In this document: piece by piece, positions 1-64,000 of the stretch
How the letters are laid out: each line of letters begins with the position of its first letter
Position numbering within the stretch: position 1 is the first letter of the stretch
Source of the DNA: Halobaculum sp. CBA1158
GTDB lineage: Archaea > Halobacteriota > Halobacteria > Halobacteriales > Haloferacaceae
NCBI RefSeq assembly: GCF_021431925.1
Contig: NZ_CP090371.1
Location: 2,170,001-2,234,000 of the forward strand
DNA length: 64,000 nucleotides
Direction of reading: 5' to 3'
The notes under the pieces: model-generated
Seen by the model: only the letters and a program-made list of their open reading frames with translations
What the model was told of the DNA's origin: nothing
Databases searched by the model: none
Position numbers and translations under genes: made by a program

Positions 1-600
1 GTCGACACCGAGTTCTTCTCCCGGCCCGGTGAGGACGCGCTCGCGGCCTTCCGCGAGGAGTACGACCTCCCCGAGTGCGGGACGGGGGCCCTCGTCGGGT
101 ACACCGGCCGGCACGGCTTCGAGAAGGACCTCCCCGAGATCCCGCCGGCGGTCGCCGCCGCAGACGCCGACGCGACGCTCGTGTTCGGCGGCGACGGCCC
201 CGCCCGCGACGCCCTCGAGGACGCCTGCGAGGAGGCCGGCGTCGACGCGCGCTTCCTCGGGTTCCTCCCCCGTGAGGACCTCCCCGCCTTCTACGCGAGC
301 CTCGACGCCTTCTGTTTCCCCTCGCCCGTCGAGACGCAGGGGCTGGTCGCGCTGGAGGCCAACGCCTGCGGCACGCCCGTCGTCGGCGTCGACGACGGCG
401 CGCTCGCCGACACGGTCCGCGAGGGCGAGACGGGCTACCGCTACCCCCGCGGCGACACCGCCGCCTTCGCCGACGCCATCGACCGAACCCTCGCCGAGCG
501 CGAGGCGCTCTCGGAGGGCTGTCTCGCCCGTCGCGAGGCGACGAGCGTCGAGCACGCGGTCGACCGACTGGCGGAGGTGTACGACGCGGTGGACGACTGA
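1..600 (+). CDS. Glycosyltransferase family 4, C-terminal part (5' end outside window)
   Basis: Reading frame 1 is open from the first base to the TGA at 598-600, giving the last 199 residues of a GT-B glycosyltransferase. The frame shows the donor-binding half of the GT4 (Glycos_transf_1) fold: a VFGGDGP strand-loop, a GFLP element, then PVETQGLVALEANACGTPVV with the E-x7-E donor motif. It probably transfers a sugar from a nucleotide-sugar to a lipid or surface glycan. The acceptor cannot be read from the sequence. The start codon and the acceptor-binding domain lie upstream of the window. Confidence 0.9.
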   Translation, partial: VDTEFFSRPGEDALAAFREEYDLPECGTGALVGYTGRHGFEKDLPEIPPAVAAADADATLVFGGDGPARDALEDACEEAGVDARFLGFLPREDLPAFYASLDAFCFPSPVETQGLVALEANACGTPVVGVDDGALADTVREGETGYRYPRGDTAAFADAIDRTLAEREALSEGCLARREATSVEHAVDRLAEVYDAVDD

Positions 601-643
601 GCCGAGATCGGTTCCGGTGGGTCGCGGTCTGCGTCGGTCCGCG

Positions 644-952
644 TCAGTCGCCCGTGGCCGCGATCACGTCCACGTTGGCGTCGATGTCGGGCTCTTCGAC
701 GAACAGTTCGTCCGCCCGTTCGAGGAGTTCGGTGGCGATCTCCCCCTCCAGGTGCGCCTGTCGCCCCGCCTCGTCGGGGAAGGTGTCGAAGATGCCGAAG
801 CGCGTCTCGTCGAACCGGACGGCGTACCACGTCGTCATCCCCTCCTCGGCCTCGGCGGCCTCGCGCGCGTCGCGGAGGAACTGTGCCACCGTCTCCGCCT
901 CGTCGGGCTTCGCCTCGAACCGTGCCAGGATCGCGAGTTCGGAGTCTCCCAT
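644..952 (-). CDS. Antibiotic biosynthesis monooxygenase (ABM) domain protein
   Basis: A 102-residue protein starting with MGDSELAILARFEAKPDE. It has the compact ferredoxin-like beta-alpha-beta layout of ABM/EthD dimeric alpha+beta-barrel proteins (AEEGMTTWYAVRFDETRFGIFDTF is the central part; quoted here only as positions about 38-61). Such proteins are small cofactor-free oxygenases or stress proteins, and the substrate is unknown. The ATG at 952 is preferred over an in-frame upstream ATG at 1096, because the extension is Thr/Ala low-complexity sequence. It converges with the glycosyltransferase gene, with 43 bases between them. Confidence 0.75.
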   Translation of the reverse strand: MGDSELAILARFEAKPDEAETVAQFLRDAREAAEAEEGMTTWYAVRFDETRFGIFDTFPDEAGRQAHLEGEIATELLERADELFVEEPDIDANVDVIAATGD

Positions 953-1142
953 GCGAACGGATTCACGGACGAAACACACAAGTAGTCGCCACAGGCGGCG
1001 AGTGCCCCGGATCCGAAGGGACCATACGGCTGCCTCCGCGGTCGCCATCGCCGTCGCGGTCGCAGTCCGCCTCACGGTCGCGGTCGGCGTCGCCATCGCG
1101 GGCGACTGGGACCCGGGCGGCTCGGCCCACGGACCTCGCCGT

Positions 1143-1212
1143 TCACGAGACCCGCGGTCTCGTGAGCTCGAAAATCGCGACGCGATTTTCGAACGCCGAC
1201 GTTTCGAGGCCT
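1143..1212. repeat. Tandem 3-base-loop hairpins
   Basis: Two perfect inverted repeats follow each other. Arms 1143-1152 and 1156-1165 (TCACGAGACC type) enclose a CGC loop. Arms 1168-1178 and 1182-1192 (TCGAAAATCGC type) enclose a GAC loop. A further GAGGCCTC palindrome follows near 1205. They lie between two minus-strand genes, in a gap of about 290 bases that otherwise holds low-complexity GTCGCG-rich sequence (about 1020-1105) and no gene. The arm CGAAAATC returns at 56183-56201. Confidence 0.8.
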
Positions 1213-1246
1213 CTCCCGCTTCGCTCGGTCGGCCTCGCTAGCCTCG

Positions 1247-1669
1247 CTAGTCCTCGAGCGCCTGCGCGATCCGCTGGAGCTGCCGGGTCGCGTCGCGGAC
1301 CTCGTCGCGGAGCTGTCGGACCTCCCTCACGAGTTCCTCGTTGCCGACCGACTCCTCCTCGCCGCCGGGACCGCCGCCCATGCCGGGCGGACCGCCGCCC
1401 ATCCCGCCGGGGCCGCCACCGCCGCCCATCATGCCGCCCATCATCTGCGCGAAGGGGTTGCCGCCGCCGCCCATCCCGCCGGGACCGCCGCCACCGCCCA
1501 TCATCTCCTCCGGGGAGGGCGCGCCGCCCTCGCCCTCCTCGCGCTCCTGCTCGCGTCGCTCGCGGATCTCCTCGACCCGCTCGCGGAAGGACTTCTCTTC
1601 GCCGTCGTCCCCGTTGGTGTCACCGCCCTCGGCTCCGTCGCCGGCGTCGGTCGGGTCGTCGTCTGCCAT
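1247..1669 (-). CDS. Gly/Met-rich acidic protein with C-terminal coiled coil
   Basis: A 140-residue protein of three parts. The N-terminus (1-50) is highly charged, with an Arg/Glu helix (SFRERVEEIRERREQEREE). The centre (about 51-105) is a low-complexity run of GGGGPGGMGGG-type repeats. The C-terminus (about 106-140) is a predicted coiled coil (ELVREVRQLRDEVRDATRQL). There is no signal peptide or membrane segment. I do not recognise a named function. The architecture suggests a self-associating or scaffold-like cytosolic protein. The ATG at 1669 follows a plausible promoter region shared with the divergent gene at 1759. Confidence 0.75.
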   Translation of the reverse strand: MADDDPTDAGDGAEGGDTNGDDGEEKSFRERVEEIRERREQEREEGEGGAPSPEEMMGGGGGPGGMGGGGNPFAQMMGGMMGGGGGPGGMGGGPPGMGGGPGGEEESVGNEELVREVRQLRDEVRDATRQLQRIAQALED

Positions 1670-1730
1670 GGACCGCGGTTCGGCCCGCCCGCCGAAAAGG
1701 GTTGTTCCTCGGAGGGCGGAACCGAGCCCT

Positions 1731-1736
1731 CTTATG
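1731..1736 (+). promoter_or_regulatory. TATA-like box for the CRTAC1 gene
   Basis: CTTATG lies about 26 bases before the GTG at 1759. This is the spacing expected when transcription begins at or just before the start codon, so it supports that GTG as the start. Confidence 0.5.
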
Positions 1737-1758
1737 CGGCGGACCCGGATGGAGGCGC

Positions 1759-3297
1759 GTGTTCGCGGACCGGTCCGACGCGCTCGTCGACGACGCGCCC
1801 CACCGCGGATACGGGGTCGCCGTCACGCCCGGCGTGAGGGGGCCCTGCGCGCTCGTGACGGGCTACGGACCGGCGAACCGGCTGCTGACGTGGCGCGACG
1901 GCGCGCTCCGGGACGTCGCCACGCCCGCCGTGGCCGACGAGGGGCGACACGCCATCGGCGTCGTCGCGGCCGACCTCGACGCCGACGGCGACGAGGAGCT
2001 GTACGTCCACAACACCGACGCCTACGAGGGGGAGTGCCGGGACACCGACCTCCTGCTCGACCCCGTGGAGGTGCGCCCGGACCACCCCGAGGTTCGCTGG
2101 CGCGACCTGTTCGGGCTCGCGGCCAACGCCGACCGCGGCAACTTCCGGGCTGGGCGCTCCGTCGCCGCGCTCGACCGCTACGGCACCGGCCGCTACGGCG
2201 TGTTCGTCGCCTGCTACGGCGTCCCCTCGCGCTTCTACGAGCTCGGAGACGACGGTCAGCTCTCGGACATGGCCGAGGCCGTGGGATTAGACCTCGACGC
2301 CGGCGCGCGCTCGCTGTACGCCGGCCCCGTCGCGAGCGACCGCATGGACCTGTTCGTCGGCGTCGAACGGGGCCCCAATCGGCTGTTCTACAACGACTCC
2401 GGCCACTTCCGGGAGGTCGCCGCCGACGCCGGCGTGGCCGACCCCGAGACGAACGCCCGCGGCGTCGTCCTCGCCGACGGCGACCTCGCCGTCGGCAACT
2501 GGGAGACCGAGAGCCGGCTGTACTCCCGGGCGAGCGCGCCGGTCGGATCCGCCGCGACCGCGACCGCGACGGGCGAGGCGACCGAAACCCCCGCGACCGG
2601 GGGACCGACCGGCGACGACGCGAACGCGGGCGACCCGGACGCCGTCGCGAACGGCGGGTCGCCGTCTCCGGAGGACGCGACCGCCGCGGGCGACCGGCTC
2701 TCGATCGAACGGTTCGTCGACGCCGCGCCCGCGTCGTTCGCCGAGCCCACCCGGATCCGGAACGTCGTCGCCGCCGACTTCGACAACGACGGCCGGATCG
2801 AGCTGTTCTGCAACACGATGGGGGCGCGAAACCGCCTGTTCCGACGCGGTGCGGACGGCTGGCGGGCGATCGACCCGGGCGACGCCGCCGAGGCGCGCGG
2901 GCTCGGCACGGGCGCGGCGGTCGCCGACTTCGACGGCGACGGCGCGCTGGAACTGCTCGTCGTCCACGGCGAACTCGCCGCCCAGCCGCTGTCGCTGTAC
3001 GGCGTCGACGACGCGGCCGAGCGCGGCTGGATCCGCGTTCGGCCGACGACCCAGTACGGCGCGCCCGCCCGGGGTGCGACCGTCACCGTCGAGACCGCAG
3101 AGCGGAGCCGCACGGCGGTCGTGTGCGCCGGCTCGGGCTACCTCTGTCAGATGGAACCGGTCGCGCACTTCGGCCTCGGCGACGAGCGGCCCGAGCGCCT
3201 CACCGTCCGCTGGCCCGACGGTCGCGAGGCGACGCTGGAGCGACCCGCCGAGCGCACCGAACACGAGGTGTCGCACCCGATGGCCCCGCGCTTCTGA
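1759..3297 (+). CDS. CRTAC1-family protein (FG-GAP/VCBS repeats and ASPIC/UnbV domain)
   Basis: About 512 residues from a GTG start (VFADRSDALV). The protein contains several FG-GAP/VCBS-type blades with Ca-binding-like acidic loops: DLDADGDEELYV, DFDNDGRIELF and DFDGDGALELLV. It ends in an ASPIC/UnbV domain (GAPARGATVTVET to HFGLGDERPERLTVRWPDG). The family folds as a beta-propeller. Many members are extracellular, but no signal peptide is visible here. A low-complexity Ala/Thr/Asp linker occupies roughly residues 255-315. The frame stays open upstream of 1759, but that sequence is non-protein-like and overlaps the divergent gene. Its biochemical role is not known. Confidence 0.85.
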   Translation: MFADRSDALVDDAPHRGYGVAVTPGVRGPCALVTGYGPANRLLTWRDGALRDVATPAVADEGRHAIGVVAADLDADGDEELYVHNTDAYEGECRDTDLLLDPVEVRPDHPEVRWRDLFGLAANADRGNFRAGRSVAALDRYGTGRYGVFVACYGVPSRFYELGDDGQLSDMAEAVGLDLDAGARSLYAGPVASDRMDLFVGVERGPNRLFYNDSGHFREVAADAGVADPETNARGVVLADGDLAVGNWETESRLYSRASAPVGSAATATATGEATETPATGGPTGDDANAGDPDAVANGGSPSPEDATAAGDRLSIERFVDAAPASFAEPTRIRNVVAADFDNDGRIELFCNTMGARNRLFRRGADGWRAIDPGDAAEARGLGTGAAVADFDGDGALELLVVHGELAAQPLSLYGVDDAAERGWIRVRPTTQYGAPARGATVTVETAERSRTAVVCAGSGYLCQMEPVAHFGLGDERPERLTVRWPDGREATLERPAERTEHEVSHPMAPRF

Positions 3298-3431
3298 CCG
3301 TCGTCGCCGGCGACGTCCACACCACCGATACCGACGCCGTCGACGACATCGACGACATCCATACCGCGACACCGTCGACACCGACGGATGCAACGACAAC
3401 CGCTTTCCGACCGCCCGACGGAGTCGACGCC

Positions 3432-4550
3432 ATGAGCGACGACGCCCCCCGCCGCGGCAAGGTCGACCGCGAGGCGTTCGAGTCCGTCGTGCGTCCGAAC
3501 CTCGGAGCCGACCGGGACGACGTGCGCCTCGGCCCCGCCCACGGCGTCGACTTCGGGCTCCTCGACGTGGGCGGTCGGGCGGTCGTCTGCGCGACTGACC
3601 CGATCTCGATGCTGCCGGCGCTGGGGCCCGAGCGCGCCGGGCGCTTCGCCCTCTCGTTCGCCCTCGGCGACGTTGCCGTCTCGGGGATTTCGCCCTCGCA
3701 CTTTTGCCCCTCGTTCGCCCTCCCGAGCGGCGTGAGCGACGACGAGTTCGCCGCGTTCTGGACGGCGATCGCCGACGAGTGCGAGGACCTCGGCGTCGCG
3801 ATCCCGACGGGGCACACCGCCCGCTACCCCGAGGCGTCGCTGCCGTGGGTCGGCGCGGCGACCGTGCTCGGCGTCGGCGACCCGGCCGACGTGATCCGAC
3901 CCGACGGCGCGCGCCCCGGCGACCGCCTGCTCGTGACGAAGGGGCCCGGCATCGAGACCGCGGGGCTGTTCGCGTCGCTGTTCCCCGACGCGCTGGCGGC
4001 CGAGGGCGTCGCCGAGGCGACGATCGACGAGGCCGCCGGCCTGCTCGAGGAGACGAGCGTCGTGCGCGACGCGCTCGCGGCCGCCGAGGCCGGACGCGGC
4101 CCGGAGAGCGGGGACCCGTCGGAAGTTGCGGGGGCCGCCGACGCCTCCGACGCCACCGACGCCTCCGACGCCACCGACGCCGGCGTCACCGCGATGCACG
4201 ACGCGACCGAGGGCGGGCTGGCAGGCGCGCTGTGCGAGGTAGCGGCCGCCGGCGGCGTCGGACTCGAGGTCGACGGCGACGCCGTGCCGACCGACTCGGC
4301 CGCGCTGGCGACGTGTGCGGCGCTGGGGATCGATCCGTGGGCGTGCACCACCTCGGGGACGCTCCTGCTGGCGGTCGATCCCGCCGCCGTCGACCGCGTC
4401 GTCGACGCCGTGCGGTCCCGTGGGACGCCCGCCGGCGTCGTCGGCGACGTGGTCGATGGGTGCGGCGTCAGCGTCGACGGCGAGGCGATCGATCCCCCCG
4501 CCGAGGACGCTTCCTGGGCGGTGTACGAGCGACTGGCGAGAGACGGGTAG
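3432..4550 (+). CDS. AIR synthase / HypE-like ATP-binding protein
   Basis: A 372-residue protein with the two-domain PurM/HypE/ThiL/SelD architecture. The N-terminal half carries the dimerisation and ATP-binding elements (DPISMLPALGPERAG, GDVAVSGISP). The C-terminal half carries MHDATEGGLAGALCEVA, typical of the AIRS C-terminal domain. Proteins of this stand-alone archaeal type resemble hydrogenase maturation HypE or thiamine-phosphate kinase, but no hydrogenase or thiamine genes lie nearby, so the substrate is open. A short in-frame repeat, ASDATDASDATDAG, interrupts the linker near residue 240. The ATG at 3432 begins MSDDAPRRGK. It ends 2 bases from the convergent hydrolase gene. Confidence 0.85.
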   Translation: MSDDAPRRGKVDREAFESVVRPNLGADRDDVRLGPAHGVDFGLLDVGGRAVVCATDPISMLPALGPERAGRFALSFALGDVAVSGISPSHFCPSFALPSGVSDDEFAAFWTAIADECEDLGVAIPTGHTARYPEASLPWVGAATVLGVGDPADVIRPDGARPGDRLLVTKGPGIETAGLFASLFPDALAAEGVAEATIDEAAGLLEETSVVRDALAAAEAGRGPESGDPSEVAGAADASDATDASDATDAGVTAMHDATEGGLAGALCEVAAAGGVGLEVDGDAVPTDSAALATCAALGIDPWACTTSGTLLLAVDPAAVDRVVDAVRSRGTPAGVVGDVVDGCGVSVDGEAIDPPAEDASWAVYERLARDG

Positions 4551-4552
4551 CG

Positions 4553-5566
4553 TCAGTCGGCGTCGCGGGGTCCGCCGCGCTCGGCGCTCTCGCCCGCGGC
4601 CGCGCTCGCCAACCGCTCGCGCGTCGCCGCCGCGAGGTCGTCGAAGGCCGCGTCGGCGGCGGCGACCTCGTCGGCCAGCGAGAGGAAGCCGTGACACATC
4701 CCCTCTCGGTCGAGGTGGTCGACCGCAACGCCGGCGGCTTCGAGGCGCTCAGCGTACGCCGCGCCGTCGTCGCGGAGGGGGTCGCACTCGCCGGTGACGA
4801 CGACCGCCGGGGCGGCGTCCTCGAGGTCGCCGTCGCGGGCTCGCAACGGCGCGGCGTGGGGGTTGGCCGCGTCCACGTCCGATCGGAGGTACTCGCGCCA
4901 GAAGCGACGCATGTCCGCGCGAGTCAACAGCGGGCCGTCGGCGTTCGTCTCGTAGGAGTCGGTCGTGAAGTCGCGGTCGGTGATGGGGTACAGCAGCGTC
5001 TGGACCGCGGGCGCGGTGCCGTCGGGCGTCGCGAGCGCGGTCGCGGCCGCGAGGGTGCCCCCGGCCGAGGAGCCGGCGACGCCGACGACGCCGTCGCCGC
5101 CGAGGCTCGCGTCGTGCTCGCGGGTCCACCGGAGCGCGCGGACCGCGTCGTCGACGGCGGCGGGGAAGGGGTGTTCGGGCGCGAGTCGGTAGTCGACGGA
5201 GACGACGACCGCGCCGACGCGGCGGCACAGTCGGCGCGCGAGGTCGTCGGCCGAGTCGAGCGTCCCCAGGCACCAGCCGCCGCCGTGGAAGAACACCAGC
5301 GTCGGCGCTGGCGTGACCTCAGGGCGGTAGATCCGCAGGGGGAGGTCGTCGCCGTCCGGCCCGTCGATCGCGAGGGTCAGCGTCGATCCGACCGGCAGGT
5401 CCGCGTCCGAGGAGAACAGGTCGTCCTCGATGCGGCGGGCGCTCTCGACCGAGAGGGCGTGCCACGGCGGTACCCCAAGCGACTCGATGTCGGTGACGGC
5501 CTCGCGGAGCTCCGAGTCGAGGTCGGCGAGTCGGCCGGGCAGGTCGCCGCCGTCGGCGTCGCTCAT
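4553..5566 (-). CDS. Alpha/beta hydrolase, hormone-sensitive-lipase (HSL) family esterase
   Basis: A 337-residue cytosolic hydrolase. HGGGW at 94-98 forms the oxyanion hole. GSSAGG at 165-170 carries the nucleophile Ser167, with Ser in place of the usual Asp before it. The acid is in ECDPLRDDG and the catalytic His in CHGF near the C-terminus. The HSL/arylacetamide-deacetylase family cleaves short-chain carboxyl esters. The ATG at 5566 (MSDADGGDL) gives the normal family length. The gene diverges from the MFS transporter, with a 130-base gap between the starts. Confidence 0.9.
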   Translation of the reverse strand: MSDADGGDLPGRLADLDSELREAVTDIESLGVPPWHALSVESARRIEDDLFSSDADLPVGSTLTLAIDGPDGDDLPLRIYRPEVTPAPTLVFFHGGGWCLGTLDSADDLARRLCRRVGAVVVSVDYRLAPEHPFPAAVDDAVRALRWTREHDASLGGDGVVGVAGSSAGGTLAAATALATPDGTAPAVQTLLYPITDRDFTTDSYETNADGPLLTRADMRRFWREYLRSDVDAANPHAAPLRARDGDLEDAAPAVVVTGECDPLRDDGAAYAERLEAAGVAVDHLDREGMCHGFLSLADEVAAADAAFDDLAAATRERLASAAAGESAERGGPRDAD

Positions 5567-5696
5567 GCGACCCCGGTCGGCCGCCGGTGGTATCAACCCA
5601 CCGCGGCCGCCTCGACCGCGTCGCTCTCGACGGCGGCGGTTCCGGGACCGCGGCCGAAACCGTGTGGCTCTTGCGGGACCGCCACCCAGCACGGCC

Positions 5697-7007
5697 GTGT
5701 CGCTATCGCTTCGGGGCCTCGTGGGCACCGACGCCGACGTGCTCGACGACCGCGACTTCCGGCTGCTGCTTTTGGCGTCGCTCATCTCACCGATGGGGGC
5801 CTCCGTCGTCTCGCCGGTCGTCGAGTCGCTCGCCGCCGGGCCGTACGGCGTCTCCGCGACCGAGGCCGGCCTGCTGCTGTCGGCGTTCACCGCCCCGGGG
5901 ATCGTCTGTATCCCGCTGTCGGGCGTGCTCGCGGACCGGTACGGCCGCAAGCCGGTGCTCGCCGCAGGGCTGGCGCTGTTCGGGCTCGCGGGGGTCGCGC
6001 TGACGCTGACGACGGCGTTCCGGGCCGCGCTCGCGCTGCGGCTGCTGCAGGGCGTCGGCTACACCGGCATCGGACCGATCCTGATCACCGCCACGGGAGA
6101 CCTCTTCACGGGCCCGCGCGAGTCGACCGCACAGGGCGTTCGCTTCACCGTCGTCGGGGTGTCGCTGACGGTGTTCCCGTTCCTCGCGGGCCTGCTCGTC
6201 GCGCTCGCGTGGCAGTTCCCGTACGCGCTGTACGCCGCCGCGCTCCCCGTCGCCGCGGTGGTGTGGCTGCTGTTCGACGAGTCCGCGGACCTGAGCGGTC
6301 GCGACGGCGCGGTCGGCGACGGTGCGGCGGCCGCCGACGGGGAGACGGAGGCCGATGGACCTGGCGGCGTGCGCGCGCTGCTGGCGCTCGCGTCCCGCCC
6401 GCACGTCGTCGCGACCCTCGTCGGGCGGGCGGTCCCGGGGTTCCTCTGGTTCGCCTTCCTCGCCTACAACTCGATCGTCGTCGTCCGACTGCTGGGCGGG
6501 TCCCCCGGTGCCGCGGGGGCGCTCGTCGCGGTCGCGTCCGTCGCCAGCGCGGTCGCGACGACGCAGGCCGGCCGGCTGACCGCGCGGTTCGGCCGCCCCC
6601 TCCCGACGTTCGCGGCGCTCGTGGTCGGAGCGGTCGGCCTGACGGCCCTCGCGCTGGCCCCGTCGGTCCCGGTCGCGATCGCCGCCGGAGCGCCGGTCGG
6701 CGCGGGCTTTTCGCTCTCGCTGACGCTGTACCGATCGACGATCACCGGCCTCGCGGACGACGACCTCCGGGGCGGCCTCGTCAGCCTCGGCGAGTCGGTC
6801 GGCCGCGTCGGCTCGACGGGCGCGCCCGTCGCGATGGGAGCGGCCGTCGCGTTCCTGGCGGGGCCGCTCGGCTACGACGCCGCCGTCCGGAGCGTCTCGA
6901 TCGCGGTCGCCGCGGGCGTCGTCGTCGCCGGCGGCGCGCTCCTGTTCGTGAGCGCTCGCGGGACCGCAAGCGAGGGCGGACGGACGCGGGCCGCGAGCGA
7001 CGAGTGA
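5697..7007 (+). CDS. Major facilitator superfamily exporter
   Basis: 436 residues with about twelve hydrophobic segments, from RDFRLLLLASLISPMGASVV to ALLFVS. The MFS signature between helices 2 and 3 is present: GVLADRYGRKPVLAAGLALFG. A second-half counterpart, GRLTARFGRPLPT, follows a short charged central loop (about residues 195-225). The pattern resembles drug/H+ antiporters of the 12-TM type, but the substrate is unknown. The GTG at 5697 is chosen because upstream in-frame sequence is Arg/Pro-rich and overlaps the divergent esterase gene. Confidence 0.85.
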   Translation: MSLSLRGLVGTDADVLDDRDFRLLLLASLISPMGASVVSPVVESLAAGPYGVSATEAGLLLSAFTAPGIVCIPLSGVLADRYGRKPVLAAGLALFGLAGVALTLTTAFRAALALRLLQGVGYTGIGPILITATGDLFTGPRESTAQGVRFTVVGVSLTVFPFLAGLLVALAWQFPYALYAAALPVAAVVWLLFDESADLSGRDGAVGDGAAAADGETEADGPGGVRALLALASRPHVVATLVGRAVPGFLWFAFLAYNSIVVVRLLGGSPGAAGALVAVASVASAVATTQAGRLTARFGRPLPTFAALVVGAVGLTALALAPSVPVAIAAGAPVGAGFSLSLTLYRSTITGLADDDLRGGLVSLGESVGRVGSTGAPVAMGAAVAFLAGPLGYDAAVRSVSIAVAAGVVVAGGALLFVSARGTASEGGRTRAASDE

Positions 7008-7020
7008 CGCGGCGGCGATC

Positions 7021-7080
7021 CCGGGCGGCGACCCTTCCGGGCGGCGACCCCTCCGGGCGGCGACCCTTCCGGGCGGCGAC
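7021..7080. repeat. 16-bp tandem repeat
   Basis: The unit CCGGGCGGCGACCCTT occurs 3.75 times with one substitution (CCCT for CCTT in copy 2). It lies just after the MFS stop codon and about 50 bases before kynU. Confidence 0.9.
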
Positions 7081-7129
7081 CGCCATCCGCGAGGCCAACG
7101 CCTAACTCCGCGGGCCCGAACCGGCAGTC

Positions 7130-8518
7130 ATGACCGACACGGACGGCGGGGCGGGCCGCAGCCAGAGCGGCGGCGACCGCACGCTCGCGGCGGCGCGCGA
7201 GCGCGACGCGGCCGACCCGCTGGCGGAGGCCCGAGAGCGGTTCGCGGTCCCGGACGGCGAGCGCTACATGGACGGCAACTCGCTGGGACTGGCCCCTGAC
7301 GCCGCGCTGGCGACGCTCGAGCGCGTCGTCGACGAGTGGCGCGAGCTGGCGATCCGGGGGTGGGAGGAGGCCGACCCCGACTGGTTCCACTACGGCGAAC
7401 GCCTCGGCGACCTGCTCGCCCCGCTGGTGGGCGCGAGGGAGTCGGAGGTGGTGGTCGCCAACTCCACTACGGTCAACATCCACACCCTGATCGGGACGTT
7501 CCTCGACACGCTCGCGGGGACCCCGGCGGGGCCGGATCCGGCGGCCGAGTCGCCGGCGGTGCTCGTCAACGACCTGGACTTCCCGACCGATCACTACGCG
7601 ATCCGCGCGCAACTGCGACAGCGCGGGATCGACCCCGACCAGAAGCTCGTCGCCGTCGAGTCGCGCGACGGAAGGACGATCGACGCGGCCGATATCGAGG
7701 CGGTTCTCCGCGAGCGCGACGACGTCGGCATCGTGTTCATGCCCTCGGTTCTCTATCGGTCGGGCCAGTTGCTCGACGTCGACCGGATCACCCGCGCGGC
7801 CCACGACCACGGGGCGCTCGTCGGCTTCGACTGCGCGCACTCGATCGGCGCGGTCGACCACGACCTCCGAGGAGCCGGCGCGAGCGACGACGCGGACGAC
7901 GGCGACGACTCGACCGGCGGCGTCGATTTCGCGGTGTGGTGTTCGTACAAGTACCTCAACGCCGGCCCGGGCGCGACCGCGGGGCTGTACGTCCACGAGC
8001 GCCACCACGGGACGACGCCCGCGCTGGCTGGGTGGTGGGGAAACGACAAGGACACCCAGTTCGAGATGCGCCACACCTACGAGCCGGCCGACTCGGCCGG
8101 CGCGTGGCAGATCGGCACCGTCCCGATGCTGTCGTCTGCTCCGATCGAGGGGGCCGCCGAGGTGGTCCGCGAGGCGGGCATCGAGCGCGTCCGCGAGAAG
8201 TCGCTGGCGCTCACCGACTACCTGATCGGGCTGGTCGACGACCGCCTCGGCGACGACTTCTCGGTCGGGACGCCCCGCGACCCCGAGCGCCGCGGGGGCC
8301 ACGTCGCGATCGAGCATCCCGAGGGGTATCGCCTGAGCGAGGCGCTGCGCGACCGCGGCGTCGTCGTCGACTTCCGCCCGCCGAACGTCGTCCGAGTGTG
8401 TCCCGCACCGCTGTACACCCGCTACGAGGACGTGTGGCACGTCGTCGAGACGCTCCGGGAGATCGAGGCGGCCGACGCCCACCTGGAGTACGATCCGCGC
8501 GGCGGCGGCGTCACCTGA
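7130..8518 (+). CDS. kynU: Kynureninase
   Basis: A 462-residue fold-type I PLP enzyme that cleaves kynurenine to anthranilate and alanine in tryptophan catabolism. Evidence is YMDGNSLGLAP near residue 45, the ANSTTVNIHTL phosphate-binding region, FMPSVLYRSGQLLDV, GFDCAHSIGAVDHDL, and the PLP-lysine motif WCSYKYLNAGPG. WWGN and FRPPNVVRVCPAPLY also fit the family. An acidic insert (about 245-258) is haloarchaeal. No other kynurenine-pathway gene adjoins it. The ATG at 7130 gives an acidic leader before the conserved ADPLAEAR. Confidence 0.95.
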   Translation: MTDTDGGAGRSQSGGDRTLAAARERDAADPLAEARERFAVPDGERYMDGNSLGLAPDAALATLERVVDEWRELAIRGWEEADPDWFHYGERLGDLLAPLVGARESEVVVANSTTVNIHTLIGTFLDTLAGTPAGPDPAAESPAVLVNDLDFPTDHYAIRAQLRQRGIDPDQKLVAVESRDGRTIDAADIEAVLRERDDVGIVFMPSVLYRSGQLLDVDRITRAAHDHGALVGFDCAHSIGAVDHDLRGAGASDDADDGDDSTGGVDFAVWCSYKYLNAGPGATAGLYVHERHHGTTPALAGWWGNDKDTQFEMRHTYEPADSAGAWQIGTVPMLSSAPIEGAAEVVREAGIERVREKSLALTDYLIGLVDDRLGDDFSVGTPRDPERRGGHVAIEHPEGYRLSEALRDRGVVVDFRPPNVVRVCPAPLYTRYEDVWHVVETLREIEAADAHLEYDPRGGGVT

Positions 8519-8586
8519 TTTGCCGGGTCGCGCCTCGCCGGATACCGTCTCGCGGGCGACCGTCGACACCTGGTCCCCCGCGCGAG

Positions 8587-8712
8587 TCACTCACCGAGGT
8601 ACCTGAGCGCCCCGCCGATCAGGAGGACGAGACCGCCGGCGATGAACGTCCCCGGGATCGGGAGCACGAACAGTCCGAGTCCGACCAGCAGCACGATCGT
8701 CGATAGACGCAT
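8587..8712 (-). CDS. Small one- or two-helix membrane protein (41 aa)
   Basis: A short minus-strand gene encodes MRLSTIVLLVGLGLFVLPIP, then a Gly-rich hydrophobic hairpin ending ALRYLGE. Nearly the whole protein is hydrophobic, with a PIPG turn dividing two potential helices. A GATAAG-like box about 20-27 bases upstream on the minus strand (near 8733) supports a leaderless start at 8712. Small proteins of this kind are common in haloarchaea and mostly uncharacterised. The function is unknown. Confidence 0.6.
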   Translation of the reverse strand: MRLSTIVLLVGLGLFVLPIPGTFIAGGLVLLIGGALRYLGE

Positions 8713-8847
8713 GCCGCAGGGTCGACGCCCCAGACGCTTATCTTCGGTGGCGCTTCTCGACCCGTCGGAGACGCACGCGGGCGGCTCTTGCCGATGTGAT
8801 TCTCGTCGGGGTGGTGCTCGTCGGGGTGATGCTCGCGGAGGCGTCGC

Positions 8848-9771
8848 TCACGACCGCTCGAACTCGGGGTCGAACATCTGCGCCGACGTGGGACCGGGGT
8901 CGCCCTCGGTGAGGTTGTACGCCGAGATGTCGGCGTCGCTCGCGCCGGCCGCCCGCAGGAGGTCCTCGTCGTAGGCGGCGTGGCCGGTGTACTCGTCGGG
9001 GTCCCGATCGAGGATCGACAGCACGGCGTCGGCGACGACGTGTGGGGTGCGCCAGTCGTCCTCGGAGCCGAGCCCGAAGTAGCGCGTCGCACGGGTGTCG
9101 ACCGCCGTCACCGGCCAGAACGTGTTGCAGCCGATCCCGTCGCCCGCGAGCTCCGCCGAGAGCGACAGCGTCACGAACGACATCCCGAGCTTGGACCAGG
9201 CGTAGGCGGCCTTGCCGGGCGCGCGGTCGACCGTCACCGGCGGGGCGTTCGTGAGGATCCACCCGCCGTCCCGCTCGCGCAGGTGCGGGAGGAACGCCCG
9301 CGAGACGAGGTACGTGCCGCGGACGTTCACGTCGGTCATGAGGTCGAAGCGGTTGGCCGGGAGGTCCGCGACGTTCGCCAGTTGGATCGCGCTGGCGTTG
9401 TTGATCACGATGTCGATCTCGCCGAACTCCTCGATGGCCTCCTCGACGGCCGCCTCGACGGCGTCGGCGTCGCGTACGTCCAACTGGATCGCGTGGGCGT
9501 CGACGCCCCGCTCCTCGCATTGGGCGGCGGTCGTGTGGATCGTCCCCGGGAGGTCGCCGCCGGGCTCGACGGTCTTGCCCGTCGAGACGACGTCGCAGCC
9601 GTGCTCGGCCAGCGTGAGCGCGATCCGCTTGCCGATCCCTCGCGTCGTTCCCGTGACGAACGCCGTCGAGCCCGAGAGGTCGGGGGCGTCGAACGGCGGG
9701 TCCGCGCGGTCGGGACCCGCTGGCATCGCGTCGTCGGCGTCGTCCGTCGCGGTGGGTTCGTCTGCGGTCAT
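8848..9771 (-). CDS. Short-chain dehydrogenase/reductase (SDR)
   Basis: 307 residues with an acidic N-terminal leader (1-30) and then a classical SDR. The NAD(P)-binding motif TGTTRGIG is at 40-47, NNAS follows beta-4, and the active-site YAWSK triad segment follows GKAA. An additional C-terminal region continues beyond the usual 250 residues (DPDEYTGHAAYDEDLLRAAG), as in hydroxysteroid-dehydrogenase-like SDRs. It oxidises or reduces an unidentified alcohol/carbonyl substrate. The ATG at 9771 is the only start giving a clean N-terminus. Confidence 0.88.
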   Translation of the reverse strand: MTADEPTATDDADDAMPAGPDRADPPFDAPDLSGSTAFVTGTTRGIGKRIALTLAEHGCDVVSTGKTVEPGGDLPGTIHTTAAQCEERGVDAHAIQLDVRDADAVEAAVEEAIEEFGEIDIVINNASAIQLANVADLPANRFDLMTDVNVRGTYLVSRAFLPHLRERDGGWILTNAPPVTVDRAPGKAAYAWSKLGMSFVTLSLSAELAGDGIGCNTFWPVTAVDTRATRYFGLGSEDDWRTPHVVADAVLSILDRDPDEYTGHAAYDEDLLRAAGASDADISAYNLTEGDPGPTSAQMFDPEFERS

Positions 9772-9926
9772 ACCGCACCGTGTGAGCGGGCCGACGTGTA
9801 ACTACCGCCTCGCGGCGCGAGCGACGGTGCGGCGGCGCGGCGGCGCGGCGGCGCGGCGGCGCGGCGACACCTCGCCGGGCACCCGTCGGTGTCTCCTCCG
9901 AGGGACGCCGAGACGCCGCCGAGGGA

Positions 9927-11561
9927 TTATTCGGAGCCGTCGCCGACGCGGTCGCGGAGGCGGACGGCGGCGGCCCGGTAGCGCTCGGCAAGCGACGCGA
10001 GCAGGCGTCGTTCGACCGGCGAGACCCCGAGGACGCGAAGGACCGCGACGTACGCAGCGAGGCCGACGGCCGTTCCCGCGAGCGCCCCGGGAAGCCGCGG
10101 GAGCAGTTCGCGAGTCGCCAGCGCGAGCGCGAGGAACGGGACGGCCGCGAGGAGGGGCTTGCCGTGCGCGAGCGTGAATGGCTGGAGCCCCTCGACCCGG
10201 TACAACACCGCCACCTCGAGTCCGTTGTTCACCCCGAGCATGAGGAGGTAGCTCGCGACGACGCCCGCGAGCCCGAACTCGATCGTGAGCGGGATCGCCG
10301 TCACCGCGAGAAACAGCGTGATGACGGTGTTGACGACCAACAGCGCGCGTTGGTGGTCCGTCATGCGTAGCAGGATGCCGACGCTGCCGGCCGCACACGC
10401 CAGCACCTGCGCGAGCACGAACCCGGGCAGCAGCGGCGCGTACGCGACGAACGCCGGACCGAACAGCGACATCACCGCCTCGCGGTAGACGATCGCCGGC
10501 ACCGACAGGCCGACGACGCCGACGAGCACCAGCCGACTCGTGACGTGGTACAGTCGCGAGAGCGCCGCGGGGTGACCGTCGTCGTTGAGCGCGGCCGCCA
10601 CCGGGGGGATGAACTGGTTGATCGCCATCAGCGGCAGGCGGACGAGGCTCCCCACGAGCACGCCGACGGCGAAGACGCCGCCGGCCGTGCCCGAGAGGAA
10701 CACCGCGATGAGCGGGTAGAAGCCGAGCCGCTGGGTCGTCGTCGCGAAGCCGCTGAGGAACAGCGGGGCGGTGTAGCGGACGTACCGGCGTCGGATCGCG
10801 TCGCCGTCGCCACCGGGCACCCGGATCCGCGGTCGGATGCCCCGCCTGCGGGCCAGCCAGGCGGCACCGCCGACCGCGACCGCGCCCATCGCCAGCGGCA
10901 CAGCGACGGCGACGCCCGTCAGGTCCGCGAGCGCGACCGCGCCGACGACGCCGACCGCCAGCTGCGCGACCGGGAACGCCACCCGCTGGAGGAGGTTCAG
11001 CGCGGTCACCTCCTCGGTGGCGCGCAGGAGCCGCGCGACGCCGAACAGCGCGACCGACGCCGGGAGTCCGGCCGCGAATATCCGGAGGAACAACGCGAAC
11101 CGGGACCCCTCGCCGGCGACCGCGGCGACCCGCGGGGCGGCGAGAAACAGCGCCGCCGCGAACGAGAGCGACACAGCCGCGAGCAGCGCCGCCGCGACCG
11201 TCGCGATGGCGTCGCGCTCGGCCGCGCCGTCGGCGCTGGGGACGAACCGGCTGAGTCCCGCGGCGACGCCCAACGCGAGCCGCCGGAGGAACCGCGCGAT
11301 CCGCCGGGCCAGCGCGAACAGGCCGTACGGACCCGCCGAGAACGTGTTCGTCAACAGCGCGGTGAACGCGAGCGTCAGCCCGCGCTGGAGGACGATGCTC
11401 GGCGTCGAGACGACCGCGCCGTGGGCGACGCGCTCGAGCGCGTCCGCGAGTTCGGCGTCGACGGGGTCCGTCGGTCCGTCGCCTGCGGTGTCGGGGGCGG
11501 TGGCGGTGCTGTCGGCGTCGCCGGCGGCGTCCTCGTCGTTCGGTCCCTCCCCGCAGTCCAT
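9927..11561 (-). CDS. Polysaccharide flippase / oligosaccharide translocase (MOP superfamily)
   Basis: 544 residues with about 14 hydrophobic segments, beginning after an acidic 45-residue cytosolic leader. The arrangement of paired helices, LQRGLTLAFTALLTNTFSAGPYGLFALARR near the N-terminus (positions about 62-91) and a C-terminal polytopic half, matches Wzx/RfbX-type exporters that flip lipid-linked oligosaccharides for surface glycosylation. A glycosyltransferase lies about 9 kb upstream. The gap before it toward the SDR carries a GCGGC run at about 9830-9867. Confidence 0.82.
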   Translation of the reverse strand: MDCGEGPNDEDAAGDADSTATAPDTAGDGPTDPVDAELADALERVAHGAVVSTPSIVLQRGLTLAFTALLTNTFSAGPYGLFALARRIARFLRRLALGVAAGLSRFVPSADGAAERDAIATVAAALLAAVSLSFAAALFLAAPRVAAVAGEGSRFALFLRIFAAGLPASVALFGVARLLRATEEVTALNLLQRVAFPVAQLAVGVVGAVALADLTGVAVAVPLAMGAVAVGGAAWLARRRGIRPRIRVPGGDGDAIRRRYVRYTAPLFLSGFATTTQRLGFYPLIAVFLSGTAGGVFAVGVLVGSLVRLPLMAINQFIPPVAAALNDDGHPAALSRLYHVTSRLVLVGVVGLSVPAIVYREAVMSLFGPAFVAYAPLLPGFVLAQVLACAAGSVGILLRMTDHQRALLVVNTVITLFLAVTAIPLTIEFGLAGVVASYLLMLGVNNGLEVAVLYRVEGLQPFTLAHGKPLLAAVPFLALALATRELLPRLPGALAGTAVGLAAYVAVLRVLGVSPVERRLLASLAERYRAAAVRLRDRVGDGSE

Positions 11562-11618
11562 CGGATCGCCGGAGCCTACTGGCGGGGAAAAGCCCAGCGA
11601 ACCGCCCCGGTTCGGCGG

Positions 11619-12530
11619 TCACTCGGGGTGGGGGACGTAGCCGTCGCCGACGCGCACGTCGAGCGCGCCGGAGAGCGTCCGGAGGTCGAGCCGCCGGTGG
11701 GACGCGAACTCGCCGTCCCGGCTGAACGCGATCGGCTCGTCGTCCCCGCTCTCGACGTGGAGTTCGCCGGCGCGAAAGTGCGTGACGCCCTCGGTCTCCT
11801 CGCCGAGCAGTCGGTGGACCGCGGCCTCGACGGCCAGCCCCGACGCCGGCATCGCCTCGACGACGACCACGTCGAAGCGGCCGTCCTCCATGTCGGCCTG
11901 CCCGCCCTCCTCGACGAACTTCCGGGCGTTGCCGACGAGGACGCAGGTGGCCGTGCCGGCCCACGACGACGACGGCGACTCGACGCGCACGTCGAGTCCG
12001 TCGAAGGCCATCGTCTCGCGCGCGCCGGCCACGAGGAACGCGAGGGTGCCGAAGCGCTCCTTGAGGTCGTCCGAGGTGGCCGTGCTCGCGTCGGCCGGTA
12101 GCCCCGCGATACAGGAGACGAGGAACGGCTCCGTCGACTCGTCGTCGTCGCCGGCGGCGACGCCCACGTCGAGGGCGCGAACCGTTCCCGTGTCCGACAG
12201 CTCGATGCCGTGATCCAGGGAGTCGATGCCGAGCGTGCCCGCGAGGAGGTTCGCCGTCCCCGCCGGCAGCACCGCGAGCGTCACGTCGCCGAGGGCGTCC
12301 GCCCGGTGGAGGCCGGCGAGCGCGTCGTTGATCGTACCGTCGCCGCCGCAGACCGCGAGCGTGGAGACGCGCTCGCGCCCCGCACGAGCGGCCAGCTCGA
12401 CGGTGTGGTCGGCGCTGTCGGTCTCGGTGACCGCGAACCCCCGCGCCTCCATGTGACGGCGCACGCGGTCGGCGTGGTCGGCGGTGCCGCTGTGGGGGTT
12501 GATCAGACATCGACGCGACCCGATCTGCAT
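11619..12530 (-). CDS. Diacylglycerol kinase-family lipid kinase (YegS-like)
   Basis: 303 residues. INPHSG at 10-15 and CGGDGTINDAL at 61-71 are the two signatures of the DAGK catalytic domain. LPAGTANLLAGTLGI follows, as in YegS/BmrU lipid kinases. The C-terminal beta-rich domain is present up to DVRVGDGYVPHP. It probably phosphorylates a membrane diether lipid or related alcohol using ATP, though the actual substrate is unknown. The ATG at 12530 (MQIGSRRCLINP) places the first beta strand at the N-terminus as in the family. Confidence 0.88.
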   Translation of the reverse strand: MQIGSRRCLINPHSGTADHADRVRRHMEARGFAVTETDSADHTVELAARAGRERVSTLAVCGGDGTINDALAGLHRADALGDVTLAVLPAGTANLLAGTLGIDSLDHGIELSDTGTVRALDVGVAAGDDDESTEPFLVSCIAGLPADASTATSDDLKERFGTLAFLVAGARETMAFDGLDVRVESPSSSWAGTATCVLVGNARKFVEEGGQADMEDGRFDVVVVEAMPASGLAVEAAVHRLLGEETEGVTHFRAGELHVESGDDEPIAFSRDGEFASHRRLDLRTLSGALDVRVGDGYVPHPE

Positions 12531-12682
12531 GGATCGACGGACGCCGTGGCCGTACTTCAACCCCAGGCGGCCGTCTCCCGCACGCGGATCGGCGACGGCC
12601 CGGCGACGCCCCAGCGACGGCGACGGGTCGGTCGGCGCGGCCGACGGCGGCGAGGAATCGGCCGGCGCGGCCGGCGGAGGTA

Positions 12683-12690
12683 CGATTAAG
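12683..12690 (+). promoter_or_regulatory. TATA-like box for the KaiC-like gene
   Basis: CGATTAAG ends 26 bases before the ATG at 12716. The same CGATTAG core precedes the genes at 15717 and 42619 at the same distance. Confidence 0.5.
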
Positions 12691-12715
12691 TCGGTCGGGC
12701 GACGCGTCACAGTCG

Positions 12716-14272
12716 ATGACCGACGAGCACGCCGAGTCACCCGCGAGCGTCGGCGACGAGGTACTCGACCGGATGCTCCGGGGCGGGCTCCCCCGCGGAC
12801 AGGCGATGCTGGCCCGCGGCGGACCGGGGACGGGGAAGTCCACGCTCGCCATGCAGTTCCTCGACGCCGGGGTGCGCGCCGGTGAGGAGTGTCTGTACGT
12901 CACGACCGAGCAGACGCTCGACGACGTGGGCGACTCCTTCGCGGCGTTCCCCTTCGCCCTCGACGACGACCGGCTCGACGTGCTCTCGCTGCACGCGACG
13001 CCCGGGGTGACCCTCGAGGATCCCGACGGGGCGAGCGAGACGCTGACGCTCCAGCGACTCGACGACGACGCCGCCGTCGGCGGCGACCTCACCTTCGGGG
13101 AGTACACGCGCGAACTCACGCCGGCGACGCTGCGCGAGGAGTTCGAGCGCTACGCCGAGTACGACCGCGTCGTCGTCGACTCCGCAAACGGCCTCGCGGG
13201 GTTCACCGACACCCACACCTACCGGCGTGTACTGCTCGACGTGATCGCCACCCTCACCGACGAGGGGTCGGCGACGGTGCTGTTCACCGCCGAGGAGGGC
13301 GGCCAGGACTCCGTCGGCGACCTGCTGCAGTACGCGGCCCACGGCGTGCTCGCGCTGTCGCGCGAACACGTCCGCGACGACGACCACCGCTTCATCGAGA
13401 TCGCGAAGCTCCGGGGCGTCGACCACGACACCCGGCGGCTGGAGCTCGAGATCGACGCCGAACGGGGCGTGCGCGCGACGCCCGCGCGCCGCAGCCAGCC
13501 CCCGGCGGTGAAGACCCACGGCCACCGGCCGATCGGCGTCTCCGGGTTCGACCGGCTCGTCGGCGGCGGCATCGTCGCCGGCGCTGGCGTGCTGTTCGAA
13601 CACGACGGGATGGCGAACGTCTCGACGTTCCTCGGGTCGTTCCTCGATGCGGCGCTGGCGCGTGGCGACCGCATCGCCGTCGTCCCGACGATCCACCTGC
13701 GCCCGCACGGGCTGGACACGATCCTCTCGGGGTTCGGTCACGACGCCGACGATCTGTTGTCGTCGGGTCGCCTCCACGTGGTCGACCTCATCGGGACGTG
13801 GGACGGCGACCGCGAGGGCGTCCACGTCCCCGAGTCGGGGGCGGGCGTGCGCGCCGCCTTCGAGTCGATCCGCCCGGCCGACGACGAGGCCGACCTCACC
13901 TCGGTCGTGAACGCCGACGCGTACGTGAACGCGCTCTCGTCCGAGGAGGCCCGGGACCTCCGGTACTTCGAGGAGTCCCAGCACATGCGGCCGGCGGACA
14001 CGCTCGTCCACGTCCACAACCCGCGTATCGCCACCGACCAGGTGTCGGCGTTCTTCGAGAACACCGCAGAGCAGGTGATCGAGACGTGGCTCTCCGAGAG
14101 CGGCCTCCAGTACGTGCAGCTTCGCAAGTCGCCGTGCGGCTTCGTCGGCACCACCTCGCTCGTGGAGTACCTCGAGGAGGAGCCGTTCGTCGCCGTCCAG
14201 GGACCGCCGACCGACCGCGAGAACCCCATGGCCGACGAGTCCTACCCCGAGGAGTACCCCTCCGGAGAGTAA
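12716..14272 (+). CDS. Two-domain KaiC/RadA-like ATPase, second domain degenerate
   Basis: 518 residues. Domain 1 (about 15-250) has Walker A GGPGTGKST at 35-43 and a Walker B strand YDRVVVDS. Domain 2 begins at GVSGFDRLVGGGIVAG (about 277), but the Walker A position reads FEHDGMANVSTF and cannot bind phosphate in the usual way. The double-RecA layout resembles KaiC, but domain order and loss of the second P-loop suggest a signalling or regulatory partner protein. The C-terminus is Glu/Pro rich. No kinase or regulator is adjacent. Confidence 0.8.
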   Translation: MTDEHAESPASVGDEVLDRMLRGGLPRGQAMLARGGPGTGKSTLAMQFLDAGVRAGEECLYVTTEQTLDDVGDSFAAFPFALDDDRLDVLSLHATPGVTLEDPDGASETLTLQRLDDDAAVGGDLTFGEYTRELTPATLREEFERYAEYDRVVVDSANGLAGFTDTHTYRRVLLDVIATLTDEGSATVLFTAEEGGQDSVGDLLQYAAHGVLALSREHVRDDDHRFIEIAKLRGVDHDTRRLELEIDAERGVRATPARRSQPPAVKTHGHRPIGVSGFDRLVGGGIVAGAGVLFEHDGMANVSTFLGSFLDAALARGDRIAVVPTIHLRPHGLDTILSGFGHDADDLLSSGRLHVVDLIGTWDGDREGVHVPESGAGVRAAFESIRPADDEADLTSVVNADAYVNALSSEEARDLRYFEESQHMRPADTLVHVHNPRIATDQVSAFFENTAEQVIETWLSESGLQYVQLRKSPCGFVGTTSLVEYLEEEPFVAVQGPPTDRENPMADESYPEEYPSGE

Positions 14273-14333
14273 GCGGCGTCGCGACCGGGTCGTCGCCCGC
14301 TCGACCGCCGCGATCGATCGACCGGTGTCGCGA

Positions 14334-14939
14334 TCAGTCGACGCGCCGGAACGTCCGAGCCGTGTCGTTCCCGAGCGTTTCGACGGTCGTCGCGTCGACC
14401 CCGCGGGGCTCGAAAACCGCCCCCCAGTCGTGACGGTACAGCGGGAGGTCGTCGTCGACCTCGACGATGCCGCCGCTCCCGTCGCCCTCGAGTTCGACGG
14501 TGACGAGCACGTCGCCGGCGACGCGGGCGACCTCGTCGAACGTCGCGGACATCTCCTCGGGGTGGACGTGTTGGAGGGTCTCCACCGAGTAGACCGCGTC
14601 GAAGGCGCGGTCGTCGAACCGCGGGAGCACGTCCGCGATCGCGCCGACGTGGAAGGAGCCGGCGTCGGCGAGGTCCGGGTACTCCTCGCGGAGCACGTCG
14701 AAGGAGTCGGGGTTGATGTCGACGCCGACGAGGTCAGTGAACCCGTCGTCGTGGAGGTGCGCGAGGTGGCGGCCCGACCCGCAGCCGAGTTCGAGCACGC
14801 TCGCGTCGCGGCCGACGGCGTCCGCGAGGCGTTCGGCGAGGTGGCGGCTCACCTCGTTGGGGCCGTAGTGCGCGTAGTACCGCGGGGAGAACTCCCCGGT
14901 GCGGTCCGCCCAGGCGTCGCGTAGTTCGTCGGCGTTCAC
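14334..14939 (-). CDS. SAM-dependent methyltransferase (class I)
   Basis: About 201 residues from a GTG start (VNADELRDAWADRTGEFSP). The SAM motif I is VLELGCGSGRHLAHL, motif II region LVGVDINPDSF, and the post-motif DAVYSVETLQHV. It methylates an unknown small molecule or macromolecule. An ATG 114 bases upstream would add a low-complexity Arg/Pro stretch, so the GTG at 14939 is preferred. It converges with the KaiC-like gene. Confidence 0.82.
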   Translation of the reverse strand: MNADELRDAWADRTGEFSPRYYAHYGPNEVSRHLAERLADAVGRDASVLELGCGSGRHLAHLHDDGFTDLVGVDINPDSFDVLREEYPDLADAGSFHVGAIADVLPRFDDRAFDAVYSVETLQHVHPEEMSATFDEVARVAGDVLVTVELEGDGSGGIVEVDDDLPLYRHDWGAVFEPRGVDATTVETLGNDTARTFRRVD

Positions 14940-15132
14940 GATCGACGGTGACGGCGCACACGGAGAACCCTTCCGACCCGCGGACGGGCCGTCGTCGGCG
15001 GCCGTCGCGGTCGCCTTCCATCCGGGCCGTCGTCGACGCGGACGCCCCCGCACCGGACGCCGAATGACTCCGCACCGGACGCCCCCACACCGGACGCCGA
15101 ACGCCTATCCCCGTCGGGCGGCTACGTCGACC

Positions 15133-15591
15133 GTGTCCCCGATCGGACGGGCGCTCGTCGCGGTCGCCGTGCTTCCCCACGAGGCGGCCCACGCCGCCGC
15201 CGCCAGAGCGATCGGCCTCGACGCCGAGGTCGAGGTGTTGCCGACGTGGGACGGGCCGGGGCGGCCGCTCGGGCAGTTCGACGCGCGCGTTCCGGAGGCG
15301 ACGCCGACGGCGGCGATCCGGGCGATCGCGCTCGCGCCGCTGGCGTACGTCGGCGCGGCCGCGGCGCTGGACGCTGTGTTGCCCGCGGAGTCCGGCCTCC
15401 GATTCCTCGCCATCGCGCCGCTGGCGTACTGGGCGGCGCTGTCGAGCGGCGACCTCGCGGTCGCGGCCGACCCCCACGCGGTCCGCGAGCGCGGCCGGTT
15501 CCTCGTCGACGACGAGGGGTGGAGCGGTCCGACCGCCGACGCGCTGACCGTGCTGACGACCGGCGCGGTCGCGGGGCTGTTGCTCGCGTGA
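15133..15591 (+). CDS. Membrane protein with HEAAH motif (possible membrane metalloprotease-like)
   Basis: About 152 residues from GTG 15133 (MSPIGRALVAVAVLPHEAAH). Four hydrophobic segments are visible. The first contains HEAAHAAAARAIGL, an HExxH zinc-binding pattern placed inside a membrane helix, as in site-2-protease-like and DUF3267-type families. A second zinc ligand (NPDG or similar) is not evident, so proteolysis is only a possibility. The gene is flanked by unrelated genes. Confidence 0.65.
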   Translation: MSPIGRALVAVAVLPHEAAHAAAARAIGLDAEVEVLPTWDGPGRPLGQFDARVPEATPTAAIRAIALAPLAYVGAAAALDAVLPAESGLRFLAIAPLAYWAALSSGDLAVAADPHAVRERGRFLVDDEGWSGPTADALTVLTTGAVAGLLLA

Positions 15592-15685
15592 GCGTCGCCG
15601 GCGACGCCCGAACGGCCGGACGCGGTCTCACTCTCTCACGGACGGTGCCTCTCACTCCGCGGGCAGGTCCACGAAGTAACGGAAC

Positions 15686-15693
15686 CGATTAGC
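15686..15693 (+). promoter_or_regulatory. TATA-like box for the MATE gene
   Basis: CGATTAGC stands about 25-30 bases before the GTG at 15717 and favours that start codon. Confidence 0.5.
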
Positions 15694-15716
15694 CGCGGGA
15701 GATCATCCGGACAGCC

Positions 15717-17141
15717 GTGTCACGGCTCCGCCGCGCCGGGTCGGCGCTGGCTCGGGCGCTCGCCAGCGCCGGGGTCATCGACGAGGCGCGGCTGCGCGCG
15801 ACGACGGACCTCGCCTGGCCGCGCATCGTCACCGGCTTCGCCATCATGTCGAAGCGGACCGTCGACCTGGCGCTCGTCGGGCTGATCATCGGCCCGACCG
15901 CGGTGGCGGGACTGACGCTCGCGAACGCCTTCTGGATGCTCGCGAAGTTCCTCGCGATCGGGCTCGCGGGCGGGACGGTCGCGCTCGTCTCCCAGAACTA
16001 CGGCGGCGGCGAGGGCGACCGCGCGGCCGCGGTCATCCGCCTCAGCGTGCTCATCGCGGTCGCGCTGGCGGTGCCGGCGGTGGCGACGTACGCGTTCGCG
16101 GCCGAACCCCTCGTGGGGCTCCTCGGCGACGACCCCGACAGCGTCCGCCACGGCGCGACGTACCTCGCGGTCGTCGCGCCCGGCCTGCTGTTCGAGTTCC
16201 TCAACCTCGTCGCCAGCCGAACGTACGCTGGGATCGGCGATACTGTGACGCCGATGGTCGTGCGCGCCGGGGGCGCGCTCGCCAACATCGCGCTGTCGGC
16301 GACGTTCGTCCTCGGCTTCGACATGGGCGTCGCGGGCGCGGCGCTGGGCACAGCGCTGGCGACGGGGCTCGTCACGGTCGTCTTCGTGTGGGGAATGACC
16401 GGCCACAGCTACCTCCGGGGGCGCGGCGCGAGCCCCGTCCCGTTGCGGCTCCGGGGCTCCGAGGAGGACCGCGAACTGCTGGTCCAGATCGGCCGCGTCT
16501 CCGCCCCGCTGGTCGCCCGCCGGGCCGCACAGGGGCTCGTGGTGTTCCCCCTGCTCGCTATCGCGGCGACGTTCGGCCCCGTCGCCGTCGCCGCGATCGG
16601 CGTCGGGCGACAGGTGCGCCAGCTGGTCGGCAGCTTCTCGTGGGGCTTCTCTATCGCCGCCTCGACGCTCGTCGGCCAGGAACTGGGCCGGGGCGGCGAG
16701 ACGGAGGCCGAGGCGTACGGCTGGGGGATCGCCCGCCTGTCGCTGGTGGTGTACGTCGTCGCCGCCGCGGTCGTGCTCGCGCTCGCTGAGCCCGTCGCGG
16801 GCGTGTTCGTGGACGACCCCGCGAACCTCGCGCTGTCGGCCGACTTCGTCCGCGTCGCCGCGGTGTCGGTCGTCGCGCTCGGCGTCGACGGCTCGATCAC
16901 CGGGGCGCTACGCGGGGCCGGCGACACCCGCGTTCCGTTTCTCGCGACGCTCGCGGGGGCGTACCTCGCGGCGCTCCCGCTGGCGTGGGCCGGCACGGTC
17001 GTCCCCGCGTTGGGGGTCGCCGGCCTCCTGCTCGCGCTGGTGGCGGAGACGGCCGTGCCGATGGTCGTGAACCTCCGGCGGTTCCGGTCGAACCGCTGGA
17101 AGGCGGTGAGTCGCGAGTACCGTCCGAGCACGGGCGACTGA
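15717..17141 (+). CDS. MATE-family multidrug/Na+ antiporter
   Basis: 474 residues from a GTG start, with twelve hydrophobic segments in two homologous halves (about 45-235 and 255-445). Conserved pieces include AVAGLTLANAFWML and ARRAAQGLVVFPLLAIAATFGP, and a final repeat of LRGAGDTRVPFLATL resembling RTYAGIGDTVTPMV in the first half. It exports cationic compounds or metabolites using a sodium or proton gradient. Nothing adjacent points to the substrate. Confidence 0.88.
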   Translation: MSRLRRAGSALARALASAGVIDEARLRATTDLAWPRIVTGFAIMSKRTVDLALVGLIIGPTAVAGLTLANAFWMLAKFLAIGLAGGTVALVSQNYGGGEGDRAAAVIRLSVLIAVALAVPAVATYAFAAEPLVGLLGDDPDSVRHGATYLAVVAPGLLFEFLNLVASRTYAGIGDTVTPMVVRAGGALANIALSATFVLGFDMGVAGAALGTALATGLVTVVFVWGMTGHSYLRGRGASPVPLRLRGSEEDRELLVQIGRVSAPLVARRAAQGLVVFPLLAIAATFGPVAVAAIGVGRQVRQLVGSFSWGFSIAASTLVGQELGRGGETEAEAYGWGIARLSLVVYVVAAAVVLALAEPVAGVFVDDPANLALSADFVRVAAVSVVALGVDGSITGALRGAGDTRVPFLATLAGAYLAALPLAWAGTVVPALGVAGLLLALVAETAVPMVVNLRRFRSNRWKAVSREYRPSTGD

Positions 17142-17228
17142 GCACGCTCCGAGCGGGTCCGCGGCAACCGGGACCCCGACTCGGGTCGCACCACCCACCC
17201 TTATGCCGCCGGCCGGAACGTTCCAGCC

Positions 17229-18200
17229 ATGCGAGTTACGGTGCTTGGCGCGGGGACGATGGGCGCGGGGATCGCGCGGTCGGCCGCGGCCGCCGGCCAC
17301 GAGGTCGCGCTCCGGGACATCGAGGAGTCGCGCGTGGCGGACGGTCTCGCCGACATCGAGGCCACCCTCGAGGAGGGCGTCGCCCGCGGGGCGGTGACGG
17401 AGGCCGAGCGGACGGCCGCGCTCGACCGGATCACGGGGACGACATCGCTGTCGGAGGCGGCCGGGGGGGCGGCGCTCGTGATCGAGGCGGTGCCCGAGGA
17501 CGCCGATCTGAAGCGGGACGTGCTCGGCGCGGCGGAGTCCCACGTCGCCGCCGACGCCGTGCTGGCGTCGAACACCTCGGCGCTGTCGGTGACGGGGCTG
17601 GCGAGCGCCCTCGAGCGTCCAGAGCGCCTGCTCGGACTGCACTTCTTCAACCCGGTGCACGTGATGGAGTTGGTGGAGGTCGTCGTCGCCGAGCGCACGA
17701 GCGAGGCGACGCTCGCGACGGCACGGGAGTTCGTCGACTCGCTGGGGAAGACGGCCGTGGAGGTGCGCGACTCGCCGGGGTTCGCCTCCTCGCGGCTGGG
17801 CGTCGCGCTCGGCGCGGAGGCGATCCGGATGTACGAGACCGGCGTCGCGGGCGTCGCCGACATCGACGCCGCGATGGAGTTGGGGTACGACCACCCGATG
17901 GGCCCGCTCGAACTGACGGACCTGATCGGGCTGGACGTGCGCCTGGACGTGCTCGAGCACCTCCGCGAGGAGTTAGGCGAGCGGTTCCGGCCGCCACAGG
18001 CGCTCAAGCGGAAGGTCCGCGCCGGAAAACTGGGGAAGAAAACCGGCGAGGGCTTCTACGTCTGGGAGGACGGCGAGGCGGTGAGACCGGCGGACGAACC
18101 GTCGCCGGCGGCAGACGAGACGCCGGGGTCGGACGACGAGACGCCGAGAACGAACGACGAGACGCCGGGATCGGCAGACGGGGCCGGAGGCGGGCGATGA
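17229..18200 (+). CDS. 3-hydroxyacyl-CoA dehydrogenase
   Basis: 323 residues. The NAD-binding motif GAGTMGAGIA is at residues 7-16. NTSALSVTGLASAL, LHFFNPVHVMELVEVV and the C-terminal MGPLELTDLIGLDV plus KTGEGFYVW are all hallmarks. It oxidises (3S)-3-hydroxyacyl-CoA in beta-oxidation or its reverse. The last 40 residues are a low-complexity acidic tail (repeats of DETPGSDDETP). The stop overlaps the next gene's ATG (ATGA), so the two are translationally coupled. Confidence 0.95.
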   Translation: MRVTVLGAGTMGAGIARSAAAAGHEVALRDIEESRVADGLADIEATLEEGVARGAVTEAERTAALDRITGTTSLSEAAGGAALVIEAVPEDADLKRDVLGAAESHVAADAVLASNTSALSVTGLASALERPERLLGLHFFNPVHVMELVEVVVAERTSEATLATAREFVDSLGKTAVEVRDSPGFASSRLGVALGAEAIRMYETGVAGVADIDAAMELGYDHPMGPLELTDLIGLDVRLDVLEHLREELGERFRPPQALKRKVRAGKLGKKTGEGFYVWEDGEAVRPADEPSPAADETPGSDDETPRTNDETPGSADGAGGGR

Positions 18201-19027
18201 GCGACGACTGCGGGGACCCCGAGGCCGCGGCCGACGACTGCGAGTTCGTCGACTGCGCGGTCGGCGACCGCGCTGCCGCCGTGGCGACCGTCACGCTGAA
18301 CCGCCCGGACGCGCGCAACGCGCTGAACGCGCAGCTTCGCGAGGAGCTGATCCGGGTGCTCGCCGCGATCGACGACCGCGAGAGCGGCGTCCGCGTCGTC
18401 GTGCTCACGGGTGCCGACGGGGCGGGGGCGTTCGTCGCCGGCGCGGACGTGACGGAGCTTCGCGAGCGCGACGCGCTGGAGCAGCGCCGCGCGAGCGAAC
18501 GGCCCCGCGTGTACGAGCGCGTCGCCGACCTCCGCCAGCCGGTGATCGCCCGGATCAACGGCCACGCCCTCGGCGGGGGCTGCGAGCTGGCGCAGGCGTG
18601 CGACGTGCGGATCGCCCACGAGCGCGCGAAGCTGGGCCAGCCGGAGATCGCGCTGGGACTCATTCCCGGCGGCGGCGGCACGCAGCGACTGGCCAGGCTG
18701 GTCGGCGAGGGACAGGCGATGAAGCTGATCTTGTCGGGCGAGGTGATCGACGCCACGGAGGCGGCCGAGATCGGGCTCGTCGAGGAGGTTCACGGCGACG
18801 AGGGCTTCGACGAGCGCGTGGACGACCTCGCGGCGGCGATGGCCGACAAGAGCCCGCTGGCGCTGGAGCACGCCAAGACGGCCGTGCGGGCGGCCTCCCG
18901 GCTGGACCTCGATGCCGGCCTCGAGTACGAGTCGGAACTGTTCACGGCGCTGTTCGCGAGTCGCGACAAGGACGAGGGGATCGACGCGTTCCTCGAGGAC
19001 CGCGATCCCGAGTGGGAGGGCCGGTAG
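18197..19027 (+). CDS. Enoyl-CoA hydratase/isomerase
   Basis: 276 residues of the crotonase fold. The oxyanion-hole elements are AFVAGADVTEL and GHALGGGCELAQACDVRIA. The catalytic-Glu segment is QPEIALGLIPGGGGTQRL, and the trimerisation C-terminus is present. It hydrates trans-2-enoyl-CoA, feeding the dehydrogenase encoded immediately upstream (4-base ATGA overlap). The pair forms steps 2 and 3 of beta-oxidation. Confidence 0.93.
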   Translation: MSDDCGDPEAAADDCEFVDCAVGDRAAAVATVTLNRPDARNALNAQLREELIRVLAAIDDRESGVRVVVLTGADGAGAFVAGADVTELRERDALEQRRASERPRVYERVADLRQPVIARINGHALGGGCELAQACDVRIAHERAKLGQPEIALGLIPGGGGTQRLARLVGEGQAMKLILSGEVIDATEAAEIGLVEEVHGDEGFDERVDDLAAAMADKSPLALEHAKTAVRAASRLDLDAGLEYESELFTALFASRDKDEGIDAFLEDRDPEWEGR

Positions 19028-19131
19028 CCGAGCGCGGCGGTCGGCGGACACCGGGTCGCCGTCGGGGGTCGAAACGTCGGCTGCGCGGTCCGTCGCCTGC
19101 GCGGTCGCTAATCGGCCCCCGCGACCGGTGC

Positions 19132-19647
19132 TCAGTACCGAACGACCGCGTCGACGATGCCGACGGTCTGGCCGACGCCGACGATCGCGAGCCCCGCGAC
19201 GGCGACCGCGACGGCCGGGTCGCCGGCGACCACCGCCCCGAGGTACGCGGTCGCCCCCGCGAGCGACAGCGCCGCCGCGACGGCGTTGACCGGGCGCGCC
19301 GATCCCGCAGACTCGCGGGCGGTGTACCACAGCGCCGGGGCCGGGAGAAGCGCCCAGCCGACGACCGAAACGAGCAGGGGGATCGGTCCGAGGTCCGCGG
19401 CCGCCCCGGCGGCACCGGCCAGCGTGACGGGGATCCCCGCAAGGATCACGAGCCGCCAGGCGCGGAGGACGCCCGAGCGCATGTCGCGCCACGAGAGGAC
19501 GACGAACGCGACCAGCAGGACCGACATCACGACGTGGGCGATCAGGACGGCGCGGTCGCCGACGCGGTCGAGGTGGCCGGTGATCGCGAAGATCCACGCG
19601 AGCGGGACGAGGCCGGCGGGAGCGGTCTCGCGGACGCGTCGGAGCAC
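19132..19647 (-). CDS. Polytopic membrane protein, unknown function
   Basis: 171 residues with five or six hydrophobic helices and few charged residues. The first is preceded by MLRRVRETAPAG (positive-inside). I do not recognise a family motif. It lies 39 bases beyond another small membrane protein on the same strand and may be co-transcribed with it. Confidence 0.65.
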   Translation of the reverse strand: MLRRVRETAPAGLVPLAWIFAITGHLDRVGDRAVLIAHVVMSVLLVAFVVLSWRDMRSGVLRAWRLVILAGIPVTLAGAAGAAADLGPIPLLVSVVGWALLPAPALWYTARESAGSARPVNAVAAALSLAGATAYLGAVVAGDPAVAVAVAGLAIVGVGQTVGIVDAVVRY

Positions 19648-19686
19648 GGGAGCGAGACGGCGGTCGTGCTGAAAATCGTTTCCCCG

Positions 19687-20157
19687 CTACAGCGCCGCGA
19701 TGGCGACGCCTACGAGCGGGACCAGCACGAGCAGATACGCCACCGCTTCGATCGCCCAGGCCCGTCGGATCCGGCGGAGTCGCTGTCGGGCCAGCCCGCG
19801 GGACCGCGGAAGGACGACCAGCGCGAAGAAGCCGACCATGAGCGGGTACAGCAGGATCCCGGCGACGCCGACGGCGAGCCAGCCGACGCCGAGGACGGCC
19901 CCGACGGCGAACACAAGCCACACGAACAGGGGACCTGTGAGACCCCCGGCGACGTAGTGGACGACCGAGGCGAGCCGGCGCGGGGAGTCGTCTGGATGGA
20001 CCCCCGTGAGCACGCCGCTGGCGATCCGCGGTGGCGTCTCACCCTCGTCGATTCGGCCCATCACGAGGTCCATCGCGAGCGTTGCGATCACGCCGGCCAC
20101 GACGCCGACGAGGATCGACGCCGTCACCGTGACCGGGACGGACGTTTGCAGGATCAC
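19687..20157 (-). CDS. Polytopic membrane protein, unknown function
   Basis: 156 residues and four hydrophobic segments. The N-terminal helix GVVAGVIATLAMDLVMGR is followed by a soluble loop with HPDDSPRRLASVVHY, then further helices. The G-x-x-AG-x-x-AT-x-AMD pattern occurs in haloarchaeal membrane proteins of unknown role. It precedes the gene at 19132-19647 in the transcription direction. Confidence 0.65.
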   Translation of the reverse strand: MILQTSVPVTVTASILVGVVAGVIATLAMDLVMGRIDEGETPPRIASGVLTGVHPDDSPRRLASVVHYVAGGLTGPLFVWLVFAVGAVLGVGWLAVGVAGILLYPLMVGFFALVVLPRSRGLARQRLRRIRRAWAIEAVAYLLVLVPLVGVAIAAL

Positions 20158-20255
20158 GGAGGACCGAACGGGCCCGTCCCACCTATCGGTTTCCCCGGTC
20201 GGACGGGCGGAACAGGCTGTCGACTCGGCGGCGGTGACCCGGCGTCAGGCCGGTC

Positions 20256-20744
20256 CTACGACTCCCCGACCCTCACCCACGTCTCCAGCGTGAAGCGGTC
20301 GTGCTCGGTGGAGTCCGAGAGCGTCCACTCGTCGGTGTTCCACTCCGGATAGCGGGTGTCACCATCGTACTCGCCGTGGACGCGCGAGAGCACCATCCGA
20401 TCGAGGTGGGGTTGAAACAGCTCGTAGATCGCCCCGCCGCCGAGGACGTACGCCGTCTCCGCGCCGAGCGACTCGGCGACCGCGACCGCCTCCTCGACGC
20501 CGGCGACCGCGTGTGCGGTGTCGGTGTCGACAGAGCTTCGGCTGCGTGAGACGACGATCTGGGCGGCTCCCGGAAGGTCGTCCAGCATCGACTCGAACGT
20601 CTTCCGGCCGAGGATGACTGTCTCGCCGGCGACGCGGTCGCGGTACTGGCGCTTGTCCGCCGGGATCGACGGCCACGGGAGTTCGCCGTCGTCGCCGATG
20701 ACGCCGTTTTCCGAGACAGCCGCGACGGACACGAGTTCGACCAT
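20256..20744 (-). CDS. folA: Dihydrofolate reductase
   Basis: 162 residues. Hallmarks are [25 protein letters not shown] at the N-terminus (positions 7-31), [11 protein letters not shown] and [19 protein letters not shown]. It reduces dihydrofolate with NADPH for thymidylate and purine synthesis. The acidic residues and the N-terminal catalytic Asp/Glu region match the halophilic enzymes of Haloferax. No thyA lies beside it. Confidence 0.96.
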
Positions 20745-20804
20745 ATCGAGGGATCGGGCGGCCGGACAATACCGCTTTCCCCGTACCGAGAATTCCGGGA
20801 TTCC

Positions 20805-20872
20805 GAGAGTGCTGAGAGTGCCGAAGATGCCGAGAGTGCTGAGAGTGCCGAGGCTGCCGGGAGTGCCGGTGC
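20805..20872. repeat. 9-bp tandem repeat
   Basis: The unit GAGAGTGCY recurs about seven times with drift (GAAGATGCC, GAGGCTGCC, GGGAGTGCC). It sits in the intergenic region between the divergent dihydrofolate reductase and tubulin-like genes, about 58 bases before the tubulin-like start. Confidence 0.85.
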
Positions 20873-20929
20873 CGCGTCGACGACCCGGCGCTCCGCCACG
20901 GTTATGAGCCAGCGCTGCGGCCCCGAACT

Positions 20930-22105
20930 ATGGAGATCGGAGTCGTCGGCGTCGGTAGGGGCGGCACAGCGCTGGCGACCGCGCTGGCCGGGGACGAGGC
21001 CGACCGCCGCGTCGACTACCTCGCCGGAACGGTCGCCGTCGACACCGACGCGGCCGACCTCGCGGCGGCGACGAGCGTCGCCGAGGACGACCGCCACCTG
21101 CTGGGCGCGGTCCACACCGACGGGGCGGGCACCGGCGGCGACGTGGAGTTGGCCGCCGAGATCGCCCGCGAGCAGCGCCCCGAGTTACAGGCGGCCGTCG
21201 ACGGCCTGCCGGTGGGACGCGTCGACGCGACGCTCGTGTGTGCGGCTCTCGGCGGCGGAACCGGCGCGGGCGTCGCGCCCGCGGTCGCGGACCTGCTGGG
21301 GCAGATCACCGGAACGCCGGTGTACGGGGTCGGGATCGTGCCGGGCGTCGCGGAGGTCGGCGGCGACGGCGACGCGGCGGGATCGACGGAACCGCGACGG
21401 GATCGCGAAACCCGCGGCGACGCGGACGGCGACCGACCGCTGTCGTCGAACGCGGCCGGCGGGGTACGGGCGCTGTCGGCCGCCTGCGACGACCTCGTGC
21501 TCGCGGACCTGGACGTGTGGCGGGCCAACGGCGAGGCGTACGCCCCGGCGTGGGATCGCCTCGACGCCGCCGTCGCCGGGCGACTGGGCGCGCTGTGCGC
21601 CGCCGGCGAGGCGACCGACCCGACGCCCGAGCGCGTCCTCGACGCGAGCGAACTGACCAACACGCTCGGTGCAGGGGGCGTGACCGTCGTCGGCACCGCC
21701 GGAAGCGGCGTCGACAACGGCCGACGCGAGGGAACGGTCGGCGGCCTGCTCGACCGCCTCACCGGCGAAACGGGGCCGGAAGTGGACGCCGGCGAGGCGG
21801 TGTCGATCGCGACCAACGCCTCACGGAAGGCGGTGACACATCGGCTCTCGCTGCCGTGTGCCGTCGACAGCGCTCGCCGCGCGGCGGTCGTCTTTCACGC
21901 CCCGCCGGAGTGGCTGAACCGGCGGGGACTCGAACGCGCGCGGGCCCTCATCGAGGAGGAGACCGCGGTTCCGGAGATCCGGTGGGGCGACCGGCCGGAC
22001 CCCTCAGCCGAGGAGTTCCGCGTGACCGTGGCGCTGTCGGGCGTCGCCGAGAGCGACCGCCTCACGGCCCTGGGCGCGGGGACCGATCCCGGCCGACTCG
22101 GGTGA
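20930..22105 (+). CDS. Divergent tubulin/FtsZ-superfamily protein (CetZ-related)
   Basis: 391 residues. The N-terminal GVVGVGRGGTALA and the tubulin signature GGGTGAG at 108-114 identify the GTP-binding domain. HTDGAGTGGDVE occupies the T3/T4 region. The T7 loop region reads LDASELTNTLGAGGVTVVG, only loosely like CetZ. An insert of about 25 charged residues follows residue 145. It shares domain order with the CetZ-like gene at 46016 but is clearly more diverged. CetZ proteins shape haloarchaeal cells, and whether this one polymerises is unknown. Confidence 0.8.
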   Translation: MEIGVVGVGRGGTALATALAGDEADRRVDYLAGTVAVDTDAADLAAATSVAEDDRHLLGAVHTDGAGTGGDVELAAEIAREQRPELQAAVDGLPVGRVDATLVCAALGGGTGAGVAPAVADLLGQITGTPVYGVGIVPGVAEVGGDGDAAGSTEPRRDRETRGDADGDRPLSSNAAGGVRALSAACDDLVLADLDVWRANGEAYAPAWDRLDAAVAGRLGALCAAGEATDPTPERVLDASELTNTLGAGGVTVVGTAGSGVDNGRREGTVGGLLDRLTGETGPEVDAGEAVSIATNASRKAVTHRLSLPCAVDSARRAAVVFHAPPEWLNRRGLERARALIEEETAVPEIRWGDRPDPSAEEFRVTVALSGVAESDRLTALGAGTDPGRLG

Positions 22106-22151
22106 GCCGCCGATCGACCCGTTTACCGCCGTCCCCGATCGAACGGTTGCC

Positions 22152-22421
22152 ATGGCCACCGACGGCGACACGACCGACACCGGCGACGGCGAGGGCGACG
22201 ACAACCACGCCGGCGACGCCGGCGACGAGCCCTCGGTACCGATCGTCTGTACGGAGTGCGACACCCGAACGCGAGTGCCGCTTTCGAAGGTCGGCGACCT
22301 CGTCGACCGCCACAACGACACGCGACACGACGGCGAGTCCGTCGCACAGGTCGACCCGGCGCTCGCCGACCGTATCGCCGACCTCGTCGCGGAGGACATG
22401 GGCCTGCTCGAGGGGGAGTAG
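22152..22421 (+). CDS. Small acidic protein with C-x2-C...H-x4-H motif
   Basis: 89 residues. After an acidic leader, the sequence VCTECDTRTRVPLSKVGDLVD is followed by RHNDTRH, giving a possible four-ligand zinc site (C-x2-C-x16-17-H-x4-H) like a single C2H2-type finger. The remainder is an Asp/Ala helix. Haloarchaea encode many such micro zinc-finger proteins. The function is unknown. It lies 46 bases after the tubulin-like gene on the same strand. Confidence 0.7.
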   Translation: MATDGDTTDTGDGEGDDNHAGDAGDEPSVPIVCTECDTRTRVPLSKVGDLVDRHNDTRHDGESVAQVDPALADRIADLVAEDMGLLEGE

Positions 22422-22483
22422 GCCGGACGCGACGGAGCATCTCCGACGACTGGTCGGGGCGTAGAGGCCGCTCGCGGGAACGA

Positions 22484-22575
22484 ACTACAGCCAACACAGG
22501 GCCGATCACCCCTGGTTTGCGAACGCAAACCCCGACTGTAAGGGCCGCAACGGGGTTCCTGTGTAGTTCCTCAGA
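22484..22575. other. Nested inverted repeats, possible structured RNA or remnant
   Basis: An outer imperfect inverted repeat pairs GAACTACA...CAGG (about 22480-22500) with CCTGTGTAGTTC (about 22558-22571). Inside it is a perfect GGTTTGCG-AA-CGCAAACC palindrome at 22514-22531. The stretch 22422-22670 has no gene. It is A/T-richer toward its right side and leads into the integrated element. Confidence 0.5.
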
Positions 22576-22670
22576 AAGGGACAGTATCCCGACTCCTGAA
22601 TCTCTGTTTTTCGGTCGTGAGAAGGTCGCTACGCGGTTGTAGGGGTTGGAACCGATTCGGCCTACAAAAG

Positions 22671-22685
22671 TATGGGCGCTGCGGG
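22671..22685. repeat. Left att-like direct repeat (partial tRNA 3' end)
   Basis: TATGGGCGCTGC matches the complement of the tRNA-Arg 3' end exactly over 12 bases. The following GGG/AGG differs at one position. The copy does not continue into a foldable tRNA, as expected for the non-functional att copy. A GTTCGA-CTA-TCGAAC hairpin follows at 22691-22705. Confidence 0.6.
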
Positions 22686-22795
22686 CTCCGGTTCGACTAT
22701 CGAACGAATTGATCTTTCAGGCGTGAGGCGGCCGAATACGGGAGATCGGAGGTACACCGAAAAGCACAGTAATCTGTGTGATCATAGAATATTAT

Positions 22796-23026
22796 ATGCC
22801 TAGCATCACCGTCAACGTGGACGACGACCTCAAAGAGCGCATGGAAAAGCACCCGGAAATCAACTGGAGTGAAGTCACCCGACAGGCCATCCAAGAGAAG
22901 ATCGAGACGCTCGAAGTGATGGACGAACTCACTAGCGAGAGCGAACTTACCGAGAGCGATGTACAGGATATCGCTGACAAAATAAACAAGAGCGGACGCA
23001 AGCGCGTTGACGAGGAATCGGCGTAA
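22796..23026 (+). CDS. Ribbon-helix-helix antitoxin (VapB-like)
   Basis: 76 residues. MPSITVNVDDDLKERMEKHP has the beta strand plus helix of an RHH DNA-binding domain, with WSEVTRQAIQEKIE as the second helix. The C-terminal half is acidic and probably wraps the toxin. The start at 22796 follows an A/T-rich segment (AGAATATTAT). The toxin gene starts 9 bases after the stop. It probably represses its own operon and neutralises the PIN toxin. Confidence 0.85.
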   Translation: MPSITVNVDDDLKERMEKHPEINWSEVTRQAIQEKIETLEVMDELTSESELTESDVQDIADKINKSGRKRVDEESA

Positions 23027-23035
23027 TCACGACGA

Positions 23036-23452
23036 ATGGAGCTGGTCATCGACGCCAACGTCGTCATCTCTGCACTCATCGCTGATTCGAAAACGCGGGA
23101 ACTCATCGTCACGCTCGAACCGGATTTACTGACACCTGCGTTCGTTTACGACGAAATCGAGAACTACGAGGACCTAATCGTGGAGAAATCTGGAATGAAA
23201 CCGGCCCGAGTGGCACAGTTCATCGACCTTCTGTTCCAATACGTTGACGTTGTCCCCTCCAGCGAGTTCTATCCGGCTATCGAGAAAGCAGACGAGGCAA
23301 TCGGTGACACCGATCCGGACGATGTACTGTATCTAGCATGTGCGATAGCCTGCGATGCGGCTATCTGGAGTGACGACTCCGACTTCGACGAACAGGATCT
23401 GGTTGAGACGTACCCGACGAGTGAGGTAATCGACTCGTTCGACACGCGCTAA
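23036..23452 (+). CDS. PIN-domain toxin (putative RNase)
   Basis: 138 residues. The PIN acidic residues are Asp7 in LVIDANV, a Glu in VYDEIENYEDL, DTDPDDVLYLACA, and the final SDDSDF. VISALI after the first strand fits the COG1569-type PIN toxins. Such proteins cleave RNA when freed from the antitoxin encoded just upstream. Codon use and A/T content differ from the neighbours, consistent with transfer. Confidence 0.88.
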   Translation: MELVIDANVVISALIADSKTRELIVTLEPDLLTPAFVYDEIENYEDLIVEKSGMKPARVAQFIDLLFQYVDVVPSSEFYPAIEKADEAIGDTDPDDVLYLACAIACDAAIWSDDSDFDEQDLVETYPTSEVIDSFDTR

Positions 23453-23604
23453 CTCAATGTGCGATTGAGTTTTGAACGGGCACCTGTTTGGCCGTACGCG
23501 AATCACGGGACACTCACTAGTCAAATCGAGTATCGAACGAAAGCAAGATCTCGACCGTTGGACCGATGACCGCCACGCTGTCTGGCGATTGTTTCACCTG
23601 AAAT

Positions 23605-23619
23605 TATGGGCGCTGCAGG
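23605..23619. repeat. Right att-like direct repeat inside tRNA-Arg
   Basis: The 3' acceptor end of tRNA-Arg on the minus strand reads TATGGGCGCTGCAGG on the plus strand. It duplicates 22671-22685 and marks the junction of the inserted DNA. Confidence 0.6.
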
Positions 23620-23681
23620 ATTTGAACCCGCGGCAGCTTGGTCCGAAGCCAAGTACTCTGTCCAGGCTGAGCTAAGCGCCC
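23607..23681 (-). tRNA. tRNA-Arg (anticodon TCG)
   Basis: The minus strand folds as a complete cloverleaf. The acceptor GGGCGCT pairs with AGCGCCC. The D arm is GCTC/GAGT, the anticodon stem CTTGG/CCAAG, and the loop CTTCGGA gives anticodon TCG (reads CGA). The variable loop is CTGCC and the T arm is GCGGG-TTCAAAT-CCTGC, with discriminator A. No intron and no encoded CCA are seen. A CTTATGA box lies about 30 bases upstream on its strand. Confidence 0.95.
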
Positions 23682-24031
23682 GTACCCGATTATATCGCCC
23701 TCGGTCTCATAAGTCCCGCGTTTCCGGTCGCGATCCAGAGCCGAACCGATCGCGACCACACGCGGTTGTGGCCGACTGGCGACGACGGTCGTAGACGGGC
23801 GAGATGGAAGACCGGCAGGTGGCCGGACACGACTTCAGATTCAGGTAGACCCCCATCTCAGGTTGGTCGTGCGTGTCACAGTTCACGGCGGGGACGTAGC
23901 ATCGGATCATCCGGGCGTTCACCCACTCCCTCGGACAGTTCACCTGAAGGACGCAAGTACAGTACCCTTGGACAGACGGTAGCGCCACCGTCCCGCGTCA
24001 TTTATGACCGGGCGGGCGGTGGACGGGAACG
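23682..24031. other. Gene-poor intergenic region
   Basis: 350 bases between tRNA-Arg and the UbiA gene. It holds the tRNA promoter (CTTATGA on the minus strand, about 23709-23715) and a CATTTATG box at 24000-24007 that fits the UbiA start at 24032. The middle is less GC-rich than its surroundings. I see no supportable gene, only an open minus-strand frame with unusual cysteines. Confidence 0.5.
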
Positions 24032-24877
24032 ATGGACCCGACTCGAACGCTCGAGGGGTACCTCGAGCTGGCGCGACCCGGGAACGCGGTCGCCGCGGGC
24101 GCGCTGACGTTCGTCGGGTCGTTCGTCGCGGGGGGGCTGGACGCGCCCGTCGCCGTCGTGTTCGCGGTGGTGGCGACGGCCGCGGCGACGGCTGCCGGAA
24201 ACGCGGTCAACGACTACTTCGACCGCGAGATCGACGCGGTGAACCGACCGGGCCGTCCGATCCCGAGCGGCCGAGTACCGGCGCGGGGAGCGGCGGCGTA
24301 CGCGGGCGTGCTGTTCGCCGTCGCGACCGCGGCGGCGGTGACGCTGCCGCCGTTGGCGCTCGGGATCGCGGTGGCGAACCTGCTGGCGCTGCTCGCCTAC
24401 ACGCAGGTGTTCAAGGGGTTACCAGCCGTCGGGAACGTCGTGGTCGCGTATCTCACCGGGTCGACGTTCCTGTTCGGAGCGGCCGCCGTCGGCGGGTTGT
24501 CGGGACCGACGTGGACGCTGTTCGGGCTGGCGGCGACGGCGACGTTCGCGCGCGAGGTCGTGAAGGACGTCGAGGACGTCGCGGGCGACCGCGAGGAGGG
24601 GCTTCGCACGCTGCCGATCGTGGCGGGCGAGCGACCGGCGCTGGCGCTGGCGACGGCCGCGATGGCGGTCGCGGCGCTCGCGAGCGCGCTCCCGTACCTC
24701 CGAGGCACCTTCGGAGCGGCGTACCTCGCGGTCGTAGTGCCGGCGGACGCTGCGATGCTCGGGGCGACGGCGTGGGGCTTTCGGGATCCGGCGACGGCGC
24801 AGCGATGGATCAAACGCGGGACGTTCCTCGCGGCGATCGCGTTCGTCGCGGGACGCGCCACGGTGGTGGTTGCGTGA
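24032..24877 (+). CDS. UbiA-family prenyltransferase, probably digeranylgeranylglyceryl phosphate synthase
   Basis: 281 residues and about eight helices. The first Asp-rich motif is NAVNDYFDREIDAVNRPGRP at 57-76, and the second is KDVEDVAGDREEG. The form NDYFDREIDxxNRPxRPIPSGR is typical of the archaeal enzyme that adds the second geranylgeranyl chain to glycerol-1-phosphate ether lipid. It is distinct from MenA at 30611. The ATG at 24032 has a TATA-like CATTTATG about 28 bases upstream. Confidence 0.85.
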   Translation: MDPTRTLEGYLELARPGNAVAAGALTFVGSFVAGGLDAPVAVVFAVVATAAATAAGNAVNDYFDREIDAVNRPGRPIPSGRVPARGAAAYAGVLFAVATAAAVTLPPLALGIAVANLLALLAYTQVFKGLPAVGNVVVAYLTGSTFLFGAAAVGGLSGPTWTLFGLAATATFAREVVKDVEDVAGDREEGLRTLPIVAGERPALALATAAMAVAALASALPYLRGTFGAAYLAVVVPADAAMLGATAWGFRDPATAQRWIKRGTFLAAIAFVAGRATVVVA

Positions 24878-24951
24878 CAGGAATCCGTCCGCCGGAGGGT
24901 AATCCAATCATAAAGAATAATACCGGCTCACGGTAAGGACACGGTAGTTGG

Positions 24952-25038
24952 ATGACCCCCGGCGAGACGGAGGCGAACACGAATCCGCGCGAGCACACCG
25001 TCCGCGTCGGGACCGCTGCGGGGGACCCACATGTATGA
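24952..25038 (+). CDS. Possible 28-residue upstream ORF
   Basis: ATG 24952 opens a frame beginning MTPGETEANTNPREHTVRVG that ends at TGA 25036-25038, overlapping the first codons of the RecA-like gene. An A/T-rich box (AAAGAATAATAC, about 24913-24924) lies 28-39 bases upstream, so this ATG, rather than the one at 25031, is where a leaderless transcript would start. It may be a translated leader coupled to the downstream gene, or non-coding leader. Confidence 0.35.
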   Translation: MTPGETEANTNPREHTVRVGTAAGDPHV

Positions 25039-25639
25039 TGTCGAACCGCTCGGGAGCGAGATCGAACCCGGGTCGAACGTTCTCGTCACCGGACCGCCCC
25101 TGAGCGGCAAGCGCGAACTCGCGCTCGACGTGCTCGCGGAAGGGACCCGAAACGGCGAGGGGGCGATCATGGTGACGACCAAAGACTCCGCCGACCGACT
25201 GCTCAAGCAGTTCGAAAAGCGGGTCTCCTACGAGGGTCGCCCCGTCGCCGTCGTCGACACCGTCACCCGCCAGCAGGGCGTGAGCGACGTGCGTGAAAGC
25301 GACCGGATCAAGTACACCTCCTCGCCGGTCGACATGACGGGGATCGGGATCAAGCTCTCGGAGTTCCTGGAGGCGTTCTACAAGGACCGCGGGATCAAGC
25401 GCAACCGCGTGATGGTCCACTCGCTGTCCACCCTCCTCATGTACTCGGACCTGCAGACGGTGTTCCGGTTCCTCCACGTGTTCACCGGCCGGATCCAGAG
25501 CGTCGAGGGGCTCGGGCTGTACTGCATCGACTCGACGGCCCACGACGATCAGACGATGAACACGCTGAAACAGCTGTTCGACGGCATCATCGAGACGCAG
25601 GAGGACGGCGAGCCGACGGTTCGGCTGGCGAACGCGTAG
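25031..25639 (+). CDS. RecA/RAD55-like ATPase domain protein with altered P-loop
   Basis: 202 residues of RecA/KaiC-like fold. The P-loop reads GPPLSGKR (21-28), so the Ser/Thr that coordinates Mg is replaced by Arg. A Walker B-like strand follows later (GLGLYCIDSTAHDD), with the sensor-like RIQSVEG before it. MVTTKDSADRLLKQFE resembles other haloarchaeal RadA-like proteins. The role is unknown and could be signalling or DNA-related. The start ATGTATGATG overlaps the end of a small upstream frame. Confidence 0.75.
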   Translation: MYDVEPLGSEIEPGSNVLVTGPPLSGKRELALDVLAEGTRNGEGAIMVTTKDSADRLLKQFEKRVSYEGRPVAVVDTVTRQQGVSDVRESDRIKYTSSPVDMTGIGIKLSEFLEAFYKDRGIKRNRVMVHSLSTLLMYSDLQTVFRFLHVFTGRIQSVEGLGLYCIDSTAHDDQTMNTLKQLFDGIIETQEDGEPTVRLANA

Positions 25640-25968
25640 TACGTCGCCTCCGAGGGGTCGGTGGGGTCGCTGCCGCCGGTTCAGTTCGGGTCGTACCACG
25701 GCGAGGTCCGCGGCCGCCGCCCGCGGCGATCCCAACGGCGGTCCCCGGGGTCCCTCTCGATCCCGCCCGCGGCGACCGCACCGCTCCTCGTCCTCCCCAA
25801 CCGGCTCGGTGCTCGCCCCGGCTCGCACCTCGCCCCCTCGCGCGCGTCCGGCGGGCACAGAGGCCCGCCGCCGCGCGCCGACGCGCCTTCCTCGTTCGTC
25901 GCATCCCTCTTGTTCGTCTCCCGTCCCTCGCACGAACTCTTTTCCCCGATGACGGTGGACTTCCGGGT
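25640..25968. other. 329-base gene-free region with pyrimidine bias
   Basis: No supportable gene. The right two-thirds of the plus strand are strongly pyrimidine-rich (for example TCTTGTTCGTCTCCCGTCCC), unlike coding DNA here. I do not recognise SRP RNA, RNase P RNA or a tRNA. A TATA-like CTCTTTTCC precedes the CoA-binding protein start by about 30 bases. Confidence 0.5.
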
Positions 25969-26391
25969 ATGCCAGTCACCGACGACGACGGCCTGCGCGA
26001 ACTGCTCTCGATGGACCCCGTCGCGGTCGTCGGCTGCTCGAGCACGCCCGGCAAGGCCGCCCACGACATCCCCGAGTACCTCCAGGAACACGGCTACGAG
26101 GTGATCCCAGTGAACCCCTACGCCGACGAGATTCTCGGCCGCGAAGCGTACGACGCGCTGGCGGACGTCGAGGAGGAGATCGGACTCGTCGACGTGTTCC
26201 GTCCGAGCGAGGAGGTCGCGGGCATCGTCGACGACGTGCTGGCGCGTCGCGAGGACCGCGGCGACGTGGCGGGACTGTGGCTCCAACTCGGGATCACCGA
26301 CGACGAGGCGCTCGCTCGCGCCGAGGACGCCGGCCTCCTGACGACGCAGGACACGTGTATGAAAGTCGAACACGGGCGTCTCGTGGGGTGA
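25969..26391 (+). CDS. CoA-binding domain protein (YccU-like)
   Basis: 140 residues of a single Rossmann-type CoA_binding_2 domain. VAVVGCSSTPGKAAHDIPEY holds the dinucleotide-like loop, followed by GYEVIPVNPYADEILG, VDVFRPSEEVAGIV, and GLWLQLGI with the conserved C-terminal CMKVEHGRL. These proteins bind CoA or a related nucleotide. The physiological role is not established. Confidence 0.9.
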   Translation: MPVTDDDGLRELLSMDPVAVVGCSSTPGKAAHDIPEYLQEHGYEVIPVNPYADEILGREAYDALADVEEEIGLVDVFRPSEEVAGIVDDVLARREDRGDVAGLWLQLGITDDEALARAEDAGLLTTQDTCMKVEHGRLVG

Positions 26392-26421
26392 GCCACCGGT
26401 ACGTCCGCGGGGCCTCGACAG

Positions 26422-26706
26422 TCAGAACGACTGTTGGTCGTTCTCCATCCCGGTCTGGCCCCCGCGGTCGTCGTAAAACTTCCGACCGATGAACGCGTCG
26501 TCGACCAGGCCGACGAGCGTGTCGTGGAGTTCCTTCGCCGAGTCGAACTCCGCGGTCTCCGCTCTGGCGAGCACCGCCGCCACGGTCGTGTCGTCGCCGT
26601 TCGGTGCCTCCAGCGTCACGTCGCCGACGCGTTCGACGGCGGTCTCGCGGTCCGTCGGGAACGACAGTTGACGGCTGAACTCCGCGCGTAGCTCCGAGAG
26701 TCGCAT
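26422..26706 (-). CDS. Conserved small haloarchaeal protein (DUF5789-like)
   Basis: 94 residues. MRLSELRAEF, a central GDVTLEAPNGDDTTVAAVL and a C-terminal DAFIGRKFYDDRGG match, from memory, the pattern of the DUF5789 family of haloarchaeal proteins. No signal peptide or membrane segment is present. The function is unknown. It diverges from menD. Confidence 0.65.
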   Translation of the reverse strand: MRLSELRAEFSRQLSFPTDRETAVERVGDVTLEAPNGDDTTVAAVLARAETAEFDSAKELHDTLVGLVDDAFIGRKFYDDRGGQTGMENDQQSF

Positions 26707-26837
26707 GGCTTACTACTCCGGGCCCGGAGAGAAGTGTCTGGTTTCGCGATACGTCCCCGTTGGATACGTGCGTCCGTGCGTTCGTGCGGCGTCGCAGCAC
26801 GTCGGCGACGACGGCGGTGACAGCCGCGGGACGCGCC

Positions 26838-26846
26838 GTTTATCCG
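26838..26846 (+). promoter_or_regulatory. TATA-like box for menD
   Basis: CGTTTATCC is centred about 27 bases before the menD ATG at 26869, the typical position for a leaderless haloarchaeal transcript. Confidence 0.5.
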
Positions 26847-26868
26847 CGCTCCGGTCGAAGCCGGGCGC

Positions 26869-28677
26869 ATGACTGCCAGCGCGCCCAACCGAAACACGCT
26901 GTGGGGTCGCGCCGTCGCCGACGAACTCGCCGCGGCGGGCGTCGACGCCGTCTGCGTCACTCCCGGCTCGCGCTCGACGCCGCTGACCGTCGCGTTCGCC
27001 GAGCACCCGGACATCCACGTGTTCTCGCATCTCGACGAACGCGCGTCCGCGTTCTTCGCGCTGGGCCGCGCCCGCCGCACCGGCGCGGTGACGCCGCTGG
27101 TGTGCACCTCCGGCACCGCCGCCGCGAACTTCCACCCGGCGGTGATGGAGGCCGCGAACTCGCGGGTGCCGATGCTCCTCCTGACCGCCGACCGGCCGCC
27201 CGAACTCCGCGACTCGGGCGCGAACCAGACGGTCGACCAAGAGAAGCTGTACGGCGACGCCGTCCGCTGGTACAGGGACCTCCCCGAGCCGGAGGCCGAC
27301 GACCGGAAGCTCCGATCGCTTCGCACGGACCTCGCGCGCGCCGTCTCGACGGCCGAGGGCACGCCCGCGGGCCCGGTCCACCTGAACGTCCCGTTCCGCA
27401 AGCCGCTGGAGCCCGTCGAGGTCGAGGGCGACGTGCCCGCGGAGCTCCCGGAACTGGCCGCGGAGGGCCGCGACGACGGTCGGCCGTTCGTCTCGACGAC
27501 CGCGGGCCACCCGATGCCCGACGAGCGCGACCTCCAACGGATCGCGGGGGCGCTCGAGGCCGAACGCGGCCTGATCGTCGCCGGTCCCGCGGATCCGCCG
27601 GGTCCGGATCCGCAGGCAGTGACGGCGCTGGCGCACGCGACCGGGTTCCCCGTCCTCGCGGACCCGCTCTCCGGGCTGCGGTTCGGTTCGGCGACCCGAG
27701 TCGCGCCCGTCCTCGGCGGCTACGACGGCGTGCTCGCCGGCGGGCCGCCCGACGACTGGCCGGACCCCGAGGTCGTCCTCCGGTTCGGGGCCTCGCCGAC
27801 CTCGAAGCCGCTGCGCAAGTATCTCGCCGGCACCGACGCCCGCCAGTTCGTCGTCGACCCCGCGGGCGGGTGGCGCGAGGCGGAGTTCGCCGCCACCGAC
27901 CTCGTGGTCGCCGACCCGTCGCGGCTCTGTGGCGCGCTCTCGCGGCAGGTAGGGCAGGTCGGCGGGGCCGGGGGCGCTTCCGGCTCCGACTCGACGGCGT
28001 GGCGCGAACGCTGGGAGGCCGCCGAGGCCGCTTACTGGGGGACGGTCGCCGACGAGGACCGCTTCTTCGAGGGGCGCGTGCTCGCGGACGTGGTCGACCT
28101 CGCGCCCGAGCCCTCGACCGTGTTCGTTTCCAACTCCATGCCCGTGCGCGACGCCGACCGCTTCGTCGCGCCCGCCGCCAAGGGACTCACGATGCTCGGC
28201 AACCGCGGTGCCTCCGGCATCGATGGCATCGTCTCGACGGCGCTGGGGGCCGGATCGGCCACGACCGACCACCTGACGCTCGTCACCGGCGACCTGGCGT
28301 ACTACCACGACATGAACGGCCTGCTCGCGCTGGAGCGGTGTGACGTGGACGCGACGGTCGTCCTGATCGACAACGACGGCGGCGGCATCTTCCACATGCT
28401 CCCGATCGAGGACTTCGATCCGCCGTTCACGAGCCAGTTCAAGACACCCCACGGTCTCGACTTCGAGCCCACGGGCGACCTCTACGACCTGTCGTTCGCC
28501 CGCGTCGCCGGCGAGGACCGCGAGGGCTTTCGCGATCTGTACCGCGAGAGCGTCGCACGCGACGGATCCGACGTGATCGAAGTCGCGAGCGACGCCGAGG
28601 CGAGCCATCGCGTGCGCGAGGAAGTGACCGAGGCGGTCGCCGACGCTGTGGCCGAACGCGCGACCGAGGGCGAGTGA
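26869..28677 (+). CDS. menD: 2-succinyl-5-enolpyruvyl-6-hydroxy-3-cyclohexene-1-carboxylate synthase
   Basis: 602 residues of a ThDP-dependent enzyme joining isochorismate and 2-oxoglutarate in menaquinone synthesis. CVTPGSRSTPL, HLDERASAFFALG, CTSGTAAANFHPAVMEA and LTADRPPELRDSGANQT are MenD-specific. The ThDP/Mg site is GDLAYYHDMNGLL followed by LIDNDGGGIFHMLP. It is the first gene of the men cluster. menF is not in this window. The ATG at 26869 has a TATA-like box at the expected distance. Confidence 0.97.
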   Translation: MTASAPNRNTLWGRAVADELAAAGVDAVCVTPGSRSTPLTVAFAEHPDIHVFSHLDERASAFFALGRARRTGAVTPLVCTSGTAAANFHPAVMEAANSRVPMLLLTADRPPELRDSGANQTVDQEKLYGDAVRWYRDLPEPEADDRKLRSLRTDLARAVSTAEGTPAGPVHLNVPFRKPLEPVEVEGDVPAELPELAAEGRDDGRPFVSTTAGHPMPDERDLQRIAGALEAERGLIVAGPADPPGPDPQAVTALAHATGFPVLADPLSGLRFGSATRVAPVLGGYDGVLAGGPPDDWPDPEVVLRFGASPTSKPLRKYLAGTDARQFVVDPAGGWREAEFAATDLVVADPSRLCGALSRQVGQVGGAGGASGSDSTAWRERWEAAEAAYWGTVADEDRFFEGRVLADVVDLAPEPSTVFVSNSMPVRDADRFVAPAAKGLTMLGNRGASGIDGIVSTALGAGSATTDHLTLVTGDLAYYHDMNGLLALERCDVDATVVLIDNDGGGIFHMLPIEDFDPPFTSQFKTPHGLDFEPTGDLYDLSFARVAGEDREGFRDLYRESVARDGSDVIEVASDAEASHRVREEVTEAVADAVAERATEGE

Positions 28678-28770
28678 TCCGGTGTTCGTGACCGGGAGCG
28701 AGTGACCTCGCCGGGACGCCCCCGCGATCGACGCCGAACACGAGGGAGTGCGTCGCCGTCGCGACGCGCA

Positions 28771-28778
28771 CCTTTTTG
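28771..28778 (+). promoter_or_regulatory. TATA-like box for menB
   Basis: CCTTTTTG lies about 25-32 bases before the ATG at 28803, so menB may be transcribed separately from menD. Confidence 0.45.
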
Positions 28779-28802
28779 CGCGCGCCGGCCGCCGGTTCGG
28801 GT

Positions 28803-29822
28803 ATGAGCGACAGCGACGACGCGGACGACGCCAACGACGCGGACGACGCGGGCGACGCGACCGACGCGGGCGACGCCAACGACGCCGGCGGGGACGACAG
28901 CAGCGCTGTCTCCGATATCTTCGACCCCGAGCGCTGGGAGCCGGTCGACGGGAGCGACGCGTTCGACGACATCACCTACCACCGCGCGGTCGACTCCCCG
29001 ACCGTTCGGATCGCGTTCGACCGCCCGGAGAAGCGCAACGCGTTCCGCCCCGGCACGGTCGACGAACTGTACGCCGCGCTCGACGACGCCCGCAAGCGCG
29101 CGAACGTCGGCTGCGTCCTGCTGACGGGGAACGGCCCCTCCCCGAAGGACGGCGGCTGGGCGTTCTGCTCGGGCGGCGACCAGTCCGTCCGCGGCGAGTC
29201 GGGGTACGAGTACCGCGACGACGACGAGGCCGACGAGTCCGACGACCGGTTGGTGCGGGAGGCGAAGGCCGGCCGCCTCCACATCCTCGAAGTCCAGCGA
29301 CTGATTCGATTCATGCCCAAACCGGTCGTCGCGGTCGTCCCGGGCTGGGCCGTCGGCGGCGGCCACTCCCTGCACGTGATCTGCGACCTCACGCTCGCGA
29401 GCGACGAGCACGCGAAGTTCCTCCAGACGGACCCCGACGTGGCGAGCTTCGACGGCGGCTTCGGTTCCGCCTACCTCGCCAAGCAGGTCGGCCAGAAGAA
29501 GGCCCGCGAGGTGTTCTTCCGCGGGAAGACCTACTCCGCCGAGGAGGCCGTCGACATGGGGATGGCGAACGAGGCGATCCCGCACGAGGAGTTGGAGGAC
29601 GTGGCGCTGGAGTGGGCCGACGAGATGACGAGCAAGTCGCCGACGGCGATGCGGATGCTGAAGTACGCGTTCAACATGACCGACGACGGCATGGTCGGCC
29701 AGCAGGTGTTCGCCGGCGAGGCGACCCGGCTGGCGTACATGACGCCGGAGGCACAGGAGGGTCGCGACGCGTTCTTAGAGGGTCGAGAACCGGATTTCTC
29801 CGACCACCCGTGGCACTACTGA
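28803..29822 (+). CDS. menB: 1,4-dihydroxy-2-naphthoyl-CoA synthase
   Basis: 339 residues of the crotonase fold. The MenB-type pieces are RPEKRNAFRPGTVDELYAAL, AFCSGGDQSVRG, PGWAVGGGHSLHVICDLTLAS, TDPDVASFDGGFGSAYLAKQVG and the C-terminal PDFSDHPWHY. It closes the naphthoate ring of o-succinylbenzoyl-CoA. The start at 28803 adds a 35-residue acidic N-terminal tail of DAND/DAGDATDAGD repeats, which is not part of the enzyme core. Confidence 0.96.
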   Translation: MSDSDDADDANDADDAGDATDAGDANDAGGDDSSAVSDIFDPERWEPVDGSDAFDDITYHRAVDSPTVRIAFDRPEKRNAFRPGTVDELYAALDDARKRANVGCVLLTGNGPSPKDGGWAFCSGGDQSVRGESGYEYRDDDEADESDDRLVREAKAGRLHILEVQRLIRFMPKPVVAVVPGWAVGGGHSLHVICDLTLASDEHAKFLQTDPDVASFDGGFGSAYLAKQVGQKKAREVFFRGKTYSAEEAVDMGMANEAIPHEELEDVALEWADEMTSKSPTAMRMLKYAFNMTDDGMVGQQVFAGEATRLAYMTPEAQEGRDAFLEGREPDFSDHPWHY

Positions 29823-29888
29823 CCGACCACTTTTCACGGGGCCTCGCGCCCACCGGGCGCTCGACCCCCGCCAAAACCCGTCGATGCT

Positions 29889-29992
29889 GCAGGAACGCTT
29901 CGCGTTCCTGCTGCTAACCAGACGCCTGCGGCGTCTGGTGATGCGGTCGGATTCGAAGAATCCGACTGCTAATCCGAATCGCGAAGCGATTC
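29889..29992. repeat. Series of four 3-base-loop hairpins
   Basis: Perfect inverted repeats occur at 29889-29911 (loop TTC, 10-bp arms), 29917-29939 (loop TGC, 10-bp arms), 29946-29966 (loop GAA, 9-bp arms) and 29976-29992 (loop GAA, 7-bp arms). They are separated by short TGCTGCTA/TGATG/TGCTAAT spacers. The arm sequences are unrelated. A GGGCC-TT(C)-GGCCC hairpin follows near 30025-30040. Confidence 0.9.
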
Positions 29993-30067
29993 TGATGATG
30001 CTCAAAAGGCCGCTCGCTCGGGCCTTCCGGCCCTCACTCGCGGTACGACCCCCCGGAACTTCCGCAC

Positions 30068-30516
30068 CGCCACCGCGACAGCAACGCTACCGTCACCGCG
30101 ACAGCAACGCTACCGCCACCGCGACAGCAACGCTACCGCCACCGCGACAGCAACGCTACCGCCACCGCGACAGCAACGCTACCGCCACCGCGACAGCAAC
30201 GCTACCGCCACCGCGACAGCAACGCTACCGCCACCGCGACAGCAACGCTACCGTCACCGCGACAGCAACGCTACCGCCACCGCGACAGCAACGCTACCGC
30301 CACCGCGACAGCAACGCTACCGCCACCGCGACAGCAACGCTACCGCCACCGCGACAGCAACGCTACCGCCACCGCGACAGCAACGCTACCGCCACCGCGA
30401 CAGCAACGCTACCGCCACCGCGACAGCAACGCTACCGCCACCGCGACAGCAACGCTACCGCCACCGCGACAGCAACGCTACCGCCACCGCGACAGCAACG
30501 CTACCGCCACCGCGAC
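30068..30516. repeat. 23-bp tandem repeat array (about 19.5 copies)
   Basis: The unit CGCCACCGCGACAGCAACGC plus TAC repeats head to tail with no spacers. The only variation noted is a T for C (CGTCACC), in two units. The length 23 is not a multiple of 3, so the array encodes a 23-residue repeat only if read as frame-shifted triplets. It is therefore not a coding repeat. Together with the hairpins it fills most of the 788 bases between menB and menA. Confidence 0.95.
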
Positions 30517-30579
30517 GGCGCGGCCACGTTCACGGGCCCGCCGCGGGCGAGGGGAGACGACCCGCGCTCGTAACCCATC

Positions 30580-30588
30580 CTTCATACT
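30580..30588 (+). promoter_or_regulatory. TATA-like box for menA
   Basis: CTTCATACT lies about 27 bases before the ATG at 30611. It favours that ATG over the GTG at 30602 and gives menA-menC a promoter of their own after the repeat array. Confidence 0.45.
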
Positions 30589-30610
30589 CCGTCCGCTCCG
30601 AGTGCCGCCA

Positions 30611-31558
30611 ATGAGCACGGAGACGAGTCAGGCCGACATCTCCAGGCGGCGGGCGTGGGTGATGGCCGCGCGGCCTCAGACCATGCCGGCGGCGCTGGCT
30701 CCCGTCCTCGTCGGCACGGGGCTGGCCGTCCGCGACAGCGTGTTCGCGCCCCTGCCGGCGCTGGTGGCGCTGGTGGGCGCAGCGCTGATCCAGATCGGGA
30801 CGAACTTCGCGAACGACTACTACGACGCCGAGCAAGGCGCTGACACCGAGGACCGCGAGGGATTCACCCGCGTCACGGCGGGCGGGCTCATCGAGCCCGC
30901 GGCGGTGAAGCGCGCGATGTGGCTCACGTTCCTCGCGGCCATCCTCGTGGGCGCGTACCTCGTCGCCGTCGCCGGGCTGCCGATCCTGATCGTCGGGCTC
31001 GTCTCGGTGGCGATGGGCGTCGCCTACACCGGCGGTCCGTACCCCCTCGCGTACCACGGCCTCGGCGACGTGTTCGTCTTCCTGTTCTTCGGGCTCGTCG
31101 CCGTCACGGGCACCTACTACGTGCAGGCGGCGGCGACGGTAGGGGTCGCGTTCGGCACGCTCGTTCCCGGTCCGGACCTCGTCCCGCTCGCGGCCGTCGT
31201 CGCCGCCCTTCCGGTGGCGGCCATCGCGACGGACATCCTCGTCGTCAACAACCTCCGCGACCGCGAGGAGGACGCCGCGACCGGCAAGAACACCCTCACG
31301 GTCCGCTTCGGCTACGGCTTCTCGCGGGCGCAGTTCGTCCTCCTGCTCGGGATGGCGTACGCGATCCCGCCGGTGTTCTTCGCGTCGACGGGCGATCCCA
31401 CGGTCCTGCTCCCCCTCCTGACGCTCCCGCTTGCGGTGCCGCTGACGCGGACCGTCCTCACGGAGACCGCCGGCGACGCGCTGAACCCGGCGCTTGAACG
31501 GTGCGGAAAGCTCCACGCCGCGTTCGCGGCGCTGTTCGCCGTCGGACTGGCGCTGTGA
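30611..31558 (+). CDS. menA: 1,4-dihydroxy-2-naphthoate polyprenyltransferase
   Basis: 315 residues and eight or nine helices of the UbiA superfamily. The first Asp motif, [20 protein letters not shown], at 65-84 and the second, [17 protein letters not shown], are MenA-like. [18 protein letters not shown] begins the first helix. It attaches the isoprenoid chain to DHNA. The stop codon overlaps the menC start (GTGA). Confidence 0.95.
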
Positions 31559-32670
31559 CGGTCCGCGCGCTCCGGGAGTTCGCGCTCGAACTCGCCGCGC
31601 CGCTGTCGACGGCCCGCGGCGACATCGAGCGACGCGAGGGGCTGCTCGTCCGGGTCGACCTCGCCGGCACGCCGGGTGTCGGCGAGGCCGCGCCGCTGCC
31701 GGGGTGGACCGAGTCGCTCGCCGACTGCCGGCGCGCCCTCGAACGCGCCCGCGACGAGGGGACCCCACCGGGCTCCGATTCGCCCGCCGCGCGCCACGCC
31801 GTCGCGCTCGCGTACCGCGACGCGTTCGCCCGCCGGCGCGGGGAGTCGCTCGCGGCGTCGCTGACGCGGGCGGGCGAGGACGACCGGGAGCCGGCGGCGT
31901 CGGTCCCGGTCAACGGCACCGTCGGCGACGCCGACCGCGACGAGGCGGTCGCCGCCGCCCGGGAGGCGGTGACGGCCGGCCACCGGTGCGTGAAACTGAA
32001 GGTCGGCGCGCGGTCGCTGGAGGCGGACCTCGCGCGGGTCCGGGCGGTCGCCGACGCCGTCGGGGCGGGAGCCGACGGGACCGATCCGGCCGCCGATCGT
32101 GATGGGACCGACGGGACCGACGGCACCGGCGGCGTCGCGCTCCGGGTCGACGCCAACGGCGCGTGGGACCGGCCGACCGCCCGGGAGGCGGTGTCGGCGC
32201 TGGCGGGCGTCGTCGAGTACGTCGAACAGCCGTTGCCCGCCGGCGACCTCGCGGGACACGCGTCCCTGCGGGGCGTCGGCGCGCCCGTCGCGCTCGACGA
32301 GTCGCTGACGCGCCACGGCGTCGGCGACGTGCTCGCGGCCGGTGCCGCCGACGCGGTCGTCCTGAAGCCGATGGCGCTCGGGGGACCGTCCCGGGCGCTC
32401 GCGGCGGGCCGGGCGGCGGCCCACGCCGGCGTCGCGCCCGTCGTCACCACCACCGTCGACGCCGCGGTCGCGCGAACCGCGGCCGTTCACGTCGCCGCCG
32501 CGCTCCCCCGCGGAGCCGCCCGCGCGCACGGCCTCGCCACCGGCGACCTGCTCGCGCTCGACCTCGCCGGCGACGACCCCGCCCCGGTCGCGGACGGTCG
32601 GATCGCCGTGCCGTCCGGGCCGGGTCTCGCCGGCGACGCGTTCGACGACCTGTTCGCGGACGGGACGTGA
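31555..32670 (+). CDS. menC: o-Succinylbenzoate synthase
   Basis: 371 residues from a GTG that overlaps the menA stop. It is an enolase-superfamily enzyme. KLKVG is the catalytic K-x-K, RVDANGAW carries the first metal Asp, VEQPLP the Glu, ALDESL the third, and VLKPMALGG the second catalytic Lys. It dehydrates SHCHC to o-succinylbenzoate. A Gly/Thr/Asp insert (DGTDGTDGTGG) lies before the metal-binding region. With menD, menB and menA it gives most of the menaquinone route. menE and menF are not evident here. Confidence 0.93.
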   Translation: MTVRALREFALELAAPLSTARGDIERREGLLVRVDLAGTPGVGEAAPLPGWTESLADCRRALERARDEGTPPGSDSPAARHAVALAYRDAFARRRGESLAASLTRAGEDDREPAASVPVNGTVGDADRDEAVAAAREAVTAGHRCVKLKVGARSLEADLARVRAVADAVGAGADGTDPAADRDGTDGTDGTGGVALRVDANGAWDRPTAREAVSALAGVVEYVEQPLPAGDLAGHASLRGVGAPVALDESLTRHGVGDVLAAGAADAVVLKPMALGGPSRALAAGRAAAHAGVAPVVTTTVDAAVARTAAVHVAAALPRGAARAHGLATGDLLALDLAGDDPAPVADGRIAVPSGPGLAGDAFDDLFADGT

Positions 32671-32690
32671 GCGCCGCCGGCCCGTCGCCC

Positions 32691-32758
32691 CTCGACGACC
32701 GCTCCCGCTCGACGACCGCTCCCGCTCGACGACCGCTCCCGCTCGACGACCGTTACCC
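32691..32758. repeat. 17-bp tandem repeat
   Basis: Four copies of CTCGACGACCGCTCCCG follow one another. The last diverges and contains the stop codon complement of the halocyanin gene at 32753, so the array reaches its coding 3' end. Confidence 0.9.
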
Positions 32759-33268
32759 CTCGGCGACCTCGATCACGCCCTTCATGCCGAGATTCTGGTG
32801 GGGCGTGCAGTAGTACCTCGTGACGCCGGAGTCGGTGAACTTCCGAGAGAACGTCGCTCCCTCGGAAGCGTAGTAGTCGCTCTCGAAGTCGCCGCCGTCG
32901 GCGACGACGTTGTGGCGGTTCCCCATGCCCGTCCACTCCCAGACGACCGTCGTGTCCGGAGAGACGCGGACCGCCGGCGGATCGAACGCGTAGCCGCTGC
33001 CGCCGGCCCCGACGACGACGGTCACCTCCTCGGCTCCCCTCTCGTCGGCGACGGAGCCGTCGAACCCCCGGGCGTCCGAGAGCCACCCGTCGTACGGTTC
33101 GGACTCGCCGTCTCCGTCGGCGTCCGTGTCGTCGCCGCCCGCACCGCCACCCCCGCCGCCGGAACAGCCCGCAAGCGCCGCGACCGTGGCGGCCGCGACT
33201 GCCGTGGTAACCCGTCGGCGCGTCGTCGCCCCGCCGGCGTCCGCCGGCGACTCGGTGGGATCGCTCAT
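32753..33268 (-). CDS. Halocyanin (blue copper lipoprotein)
   Basis: 171 residues. RRR near residue 17 and the lipobox LAGC at 32-35 show Tat-type export with lipid anchoring on the outer face. A Gly/Asp-rich linker leads to a cupredoxin domain with type 1 copper ligands His119 (NRHNVV), Cys154, His157 and Met162 (CTPHQNLGM). It carries electrons at the membrane, plausibly between respiratory complexes. The gene converges with menC. Confidence 0.95.
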   Translation of the reverse strand: MSDPTESPADAGGATTRRRVTTAVAAATVAALAGCSGGGGGGAGGDDTDADGDGESEPYDGWLSDARGFDGSVADERGAEEVTVVVGAGGSGYAFDPPAVRVSPDTTVVWEWTGMGNRHNVVADGGDFESDYYASEGATFSRKFTDSGVTRYYCTPHQNLGMKGVIEVAEG

Positions 33269-33428
33269 GTCGACACGAAGGGATGGGTGTGGTTTTACGG
33301 CACCGACTTCCGCGCCGGAACCGCGCCAGAACTACGCCGGAACCGCACCGGAACCGCGCCGGCGACTCGGCGAACCTACGTGAACGACCGGGAAAGACTT
33401 TAGCCGGGACCGGTCGACTCAACACCGT

Positions 33429-34985
33429 ATGACGAACCTCGTCACGAACGTCGGTTCGACGGTAGAGGAACACCCCGAGGAGACGGCGGTGTCCTACGAC
33501 GGCACGGACATCTCCTATCGGGAGCTGTGGGGCCAGACCGGGGCGTTCGCCGCCGGGCTGGCGGACGCGGGCGTGGCGACCGGCGGGCGCGTCGGGATCT
33601 ACCTCCCGAACCTCCCGCAGTTCGTGATCGGCTTCCACGGGACGCTGCGGGCCGGAGGCGTCGTCGTCCCGATGAACCCCCAGTACAAGGCCCGCGAGAT
33701 CGAGCACATGCTCACCGACTCGGAGGCGGAGGTGGTCGTCACCCTGCCGGACCTGGCCGAGCACGTCGCGGAGGTGCGCGAGGAGACGGACGTTCACACC
33801 GTCGTCACGATCGGCCAGGCGGTCGAGGGAACCGTCTCCTTCGAGGAGTTCTGCGGTCCGCCCGAGTACGACACCGTCGACCGCGCGGACGACGACGTGG
33901 CCTGCCAGCCGTACACCTCGGGGACGACCGGTACCCCGAAGGGCGTCCTGTTGACCCACGACAACCTCGCGTCGAACGCGGAGATGTCGGCCTCGCTCAT
34001 GCCCGGCGGGATCACCACAGACGACAAGCAGCTGGGCGTGCTCCCGCTGTTCCACATCTACGGCATGACCGTCGTGATGAACGCGACGCTGTTCGACGGC
34101 GGGGGCTACTACCCGCTGCCCGCGTGGGACGCCCAGGAGGCGTTCGATCTGATCGAGACCGAGGAGCTGACGATCATGCACGGGGTGCCCGCGATGTACA
34201 ACGACGCGATCAACCAGCCCGACGCCGCCGAGCGCGACCTCTCCAGCCTCCGGCTGTGCGGCGTCGGCGGCTCCGGCATCCCCGTCGAGGTGCTCCGGCG
34301 CTTCGAGGAGCTGTTCGACGCGACGGTCTACGAGGGGTACGGCCTCACCGAGACCAGCCCGGTGACGCACTTCAACACGCCCGAGAAGGGTCGCCGGGTC
34401 GGCTCGATCGGCAAGACGCTTCCCGGCGTCTCGTCGATGATCGTCGACGACGACTTCGAGGAGGTCGCACCGGTCGAGGAGGGACCGGTCGACGAGGAGG
34501 AGACGAGCCTTGACGACATCACCGGGGAGGTCGTCGTCAGCGGCCCGAACGTGATGAAGGGGTATCACGACCGCCCCGAGGCGAACGAGGAGGTCTTCAC
34601 CGAACACGGCGGGAAGCGGTGGTTCCACACCGGCGACATCGGCTATCACGACGCGGACGGCTACTTCTACATCGTCGACCGCGAGAAGCACATGATCAAC
34701 ACCGCCGGGTACAACGTCTACCCGCGCGAGGTCGAGGAGTTGCTCTTCGAACACGAGGCCGTCGCCGACGCCGCCGTCGTCGGCATCCCGGACGACCGCC
34801 GGGGGGAGACTGTGAAGGCGTTCATCGTGCCCAAGCCGGGCGCGGACGTGACGCCCGACGAGATCAGGCAGTTCTGCCTCGACAACCTCGCGGAGTACAA
34901 ACACCCCCGCGAGGTCGAGTTCGTCGAGGAGCTCCCGCGGACGACGACCGGAAAGGTCCAGAAGTTCGAGCTTCGGGGGGAGTAG
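33429..34985 (+). CDS. Acyl-CoA ligase (AMP-forming)
   Basis: 518 residues of the ANL superfamily. The P-loop is YTSGTTGTPKGVLLTHDN. YEGYGLTETSP, GDIGYHDADGYFYIVDREKHMINTAGYNVYP and the C-terminal catalytic Lys in RTTTGKVQKFELR complete the signatures. The overall similarity is to fatty acyl-CoA ligases. Because menC is nearby and menE is missing from this window, o-succinylbenzoate-CoA ligase is an alternative, but the enoyl-CoA hydratase that follows 87 bases later favours fatty acid metabolism. Confidence 0.85.
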   Translation: MTNLVTNVGSTVEEHPEETAVSYDGTDISYRELWGQTGAFAAGLADAGVATGGRVGIYLPNLPQFVIGFHGTLRAGGVVVPMNPQYKAREIEHMLTDSEAEVVVTLPDLAEHVAEVREETDVHTVVTIGQAVEGTVSFEEFCGPPEYDTVDRADDDVACQPYTSGTTGTPKGVLLTHDNLASNAEMSASLMPGGITTDDKQLGVLPLFHIYGMTVVMNATLFDGGGYYPLPAWDAQEAFDLIETEELTIMHGVPAMYNDAINQPDAAERDLSSLRLCGVGGSGIPVEVLRRFEELFDATVYEGYGLTETSPVTHFNTPEKGRRVGSIGKTLPGVSSMIVDDDFEEVAPVEEGPVDEEETSLDDITGEVVVSGPNVMKGYHDRPEANEEVFTEHGGKRWFHTGDIGYHDADGYFYIVDREKHMINTAGYNVYPREVEELLFEHEAVADAAVVGIPDDRRGETVKAFIVPKPGADVTPDEIRQFCLDNLAEYKHPREVEFVEELPRTTTGKVQKFELRGE

Positions 34986-35072
34986 CGGCCCACTCGAGGC
35001 TCGAGGCGCTCGCGTCGCCGCCGGCGACGTGACGGGGGAAACGGCCATACCCCGGGGCTCCGTTACACCGCC

Positions 35073-35882
35073 ATGGCAGACGTAACGGAGTTCTCCGACG
35101 GCGTCGTGCGGCTCGAACGCGACGACGGCATCGCCCGGATCGTCCTCGCGGACCCCGACCGGCGCAACGCGCTGTCGACGGCGATGACCGACGGGATCGG
35201 GGCCGCCCTCGACCACCTGGAAGGCGGCGACGCCCGGTGTGTGGTGGTCGCGGGCGAGGGTCCCGCCTTCTGCGCCGGCGGCGACGTCGACTCGATGCTG
35301 GAGCGCCAGGAGTCGGACGCGCCGACCGACGACGCCGTCCGCCACATCGTCCAGGAGATCGGTCGGTGCGTGAAGCGCGTGTACGAGTGCGAGTTCCCGA
35401 CGGTCGCGCGCATCGAGGGACCGGCTTTCGGCGCGGGCGCGAACCTCGCCGTCGCCTGCGACGTGACCGCGATGCACGAGGACGCCCGGATCGGCTTCGG
35501 CTTCCGAGAGGTCGGGCTCGCGGTCGACTCCGGTACCTCGTATCTCCTGCCGCGACTCGTCGGCGAGAACGTCGCCAAGGAGCTCGTGTACACCGGCGAG
35601 CTCCTGACGGCCGAGCGCGCCGAGGAGTTGGGCGTCGTGAACCACGCCGTCGCGGACGACGAGTTCGAGGGGCGGTTCTCGATGCTCGTCGACCGGATCG
35701 CCTCGGGGCCGACGGTCGCGCTCAGGACGTCCAAGCGACTCCTGCGCTCGGAGTTCGCGACGCTCGGGGAGGCGATCGAACACGAGGCGGGCGCGCAGGC
35801 GGCCGTCCTCGAGTCGGACGACCACGCGGAGGGGGTGGCGGCGTTCACCGAGGACCGGTCGCCGGCGTTCGAGGGGAGATAG
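35073..35882 (+). CDS. Enoyl-CoA hydratase/isomerase family protein
   Basis: 269 residues of the crotonase fold. GPAFCAGGDVDSM forms the first oxyanion element, and PAFGAGANLAVACDVTA the second. FREVGLAVDSGTSYLLPRLVG spans the catalytic region, and the C-terminal trimerisation helix SDDHAEGVAAFTEDRSPAF is intact. It probably works with the upstream acyl-CoA ligase in fatty-acid or aromatic-acid CoA-ester turnover. The two are 87 bases apart on the same strand. Confidence 0.9.
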   Translation: MADVTEFSDGVVRLERDDGIARIVLADPDRRNALSTAMTDGIGAALDHLEGGDARCVVVAGEGPAFCAGGDVDSMLERQESDAPTDDAVRHIVQEIGRCVKRVYECEFPTVARIEGPAFGAGANLAVACDVTAMHEDARIGFGFREVGLAVDSGTSYLLPRLVGENVAKELVYTGELLTAERAEELGVVNHAVADDEFEGRFSMLVDRIASGPTVALRTSKRLLRSEFATLGEAIEHEAGAQAAVLESDDHAEGVAAFTEDRSPAFEGR

Positions 35883-35982
35883 ACCGGAGCCGTCGCCGGT
35901 GTGGCCGGGCTGCCCGCGTCGCCGTCGGGGGCGTCACCCGCGGAGCGAAACGTAGAAGGGAGAACCCGAGAACCGTGGGTGC

Positions 35983-36327
35983 ATGACCGAGTACACGGTG
36001 GAGTTCGTCGGCACCGGCGACGAGATCACGGTGTCGGACAAACAGACCATCCTGAACGCCTGCATCGAGGAGGGGATCGCCCAGGAGTACTCCTGCCGCG
36101 TCGGGATGTGTCTGGCCTGTACCGCCGAGATCGTCGAGGGCGAGGTGGCCCAACAGGCCGCCGTCGCCCGCGCGCTCACCGAGGAGGAGGCGGAGGACTA
36201 CGCGCTCACCTGCATGGCGCGCGCGCAGTCGGACCTGAAGCTCGACCGCGGGAAGTACCCCCCGAGCATCGAGGACGAGGCCGCCGCGAGCGGCGACGCC
36301 ACCGGGGCTGCGGCCGACGACGACTGA
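35983..36327 (+). CDS. 2Fe-2S ferredoxin (plant/halobacterial type)
   Basis: 114 residues. Cys38, Cys43, Cys46 and Cys77 form the C-x4-C-x2-C...C pattern (CRVGMCLAC, LTCMA) of the plant-type 2Fe-2S cluster. It lacks the long N-terminal acidic domain of the main Halobacterium ferredoxin. The acidic C-terminal tail is unrelated to the core. It is a likely soluble electron carrier for an oxygenase or dehydrogenase. Confidence 0.9.
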   Translation: MTEYTVEFVGTGDEITVSDKQTILNACIEEGIAQEYSCRVGMCLACTAEIVEGEVAQQAAVARALTEEEAEDYALTCMARAQSDLKLDRGKYPPSIEDEAAASGDATGAAADDD

Positions 36328-36445
36328 TCGGCGACCAGCCTCATCCGTCCCACGAACGCAGCGAACGCCGTGAGCGTCGGATCGGCCGCGAGCGATCGGG
36401 TCTCTCGCCGCAAACGTTTCAACGGACACGGGCGAACCGGGGGTC

Positions 36446-37516
36446 GTGAATCGAACGGGGGCGATCCGAGCCCTCCCGGCGCTCCTGACCGGATCGGTCC
36501 TCGCGCTCGCCGCCGCCCACGTGGTGTTCGACGACGACCGACTCGTCATCGACCTCGCCGAGGCGTCGATCCTCGTGGTGTTCGCCGTGGCGCTGGGGTT
36601 CGTCGCGGTCCGGGTGGCTCGCGACCGGTTCGCGCCCGACCGCGTGAGCCGGGTCGTGCTCACGGGACTGGGATCGGGAATCGTCGTCGGCGCGCTCGCG
36701 GCGCTGTATCTCGCCACGCGGATCGCCGACGGCGATCCCACCACCGAGCCGATGATCGTCCTCTCGATCGGGTGGAGTCTCGGTGTCAGCGCCGGCGCGC
36801 TCGTCGGCTACTACGTCGAACGGGTTCGCCGCGAGCGCGCCGAGCAGGCGCGGTTGACCGGGCGACTCACCGTCCTCCAGCGGGTGCTCCGGCACAACAT
36901 CCGCAACGAGGTCGCGATCATTCGCGGGATCGCCGCCACCGCCGCCGAGTCGACCGACGACGAGGCGCTCACGGGGAGGCTGCGGACGATGACCGACCAC
37001 GTCGACCGAGTCCACGGCCTCTCCGAGAAGGCGAACACGCTGACGGAGCTGTGGAACGACGACGAGACCGTCGAGGCCGACCTCGCGGCCACCGTGCGCG
37101 CGGAGGTGTCGCGCTTTCGCGAGACCCACCCCGGAGTCGACGTGACCCTCTCGACGCCAGAGACCGCCCCGGCGACGGCACATCCCTCTGCGGCGCTCGC
37201 TGTGCGCGAGGCGCTCGACAACGCCGCCACACACAACGACGCCGGCGAACTCGCGGTCGACGCGTCAGTCTCTACCGGCTCCGAGTGGGTGACCGTCGAG
37301 GTCGCCGACGACGGGTCGAGCGTCCCCGAGGAGGACCTGGCGGCGCTTGCGGCCTCCAGGGAGTTCCCGCTTCAGCACGTCACCGGGCTCGGCCTGTGGG
37401 TGATATTCTGGGTCGTCGAGCTGTCCGGGGGACGGTTGGACATCGACAACGTCGACCCGGCCGGCGTCCGGGTCCGGATGCGATTCCGGCCGGTCGACGT
37501 CGCGACCCGGTCGTGA
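36446..37516 (+). CDS. Membrane histidine kinase
   Basis: 356 residues from a GTG start. Four hydrophobic helices (about 8-126) form a sensor without a recognised extracytoplasmic domain. The H-box LRHNIRNEV places the phosphoacceptor His at about 150. The ATPase domain has N-box DNAATHN (Asn259), VADDGSSV (about 287-294) and GLGLWV (about 314-319). This small-kinase type is abundant in haloarchaea and rarely has an adjacent response regulator. None is found here. Confidence 0.88.
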   Translation: MNRTGAIRALPALLTGSVLALAAAHVVFDDDRLVIDLAEASILVVFAVALGFVAVRVARDRFAPDRVSRVVLTGLGSGIVVGALAALYLATRIADGDPTTEPMIVLSIGWSLGVSAGALVGYYVERVRRERAEQARLTGRLTVLQRVLRHNIRNEVAIIRGIAATAAESTDDEALTGRLRTMTDHVDRVHGLSEKANTLTELWNDDETVEADLAATVRAEVSRFRETHPGVDVTLSTPETAPATAHPSAALAVREALDNAATHNDAGELAVDASVSTGSEWVTVEVADDGSSVPEEDLAALAASREFPLQHVTGLGLWVIFWVVELSGGRLDIDNVDPAGVRVRMRFRPVDVATRS

Positions 37517-37538
37517 GCCGTCGCCGTTTGGCGGAGCC

Positions 37539-38342
37539 TCAGCGGTTCGCCTCCATCCACTCGACGGCGAAGTCGACCAGCGGTCGCATGCGACAGACGA
37601 CGGCCTCGGCGTCGCCGACGCGTCCGCGCCACACCCGGTCGGGATCGGCCGCCTCGAACGCGGCCTCGACGTCGCGGAAGTCGTCGCGGGAGGTCGGCTC
37701 CTCGAAGGTCACCCACCGCGGCTCGCCGTCGACCAGCGCCCGCCCGCCGCTCCGTTCGGGCGGGTCGTCGAGGTCGGCTCGATACTCCGCGAGATGGAGG
37801 GAGGTGTTCGCGTCGACGCCGATCCGGACGATCAGCGCGTCTCGCTCGTACAGCCGCGCGAGCGGCGATTCCTCCCCCATCGGGGAGTCGTACGCGTGGT
37901 CCGCGACCACAGCCTCGGCCGCCGCACCCCACGCCGAGAACGACGTGGTCGGGTGGCGGCTCCGGACGGCGTCCGGGTAGGTCCGCAGGCACTCGGGGAT
38001 CGCTCCCATCCCCCGCGACGGCGTCACCGCCGGTCGGTAGGGGGCCGCCTCTGCGCGGATCGTCTCGACCCAGTCGTCGGGGACCGACGGGTTCTCCCAC
38101 GCCGTCGGCTCGGACAACTGCGTCGAGTGGGTCGGCACCGCGACCGTCCCGGCAGCCGTCACCGCCTCGAGCAGACCGTCGACCGCTGTCGGCGCGCCGC
38201 CGGCGACCCACCCCATCGCCGACAGCGACGAGTGCACAAGGGCGGTCTCGCCGGCGTCGACGCCCAGGTCGCGCAGGTCGGCACGGATCCGGTCGGCCGT
38301 CAGCGGCTCGTCGGTGCGCTCGACGACGTCGTGTTCGCCCAT
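37539..38342 (-). CDS. Aminoglycoside N3-acetyltransferase-like protein (AAC(3) family)
   Basis: 267 residues of the Antibiotic_NAT fold. VHSSLSAMGWVAGG, VPTHSTQLSEP, SRGMGAIPE, and HPTTSFSAWG (with the conserved His/Thr/Ser) are hallmarks. Archaea use homologues for unknown acetyl transfers, so resistance is only the name of the family. The ATG at 38342 is chosen because a GGATAAAACC box lies 25 bases upstream. An ATG further up would overlap the preceding gene. Confidence 0.88.
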   Translation of the reverse strand: MGEHDVVERTDEPLTADRIRADLRDLGVDAGETALVHSSLSAMGWVAGGAPTAVDGLLEAVTAAGTVAVPTHSTQLSEPTAWENPSVPDDWVETIRAEAAPYRPAVTPSRGMGAIPECLRTYPDAVRSRHPTTSFSAWGAAAEAVVADHAYDSPMGEESPLARLYERDALIVRIGVDANTSLHLAEYRADLDDPPERSGGRALVDGEPRWVTFEEPTSRDDFRDVEAAFEAADPDRVWRGRVGDAEAVVCRMRPLVDFAVEWMEANR

Positions 38343-38362
38343 GCGACGGCGGCGGGTGCCTC

Positions 38363-38372
38363 GGATAAAACC
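38363..38372 (-). promoter_or_regulatory. TATA-like box for the AAC(3)-like gene
   Basis: On the minus strand, GGTTTTATCC precedes the ATG at 38342 by about 25 bases. Confidence 0.5.
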
Positions 38373-38386
38373 CCTCGGACGGTGAG

Positions 38387-39652
38387 TCACTCGATCGCAC
38401 AGTTGTTCGGGCCCAGCTCCGCCTCGAACGCCGTCTCGTCGTCCATCGTCGCGGTCCCGAGGTTAGCGGCGACGATCCGCTCGTGGTTCGCGGGCCGCGG
38501 CGGCAGCGACGAGGCGACCCGGTCGAGGAACGACTCGCGATCGAGCGCGAGCACGTCGAGGTCGCGAACCGCCGACAACGGGGCCGCGTAGACCGCCGGC
38601 CGTCCGTCGAGGCCTCCGGCGTCGGCGACGTCCGCAACGTGGCCGGGCGCGAGGATCGTGTCGTCGGGGAGCGCGAGCAGTCGGTCGTGGAGCGTCTCGT
38701 AGGCCCGCTCGGCCAGCCCGCGCGCACCGGACTCGCCCGCCTCCAGGTCGGGCCGGCCGACGCTCCCGAGGAACAGCGCGTCTCCGGAGAACAGCACGCT
38801 CGGGGCGTCGCCGGCGCGGTCGAGTCGAAGGCAGATCTGCTCGCTCGTGTGTCCCGGCGCGTCGACCGCGGTCAGCGTCGCGTCGCCGACGCGGATCTCG
38901 TCGCCGTCGGCGACGAGGTCGGCCGCGAACGCGAGGCCGCGCTCGCGCGCCCCCGCCGGCACGGTCGCGCGTGCGCCGGCCGCGTCCGCGACCGCACGGA
39001 CGCCCGAGACGTGGTCGGCGTGGACGTGGGTGTCGACGGCGCGAACGATGGTCGCGTCGCGGGCGGCCGCGTCGGCGACGTACCGGTCGGCGAACGCCCG
39101 GAGGGGATCGATCACGACCGCGTCGTCGCCGGCGACGACCAGGTACGCGAGACAGCCGGAGGAGGGGCGCTGGTACTGGATCACCGCCAGGTCGTCGTCG
39201 TCGACGACCGGCTCGGCGAGGTACGTCTCGGCCCACGCGTCCATGCCGCCCGCGAGGTTCACAGCGTCGACGCCGGCGGCCGCGAGGTCGCTGGCCACCT
39301 CGGCGCTGGCCGCGCCGCGGCCGCAGACGACGACGATCGGCTCCGAGAGGTCGTCGGGCAATGGGTCGGTCGCGTCGCCGGTCGCCCCGGCGGCGACGAA
39401 CTTCACGTGCGGCACCTGTCGGGCGGTCACGCGCCGCCCGTCGACGTGCCACGACTCGAACTCCGGGCGGTCGCGCACGTCCAGCACCGACGCGGCGTCG
39501 CCGGCGCGGAGGCGACGCGCGAGCGCCTCGGGGGCCAGTTCTCCCCCCGGCTCGACCCCGTCGAACGCGGGGGGAGCGTCGCCGGTGAGGTCGCCGCCGG
39601 GGTCGCCACCGGCGGAGTCGTCGCCGGTAGCGTCGCCTGCGCGGTCGCTCAT
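38387..39652 (-). CDS. Rhodanese-persulfide dioxygenase-type fusion (metallo-beta-lactamase fold)
   Basis: 421 residues. The N-terminal half (about 40-145) is a rhodanese domain with catalytic Cys110 in VVVCGRG. The C-terminal half is a metallo-beta-lactamase domain with THVHADHVSG at 208-217, GHTSEQICL, and FSGDALFLGSVGRPDL, as in ETHE1/PDO persulfide dioxygenases. SSGCLAYLV is also typical. The fusion likely oxidises glutathione- or thiol-persulfide and moves sulfane sulfur. Mainly sulfide detoxification is inferred. The N-terminal 30 residues are a low-complexity GD/AGGD leader. Confidence 0.9.
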   Translation of the reverse strand: MSDRAGDATGDDSAGGDPGGDLTGDAPPAFDGVEPGGELAPEALARRLRAGDAASVLDVRDRPEFESWHVDGRRVTARQVPHVKFVAAGATGDATDPLPDDLSEPIVVVCGRGAASAEVASDLAAAGVDAVNLAGGMDAWAETYLAEPVVDDDDLAVIQYQRPSSGCLAYLVVAGDDAVVIDPLRAFADRYVADAAARDATIVRAVDTHVHADHVSGVRAVADAAGARATVPAGARERGLAFAADLVADGDEIRVGDATLTAVDAPGHTSEQICLRLDRAGDAPSVLFSGDALFLGSVGRPDLEAGESGARGLAERAYETLHDRLLALPDDTILAPGHVADVADAGGLDGRPAVYAAPLSAVRDLDVLALDRESFLDRVASSLPPRPANHERIVAANLGTATMDDETAFEAELGPNNCAIE

Positions 39653-39661
39653 CGAACTACC

Positions 39662-39976
39662 TCACTCCCGCGGCTCGAAGGCGTGTCTGACGACCTCGCT
39701 GTCGTCGTCCCACTCGAACTCGTCGTGGACGTGCTCCAGTCGGCGCTTGTACGCCTCGAGGTCCTCGGAGCCCTCAGCGCGGGCGTCCTCGTCGGTGAGG
39801 TCGCCGAGGGTTCGGCGCTCGATCGCCGTCACCTCGAACGTCGTGCCGTCGATCTCGAAGGTGTCGCCCGCCTCGGCGTAGGCGTGTCCGCGGTGCAGTT
39901 GCGTCACCTCGCCCGCGGCGGCCAGCTGCTGGACGTGGTCGTTCGGAAGGATCTCGCCGGCGTCGATGTGTGCCAT
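39662..39976 (-). CDS. ASCH-domain protein
   Basis: 104 residues. DAGEILPNDHVQQLAAAGEVTQLHRGHAYAE and FEIDGTTFEVTAIERRTLGDLTDEDA resemble the small beta-barrel ASCH (ASC-1 homology) domain, which in archaea binds nucleic acid or modified nucleosides. It stands 9 bases upstream of the rhodanese-PDO gene in the same direction, so the two could be co-transcribed. The function is unproven. Confidence 0.7.
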   Translation of the reverse strand: MAHIDAGEILPNDHVQQLAAAGEVTQLHRGHAYAEAGDTFEIDGTTFEVTAIERRTLGDLTDEDARAEGSEDLEAYKRRLEHVHDEFEWDDDSEVVRHAFEPRE

Positions 39977-40035
39977 GGGAGATCGATGGTGTCGCTCGGG
40001 GGAAACGTTAACGCCGCCGTGACCGACCGTCGAGT

Positions 40036-40716
40036 ATGGACGGCGAGGCCTTCCGCGAGCGCGTCGAGTCGGCGAAGTCGACCGAGTTGGAGCGACTCGG
40101 CTCGAACAAGCTGCTCATCGCGCTCACGGACGCGACGCTGGAGCCCGAGGCCGTGTTGCGGGCGGTCGCCGACTCCGAACACGCCGCGCACGTCACCTTC
40201 TCGCAGTGGGCCGACGACGCGACCGAGGCCGGCGGGGAGAACGGCGCGGACGGCGGCGGCGACGCCGCCGCGGAGCTGTTCGGGTGGCTCGCCGACCGCG
40301 AGCGCGACCACCGCGAGCGCGTGCTCGACTCGCTGTCGGACCTCGGGGTCGAGCACGATCCGGCCGACGGCGGCACCATGCACGAGTACCTCCGCGCGCG
40401 GGAGGATCCGGTAGAACGGATCGCCGCCGGCACGGTCGGCCGCGGGCTCGTCAGCGACCGCTCGCACCTCCAGATCGTCTCCCTGTTCGTCAACGAGGGC
40501 GACGAGGCGCGCGCGGACCTCTTTCGCGACCTGCGCGCCGAGACCGAGGAGGAACTGGAGCGCGGACTGGCGCTGCTGGAGGACCTGTGCGGAGACGAGG
40601 ACGGCGACGACTGGGAGCGCGCCCGGATGGTCGCGGAGTACGTCGTGCAGGTCGCCTACGACGACTACGCCGACGCGCTGACCGGGATGGGGATCGACGT
40701 GAAACCGGTGTGTTGA
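40036..40716 (+). CDS. Ferritin-like/rubrerythrin-fold protein
   Basis: 226 residues, mostly helical. DSEHAAHVTFSQWADD, EREHYERV-like ERDHRERVLDSL, and HLQIVSLFVNEGDEARADLFRDL resemble four-helix-bundle proteins of the ferritin-like superfamily, but the metal-binding ExxH pairs are not clearly complete. Some databases label close relatives as transcription antitermination proteins, which I cannot confirm. The gap after it (40717-41010) has no supported gene. Confidence 0.55.
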   Translation: MDGEAFRERVESAKSTELERLGSNKLLIALTDATLEPEAVLRAVADSEHAAHVTFSQWADDATEAGGENGADGGGDAAAELFGWLADRERDHRERVLDSLSDLGVEHDPADGGTMHEYLRAREDPVERIAAGTVGRGLVSDRSHLQIVSLFVNEGDEARADLFRDLRAETEEELERGLALLEDLCGDEDGDDWERARMVAEYVVQVAYDDYADALTGMGIDVKPVC

Positions 40717-41010
40717 GCGCCGACGCCGACGAGACGCTGGAGGACATCACCGGGGTCGAGATCGCCTCACGGACGGCGACCGTCGCAGCCGGGTGGATCG
40801 ACCGGTAGACCACCGTGCTGCACGTGACGTTCCGGTTCCAGCGGTGACGGGGCGGGAGCGCTGACACGCCGGTTCCGATCGCTCCCGCCTCGCCGCTTCG
40901 AATCTCGAAACCGCGTCGCCCGCGCGGTGCACCTCCGTGCAAAACCGCATGACTGCGGCCGGATAGCCGAGGCGAGCGATTGAAGGGAGGCGGCGACGGC
41001 GTATTCGGTG

Positions 41011-42060
41011 ATGCGACACGACCACCTCCTCTCGGCGGGCCAGCTCACCCGGGAGGACATCGAGGCCGTCCTGGACCGAGCGGCCGACCTCGCGGACGAC
41101 CCGGGCGCGGTCGGCGACCGCCACGCCGACCAGTTGCTCGCGCTGTGCTTCTTCGAGCCGAGCACGCGCACGAAGATGTCGTTCGACACCGCGATGAAGC
41201 GGATCGGCGGCGACACCGTCGACATGGGCACCGTCGAGTCGTCGTCGGTGAAGAAGGGCGAGTCGCTGGCGGACACGATGCGCGTCGTCGAGGGGTACGC
41301 CGACGGGATCGTCCTCCGGCACCCCAGCGAGGGCGCGGCCAAGCTCGCCTCCCAGTTCGTCGACGTGCCCGTCGTCAACGCCGGCGACGGGGCCGGACAG
41401 CACCCCAGTCAGACCCTGTTGGACCTGTACACGATGCGCGAACGCGCCGGCCTCGACGACCTCACCGTCGGGATCATGGGCGACCTGAAGTACGGGCGGA
41501 CGGTCCACTCGCTGGCGTCGGCGCTCACCAACTTCGACGCGCGGATGCACTTCGTCAGCCCCGAGTCGCTGCGGCTGCCCCGCGGGGTCCAGTTCGACCT
41601 CCACGACGCCGGGGCCCGACTCAGGGAACACACCGACCTCGACGAGGTGCTCGGGGAACTGGACGTGCTGTACGTCACGCGGATCCAGCGCGAGCGCTTC
41701 CCGGACGAGAACGAGTACCAGCAGGTCGCCGGCGAGTACCAGATCGACGCCGAGACGCTCGAGCGCGCCCGCGACGACCTCACCGTGATGCACCCGCTGC
41801 CGCGGGTCGACGAGATCGCTCCGGACGTGGACGCGACCGAACACGCCGCCTACTTCGCGCAGGCGCACAACGGCGTTCCCGTGCGGATGGCGCTGCTCGA
41901 CGAACTGCTCGGCGGTGATCACGGCGACGGCGACAGCGACCGCTACGGCGACGGCGACAGCGACAGCGACCGCTACGGCGACGGCGACAGCGACAGCGAC
42001 CGCTACGGCGACGACGAGGACGACGGTCCCGCCGCGGCCGACGGAGGTGAGTCGCGATGA
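41011..42060 (+). CDS. pyrB: Aspartate carbamoyltransferase, catalytic chain
   Basis: 349 residues. The carbamoyl-phosphate loop [13 protein letters not shown] is at 48-59 (Ser51, Thr52, Arg53, Thr54), [16 protein letters not shown] follows, and [10 protein letters not shown] is near the end. It makes carbamoyl aspartate in pyrimidine synthesis. The enzyme core ends near 302. The last 45 residues are an acidic repeat ([18 protein letters not shown] pattern) not usual for the family. The stop overlaps pyrI (ATGA). Confidence 0.96.
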
Positions 42061-42527
42061 GCGACGCCCCCGACCGGGAGCTTCGCGTCTCGAAGATCCG
42101 CGACGGCACGGTCATCGACCACGTCGCCGGCGGGCAGGCCCTGAACGTCCTCGCGGTGCTCGGGATCGACGGCGACGAGGGACTGGGCGTCTCCATCGGC
42201 ATGAACGTCCCCTCGGACAAACTCGGTAAGAAGGACGTGGTGAAAGTCGAGGGGCGCGAACTGAGCCAGGGAGAGGTCGACATCATCTCGCTGCTCGCGC
42301 CGGAGGCGACCGTCAACATCGTTCGGGAGTTCGCGGTGGTCGAGAAGAACCGCGTCGAGCGTCCCGAGCGCGTCGTCGGCCTGCTTGAGTGCCCCAACCA
42401 CAACTGCATCACGAACGCCGACGAGCCCGTCGAGTCCGCCTTCGAGGTCGTCGAGGACGGCGTCCGCTGCGAGTTCTGCGGAGAGATCGTCCGCGAGGAC
42501 ATCGGCGACCACCTCGCGGTCCACTAA
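42057..42527 (+). CDS. pyrI: Aspartate carbamoyltransferase, regulatory chain
   Basis: 156 residues. The N-terminal allosteric nucleotide-binding domain ([18 protein letters not shown]) is followed by the zinc domain with Cys112, Cys117, Cys138 and Cys141 (CPNHNC and CEFC). It binds CTP or ATP and regulates the catalytic trimers made by the overlapping pyrB. The pyrBI order and 4-base overlap imply translational coupling. Confidence 0.96.
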
Positions 42528-42587
42528 CGTCGAGACCGATCGGAGCGACCGACCGGCTTCCGCCGGTGGGTCCCCCGCGGTCGGAAA

Positions 42588-42594
42588 CGATTAG
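42588..42594 (+). promoter_or_regulatory. TATA-like box for the 36-residue protein
   Basis: CGATTAG lies about 27 bases before the ATG at 42619, supporting expression of that small gene. Confidence 0.5.
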
Positions 42595-42618
42595 TGCCCG
42601 CCCGGAGAACGGACGCCC

Positions 42619-42729
42619 ATGTCCGGAAAGTCCAAGCTGGTCGTGTTGTTCGGCGTCGTCGTCCTCCTGTACGTGCTGTTCAGCTCCGACACCGAACCGG
42701 TCGAGGTCGAAGTCGAGAGCGAGGAGTAG
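42619..42729 (+). CDS. Small single-helix membrane protein (36 aa)
   Basis: The frame reads MSGKSKLVVLFGVVVLLYVL and ends with an acidic tail (about EPVEVEVESEE). One hydrophobic helix is flanked by Lys at the N-terminus and acid at the C-terminus, giving a clear topology. A CGATTAG box sits 27 bases upstream. It follows pyrI by 91 bases. The function is unknown. It is too short for most gene finders. Confidence 0.55.
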   Translation: MSGKSKLVVLFGVVVLLYVLFSSDTEPVEVEVESEE

Positions 42730-42822
42730 CGACCCCCTCCCCCGCTCGCCGGTATCGCCCGTCCGACCGCCCCGCGACCGTTTCTTCGAAACACGTACCC
42801 ACACGAGCGACCAAGCACGGCC

Positions 42823-43674
42823 ATGACCGCGTACGGCGTCGTCACGCGCAACGCCGAGGAGGTGGAGTGGACCGAGTTCGATCTGGGCTTCTACGAGGTG
42901 AAGGACGTGACCGGTCGCTCGGCGGAACCGCTCGCGACGGCCGTGAACATGGTGTCGTGTTTCGGCGACACCGCCGCCGCCGAGTCGAACCCCGATCTCG
43001 TCCCGGTCGACGGCGAGGGTCGCCCCGCCACCCGCGACCGCACCTACTTCGACTGGGCCTACATCTGTCCCACCCACGAGGAGTACCGCCGCGGGCTGCT
43101 GGAGATCGTCGACGACTGCGCGGCCGTCAACGGGGACGTTCGCCTCGACGACGTGGGGTTCCCTCGACAGGGCTACTGCCGGTGTGACCGGTGTGAACGA
43201 CGGTTCGGAGACAGCGATCACGACGACTGGGAGGCGTGGCGCGCCGAAGTCATCACCGAGTTCGTCGCCGACGCGGCCGACAGGATCCCCGGCCGCGTCT
43301 ACCTCACGCTGTACCCGGACCCGTACCCCGGGCACCTGCACGAGCGCGCCGGCCTCGACCTGGAGGCGCTGGCCGAGCACGTCGACGAGTTCGTCGTTCC
43401 GCTGTACGACACCCACTACGGGACGACCTACTGGCTGGAGACGATCGCGAAGGGATTCGAGAGTCGGCTTTCGGACCTCGACGTGACGTTCTCCGTCGAG
43501 CTGTACGCCGTGGACGTGGACATCGACGACCTGAACCACGCCGCCGAGGTCGCCGCCGAGTACGGGGAGGACGTGTTCTTCGGCTACGACGCGAGCCAGG
43601 CCGTGGCGGCCCTTCGGCGGTTGAAGGCCGACGAGCGCGAGGGGAGAGAGTACGGGGCGAGCGAGGACGGGTGA
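42823..43674 (+). CDS. Conserved TIM-barrel-like protein, unknown
   Basis: 283 residues, cytosolic, no signal peptide. Motifs include TYFDWAYICPTHEEYRRGLLEIVDD, DVRLDDVGFPRQGYCRCDRCERRFG (a C-x-C-x2-C cluster), TLYPDPYPGH and VVPLYDTHYGTTYWL. The succession of beta-strand/helix units and acidic strand ends suggests a glycoside-hydrolase-like TIM barrel with a small metal site. I do not recognise a named family. Confidence 0.7.
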   Translation: MTAYGVVTRNAEEVEWTEFDLGFYEVKDVTGRSAEPLATAVNMVSCFGDTAAAESNPDLVPVDGEGRPATRDRTYFDWAYICPTHEEYRRGLLEIVDDCAAVNGDVRLDDVGFPRQGYCRCDRCERRFGDSDHDDWEAWRAEVITEFVADAADRIPGRVYLTLYPDPYPGHLHERAGLDLEALAEHVDEFVVPLYDTHYGTTYWLETIAKGFESRLSDLDVTFSVELYAVDVDIDDLNHAAEVAAEYGEDVFFGYDASQAVAALRRLKADEREGREYGASEDG

Positions 43675-43864
43675 GGAGCGGAGTGAGGAACGAGTCCTCG
43701 GGTGGGCGGCAAAGCGGTCCTCGTGCCGCTCCGCCCACGAAGAGCGAGAACGACGACCGGTAGCGAGGCGGACTCGGGCGGTGGTGAGGTGGTCGCGGGC
43801 GGTGGTGAGGGGGTCGCGGGCGATCCAGAGAGCCCGTATCGGCATGCGTCGTCCGGGTAGCTGA

Positions 43865-43990
43865 CTACCCGAGCGGCCCGTACGACAGCGCCCAGATCAC
43901 GACGATCGCGAGGGAGAACACGATCGCGGCGATCCCTCCGAGCACGAACAACAGACGTCCAGTCTCGCGTTTCTGCCCTGCGTCTGCCAT
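43865..43990 (-). CDS. Small single-helix membrane protein (41 aa)
   Basis: The minus strand from 43990 reads MADAGQKRETGRLLFVLGGI, then a second run of hydrophobic residues ending LSYGPLG. The hydrophobic core spans about residues 13-36. A CATATGT box about 25 bases upstream (44013-44019) fits a leaderless start. It is divergently arranged with the next membrane protein. The function is unknown. Confidence 0.55.
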   Translation of the reverse strand: MADAGQKRETGRLLFVLGGIAAIVFSLAIVVIWALSYGPLG

Positions 43991-44064
43991 ACCGCTCACA
44001 CGGCCTGCGGGCACATATGTCCCTCGGCGGGCCGTTTTTGTCGGTCGAGTCCTCGACGGCCGTC

Positions 44065-44421
44065 GTGTCCGAGTCGTCGCCGCCGCCGTCGATGCTCCAC
44101 CCCGAAGACCGGCCCGACCCCGCCGACGAGACCGGCCCGTGGGCCGCGCTCGCGCTCGGGGGGACGCTCGCGTGGGTCGCGCTCGTCGCCGTCGAGTCGA
44201 CGTACCTCGCCTCGGGGAGTTCCCCCTGGGCGCTCGTCCGGAGCGCGTACACGCTGATCCTGGCCCCCGGAGTCGCCGCGGTCCTCCTGCAGGACGCCCG
44301 GGTCAGAGACGCGACCGTCGGCGGGATCGGCGTCGTCCGATGGCTGTACGCGGCGGTCGCGCTCGGGTTCCCGCCGGTGTCGGTGGCGTACTTCACGCAT
44401 CAGTATTCGCGGCGCGAGTGA
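44065..44421 (+). CDS. Polytopic membrane protein, unknown
   Basis: About 118 residues from a GTG, or 109 from the ATG at 44092, with three hydrophobic helices (about 29-50, 61-80 and 93-112). CGTTTTTG near 44031-44037 would support the GTG at 44065. No family motif is recognised. The stop is 31 bases before the HAD gene on the same strand. Confidence 0.6.
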   Translation: MSESSPPPSMLHPEDRPDPADETGPWAALALGGTLAWVALVAVESTYLASGSSPWALVRSAYTLILAPGVAAVLLQDARVRDATVGGIGVVRWLYAAVALGFPPVSVAYFTHQYSRRE

Positions 44422-44452
44422 TCCTTTTGGGGCGTCCCCCTGTATCCTCGGT

Positions 44453-45859
44453 ATGACCCGCTACGATCGCCTCTACGAACTGTACGCGGAGTTCGACACG
44501 GAGACGCTTCGCGCGTACCGCGAGTTCGTGGACCTGTTCCCGCCGCTGGACTCCCGTGTCGCGCTCGACCGATGGGACGAGGCCAACGCGGAGTTGTTCC
44601 AGCGCCGGGCCCGGATAGAACGGACGTTCATGCTCGAGACGGACACCGACCGCGACGACAACGTCGACCGCGACGCTGACCGCAACAGCAACGTCGACCG
44701 CGACCGTGACGCTGACCGCGACGGCAACGCTGACCGCGACAGCAACGTCGACCGCGACGGCGACACCGACCGCGCCGACAGCGAGATCGGGGGTGCGGCG
44801 CTGGCGGAGGTAGCGTCGATGGCCGACCGCGAGGCGGCGTTCACGGCGCTGGACCTCCACGGGAAGTACGGTCGCGCGCCGAACGCGCTCGTGCTCGACG
44901 TGGACGAGACGCTGCGCTCGGCCGGCGACACGGACAACGAGATCCCCCGCGAGACGCTCCACCTGCTCACCGAGTTCGCCGAGCGCGACGTGCCGCTGGT
45001 GATCTGCACCGGGCAGACCCTCGAGAACGTCAAGGGGTTTCTCATCCAGGGGCTCGGGAACGAACTCGTCCACTCGGGCGACGTGTCGGTCGTGTACGAG
45101 GCCGGCGCGGGCGTGTTCACGCCCGGCAACGGCGCGGACACCAAGCGCCTGCTGTACGAGGGGCTCGACGACGACGTGCGCGGCGTCGTCGACGACGTCC
45201 GTGGGAGCGTGCTCCGCGAGGCCCCCGAGGGCGTCCGACGCGGCTGTCACCTCCAGGGCAACGAGTTCAACGTCACGCTCAAGCCCAACTACGAGACCGG
45301 CAGCGACGACGCGGAGGCCGTGATCGACGACGCGATGGTCCACCTCCTGGGGCTGGTGGGGGAGGCGGTCGCCGCGCGCGTCGACGGCCTCGAGAACGGC
45401 CCCGCGGCCGCCCGGGCGTTCTACGGCGACGCCGACCCGGAGATCGCGGCCGCGGTCCGCCGGGCCGGGGCGGGCGTCCCCGAGTCGGTTCCGGCGGCGG
45501 CCGTCCCGCTGTTCGAGCGGATCGAGGTGGCGCTGTACCGCGCCGACGCGGCGGAGTTGGCCGCCGGCGACCTCCACAAGGCCGCCGGCGTCGAGGCGTC
45601 GCTGGACGTGCTCGGCATCGCCGAGCCGTTCGTCTGCGTGATGGGCGACTCCAAGTCCGACCTGCGGGTGATGGAGTGGGCCGCCGACCGCGACGCCGGC
45701 GTCGCCGCCGCGCCCGAGCACGCCTCCGAGCGCGTGCTCGAGCACGTCCGCGCGAGCGACGACCTCGTGTTCGCGCCCGGCGACGCGGCGGGCGTCCTCC
45801 GGACGGTGTACGCCTGGCGCTGTCTCGCCGGCGCGAACGGCGACGCGCGCGGCGAGTGA
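44453..45859 (+). CDS. HAD-superfamily phosphatase with acidic repeat insert
   Basis: 468 residues. The HAD nucleophile motif is LVLDVDETLRS (Asp149 and Asp151), motif II is VICTGQT, and motif III/IV is VMGDSKSDLRVM. The catalytic domain spans about 140-460. A repeat-rich acidic stretch of DRDxN/VDRD units (about 64-109) separates it from an N-terminal helical domain, in the manner of an expanded tandem array. It likely hydrolyses a phosphorylated sugar or nucleotide. The substrate is unknown. Confidence 0.82.
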   Translation: MTRYDRLYELYAEFDTETLRAYREFVDLFPPLDSRVALDRWDEANAELFQRRARIERTFMLETDTDRDDNVDRDADRNSNVDRDRDADRDGNADRDSNVDRDGDTDRADSEIGGAALAEVASMADREAAFTALDLHGKYGRAPNALVLDVDETLRSAGDTDNEIPRETLHLLTEFAERDVPLVICTGQTLENVKGFLIQGLGNELVHSGDVSVVYEAGAGVFTPGNGADTKRLLYEGLDDDVRGVVDDVRGSVLREAPEGVRRGCHLQGNEFNVTLKPNYETGSDDAEAVIDDAMVHLLGLVGEAVAARVDGLENGPAAARAFYGDADPEIAAAVRRAGAGVPESVPAAAVPLFERIEVALYRADAAELAAGDLHKAAGVEASLDVLGIAEPFVCVMGDSKSDLRVMEWAADRDAGVAAAPEHASERVLEHVRASDDLVFAPGDAAGVLRTVYAWRCLAGANGDARGE

Positions 45860-45980
45860 GTCGCCGGCGGGGAGAAACGCCGGCATACACCGAGGCCTCG
45901 GCCGGTCGACCGGTCCGCTCGGGACCGCGGGCGCAACGGTGCCGTAGTGCGGTAACGTGATCGTGTGGCGCGTACGGAGA

Positions 45981-45987
45981 GTATTAC
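45981..45987 (+). promoter_or_regulatory. TATA-like box for the CetZ-like gene
   Basis: GTATTAC lies about 30 bases before the ATG at 46016. Confidence 0.45.
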
Positions 45988-46015
45988 AAACCGTCGCGGG
46001 TCCGGGGGCCGACGC

Positions 46016-47200
46016 ATGGAAGTCACGGCCATCGGCGTCGGGAACGGCGGGAGCAAGATCGTCGACGCGTTGGTGACGGTCGACGAGGAGGTCGGTCGCG
46101 GCGTCGTCGCCGACGCGTACGCGCTCAACACGGCCGAGTCCGACTTCCGGGCGCTGGATCACCTGCCCGAATCGAACCGACTTCTGCTCACCTCGCCGGA
46201 GATGCGCCCGTCGGGAACGGGGAACAAGCCCGAGTTGGGCGCGGACCTGCTGGGAGAGAATCTAACGCTCGTGAAGAACGCGATCGCGTCCGCGCCGTGG
46301 CACGCGACCGACGCCCTGGTCGTGGTGGCCGCGCTGGGCGGCGGCACCGGGAGCGGCGGAGCCCCGATCCTGGCCGATCACCTGCGGGCGTGGTACGACG
46401 TGCCGGTGTTCGGGCTCGGGGTCCTCCCGAACGAGCGGGGCCACATGGAACTCAACGCCGCCCGCTCGTTCATGGAGTTCGGCCAGGCGACGGACAACCT
46501 GTTTCTCGTCGACAACGCGGTGTACCTCTCGCCCGACGAGTCGATCCGCGAGAACTACGGCCGGATCAACCGCGACATCGCCCGCAAGTGGGTGACGTTC
46601 CTGAGCGCCGGCGAGCGAGCCCCAGACAGCGCCGAGATGTACGTCGACGTCGCCGACCTGTTCGCAGTCCTGGAGATGGGCGGCGTCTCCGTGCTCGGAT
46701 ACGCCTCCCGCGAGATCGACGAGCGCCACGACGGCCTCTTGGACCGGTTCCGGACGAACGGGCAACCGGTGGAGCGCGACCGGGCGACGCGCGCGCTCGT
46801 CGACACAGTCAAGACCGCCTCGCGGAGCCTCACGATGGACGTCGACCCGGAGACCGCCGAGGGCGTCGCGCTGCTCGTGACCGGTCCCGCCGACCGACTG
46901 ACCCAGCGCGGCATCGACGAGTCGCGGCAGTTCCTGCAGGACCTCACCGGCGCACAGCGGATCGCCCACGGCGACGACCCTCGCGAGGGCGCGCGAGAGG
47001 TCTCGGCGGCGGTGCTGTTCTCGAACGTCGGCGCTGCCCGGCGGATCGACGAGCTGAAACAGCGCGGAAAGGAGGCGAAACGCGAGATGGAACGACGGCG
47101 CGAGGAGCGCGCTCGCAAGCAACAGGAGCTGTTCAGCGACCCCGACGGGGAGCTGGGCTCGGTGACCGGGTCGGAGCGACCGCGCCCCGAGGACGGCTGA
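46016..47200 (+). CDS. CetZ-family tubulin-like GTPase
   Basis: 394 residues. IGVGNGGSKIVDAL is the first GTP-loop, ALNTAESDFRAL the second, and GGGTGSG at 108-114 the tubulin signature. DVADLFAVLEMGGVSVLGYAS aligns with the T7 region. The C-terminal tail (about 340-394) is a charged Arg/Glu helix that could bind membrane or partners. CetZ proteins control haloarchaeal cell shape and motility. The paralogue at 20930 is more diverged. The ATG at 46016 is preferred over an upstream GTG. Confidence 0.88.
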   Translation: MEVTAIGVGNGGSKIVDALVTVDEEVGRGVVADAYALNTAESDFRALDHLPESNRLLLTSPEMRPSGTGNKPELGADLLGENLTLVKNAIASAPWHATDALVVVAALGGGTGSGGAPILADHLRAWYDVPVFGLGVLPNERGHMELNAARSFMEFGQATDNLFLVDNAVYLSPDESIRENYGRINRDIARKWVTFLSAGERAPDSAEMYVDVADLFAVLEMGGVSVLGYASREIDERHDGLLDRFRTNGQPVERDRATRALVDTVKTASRSLTMDVDPETAEGVALLVTGPADRLTQRGIDESRQFLQDLTGAQRIAHGDDPREGAREVSAAVLFSNVGAARRIDELKQRGKEAKREMERRREERARKQQELFSDPDGELGSVTGSERPRPEDG

Positions 47201-47291
47201 GTCGCCCCGGCGACGCGGGACGAAAGGGGGATGCGTCGACCGGCGTCTCCGCATCCGGCGGGGTTTTATGCGCGGGGGTTGATCCGCCCCC

Positions 47292-47672
47292 ATGTCTCGG
47301 GACGGGGAGGAACGTCGCGACGACGACCCTGGAACGATGGGGTCACTCGCCTCGTTCGATCCGGGTGAGTTCTCCCGGCTGTGGTTTCTCGCGACGCTCA
47401 CCTACGGTGTCGGCGACATCGTGACGACGCTCGCGCTCATCGGCTACTCCGACCGGATTCGAGAGGCGAACGCGCTCGTCGCCGCCGCCGTCAACGCCTT
47501 TGGGGAGTTCGGCCTCGTCGGACTCAAGCTTGCCGTCTTTGGCGTCTGTCTCGGCATCAGCCTCGCCAGCGCCCGCGCCGGCGACCGTCTCGGCTACTAC
47601 CTCCCCCCCGCAGTCCTCGCGGTCGTCGGGGCATTCACCACCGCGCTGAACCTTCGTCTGCTGGTCGGGTGA
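47292..47672 (+). CDS. Membrane protein, unknown (three helices)
   Basis: 126 residues with three hydrophobic segments. SRLWFLATLTYGVGDIVTTLALIGYS has the GxGDxxTT feature, and REANALVAAAVNAFGEFGLVGLKLAVFG follows. It resembles small haloarchaeal DUF5658-like membrane proteins by memory only. The intergenic region 47201-47291 before it is otherwise empty. Confidence 0.6.
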   Translation: MSRDGEERRDDDPGTMGSLASFDPGEFSRLWFLATLTYGVGDIVTTLALIGYSDRIREANALVAAAVNAFGEFGLVGLKLAVFGVCLGISLASARAGDRLGYYLPPAVLAVVGAFTTALNLRLLVG

Positions 47673-47780
47673 TCATCCCGTACCGGAGGCACCGAGCGCG
47701 CGTGCGCGGCCGAGGCCGTCCGAGCGATCGAGCCTTTGCAACCGAGCGACCGCGTGCAACCGATCCGACGCGTCCAGCGA

Positions 47781-49121
47781 TCAGGCCGTTCCGTCGACGG
47801 TTAGGGTCGCCCGGAGATCGAATGTCACGACATCGGTCATGATCTCGTTGCCGGCCGACCGCGGCACGCGCCACTCCACAATTACGGTTCGTTCTCGGCC
47901 GGCCTGGAGATCAACGGAGCCCAGAGCGTCGCCGACAGTAGTGTAAGCAATGAACTCATCGGGGCCACCGACGAGGTACGTTCGGCCGCCGTCAGCGTCC
48001 GGCGTCGTCACGGAGACCCGAACCGAAAGCTGGCGGCGAAGCTCAACGACGCCCGCGCGGTCGACCGGGCGCTCCGGCTCGGCCAGCCCGTTCTCCGCGG
48101 CCGATCGGTTCTCGAACGCGAGTTCGAGGACACCGTCCGCGTCTCCCGGGTTACGGACCGTCAAACGACGTTCGGTGACCACGCCCGGCGCAGCGTCGTC
48201 GACGGTGAGTCCCCGGGAGGTCCGCGTCGACGTTTCGAGGTTGACTGGGCCGGTGTTGACCACCTCGAACGAGTAGGTGGCCACGCGGTTCACCTCGCCG
48301 ACCGGACTCCCGTCCGCGAAGAACACGGCCGTTACCGCGACCGACCCCGTCCGGGTCACGGTCGATCCGTTCTCAGGGTTGTCGAGCGCCGAAGCGTTCG
48401 CCGCGTCGACGTAGGTGAACGACGACCGATCCAGCGCCGACGCCAACGTCGCGCTCCCGTCGACCGTCCTCGTCGCGCCCCTGTCGATTTCGACCCAGTT
48501 GCCGTCCGGCGTCCGGGCGCTGACGACGAACACGACCGAGTCGACCTCACCGGTCCAGGTCGCCCGCGCGGTCACTACCCCCTCGACGGAGCTGACCGAC
48601 CCCGTCGGGTTTCGGACGTCCGACGGCGACGAGGCCGACAGCGACATCGTCGGTGACAGCGCCGGGGCGTCGTTCCCGCCGCCGGCGTCGCTCCCGGTGT
48701 CACCGTCGGGTTCGCCCGACTCGCCGTCGGTGTCGCTGCCGTCGCCGTCACGGTCGGACGAGTCCGTCGCGTTTGCGGTCCCCGTCGCCGTCAACGGCCC
48801 CGGCGTGGCGGTCGTCGCCGACGCGGTCGCGGTCGTCGTCCCCGTCGTCTCCGTTATTCCGTTATTGTCGTCCACCATACCGTCGTCGCCGTCGGCCGTC
48901 TCCGCGTCGGGGGCGGACGTGGACGTTGCCGGCGGCGTCACCGTCACCGGCGGGGGGGATGGGCTCTCGGACGGCGTCGCCGAGACGGAATCCGTCGAGT
49001 CCTCTAGGGGCGTGAACCCGAGTTCGGGCCCGACGAGGCCCAGTCCCGCGCCGCTGAACGCCAGGAGCGCGACGAGCGCGATGAGGACCGTTCGTCTAGT
49101 GATCCGCACGCCGCCGCGCAC
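47781..49121 (-). CDS. Secreted or membrane-anchored protein with TasA/camelysin-like C-terminal motif
   Basis: 446 residues from a GTG (MRGGVRITRRTVLIALVALL). The N-terminal hydrophobic helix (about 9-33) is a signal anchor. A long Thr/Ser/Pro/Asp-rich linker (about 40-150) carries the extracellular part outward. The C-terminal beta-rich domain ends EWRVPRSAGNEIMTDVVTFDL, echoing AGNEIQSDSV in the protein encoded at 51457. It starts 2 bases after the preceding stop and is the last gene of the operon. Confidence 0.75.
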   Translation of the reverse strand: MRGGVRITRRTVLIALVALLAFSGAGLGLVGPELGFTPLEDSTDSVSATPSESPSPPPVTVTPPATSTSAPDAETADGDDGMVDDNNGITETTGTTTATASATTATPGPLTATGTANATDSSDRDGDGSDTDGESGEPDGDTGSDAGGGNDAPALSPTMSLSASSPSDVRNPTGSVSSVEGVVTARATWTGEVDSVVFVVSARTPDGNWVEIDRGATRTVDGSATLASALDRSSFTYVDAANASALDNPENGSTVTRTGSVAVTAVFFADGSPVGEVNRVATYSFEVVNTGPVNLETSTRTSRGLTVDDAAPGVVTERRLTVRNPGDADGVLELAFENRSAAENGLAEPERPVDRAGVVELRRQLSVRVSVTTPDADGGRTYLVGGPDEFIAYTTVGDALGSVDLQAGRERTVIVEWRVPRSAGNEIMTDVVTFDLRATLTVDGTA

Positions 49122-49123
49122 CG

Positions 49124-49771
49124 TCAGTCACCTCCGAGTCCGAGGCGGCCGAGTGGATCTGGATCCCACGGAGGGACCGGCGGTTCCGACGCGACGGCCG
49201 GCGGCGAATCAGCCGGGTCTTCCGCCGGCCCGCCGGCGAGCGCGCTCGCCCCGTCGCCGTCGTCCGTTTCGTTGCCCGAGACGGGTGGCGTCGCCGTCTC
49301 CGTGTCGTTCGGTGTTGCCGTCTCTGTCGGAGTTCCTGTCTCGTTCGGTGTCGCCGTCTCTGTCGGAGTCTCTGTCTCGTTCGGTGTCGCCGTCTCTGTC
49401 GGAGTCTCTGTCTCGTTCGGTGTCGCCGTCTCTGTCGGAGTCTCTGTCTCGTTCGGTGTCGCCGTCTCTGTCGGAGTCTCTGTCTCGTTCGGTGTCGCTG
49501 TCTCCGTGGGTGTCTCTGCTTCCTTCGGCGTCGACCCGTTCGATGTCGTCTCCGACTCGTTCGGCGGCGGCGTCACGGTGGCTGTCGGCGTCGCGGAGCC
49601 GGTGGCGGTCCTCCCGGGCGAGTCGATGCCGTCGGTGCCAGCAGCCTCGACATCGACGGTCACGGGCTCGGAGTCAGAGAGGGCTGCGTCGGTACCGCCG
49701 GATGGGACGACGACCATGGCGGCCGCGATCAGAAGCGCCGCGATCGCGACGGCCCGAAGCGCTCCGGCCAT
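49124..49771 (-). CDS. Thr/Pro/Glu repeat surface protein
   Basis: 215 residues. The N-terminal helix (about 6-23) followed by AALSDSEPVTVDVEA is a shortened SipW-like cleavage region. Residues about 75-160 are a 12-residue repeat (ETPTETATPNET) with about six copies, then an acidic Gly/Ala-rich tail. Such repeats form extended, probably O-glycosylated stalks. The ATG at 49771 directly follows the signal peptidase stop, so the genes are tightly coupled. Confidence 0.75.
   Translation of the reverse strand: MAGALRAVAIAALLIAAAMVVVPSGGTDAALSDSEPVTVDVEAAGTDGIDSPGRTATGSATPTATVTPPPNESETTSNGSTPKEAETPTETATPNETETPTETATPNETETPTETATPNETETPTETATPNETETPTETATPNETGTPTETATPNDTETATPPVSGNETDDGDGASALAGGPAEDPADSPPAVASEPPVPPWDPDPLGRLGLGGD
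49299..49530. repeat. 36-bp coding tandem repeat
   Basis: About six copies of a 36-base unit (plus strand: GTTCGGTGTCGCCGTCTCTG plus TCGGAGTCTCTGTCTC) encode the 12-residue repeat of the gene at 49124-49771. The central copies are nearly identical, and the outer ones have diverged. Confidence 0.9.
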
Positions 49772-50293
49772 TCAGTCGTCACCTCCGTCTCCCGACGTGT
49801 CGGCGGTCGCATCGCGGTAGAGGTCGTACACCTCGCCGACCGCGAGCAGGACCGACGGGACGATGACGAACGCGACGATACCGAGGTCCGAGCTCCCGAA
49901 CGAGATCACGTGCCCGATCAGCGGGATGTGAAACGCGACGACGCCGACGACGTTGTCGGGCGGCACCGGGGCGGGGTCGGGTTCCTCGTTCGCGTCGCCT
50001 TTGGTTCGGAACCGCCGCTCGCCGTCGTCGACGACCTCGACGACGCGGTGGGTGATGAGTTGGCTCCCCCCGGGGCGTTCGTAGGTGATCACGTCGCCCT
50101 CGCCGATCGTGGCGGGATCGGCGTCGTCGACGATCACGACGTCGCCCGCGCGGATTTCCGGCGACATGCTGTCCGAGAGCACGACGTACGAGTGGCTCGC
50201 GCCCGCCGCCTGGGGGACCGCGAAGACGGCGAAGGGCGCGACGGCGACGATCAGCAGTATCGCTCCGATCGTCCGCGCGGCGTCGCGGTTCAT
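49772..50293 (-). CDS. Archaeal/ER-type signal peptidase I (SipW-like)
   Basis: 173 residues. An N-terminal helix (about 8-26) anchors it. The catalytic Ser42 is in LSDSMSPEI, with the general-base His82 in ITHRVVEV and acidic Asp100 in TKGDANEEP, the Ser-His arrangement of archaeal and eukaryotic peptidases. GDVVIVDDAD and GDVITYERP are box C/D-type. A second helix lies near 135-155. It sits inside the operon of SipW-signal proteins and is likely their dedicated processing enzyme. The ATG at 50293 is chosen because the upstream frame is Arg/Thr-rich. Confidence 0.92.
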   Translation of the reverse strand: MNRDAARTIGAILLIVAVAPFAVFAVPQAAGASHSYVVLSDSMSPEIRAGDVVIVDDADPATIGEGDVITYERPGGSQLITHRVVEVVDDGERRFRTKGDANEEPDPAPVPPDNVVGVVAFHIPLIGHVISFGSSDLGIVAFVIVPSVLLAVGEVYDLYRDATADTSGDGGDD

Positions 50294-50342
50294 TCGTCTC
50301 TTCCCTCCGGCGTCGTCAGTTCCGTGTCGAGTCGTGCGTGTG

Positions 50343-51374
50343 TCACGTGTACACCTCCGGGACCAGCGTGAGACGGGCGGACTCGCCGGCGACCTCGTCG
50401 TCGGGGTCATCCTCGACCGACCACGCGACGTACAACACCGCCGTGTCGTCGCCGTCGCCCGCTCCGGCCGGCGCGAGCGTGCGATCGAGGTCGACGGTTC
50501 GGGGAGCGTCGATCGATCCAGCCTCGGCGGGACCGATCGCCGGCGACGACGCGTCCACGGGTTCGCTGTCGTCGACGCCGATTCGGAGGGTCAACGCCTC
50601 CGCGAGTCCGTCGCCGTCCTCCCCGTTCGAGCCGCCTCCGGCACACGGCGAGGGATTCTCCCACGTACGGCCGCCGACGGTCACGGAGACGACCCGGCCA
50701 CCCCTCGGCGTGAAGGCAAACGTCGGGCGTGTTCCGTCCGACCCCTCGTCGTTTCCGTCTCCCTTCCCTTTCGACTTGCCCGTTCCGCTCCCGCGGTTCA
50801 CGTCGTCCGCTCGCACCTTCCGTTGGACCGCTTCGTCGTCGCCGCCGCGGCGAACCGTCGCGACCACGTCGACTGGGAACGAGAAGTCTCGGTCGAAGGT
50901 GATTTCGACTCGACCACATCCGTCGAACTCGATTCGGTGGACCCCATCGCCTCGAGACGAGTCGCCGTCATCGCCATCATTCTCCTCGTCGATCTCATTC
51001 CCGTCGTCTTCATCGCTGTCTACGTCCTCTTTCGACTTGTTTCCCTCTCTTTCATCGTCGTTCTCGTCCCCCTGCGAGAGGACAACGTCGCGAAGAGTCA
51101 GTCTGAGTTGTCCGGGGACGTTGCCCCGATTCGCGATCGGAATCGCGGCAACCCCGGAATCACCGGGGTCGACCGGGCCGACGTCGAGGGTCGCGCCCGA
51201 CCCGCCGTCGACGACCAGATCGAGCGTGCCCGCCGTGACCCGTCCGCGAGTCGGTTCGGAATCGGAAAACAGCGCCCACGTCCCGACGCCGGCGGCGGCG
51301 CTGGCGGCCCCGACGGCCGCGATGCTCGACAGCAGTCGGCGTCGGCCGAGCGTCGGCGTGTCCTCGCGTGTCAT
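50343..51374 (-). CDS. SipW-signal secreted protein with acidic insert
   Basis: 343 residues. RRR at 11-13, a hydrophobic helix (about 14-33) and WALFSDSE at 33-40 make a SipW-type signal. After the signal comes a beta-rich domain (TAGTLDLVVDGG, NRGNVPGQLRLTL), interrupted by a charged acidic insert (about 105-145), and later DGCGRVEITFDRDFSFPVDVV. It lacks the AGNE motif of the neighbours. It is a probable surface or fibre component. Confidence 0.78.
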   Translation of the reverse strand: MTREDTPTLGRRRLLSSIAAVGAASAAAGVGTWALFSDSEPTRGRVTAGTLDLVVDGGSGATLDVGPVDPGDSGVAAIPIANRGNVPGQLRLTLRDVVLSQGDENDDEREGNKSKEDVDSDEDDGNEIDEENDGDDGDSSRGDGVHRIEFDGCGRVEITFDRDFSFPVDVVATVRRGGDDEAVQRKVRADDVNRGSGTGKSKGKGDGNDEGSDGTRPTFAFTPRGGRVVSVTVGGRTWENPSPCAGGGSNGEDGDGLAEALTLRIGVDDSEPVDASSPAIGPAEAGSIDAPRTVDLDRTLAPAGAGDGDDTAVLYVAWSVEDDPDDEVAGESARLTLVPEVYT

Positions 51375-51456
51375 GTGGTCGGTCGCGTCCGCGATGGCCC
51401 ATCGACGGAATCGAACCGCCGCGAGACACCAGTATGGACCGTCGTCGTGGGAGCGC

Positions 51457-52626
51457 TCAGTCGGGCGTCATCACCAGCGGGATGAACGTCTCCGTTCCGT
51501 CCGCCAGCGTCACGTCGAGCGTGACGCGGACCGGTTCGTCGGTCATGTCCTCCTTGTTCCCGCTGCGATTGCGGAACGCGTAGAGGTTGACCGTGGCCGT
51601 CTCACCCGCCGGGAGGACGGCCTCCCGGTCGGCGCTGTCGGTCCGACCGTCGTCGCCGAGGTCGACCCACCCCGGCACCGCGAACTCACCGCTGCCGCCG
51701 TCGACCCAGCCGTCGGTGCCGGCCGAAGGTGTCTCGACGTGCACGTCCGAGTCGTACGTGAACTCGTCGTAGCTCGTCCCGCCGACTCGGTCGCTAACGA
51801 GCGTCAGGTCGGTGTCCTCGGGCTGGATGTGGACGGCCGTGACGGTCGCCTCCTGCCCCAGCGAGTTGGTGTAGTCGAAGCGAACGCCGGCGTCGTTGGT
51901 GTCCGCGTCGCGACCGACGGCGCTGGCGTCGACCTCGGTGGTCTCCGGGAGCGTGATCTGCCCGGGCTCCTGGGTGAGGGCGAACCCGGCTTCGATCTCC
52001 ACGCTGTCGCTTTGGATCTCGTTGCCGGCGTTGAACACCCGGTAGTCAGTCACGAACTCGATCGACTGCCCGGAGGACAGTTCCAGTCCTCCAAGGTCGT
52101 ACGGACCGAGCCGAATCGCCGCCGCCAAGACGTAGCCGTCGTCGCCGTCGACCGGCTCGTGGCCGATCACGTAGCGGTCGGAGCCGTCGACGACGAGCTT
52201 CGCGCGGATCTCCAGGTTCTGTGCGAGTTCACCCGTGTGCGACCCGCCGGCGTCGGGACCGAGCGGATCCGTCTCCTGGGGCGCGTCGCTCTCGGGGTCG
52301 TTGACGCCGTTCTCCGGCGTTCGAAAGCCCGTGATTCCGAACGTCAGATACCCCGGAAGCGACCCGGCGTTGGTGAGCGTCGTCGAGTCGCGGCCGGTCT
52401 CCTCGGGCACGACGTTCGACACGTCGATGACCGCGTTCGAGCCGCTCCCGTTCACCGTCAGGTCGAGCGTGCCCGCCTGCACCGTGTTGTTCGTGCTGGT
52501 CTCCTCGTCGCTGAACAGCGCCACCGTCCCCGCACCCGCGGCTGCCGACGCCGCGCCCATCGTCACGAGGCCGCCGAGCACCCCGCGGCGGGAGAGCTCG
52601 AACGAGCGACCGGGGTCGTCGCGCAT
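51457..52626 (-). CDS. SipW-signal, TasA/camelysin-like secreted protein
   Basis: 389 residues. RR at 13-14, hydrophobic core and VALFSDEET (35-43) form the signal. The mature part begins NNTVQAGTLDLTVNG, the typical TasA/camelysin N-terminus, followed by LTNAGSLPGYLTFGI. A central motif, VFNAGNEIQSDSVEIEAGFALTQ, is the family's conserved strand pair. The C-terminal part adds a further beta domain. It is probably a structural subunit of an extracellular fibre. Confidence 0.85.
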   Translation of the reverse strand: MRDDPGRSFELSRRGVLGGLVTMGAASAAAGAGTVALFSDEETSTNNTVQAGTLDLTVNGSGSNAVIDVSNVVPEETGRDSTTLTNAGSLPGYLTFGITGFRTPENGVNDPESDAPQETDPLGPDAGGSHTGELAQNLEIRAKLVVDGSDRYVIGHEPVDGDDGYVLAAAIRLGPYDLGGLELSSGQSIEFVTDYRVFNAGNEIQSDSVEIEAGFALTQEPGQITLPETTEVDASAVGRDADTNDAGVRFDYTNSLGQEATVTAVHIQPEDTDLTLVSDRVGGTSYDEFTYDSDVHVETPSAGTDGWVDGGSGEFAVPGWVDLGDDGRTDSADREAVLPAGETATVNLYAFRNRSGNKEDMTDEPVRVTLDVTLADGTETFIPLVMTPD

Positions 52627-52641
52627 CGGTGGTGTTCCCGT

Positions 52642-53862
52642 CTACAGCACACTCTGTCCGCTGTTCTGTGCGAGCCCGAACGTGAACTGGATGTCGACAC
52701 CGTCGCCCTGGAAGTCGTTGCCCGCGAGCCGGTCGAGTTCGAACTGCGCTTCGAACCTGCTCGTTCCGCTGAGCGATGCGAGAGAGTCGAACTTGCCACG
52801 GCTGGCAATGTCGTCCAGGGAGACGGGCCGGAACTCGTAGCTCGTTCCGTTCACGACGAGGTTGTCGTAGTACGTCTCGATGGTATCACCGCCACCAGTC
52901 GTACCACGTCCGAACCCAACTGCCTCGATCGTTCCGTCCAGGTCGGATGAGAGTCCACCACTACTGGGATCCGAATACGTGGTATCACTCGGAGCGACCT
53001 CAAACCAGTTGAAGTTCTCTCCCGGGATACCCATTGCGCCTGCGATCTCCGCACCCACGTCACGGGTCTCCCACTGTTGCGATGCCGGGGAATCAGTATT
53101 TCCGGTGGTGTACACGAGGCGATTCGTTCCCCCGGAGTCGTTCACCACCACGTACACCTCGTCCGGTGCATTGGAGTTCCCTGCACCGCCGTAGTAGTCG
53201 AACGTGATATCTCCGGCGGAGATACCGTTGATGTTCGTGCTGGGCACACTCCTCATCGAGATAGCGTAGTCGTCCGTCGAACTCCCGTTGGAGGTCGCGA
53301 GCACGACGTCCTCCCGGGATCCGCCCGCCGGATCCGGGACACGGGAGAGTTGCACGTCCGAGACTCCGTCACCTCCGATGTCGATAACTGCTGCTCCCTC
53401 CGGTTCGGAGGTGAACGTTTGGAACGCGCTCGGGCCCAGCCCGATTCCGTCTCCAGCGTAGTCAAGCGTCGAGACGAACAGCCGCTCTGCGAACTCCTCG
53501 GCCGTGACGTTCGCCGAGAGGCTTCCGTCGCTGGGCTCGGATCCGTCGTTCTGACTGTAATCGACGGACACCTCGACGTGATCACCGGAAACCGTACCGG
53601 CGTTGCTGAGGTCGATTTGAATAGGGTTCGTAGAACCACCGGGTGCGAGGTCGGTAGCTGAGGCGTTGAAGCTCTGAGTGCTGGTAGTGGTCAGATTCAG
53701 CGTCCCCGCCTGCACGCTGTTCCCACCGCTCGTCTCGGTGTCGCTGAACAGGGCGAACGTTCCCGCGCCCGCACCCGCGGAGGCCACACCGACCGTGCCG
53801 AGCGCACCGAGCACCCGGCGGCGATTCAGTTCGATCGTCGAGCCGCTGTTGTCGTCGGACAT
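52642..53862 (-). CDS. SipW-signal, TasA/camelysin-like secreted protein (first gene of operon)
   Basis: 406 residues. RRR at 14-16 and FALFSDTETS (36-45) form the signal, followed by GGNSVQAGTLNLTTTST, the TasA-type start of the mature protein. A long insert (about 130-360) with many Asp, Ser and Asn is a second domain resembling a Ca-binding or lectin-like module. The C-terminus returns to DRLAGNDFQGDGVDIQFTFGLAQ. The region is less GC-rich than its neighbours. The ATG at 53862 is preferred over one 66 bases upstream. Confidence 0.82.
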   Translation of the reverse strand: MSDDNSGSTIELNRRRVLGALGTVGVASAGAGAGTFALFSDTETSGGNSVQAGTLNLTTTSTQSFNASATDLAPGGSTNPIQIDLSNAGTVSGDHVEVSVDYSQNDGSEPSDGSLSANVTAEEFAERLFVSTLDYAGDGIGLGPSAFQTFTSEPEGAAVIDIGGDGVSDVQLSRVPDPAGGSREDVVLATSNGSSTDDYAISMRSVPSTNINGISAGDITFDYYGGAGNSNAPDEVYVVVNDSGGTNRLVYTTGNTDSPASQQWETRDVGAEIAGAMGIPGENFNWFEVAPSDTTYSDPSSGGLSSDLDGTIEAVGFGRGTTGGGDTIETYYDNLVVNGTSYEFRPVSLDDIASRGKFDSLASLSGTSRFEAQFELDRLAGNDFQGDGVDIQFTFGLAQNSGQSVL

Positions 53863-54089
53863 TGGTTGCACACCGCGCGGCACCTCGCCGCGCACATGAT
53901 AGGGCAGGGTCTCGGGGGTACTATTCATGATTCGATTACACGTCTGTATCGATGGGCATACACGATCGAACGCTCCGGGAGAACGCTGTATCGCCGACCA
54001 TACAGACTGTATTGCAGTGCTTACAGCCGGATCGTGGTCGGTGTTTCGCCGGCACTTCTTTGACAGGATGCGGATGCATTGCCGGGTCC

Positions 54090-54111
54090 ATATATTTCAA
54101 TAGAAATATAT
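54090..54111. promoter_or_regulatory. Perfect A/T palindrome (candidate operator)
   Basis: ATATATTTC at 54090-54098 is mirrored by GAAATATAT at 54103-54111, separated by AATA. The 9-bp arms are perfect. It lies about 70 bases before the regulator start and about 230 before the secreted-protein operon, so it could control both. Confidence 0.6.
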
Positions 54112-54149
54112 TCTAAAACAAAGTCAGACGGATGGCAACCGAGAGACAA

Positions 54150-54157
54150 GTTTAATG
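54150..54157 (+). promoter_or_regulatory. TATA-like box for the regulator gene
   Basis: GTTTAATG lies 25-32 bases before the ATG at 54182. Confidence 0.5.
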
Positions 54158-54181
54158 AATGGACAATGAAACTACTATGCG

Positions 54182-54778
54182 ATGTCAACAGGTGTGAGGG
54201 GGTCATCGAATTCGGCCGGACCGACAGGGCCGGGGGACGACGAATCCGCGAGACTCACACAAACCGAGGCGTTCGAGTTACTCGGCAACGACCGGCGTCG
54301 GTACGCGCTCCATCACCTGATGGACGTCGAGAGCGCCGAGATCGGCGAGCTCGCCGAGCACGTCGCCGCCTGGGAGAACGGTGTCGACCCGGCGGAAGTC
54401 GACTCGACACAGCGGCGACGCGCGTACGTCTCGCTCCACCAGACACACCTCCCCAGACTGGACGACGCGGGGGTGCTCACCTACGAGTCTACACGCGAGG
54501 AGATCGAGCTCACCGAGACCGGCGAGAACCTCAGCGTCTACATGGACGTGGTCCCCGGAGACGACATCCCGTGGAGCGAGTTCTACCTCGGACTGGCGGG
54601 CTTTTCGGCCGCGCTCATGACCGTCGCTTGGCTGAACTACTATCCCTTCTCGATCGGTCCCGACGCCGCCTACGGGCTCGGGATCGTCGCGCTGTTCGCC
54701 GTGACCAGCCTCGTTCACGTCGTCCGCGCGCGACGGACACGCCTCGGCACCGGCGACGCTCCGCCGACCACACGGTAG
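54182..54778 (+). CDS. Membrane-bound winged-helix transcription regulator (DUF7344-like)
   Basis: 198 residues. An N-terminal winged-helix domain (about 25-120: AFELLGNDRRRYALHHL, EIGELAEHVAAWE, LPRLDDAGVLTYE, IELTETGENL) is followed by two transmembrane helices (about 130-150 and 158-178), so the DNA-binding part is cytoplasmic and tethered. The family resembles haloarchaeal DUF7344 regulators. Its divergent position beside the SipW/TasA operon suggests it controls that operon. Confidence 0.8.
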   Translation: MSTGVRGSSNSAGPTGPGDDESARLTQTEAFELLGNDRRRYALHHLMDVESAEIGELAEHVAAWENGVDPAEVDSTQRRRAYVSLHQTHLPRLDDAGVLTYESTREEIELTETGENLSVYMDVVPGDDIPWSEFYLGLAGFSAALMTVAWLNYYPFSIGPDAAYGLGIVALFAVTSLVHVVRARRTRLGTGDAPPTTR

Positions 54779-54898
54779 CCCGGGGCTTACACGGCAACGT
54801 TGAACCCCTCCCTCGGTGTCCGTCTCAGCCGACTGTACATCGAGAGCGATCTGTCTCCCTCATCGTCGACGATCCCGTCGACTTGAGGGTTCTCACAA

Positions 54899-54906
54899 CC
54901 TTTACA
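54899..54906 (+). promoter_or_regulatory. TATA-like box for the dehydratase gene
   Basis: CCTTTACA is about 24-31 bases before the ATG at 54930. Confidence 0.5.
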
Positions 54907-54929
54907 CCGATTCGAGTAAACGACTCAGT

Positions 54930-56168
54930 ATGAGCAGGAACTACGACTCGCTGCACGATCCCAACGCGGAGTACACGATGCGGGAGCTCTCCGGGGAGAC
55001 GATGGGCGTGGCGGCGAAGCGCGGCGGCGGCCGCGACGTGGAGATCACGGACGTGCAATGCACGATGGTCGACGGCAACTTCCCGTGGACGCTCGTGCGC
55101 GTGTACACCGACGCGGGCGTCGTCGGCACCGGCGAGGCGTACTGGGGCGCGGGCGTTCCCGAACTCATCGAGCGCATGAAGCCGATGATCGTCGGCGAGA
55201 ACCCCCTCGACATCGACCGGCTGTACGAGCACCTCATCCAGAAGATGTCCGGCGAGGGGTCCGTCGAGGGCGTCACCGTCACCGCAATCTCGGGCATCGA
55301 GATCGCGCTGCACGACCTGGCGGGCAAGATCCTGGAGGTCCCGGCCTACCAGCTGCTGGGCGGGAAGTACCGCGACGAGATGCGCGTCTACTGCGACTGC
55401 CACACCGAGTCGGAGGCCGACCCCGAGGCGTGCGCCGACGAGGCCGAACGCGTCGTCGACGAGCTGGGCTACGACGCCCTCAAGTTCGACCTCGACGTGC
55501 CGTCGGGCCACCAGAAGGACCGCGCGAACCGCCACCTCCGGCCGGGCGAGATCCGCCACAAGGCCGAGATCGTCGAGCGAGTCACCGAGCGCGTGAAGGA
55601 CAGAGCCGACGTGGCGTTCGACTGCCATTGGACGTTCTCGGGCGGTTCCGCGAAGCGCCTCGCGGACGCCATCGAGGAGTACGACGTGTGGTGGCTGGAG
55701 GACCCCGTCCCGCCCGAGAACCTCGACGTGCAGGAGGAAGTCACGAAGTCGACGGTCACGCCGATCACCGTCGGCGAGAACAGGTACAGGGTCACCGAGG
55801 AGCGCCGCCTCATCGAGAACCAGGCGGTCGACATCATCGCGCCCGATCTCCCGAAGGTCGGCGGGATGCGCGAGACCCGCAAGATCGCTGACGTGGCGAA
55901 CCAGTACTACGTCCCGGTCGCGATGCACAACGTCTCCTCGCCGGTCGCGACGGTCGCGAGCGCCCACGTCGGCGCGGCGATCCCGAACTCGCTGGCCGTC
56001 GAGTACCACTCCTACGAACTCGGGTGGTGGGAGGACCTCGTCGAGGAGGACGTGATCGAGGACGGCTACATCACCATCCCCGAGGAGCCCGGTCTGGGCG
56101 TCACGCTCGACATGGACGCCGTCGAGGCGCACATGGTCGACGGCGAGACCCTGTTTGACGAGGCGTAA
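54930..56168 (+). CDS. gnaD: Sugar-acid dehydratase, enolase superfamily, probably gluconate dehydratase
   Basis: 412 residues. The MR/MLE-type sequence includes EAYWGAGVPELIE, KFDLDVPSG, the metal-site stretch CHWTFSGGSAKRL, WWLEDPVPPENL, TVGENRYRV, and MHNVSSPVATV. From memory, MSRNYDSLHDPNAEYTMREL resembles the haloarchaeal gluconate dehydratase (GnaD) of the semiphosphorylative Entner-Doudoroff route. Xylonate or galactonate dehydratase is the main alternative. No aldolase or kinase gene is adjacent. Confidence 0.8.
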   Translation: MSRNYDSLHDPNAEYTMRELSGETMGVAAKRGGGRDVEITDVQCTMVDGNFPWTLVRVYTDAGVVGTGEAYWGAGVPELIERMKPMIVGENPLDIDRLYEHLIQKMSGEGSVEGVTVTAISGIEIALHDLAGKILEVPAYQLLGGKYRDEMRVYCDCHTESEADPEACADEAERVVDELGYDALKFDLDVPSGHQKDRANRHLRPGEIRHKAEIVERVTERVKDRADVAFDCHWTFSGGSAKRLADAIEEYDVWWLEDPVPPENLDVQEEVTKSTVTPITVGENRYRVTEERRLIENQAVDIIAPDLPKVGGMRETRKIADVANQYYVPVAMHNVSSPVATVASAHVGAAIPNSLAVEYHSYELGWWEDLVEEDVIEDGYITIPEEPGLGVTLDMDAVEAHMVDGETLFDEA

Positions 56169-56182
56169 GCCGAAGTCAAACT

Positions 56183-56230
56183 CGAAAATCTCCGATTTTC
56201 GTAGTTCGATCCGGCGTAGGCGGATCGAAC
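56183..56230. repeat. Tandem hairpins after the dehydratase gene
   Basis: CGAAAATC-TCC-GATTTTCG at 56183-56201 and a 10-bp-arm hairpin GTTCGATCCG...CGGATCGAAC at 56204-56230 (7-base loop) lie just after the stop codon, in a convergent gap. They could end transcription from both sides. The CGAAAATC arm matches one at 1169-1177. Confidence 0.8.
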
Positions 56231-56259
56231 TCACGGCCCAAAGCGCCGGGGGATTCGAC

Positions 56260-57369
56260 TCAGTCCGTCGCCTCGGCGGCCGGCAGCGACATCGTCACCT
56301 GCCCGCCGCCCGTCGCCTCCGACTCGACGGCGAGTCGGCCGCCGTAGTGCTCGACGATCCACTTGGTGAGCCACAAACCGAGCCCGTCGCTGTGGTCGAG
56401 TTGCGTCTCAGTACGGTCCTCGTTGATCAGTTCCCGCTCCAGTTCGGGGAGACCGTCGCCGTCGTCGCGGACCGCGATTCGGACGACGTCCCCCCGGCGC
56501 TCCCCGCGAACGGTCACGCGGGGGGACTCGCCCGCGTGTTCGAGCGCGTTCTCGATCAACTCCGCCAGCGCCGTGTCGAGGTGATCCCCGGCGGCGACCC
56601 GGAGGTCGTCGTCGACCTCGACCGTGAGGCTAGCGTCCGGGTAGTCGCTCTCCCACCGCTGGCGACCGTCCTCGAGGAGGTCCGTCACGTCCACGGTGCG
56701 ACGCTCGTCGCCGTCGTCGAGCAGGTCGTCGATGACCCCGATGCGCTCGTTCGTCTCGGCCAGTTCCGAGCCGACCTCCATGACCGCGTCACCGACCGCA
56801 GCCAGGTCCGTCGAGGTACCGCCGTCGGCGACGGCGGCATCGTCGGCGTCCTCGCGGGCCGCCGCGGTCTCTGTGACCTGTCGGCCGTAGCCGAGCAGCA
56901 ACTGCGCGTAGTGTTTCAGGTCGTGCCTGACGAACCGATTCACGACCGCGGCCTTCCGTCGCTGTCTGGCGACCGTCCGAGCGCGGATCCGGCGCACGTC
57001 GTTGAACCCGATCAGGACGTGCGCGAACGCGCTCACGCCAACGACGACGCCCGCGGTCAACAGCGGCGCTGTGACGCGACCACCGCTTGCGGCCTGGAAC
57101 GCCGCCACGAGCCCGAGTACGGCGATCGTGACGACGACGCCCAGCGTGTTCCAGCCGGCGACGCGGAGGAGGTGGTCCGAGTCCACGTCCGTCCGGTACA
57201 TCGCGGGGCCGCCCGCGGCGAAGGCGACGCCGAGCACGAGCGTCGCGCCGGCGACGAGGGAACCGGCGACGCCCGAGACGCCGAGCCACAGCTGTCGTGC
57301 GGCGACGGCGACCAGTCCGACGCCGGTCGCGGTGACGATCGCCGCCGCGGTGATCCGTCCGGTGTCCAT
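56260..57369 (-). CDS. Membrane histidine kinase
   Basis: 369 residues. Four hydrophobic helices (about 7-125) precede FVRHDLKHYAQLLL, in which His149 is the phosphoacceptor. The ATPase domain has ENALEHA (Asn274), VRDDGDGLP (about 300-308) and SDGLGLWLTKWIVEHYGG (about 327-344). Sensor input is probably in the membrane. No response regulator is nearby. The ATG at 57369 (MDTGRITAAA) starts the first helix. Confidence 0.88.
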   Translation of the reverse strand: MDTGRITAAAIVTATGVGLVAVAARQLWLGVSGVAGSLVAGATLVLGVAFAAGGPAMYRTDVDSDHLLRVAGWNTLGVVVTIAVLGLVAAFQAASGGRVTAPLLTAGVVVGVSAFAHVLIGFNDVRRIRARTVARQRRKAAVVNRFVRHDLKHYAQLLLGYGRQVTETAAAREDADDAAVADGGTSTDLAAVGDAVMEVGSELAETNERIGVIDDLLDDGDERRTVDVTDLLEDGRQRWESDYPDASLTVEVDDDLRVAAGDHLDTALAELIENALEHAGESPRVTVRGERRGDVVRIAVRDDGDGLPELERELINEDRTETQLDHSDGLGLWLTKWIVEHYGGRLAVESEATGGGQVTMSLPAAEATD

Positions 57370-57546
57370 GCGCGGTGCGAGCCGATCGACGGGTAAAACC
57401 GCGCCGGTCGGAGTATCAGCGTCGAGAACGGCCGACTCGTCGGGAGCGGCCGCCTCGACGCGGCGGACGGGTCCGTTCCGACCGGGTACCGGTGCTGTCG
57501 ACCGGAGGGCTCGTGTTTTTGGGGTGTGCGATTGTACGGTGGTATC

Positions 57547-58536
57547 ATGCCACAGCACGGCCGCGACGACGACGACTACACCGTCGACCACCGGCTCTCG
57601 GACGCCGACCGCAACATCCACTCGGCGTGGGACAACTCGCTGGAGCCGGCGCTGACCGTCGAGGACGGCGACGTGGTCCGGTTCGAGTGCCGCGACGCCG
57701 TCGACCGCCAGGTCGACGTGGAGACGACCGCCGAGGACGTGATGGACGTGAGTTTCGATCCGGTCCACCCCCTGACGGGACCGGTGTACGTCGAGGACGC
57801 CGAACCCGGCGACGTGCTCGAGGTGGAACTGCTCGACCTCCAGCACAAGGGCTGGGGCTACAACCTCTACTTCCCGGGCGAGATGGAACTGGGCCTGCTC
57901 CCCGAGGACTTCGACGAGCCCGGCATCCACATCTGGGACCTCGAAGGCGACGTGGGCACGTTCGTGAACGGCATCGAGGTCCCGCTGGACCCGTTCCCGG
58001 GAACGATCGGCAACGCCCCCGCCGAGGACGGCGCACACGACACGCTCCCGCCTCGCGACGCGGGCGGCAACATGGACGTGAAACACATGACGGCCGGCTC
58101 GACGGTCTACCTCCCGGTGGAAGTGGACGGCGCGATGTTCTCGACGGGCGACTGCCACGCCGCACAGGGCGACGGCGAGGTGTGTGTCACCGGCATCGAG
58201 GCCCCGATGTTCGTCACCGCCCGGTTCAACGTCCGAAAGGACATGGACATCGAACAGCCCGAACTCGCCACCTCCGGGCCGTTCACGGCCACAGGCGTCG
58301 ACGAGCCGATGTACGCGACGACGGGCATCGACTCCGACCTCATGGAGGCGACCAAGAAGGCCACCCGGCACATGATCACCCACCTCTCCGAGCACCGCGG
58401 ACTGACCCGCGGGGAGGCGTACCTGCTGTGCTCGGCGGCGATGGACCTGAAGGTCAGCGAGGTCGTCGACGCGCCCAACTGGACGGTGACCGCCTACATT
58501 CCCGAGAGCATCTTCCCGGACGACGACGGCGACTGA
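57547..58536 (+). CDS. Acetamidase/formamidase family protein
   Basis: 329 residues of the FmdA_AmdA family. LSDADRNIHSAWDNSLEPAL, GPVYVEDAEPGDVLEVEL, HIWDLEG, FPGTIGNAPAE, GGNMDVKHM and FSTGDCHAAQGDGEVCVTGIE are all conserved. It hydrolyses formamide or a short-chain amide to release ammonia. The ATG at 57547 (MPQHGRD) is preferred to one 21 bases upstream. It overlaps the convergent membrane-protein gene by about 40 bases. Confidence 0.92.
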   Translation: MPQHGRDDDDYTVDHRLSDADRNIHSAWDNSLEPALTVEDGDVVRFECRDAVDRQVDVETTAEDVMDVSFDPVHPLTGPVYVEDAEPGDVLEVELLDLQHKGWGYNLYFPGEMELGLLPEDFDEPGIHIWDLEGDVGTFVNGIEVPLDPFPGTIGNAPAEDGAHDTLPPRDAGGNMDVKHMTAGSTVYLPVEVDGAMFSTGDCHAAQGDGEVCVTGIEAPMFVTARFNVRKDMDIEQPELATSGPFTATGVDEPMYATTGIDSDLMEATKKATRHMITHLSEHRGLTRGEAYLLCSAAMDLKVSEVVDAPNWTVTAYIPESIFPDDDGD

Positions 58537-59147
58537 ACGTCCAGCCGCCAGGCAGCCCACAGGAGCGAGATGACGAGCAGAGCCGCAGCGACGGGACGAA
58601 GCCACGCCACGGCCGTCAGCGCGGCGCTCGACGCCTGCAGTCCGAGCACGATGAACACCAGCGGGCCGCAGCAGGCGGTGCCGGAGAGCAGCGCCGGGAC
58701 CCCCGCTGCGACCCCCGACGCCGGCGAGACCGAACAGACTCTCGGGCGACGCCACGCCAGCGCCGACAGCGCGAGGTTCGCTCCCACGAGACCCCCGAGA
58801 GCGCCCGCAACGGAGAGGGTCGCCGGCGCGAGCAACGTCTCGACCGGACCGACGGTCACGAGCGCGACGGCCTCGCCCGACAACGTCCGGGAGAGCGGTG
58901 CGGCCGCGAGCGTCACGTCGACCGCGGGCGTGTCGCCGCCCGCGACCGCCGACCGGGAGCCTCCGAGGTCGCCGGCGGCGACGAGGTAGGCGAGTACGTA
59001 CAGCACCGCCGACGCGACGCCGACCGCGACGGCGACGCGGTCGCCGAGGGCGGCCGAAAGCGCCCGCCGCGTCCGGCCGGTCGCCTCGACCGCCACCGCC
59101 AGCGGCGACGGGACCGACTCGCCGCCGTCGTCGGTCTCACTCGACAT
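58494..59147 (-). CDS. Polytopic membrane protein with Cys-pair motif
   Basis: 217 residues with about five hydrophobic segments. GTACCGPLVFIVLGLQASSAALT is the most notable segment: the Cys-Cys in a membrane helix suggests a metal- or redox-related role. It is not enough to name a family. The ATG at 59147 overlaps the stop of the preceding gene by 11 bases, so the two could be translated together. Confidence 0.7.
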   Translation of the reverse strand: MSSETDDGGESVPSPLAVAVEATGRTRRALSAALGDRVAVAVGVASAVLYVLAYLVAAGDLGGSRSAVAGGDTPAVDVTLAAAPLSRTLSGEAVALVTVGPVETLLAPATLSVAGALGGLVGANLALSALAWRRPRVCSVSPASGVAAGVPALLSGTACCGPLVFIVLGLQASSAALTAVAWLRPVAAALLVISLLWAAWRLDVQSPSSSGKMLSGM

Positions 59148-60216
59148 ACTCGACCTCGGGGTAGAAGCCGCCCACCGCGTGCCACATCGCGTCGAATCCG
59201 TACACTCGCTCCAGCGGGAGGTCGGCCGCCGGGTGCGCCTCGCCGTCGACTCGAACGCGGCCGTCGCCGTCGCCGGCCGCCACGTCCGCGCCGTCGGTTC
59301 GGTAGGCCCACGCCGTGTCCAGGTCCGGGTCGTGGACGGCGACGACCGCGCCGTCGGCGCTCGCGAGGTGGCCGCGCTCGCGCAGCGCCGGGTCGTCGAA
59401 CGCCAGCGCGCGGTCGGCGGTCCGGACGCCGAACACGACGCGTTTCGCGTCGGCTCCCGTCTCCTCCCACGCGTCGCCGAGCGGGTCGAACAGCGGTCCC
59501 CCGCCGCCGTAGTAGCCGCTTGTCGGGTTGTAGTTGCCGTAGGGGTCCGAGCCGTATCGCTTCGCGTACCCGGTGTCCTCGGTCATGACGAGGGTGTCCG
59601 GGTGGGCCGCCCGCCACCGGTCCCAGGTGGTCCACACGAGGCGGAACTCGCGGAGCTGATCGCCCTCCATCGACCCGTCCACGGCGGTCGCGAGCACCTG
59701 CGGCCACCGGGAGTCGGTCGCCCGGTCGTACATGACGAGGTTGTTGTTCACGAGCCGACCCGAGACGCCGAAGGTGGTGGTCCCCCGCTCGAACCCCATC
59801 GCGGTGCCCGTGAGCGGACAGTAGGTGACGGCGACGGGCGTCCCGTCGAGCACGTCGTTCGTTATCTCGTGCCAGACGAGCACGTGCTGGGGGTACGCCT
59901 TCACGTCATCCTCGCCGGCGTAGCCGAACACGACGTCGTCGCCGGCCAGCGAGACCTCCGCCGCCGGCGCGAACTGCGGGTCGTCGACCGAGGGGATGCC
60001 GTCCTCGTCGGGTCCGCCGTCGACGGTCGCCTCGCGGACCGCCGAACGGTCCCACGGCTGGTACAGCGGCGCGTCGCGCGTCGGCGGTCCCTCCCCGCCG
60101 ACCGCGGACGATCCCCCGCCGCTCTCGAGGACGCCGCCGGTGCACCCCGACAGCGCCGCCGCGCCGCCGATCCCGGCCGCTCGGAGCAGGGTCCTGCGCG
60201 TGGGATCTGGTGACAT
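59137..60216 (-). CDS. DUF3179-domain lipoprotein
   Basis: 359 residues. TRRTLLRAAG at 6-15 and LSGC mark Tat export with lipid anchoring. The mature part has the DUF3179 features PQHVLVWHEITNDVLDGTPVAVTYCPLTGTAMGFERG (conserved Cys; positions about 108-144), SGRLVNNNLVMYDRATDSRWPQ and WTTWDRWRAAHPDTLVM. The role of this family is unknown. The ATG at 60216 is preferred over one 21 bases upstream. It overlaps the membrane protein gene by 11 bases. Confidence 0.88.
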   Translation of the reverse strand: MSPDPTRRTLLRAAGIGGAAALSGCTGGVLESGGGSSAVGGEGPPTRDAPLYQPWDRSAVREATVDGGPDEDGIPSVDDPQFAPAAEVSLAGDDVVFGYAGEDDVKAYPQHVLVWHEITNDVLDGTPVAVTYCPLTGTAMGFERGTTTFGVSGRLVNNNLVMYDRATDSRWPQVLATAVDGSMEGDQLREFRLVWTTWDRWRAAHPDTLVMTEDTGYAKRYGSDPYGNYNPTSGYYGGGGPLFDPLGDAWEETGADAKRVVFGVRTADRALAFDDPALRERGHLASADGAVVAVHDPDLDTAWAYRTDGADVAAGDGDGRVRVDGEAHPAADLPLERVYGFDAMWHAVGGFYPEVEYVE

Positions 60217-60314
60217 AGGATCCGGTACGTCGACCACGGGGAAAGCGGTGGCTCGGTCGTGCGATCCGGTCGCACGGTGTCGGCGACGCCCCGGCGACCG
60301 CCTCCGAGCCCGTG

Positions 60315-60950
60315 TCAGCCCCCGAGTGCATCACGGAGACGGTCGACGATCTTCCGCCCCTCCGAACGGGAATCGCCCTCCACGACGGTGAGGCCGTCGC
60401 CGACGGCGACCGCCCCGGGTTCGACCACCTCCGCACAGATCCCGCCGCGTCGGTTCCGGAGGGCCGCCGCGACGCCGTCCTCGCCGGCGACCGCCTCGAC
60501 GTGCGCACAGGGTGGTCGCGGACGGGTGCCACGCAAGAGCGCGCCGGTACCGTCGTCGCTGCCGCGGGTGCTGTCGCCGCCGGGGGCTCCATCGCTGGCG
60601 GGGGTACCGTCGTTGGCAGGCGTACCGTCGCCGGTGGAAGTGTCGTCGCGAGGGACGTCGCCGAGGCGGAACGTCGCGCCCAGCAGGTCGTCGAGGTCGA
60701 CGCCGCGGACGACGACGTTGCGCCGGTGGCGGCCGTCCGCGAGGTCGATCCCGGTCTCCGCGCGGATCGTCTCCAGCGCCTCGGCGGCGACGAGCGTCAC
60801 CTCGCACACGTCGAACGGCGAGTAGTACCCCCGCCCGGTCAGGTAGCGGTCCCCCTCGACGCCGCCCTCGACGAGGCGGACGCGGTCGTGCTCGACCATC
60901 GGAGCCGAGTCCTCGGGGGCGGTGAACAGCGCCTCGACGCGTGGGGTCAC
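60315..60950 (-). CDS. MOSC-domain protein
   Basis: 211 residues from a GTG (VTPRVEALFTAPEDSAPM). The MOSC core includes VRLVEGGVEGDRYLTGRGYYS, EVTLVAAEALETIR, RRNVVVRG, and LRNRRGGICAEVVEPGAVAVGDGL. MOSC domains move sulfur or bind molybdopterin-like cofactors, but the Cys needed for sulfur transfer is not obvious. A Gly/Asp/Thr-rich repeat (DGTPANDGTPASDGAPGG) is inserted near residues 125-150. The upstream frame is low complexity and was not included. Confidence 0.82.
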   Translation of the reverse strand: MTPRVEALFTAPEDSAPMVEHDRVRLVEGGVEGDRYLTGRGYYSPFDVCEVTLVAAEALETIRAETGIDLADGRHRRNVVVRGVDLDDLLGATFRLGDVPRDDTSTGDGTPANDGTPASDGAPGGDSTRGSDDGTGALLRGTRPRPPCAHVEAVAGEDGVAAALRNRRGGICAEVVEPGAVAVGDGLTVVEGDSRSEGRKIVDRLRDALGG

Positions 60951-61029
60951 GACTGATCGCCCGATAGTCGGTGCTCGACGCGCTTGAATCCGGCCCCGTC
61001 GCGTCGCCGCGGCCGTCGTGTCGGGGGTG

Positions 61030-61140
61030 TCGCGTGGAGTATTGCGCGGGGTATCGCGTGGAGGTGTCCCGTGGAAGTGTCCCATAGAGGTGTCCCGCGG
61101 AAGTGTCCCATGGAGGTATCGCGTGGAGGCATCGCGTCGT
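61030..61140. repeat. Degenerate 13-bp tandem repeat
   Basis: Units like TCCCGTGGAAGTG and TCGCGTGGAGGTR follow each other about eight times with frequent substitutions. They fill the gap between the MOSC and blh genes, so that gap carries no gene. Confidence 0.85.
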
Positions 61141-61155
61141 GGACCTCCGGGAGAG

Positions 61156-62316
61156 CTACGTCGGCGGCCCGGCGAGGCCCGCGCCCTGCGCGCGGTCCAT
61201 CCACGCGACGACCGCCACGTGCGGCAGCGTCAACACCGCGATGAAGACGAGGTACAGCGCCGCCAGCGTCGCCGGGGCCGTGGCGACGCCGACGACGACC
61301 GCCACCCCGGCGAGCATCGCGAGCGAGACGAGGGTGAGGGGAAGCGCGTCGCGACCGACCCGCGCCAGCGCGCCCAGGTACTCGCCGTCGGCGGCGCGGC
61401 GGCGCGCCCGGGGGTCGACCTCGACCAGCCGGGCGACGTGGCGAAGCGAGTGCCACGCGCAGAAGTAGACGCCGACGGCGAAAAGCGGCGGCACGAGCAG
61501 GAAGTACGCCCACAGCAGCAGCGTCTCGGCGGCGTCGCGTCGCCAGCCGGCGCGGCCGCCGGCGTCGGAGTCGTCGCCCGCGGACGCCCGCCGCCACCCC
61601 GCGAGCAGGGTGACGACGGTCACGGTCGCGAAGGCGGCGGCAAGACCGCTCCTGACCTGCGTGGAGAGGAGCCACGCCACGCCCGCCTCCCCGCCGAACA
61701 GCCCCACCCACGCGTCGACCACCTGTCGGTAGCGCTCGGGAAATCGGAGCAGCGGGACGAGCATCGGGAGTCCGCCCCGGACGAGCACCGTCCCGAGGCG
61801 AACGCCCGCGCCGTCGAGGTGTCGGCTCCCGACCGCGTCCAGGGCGTAGAGGTCGCCCTGCCCCCAGTGGAGCCACGTCAGCGCGATGAACAGCGCCGCC
61901 GAAGCGACGGGAGCGAGCGCCCAGAGGGCGGCGTACGCGACGCCCAACGCCAGGTACGTCCCCCCGACCGCGAGCAGCCACCGCGGGGTGGGTGGTCGGC
62001 CGACCGTCCGTGCGGGCGCGAGGTGGTCGACCGCGCCGTGGGGAAGCCCGAGGACGAGGACGCTGACCGCCAGCGGGGCGTACCGAACCCACGCCGGTAC
62101 CGCGGGGGCGACCCCGAGTACGGCCGCGAGCGCCGCCGCGGCGGCGATCGTGCCCACGGCGACCCACCCGGGGCGACACCCGAGCGCGAGCATGACGCCG
62201 CGAACCGGCGAGTCTCCGGCGGCGGAGGCCGTCGGTCGGGCCCTGACGCCGTCGGTCGTCCGGCTGTCGGTCGTCCGGCCGTCGATCGGCTCGCCGCCGT
62301 CGACCTCCCCCGTCAT
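61156..62316 (-). CDS. blh: Brp/Blh-family beta-carotene 15,15'-dioxygenase
   Basis: 386 residues with about eight to ten helices. The conserved histidines are in GLPHGAVDH, LTWLHWGQGDLY, CAWHSLRHVARLV and LPHVAVVAWMD, the pattern of Brp/Blh enzymes that cleave beta-carotene to two retinals with iron. An acidic/Thr-rich leader (1-40) precedes the first helix. It starts 4 bases after the crtY stop, so both are one transcription unit that makes the chromophore for the rhodopsin encoded upstream. Confidence 0.93.
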   Translation of the reverse strand: MTGEVDGGEPIDGRTTDSRTTDGVRARPTASAAGDSPVRGVMLALGCRPGWVAVGTIAAAAALAAVLGVAPAVPAWVRYAPLAVSVLVLGLPHGAVDHLAPARTVGRPPTPRWLLAVGGTYLALGVAYAALWALAPVASAALFIALTWLHWGQGDLYALDAVGSRHLDGAGVRLGTVLVRGGLPMLVPLLRFPERYRQVVDAWVGLFGGEAGVAWLLSTQVRSGLAAAFATVTVVTLLAGWRRASAGDDSDAGGRAGWRRDAAETLLLWAYFLLVPPLFAVGVYFCAWHSLRHVARLVEVDPRARRRAADGEYLGALARVGRDALPLTLVSLAMLAGVAVVVGVATAPATLAALYLVFIAVLTLPHVAVVAWMDRAQGAGLAGPPT

Positions 62317-62320
62317 CGCG

Positions 62321-63139
62321 TCAGTTCCCCCCGTCGTCGGATCCGAGGGCGGAGCGGCCCGGCAGGGACGGGAGAGACGAAGCGGCTCCGCGGCGGTCGA
62401 GCACCCACCGGAACAGCACCAGCCCCTGGACGACGAACAGGTTCGTCACGAGGAAGAACACCGCCTCCTCGACCGGGAGGCCGGCGACGTGGATCCCGGT
62501 CGTGTACCGCTCGGAGAGGATCCAGATGCCGTACTCGATCGCGATCCGGTCGACGAGACACAGGTACAGCGCCGGGACGAGCGTCCCGAGGGCGACGAGT
62601 CGCCGCCGGGCCCACAGTTGGGGTGCACCGACCGCCCACTGGAGCGCCAACACCGGAGCGGCCCACGCCGCGATCGCCCCGAGGTACAGCGTCGCGTCGG
62701 TCCCGAGCGCGAGCCACCCGCCGACGCCGATCGCGGCCGCGAGAGCGACGCCCGCCGCCCGGGACGCGACCGGACGGTCGACCGTCGGCCACGTCGACGG
62801 GAGCGACAGGTGCGCGAGCCACAGCGCCGTCAGCCACGGCTGGACCAGGATGAACAGGTACTCGCCGACCGGGGCGTAGCCGACGGTGGCGACCGTCGCG
62901 TCGGGGCCGTACCACCACACGCCCCTCGCGATGAGGTAGTTGTCCCACGGGATCGTGTACGCCAGCGCGATCCCGGTGACGATCGCGACGCCGGTCCAGT
63001 AGCGCCGGTCGGCGAGCGACCCGAGGACCTCCTCTCCCTGGATCCGCGTGCGGCTGACGAAGCCGGTGGCGACCAGGAACAGCACGAGCGGGACGAGGAA
63101 CGCGAGGTGGAACTGGAGATACGTGAGGACGGTCGTCAT
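62321..63139 (-). CDS. crtY: Lycopene beta-cyclase (CrtYcd-type membrane protein)
   Basis: 272 residues with about seven helices in two homologous halves, as in fused CrtYc/CrtYd proteins. TYLQFHLAFLVP, IPWDNYLIARGVWWYG, PVGEYLFILVQPWL and the second-half HVAGLPVEEAVFFLVTNL are hallmarks. It makes beta-carotene from lycopene, the substrate of Blh. The ATG at 63139 is the first one consistent with the first helix. The 248-base gap to the rhodopsin gene holds no gene. Confidence 0.93.
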   Translation of the reverse strand: MTTVLTYLQFHLAFLVPLVLFLVATGFVSRTRIQGEEVLGSLADRRYWTGVAIVTGIALAYTIPWDNYLIARGVWWYGPDATVATVGYAPVGEYLFILVQPWLTALWLAHLSLPSTWPTVDRPVASRAAGVALAAAIGVGGWLALGTDATLYLGAIAAWAAPVLALQWAVGAPQLWARRRLVALGTLVPALYLCLVDRIAIEYGIWILSERYTTGIHVAGLPVEEAVFFLVTNLFVVQGLVLFRWVLDRRGAASSLPSLPGRSALGSDDGGN

Positions 63140-63387
63140 CGGGGGGTGGTGTGTGTCGTCGGTCGGATATCGGTTCGGTCGCGGGTCCCGGGAGCGGTCC
63201 CGAGGCCTGTCGCGACCGGGCGGTCCGGCGGGGTGCGGGCGACGCGGTCGCCCCGCGGGGCGGTTCCTCGCGGGCACGGCGTCGACACCCTCAGCGAGGG
63301 GGTCGAGCGTCGCCGGCGACACCCGTCGGCGGACCGGCCGTCCGCGTCACGCGGGTCGCAAGCGGCGTGGCGAGGCCGCGGCCGAGA

Positions 63388-64000
63388 TCAGTCGGCCGTG
63401 GCGGCGTCGCCAGTCGCGCTGCCCGCGGCGTCGAGCACCTCGCGGCTCGACAGCAGGATGATCCCGAAGCCGACCTTGGCTACGAGGTCGAGGACCATGA
63501 AGCCCGCCGTCTCGATGTTCAGCGAGACGATGCCGAGGCCCTCGGTGCCGACGATCCACCAGACCGGATACACGAGCCAGACCACGACGATCAGCGTGCG
63601 GAGCGTGCTGAACGTCGAAGCGGCGTCGCCGCTGAGCTGGCTGGCCTTCTCTCCGAGGGAGCCGTACAGCATGTACAGCAGCACCAGCAGGAAGCCGGTG
63701 GAGACGCCCCACCACACCAGGCGACGGGCCCCCGCGCCGAGCGCGCCGGGACCGGCCGACAGCGTCGCCACGGCACCCGTGCCGATCATCAGCATGTCGA
63801 GCCCGACGAGCGAGGACAGCTCGTTACGGTTTGCCCCCGCGAGCAGGCCCAAGTCGATGAGCAGCAGCGGTGTGGTGAAGAACCAGTCCGTGTATCGCGC
63901 CCAGTAGATGGGAACCTCTTCGCCGCCGAGTTCCACCATCGTTAGGCCGAACCCGAGTGCCATCGCCAGATAGTTCACGAACGCGATCGCCGTGATGAAT
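63388..64000 (-). CDS. bop: Bacteriorhodopsin-type proton pump, 5' end outside window
   Basis: At least 203 C-terminal residues of a microbial rhodopsin (six of seven helices). [17 protein letters not shown] contains the Asp85 and Asp96 equivalents of bacteriorhodopsin. [10 protein letters not shown] has the Asp115 position. [14 protein letters not shown] holds both proton-release Glu residues (194 and 204), and [11 protein letters not shown] holds the retinal Lys216. All pump residues are therefore kept. The open frame continues past position 64000 as FITAIAFV. Downstream crtY and blh supply retinal. Confidence 0.96.

Follow-up and report, generated by a model that had tools for sequence, protein, structure and literature searches.

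The four hairpins downstream of a menB-like gene in Halobaculum sp. CBA1158 are not unrelated structures, as a first reading made from the letters of the DNA (hereafter the sequence-only reading) had stated, but two tandem copies of one two-hairpin unit of 57 nt each. We think that they are probably two stacked copies of a mobile twin-palindrome DNA mini-element, which is characterized by the linker TGCTAA and by the right end GATG or GACG. The window is the whole stretch of DNA that was analysed, 64,000 nucleotides in length, and the following features are relevant here:

28776..29822, + strand: menB-like gene, open reading frame from TTG at 28776 with an ATG at 28804; upstream neighbour, outside the element
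29830..29886, + strand: 5' module, consisting of CTTTT, an imperfect hairpin and the end CCCGTCGATG; 23 aligned copies (alignment A1)
29884..29940, + strand: twin-hairpin unit 1, covariance model match of 62.7 bits
29889..29911, + strand: hairpin 1a, 10-bp arms, loop TTC
29917..29939, + strand: hairpin 1b, 10-bp arms, loop TGC
29940..29943, + strand: GATG, right end of unit 1 and also left flank of unit 2
29941..29997, + strand: twin-hairpin unit 2, covariance model match of 77.1 bits
29946..29966, + strand: hairpin 2a, 9-bp arms, loop GAA
29976..29992, + strand: hairpin 2b, 7-bp arms, loop GAA, followed outwards by a single C-T mismatch and three further pairs
29997..30000, + strand: GATG, right end of unit 2
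29998..30049, + strand: 3' module, CTCAAAAGGCCGCTCGCTCG-hairpin-CTCACTCGCGGTACG; 14 aligned copies (alignment A3)

All four three-base-loop hairpins between 29889 and 29992 are present with the arms and loops that had been described for them. The spacers given as TGCTG and TGATG are not exact, as they read TGCTA, GATGCG and TGCTAATCC at maximal pairing. From aligned copies the unit plan is ATG(C/T)-HP1-TGCTAA-HP2-(T)GATG, with a length of about 55 bases (45-59 bp across copies). The arm sequences differ between the hairpins, which is why they were initially taken for unrelated, whereas the linkers and the plan are constant. The impression of one repeated design was thus right and can be put more strongly: the design is a twin hairpin in which the linkers are fixed and the stem sequences free, and it occurs here in two tandem copies. 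The clustering was compared with 100 dinucleotide-preserving shuffles of the 64-kb window, in which hairpins with arms of at least 7 bases and a three-base loop were counted per 110 nt. The best cluster held one hairpin in 74 shuffles, two in 25 and three in one, against four in the window, so that none of the 100 shuffles gave four hairpins within 110 nt and the possibility, raised along with the first description, that random sequence produces the same frequency does not hold. The window as a whole contains 30 such hairpins, whereas the shuffles average 17.35 and range from 8 to 26.

When folded as single-stranded DNA, the stretch 29884-29997 forms the four hairpins at -45.9 kcal/mol (z -12.08), and the 221 nt from 29830 to 30050 fold well as RNA (z -7.64); since folding is good in both forms, it cannot by itself decide between a DNA and an RNA element. 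An Rfam search of 29600-30700 with E up to 10 found no family at its gathering score, and the sole match within the hairpins was NsiR4 with 13.9 bits where 40 are required. Readings of the letters as a C/D box (TGATGA/CTGA) or as a hammerhead core (CTGATGA) were dropped, as these letters lie partly inside stems that change in other copies.

The unit is established by its matches as a family dispersed across the haloarchaea, which contradicts the initial statement that the hairpins do not form a repeat family. A covariance model, R1, was built from 19 sequences, namely copies of the Halobaculum group and two Natronococcus copies, and was used with a threshold of E up to 0.001 per genome, these E-values being rough because of a shortened calibration. 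R1 matches 211 of 391 haloarchaeal genomes in 65 of 86 genera, and 180 genomes have no match. Across the phylum, 32 of 294 sampled genomes match, all of them the own genome or members of the same family or order; the negatives include 242 genomes that may lie inside or outside the class. An exact pattern search was positive in 7 of 170 genomes of the family, all in the genus of the window, and a reversed control pattern gave 0. The own genome contains a second copy (G000:C1:942538-942718), which lies after another gene and has one hairpin pair instead of two, and the arms of hairpin 1a recur in a copy from genome G008 (L015) with the loop GAA instead of TTC. Within the window, matches above 10 bits occur only at 29.9 kb, and elsewhere none exceeds 9.5 bits. 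A second close pair of long three-base-loop hairpins exists at 1143-1192, with arms of 10 and 11 bp that are 2 nt apart; this pair lacks the TGCTAA linker and gives no match with R1.

The ends of the unit were taken from the model match in a set of 102 distinct units, hand-picked from 185 match rows of a search that covered 100 of 145 sampled loci. Same-place duplicates, rows overlapping a better match on the opposite strand and rows below 34 bits were left out of this set, and a site inherited by several genomes is counted more than once in it. As the sampled loci are mostly best-scoring matches, the share of units that lie in tnpB, for instance, cannot be read as a frequency across genomes. 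At the right end, 78 units have GATG and 14 have GACG, thus GAYG in 92 of the 102. On the left, GATG (38), GGTG (16), CATG (13), GGCG (10) and TTTG (9) are found besides others, and both tetranucleotides are identical in 34 units; these counts describe the sample rather than numbers of events, because related rows are not independent. Taken as a table of sequences, the 102 units favour an element-borne right end over a plain target-site duplication. The copies in an ABC transporter gene and in a carbonic-anhydrase-like gene have GAYGT on both sides, and for these a short target duplication and an element-borne end fit equally well. Both hairpins have a CAGA/TCTG foot, and the unit ends therefore share a short inverted match; a long inverted repeat was not found on reading the units. 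The left foot reads ...TGTCGTC in many copies, which contains CGTC, and others do not have it.

A constant right end together with a looser NNYG left flank corresponds to the geometry of IS200/IS605-type elements, with the target on the left and the element's own end on the right. Elements of this type move via a single-stranded hairpin intermediate. Copies of the unit would accordingly be expected, if they are mobile, to insert 3' of an NNYG target, to bring along their own GAYG end and to leave precisely. The GAYG end of each copy would re-create a favoured target for the next one, which would lead to head-to-tail stacking as seen at 29884-29997.

We infer mobility and its direction, insertion or excision, from the comparison of filled and empty sites. 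The compared loci demonstrate, at the level of their sequences, that units are present or absent at otherwise matching sites, codon sites included. In the ABC transporter gene, the unit or a shorter twin hairpin of 45 nt is present in 5 of 31 distinct loci (L134, L082, L159, L162, L164), where the insert follows TAC-GACG (GATG in L082) and the filled frames stay open; the site is uninterrupted in the other 26, of which 13 read GACGTCGA. In one genome, an open reading frame that we presume to be aldehyde-ferredoxin-oxidoreductase-like (L077) contains an in-frame unit, which loci from seven other genomes lack. In tnpB, a site near the N-terminus has the unit at one place in eight loci (L081, L086, L087, L104, L106, L108, L118, L122), and the tnpB frame runs through it in five of these (L081, L086, L104, L106, L118). 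In-frame insertion is thus found in unrelated genes, which are the ABC transporter gene (L134, L082), the L077 reading frame and tnpB, and the copies in the carbonic-anhydrase-like gene are out of frame.

This latter gene, which we take from its sequence to be beta-carbonic-anhydrase-like, was compared in 13 loci, of which 3 are filled, 9 uninterrupted and 1 not anchored. The filled genes (L176/L095, L179/L100, L186/L129) contain a 58-nt insert that breaks the frame with an in-frame TGA, and the codons after the insert look constrained (pN/pS 0.058/0.313, 0.091/0.465 and 0.082/0.438, about 0.2). Recoding, ribosome bypass or a recent insertion may underlie this situation, and a recent or independent insertion can suffice for the constrained codons without recoding. 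In a gene tree of 480 columns the filled genes are not grouped, with two of them pairing with empty genes at supports of 91/87 and 92/87, values that fall short of the 95/80 threshold of the tool, and with the third unplaced. This scatter of the filled genes makes repeated gain or precise loss at the site likely, although not firmly so.

The enzyme that would move the unit was sought in two ways, and neither the presence of Y1 genes in the 391 genomes nor the examination of 20 Y1 loci revealed a mobilising enzyme. Y1_Tnp (PF01797) genes, with RAYT subclasses pooled, occur in 267 of the 391 genomes. The unit is present in 151 of the 267 genomes with and in 60 of the 124 genomes without Y1 (odds ratio 1.39, p 0.16 in a test that ignores kinship), which corresponds to Y1 in 151 of 211 unit-bearing genomes versus 116 of 180 without the unit. 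A Y1 transposase as mobiliser is thus unsupported, and several unit-bearing genomes do not contain any Y1 gene. In the 20 Y1 loci, three-base-loop hairpins with arms of at least 7 bases were looked for up to 350 nt before and 500 nt behind the gene; 4 loci have one, and in 2 of these 4 it is a twin hairpin upstream of the Y1 gene (L227, L239). R1 matches at E<0.001 in 4 of the 20 loci (L227, L232, L233, L236) with 19.6-23.1 bits, and the match adjoins the Y1 gene only in L227, where it is the upstream twin hairpin; the other three lie more than 1 kb away. According to PMC6006769, no TnpA-Y1 subclass other than the IS200-type subclass 1.1 has been observed in Archaea, and a RAYT/REP-type transposase is therefore not expected.

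Among the described systems, the PATEs of Haloquadratum walsbyi come closest in their way of working (PMC3119063). Like the unit, they are haloarchaeal, have no transposase, contain palindromes close to their ends, lack long terminal inverted repeats and use a short target oligonucleotide, and a 52-bp "terminal-only" form with strain-specific copies has been reported. Going by their published description, however, PATEs have palindromes similar to IS605-type ends and usually a longer core, whereas the unit has free palindromes, no core and a GAYG end, is spread across many genera and sits in frame in some genes. The SMR elements of Haloquadratum (PMC3119063) are also small, without transposase and often inside IS605-type elements, but they possess prominent terminal inverted repeats where the unit has only the short CAGA/TCTG match. 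Terminal inverted repeats, in that case shared with a parent transposon, would likewise be expected for a MITE. REP and REPIN elements with their RAYT resemble the unit in short palindromes, a fixed end tetranucleotide, pairs, clusters and some in-gene copies (PMC3733652, PMC6006769). The tags given there for REP superfamilies are GTAG or CGTC, compared to GATG/GACG at the right end of the unit. Stem changes at 17 of 18 pairs across genera, and between the two units of the window, set the unit apart less clearly, since REP families with subsets of different stems have also been reported (PMC3733652); archaea are mentioned in that paper only in the reference list. Rickettsia palindromic elements (PMC10969869) are palindromic inserts in frame inside unrelated genes as well, but measure ~150 bp, as opposed to about 45-59 bp for the haloarchaeal unit with its twin hairpins and free stems. 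We do not file the unit under PATE, REP/REPIN, MITE or Rickettsia elements, and no published description of it was found in a search whose reach ended before supplements and most subscription journals. We tentatively consider that it could represent a class-wide REP-like twin-hairpin system, with NNYG insertion, precise exit, recognition by shape, independence of RAYT and correction of the stems at the DNA level. In such a system the mobiliser might be an unrecognised enzyme or IS200 transposases acting in trans.

How the palindromes are maintained is indicated by the variation of stems and loops. In 135 distinct aligned rows, 97.8% of the stem cells are paired and both-side changes occur at 17 of the 18 pairs, with a stem covariation of 0.449 compared to 0.145 (sd 0.006) when shuffled and to at most 0.078 with the partners slid. 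The 97.8% leans towards structure, because the alignment is fitted to the model and takes in opposite-strand and partial matches, and its related rows are not independent. Of the 102 distinct units, 92 have a 3-nt loop in the first hairpin and 96 in the second. At the shared tnpB site, the eight sampled loci differ per base by 0.48 and 0.60 in the loops, by 0-0.10 in the arms and by 0.11-0.17 in the flanks, where a one-base shift of L122 inflates the value of the right flank. Most arm changes at this site are compensated, and its loops include reverse-complement pairs (GCA/TGC, GGA/TCC, GCC/GGC, GCG/CGC). G-U pairs make up 32 of 2163 paired cells in the unit versus 63 of 1033 in 49 tRNAs, which were taken from 30 tRNA loci of the window genome and from other sampled loci and serve as a rough yardstick with non-independent cells. 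As the loops flip and vary fastest, arm changes are compensated and G-U pairs are rare, upkeep of a perfect palindrome as DNA is favoured; the loop inversions, together with stems that are almost entirely Watson-Crick, suggest palindromes that function and stay perfect as DNA.

Some of these observations would also fit a process without any transposition, in which slippage or template switching at DNA hairpins creates the palindromes and recombination between ATG/GATG repeats gains or loses units. Reverse-complement loops in otherwise equal hairpins are what such a process could produce, the unit number does differ at one locus, menB, and short direct repeats usable for recombination exist at filled sites. 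By itself, however, it does not explain why the same linker and right end occur at unrelated genes in many genera, nor why whole units of 45-58 nt occupy a codon site at which close relatives have no insert, and we regard it as fairly unlikely.

The menB locus itself shows how variable the arrangement is. The name menB goes back to the sequence-only reading, and a stretch of the protein is 96 or 97% identical in 10 other genomes of the genus. The hairpins are preceded by CTTTT at 29830-29834, 7 nt past the menB stop codon, which opens the 5' module, and the GATG at 29883-29886 that ends this module is also the left flank of unit 1. In the genus the unit often lies in such a modular 3'-flank element, which begins with a 5' module whose end reads CCCGTYGATG or similar, continues with n units and closes with a 3' module of the form TCAAAAGGCCGCTCGCTCG-hairpin-CTCGCTCGCGG. 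Among 11 genomes of the genus, the menB flank contains two units in one genome, one unit in two and none in three, and the element is absent within the 330 nt read in five. One search pattern located 5 sites where the 5' module joins the 3' module directly with no unit in between, and three genomes show such a joint at menB. A related 5' module occurs together with the unit in two Natronococcus records. Inside this modular repeat the unit pair may be neutral at menB. Both modules (29830-29886 and 29998-30049) are dispersed repeats themselves, mostly just past stop codons, and their hairpin tips vary freely. A further hairpin type stands beside the unit in L103, L109, L140, L141 and L142, with stems after TCGTTCGA and ending TCGTGATG; the partner stems end CGAACCACG or similar and frame a unit. 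Right after the element, at 30066-30516, a near-perfect tandem array of the 23-bp sequence ACCGCCACCGCGACAGCAACGCT follows (19.6 copies, 99% matches), which as a query gives weaker matches at many other places of the genome.

From its position, the element could be thought to be an RNA element, i.e. a series of 3'-UTR hairpins that is selected as RNA because it terminates, protects or labels the menB transcript. A stop triplet stands just before CTTTT in 20 of 24 5' modules (by reading, with the frame checked for menB; 3 are without and 1 is incomplete), the stems covary, and the 221-nt stretch folds well as RNA. In Haloferax volcanii, hairpins are located upstream of 503 3' ends and one hairpin terminator has been tested, according to PMC7237163. 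With the haloarchaeal terminators described there the element shares the 3'-flank site and, in its 5' module, a T-stretch near the stop, but the hairpins of the unit come after the T-stretch and their number varies between species at one gene. Termination by the four hairpins, which was among the functions initially considered, is not supported, as on reading 29993-30049 no T-run follows them on the + strand. The presence of 0, 1 or 2 units at menB, with 5 of 11 species having no element there, also speaks against a selected RNA, as do the rare G-U pairs and the fast-varying loops. A part in RNA stability or as a protein-binding platform, also considered initially, is conceivable, but units are found in coding sequences in both orientations, which is unexpected for a dedicated 3'-UTR signal. 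We consider the RNA explanation unlikely.

The tnpB sites raise the alternative of a domesticated piece of an IS605-type element, in which the unit would be part of the tnpB/guide-RNA region and would have spread mainly as a passenger. A pattern search at the tnpB 3' end yielded 13 filled variants and 1 empty variant. In the 13 filled variants the unit interrupts the 3' arm of a CCCCACCC...GGGTGGGG palindrome, perhaps the guide-RNA region, and in the empty variant this palindrome is uninterrupted. These recurrent sites, including the 8 sampled N-terminal loci, agree with a passenger, and much of the spread of the unit may indeed be hitch-hiking in IS605-type tnpB elements. An uninterrupted tnpB 3' end does exist, however, and units are also found in non-IS genes and in 3' flanks such as that of menB, so that an origin as a domesticated IS605 piece seems improbable to us. 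Chance palindromes in GC-rich DNA, finally, have a practically negligible probability: the 30 such palindromes of the window exceed its own shuffles, but no shuffle places four of them in 110 nt, and the homologues elsewhere and the family as a whole refute this view.

With the mobile twin-palindrome mini-element as the preferred reading, what looked like a string of hairpins becomes a family of tiny elements that appear to be mobile, occur in 65 of 86 sampled haloarchaeal genera and are able to lodge inside genes in frame. If recognition by shape with free stems proves true, the family would offer a clear-cut system in which to study single-strand hairpin transposition. With the filled and empty sites described here, experiments in tractable haloarchaea can directly address insertion, precise excision and tandem stacking.
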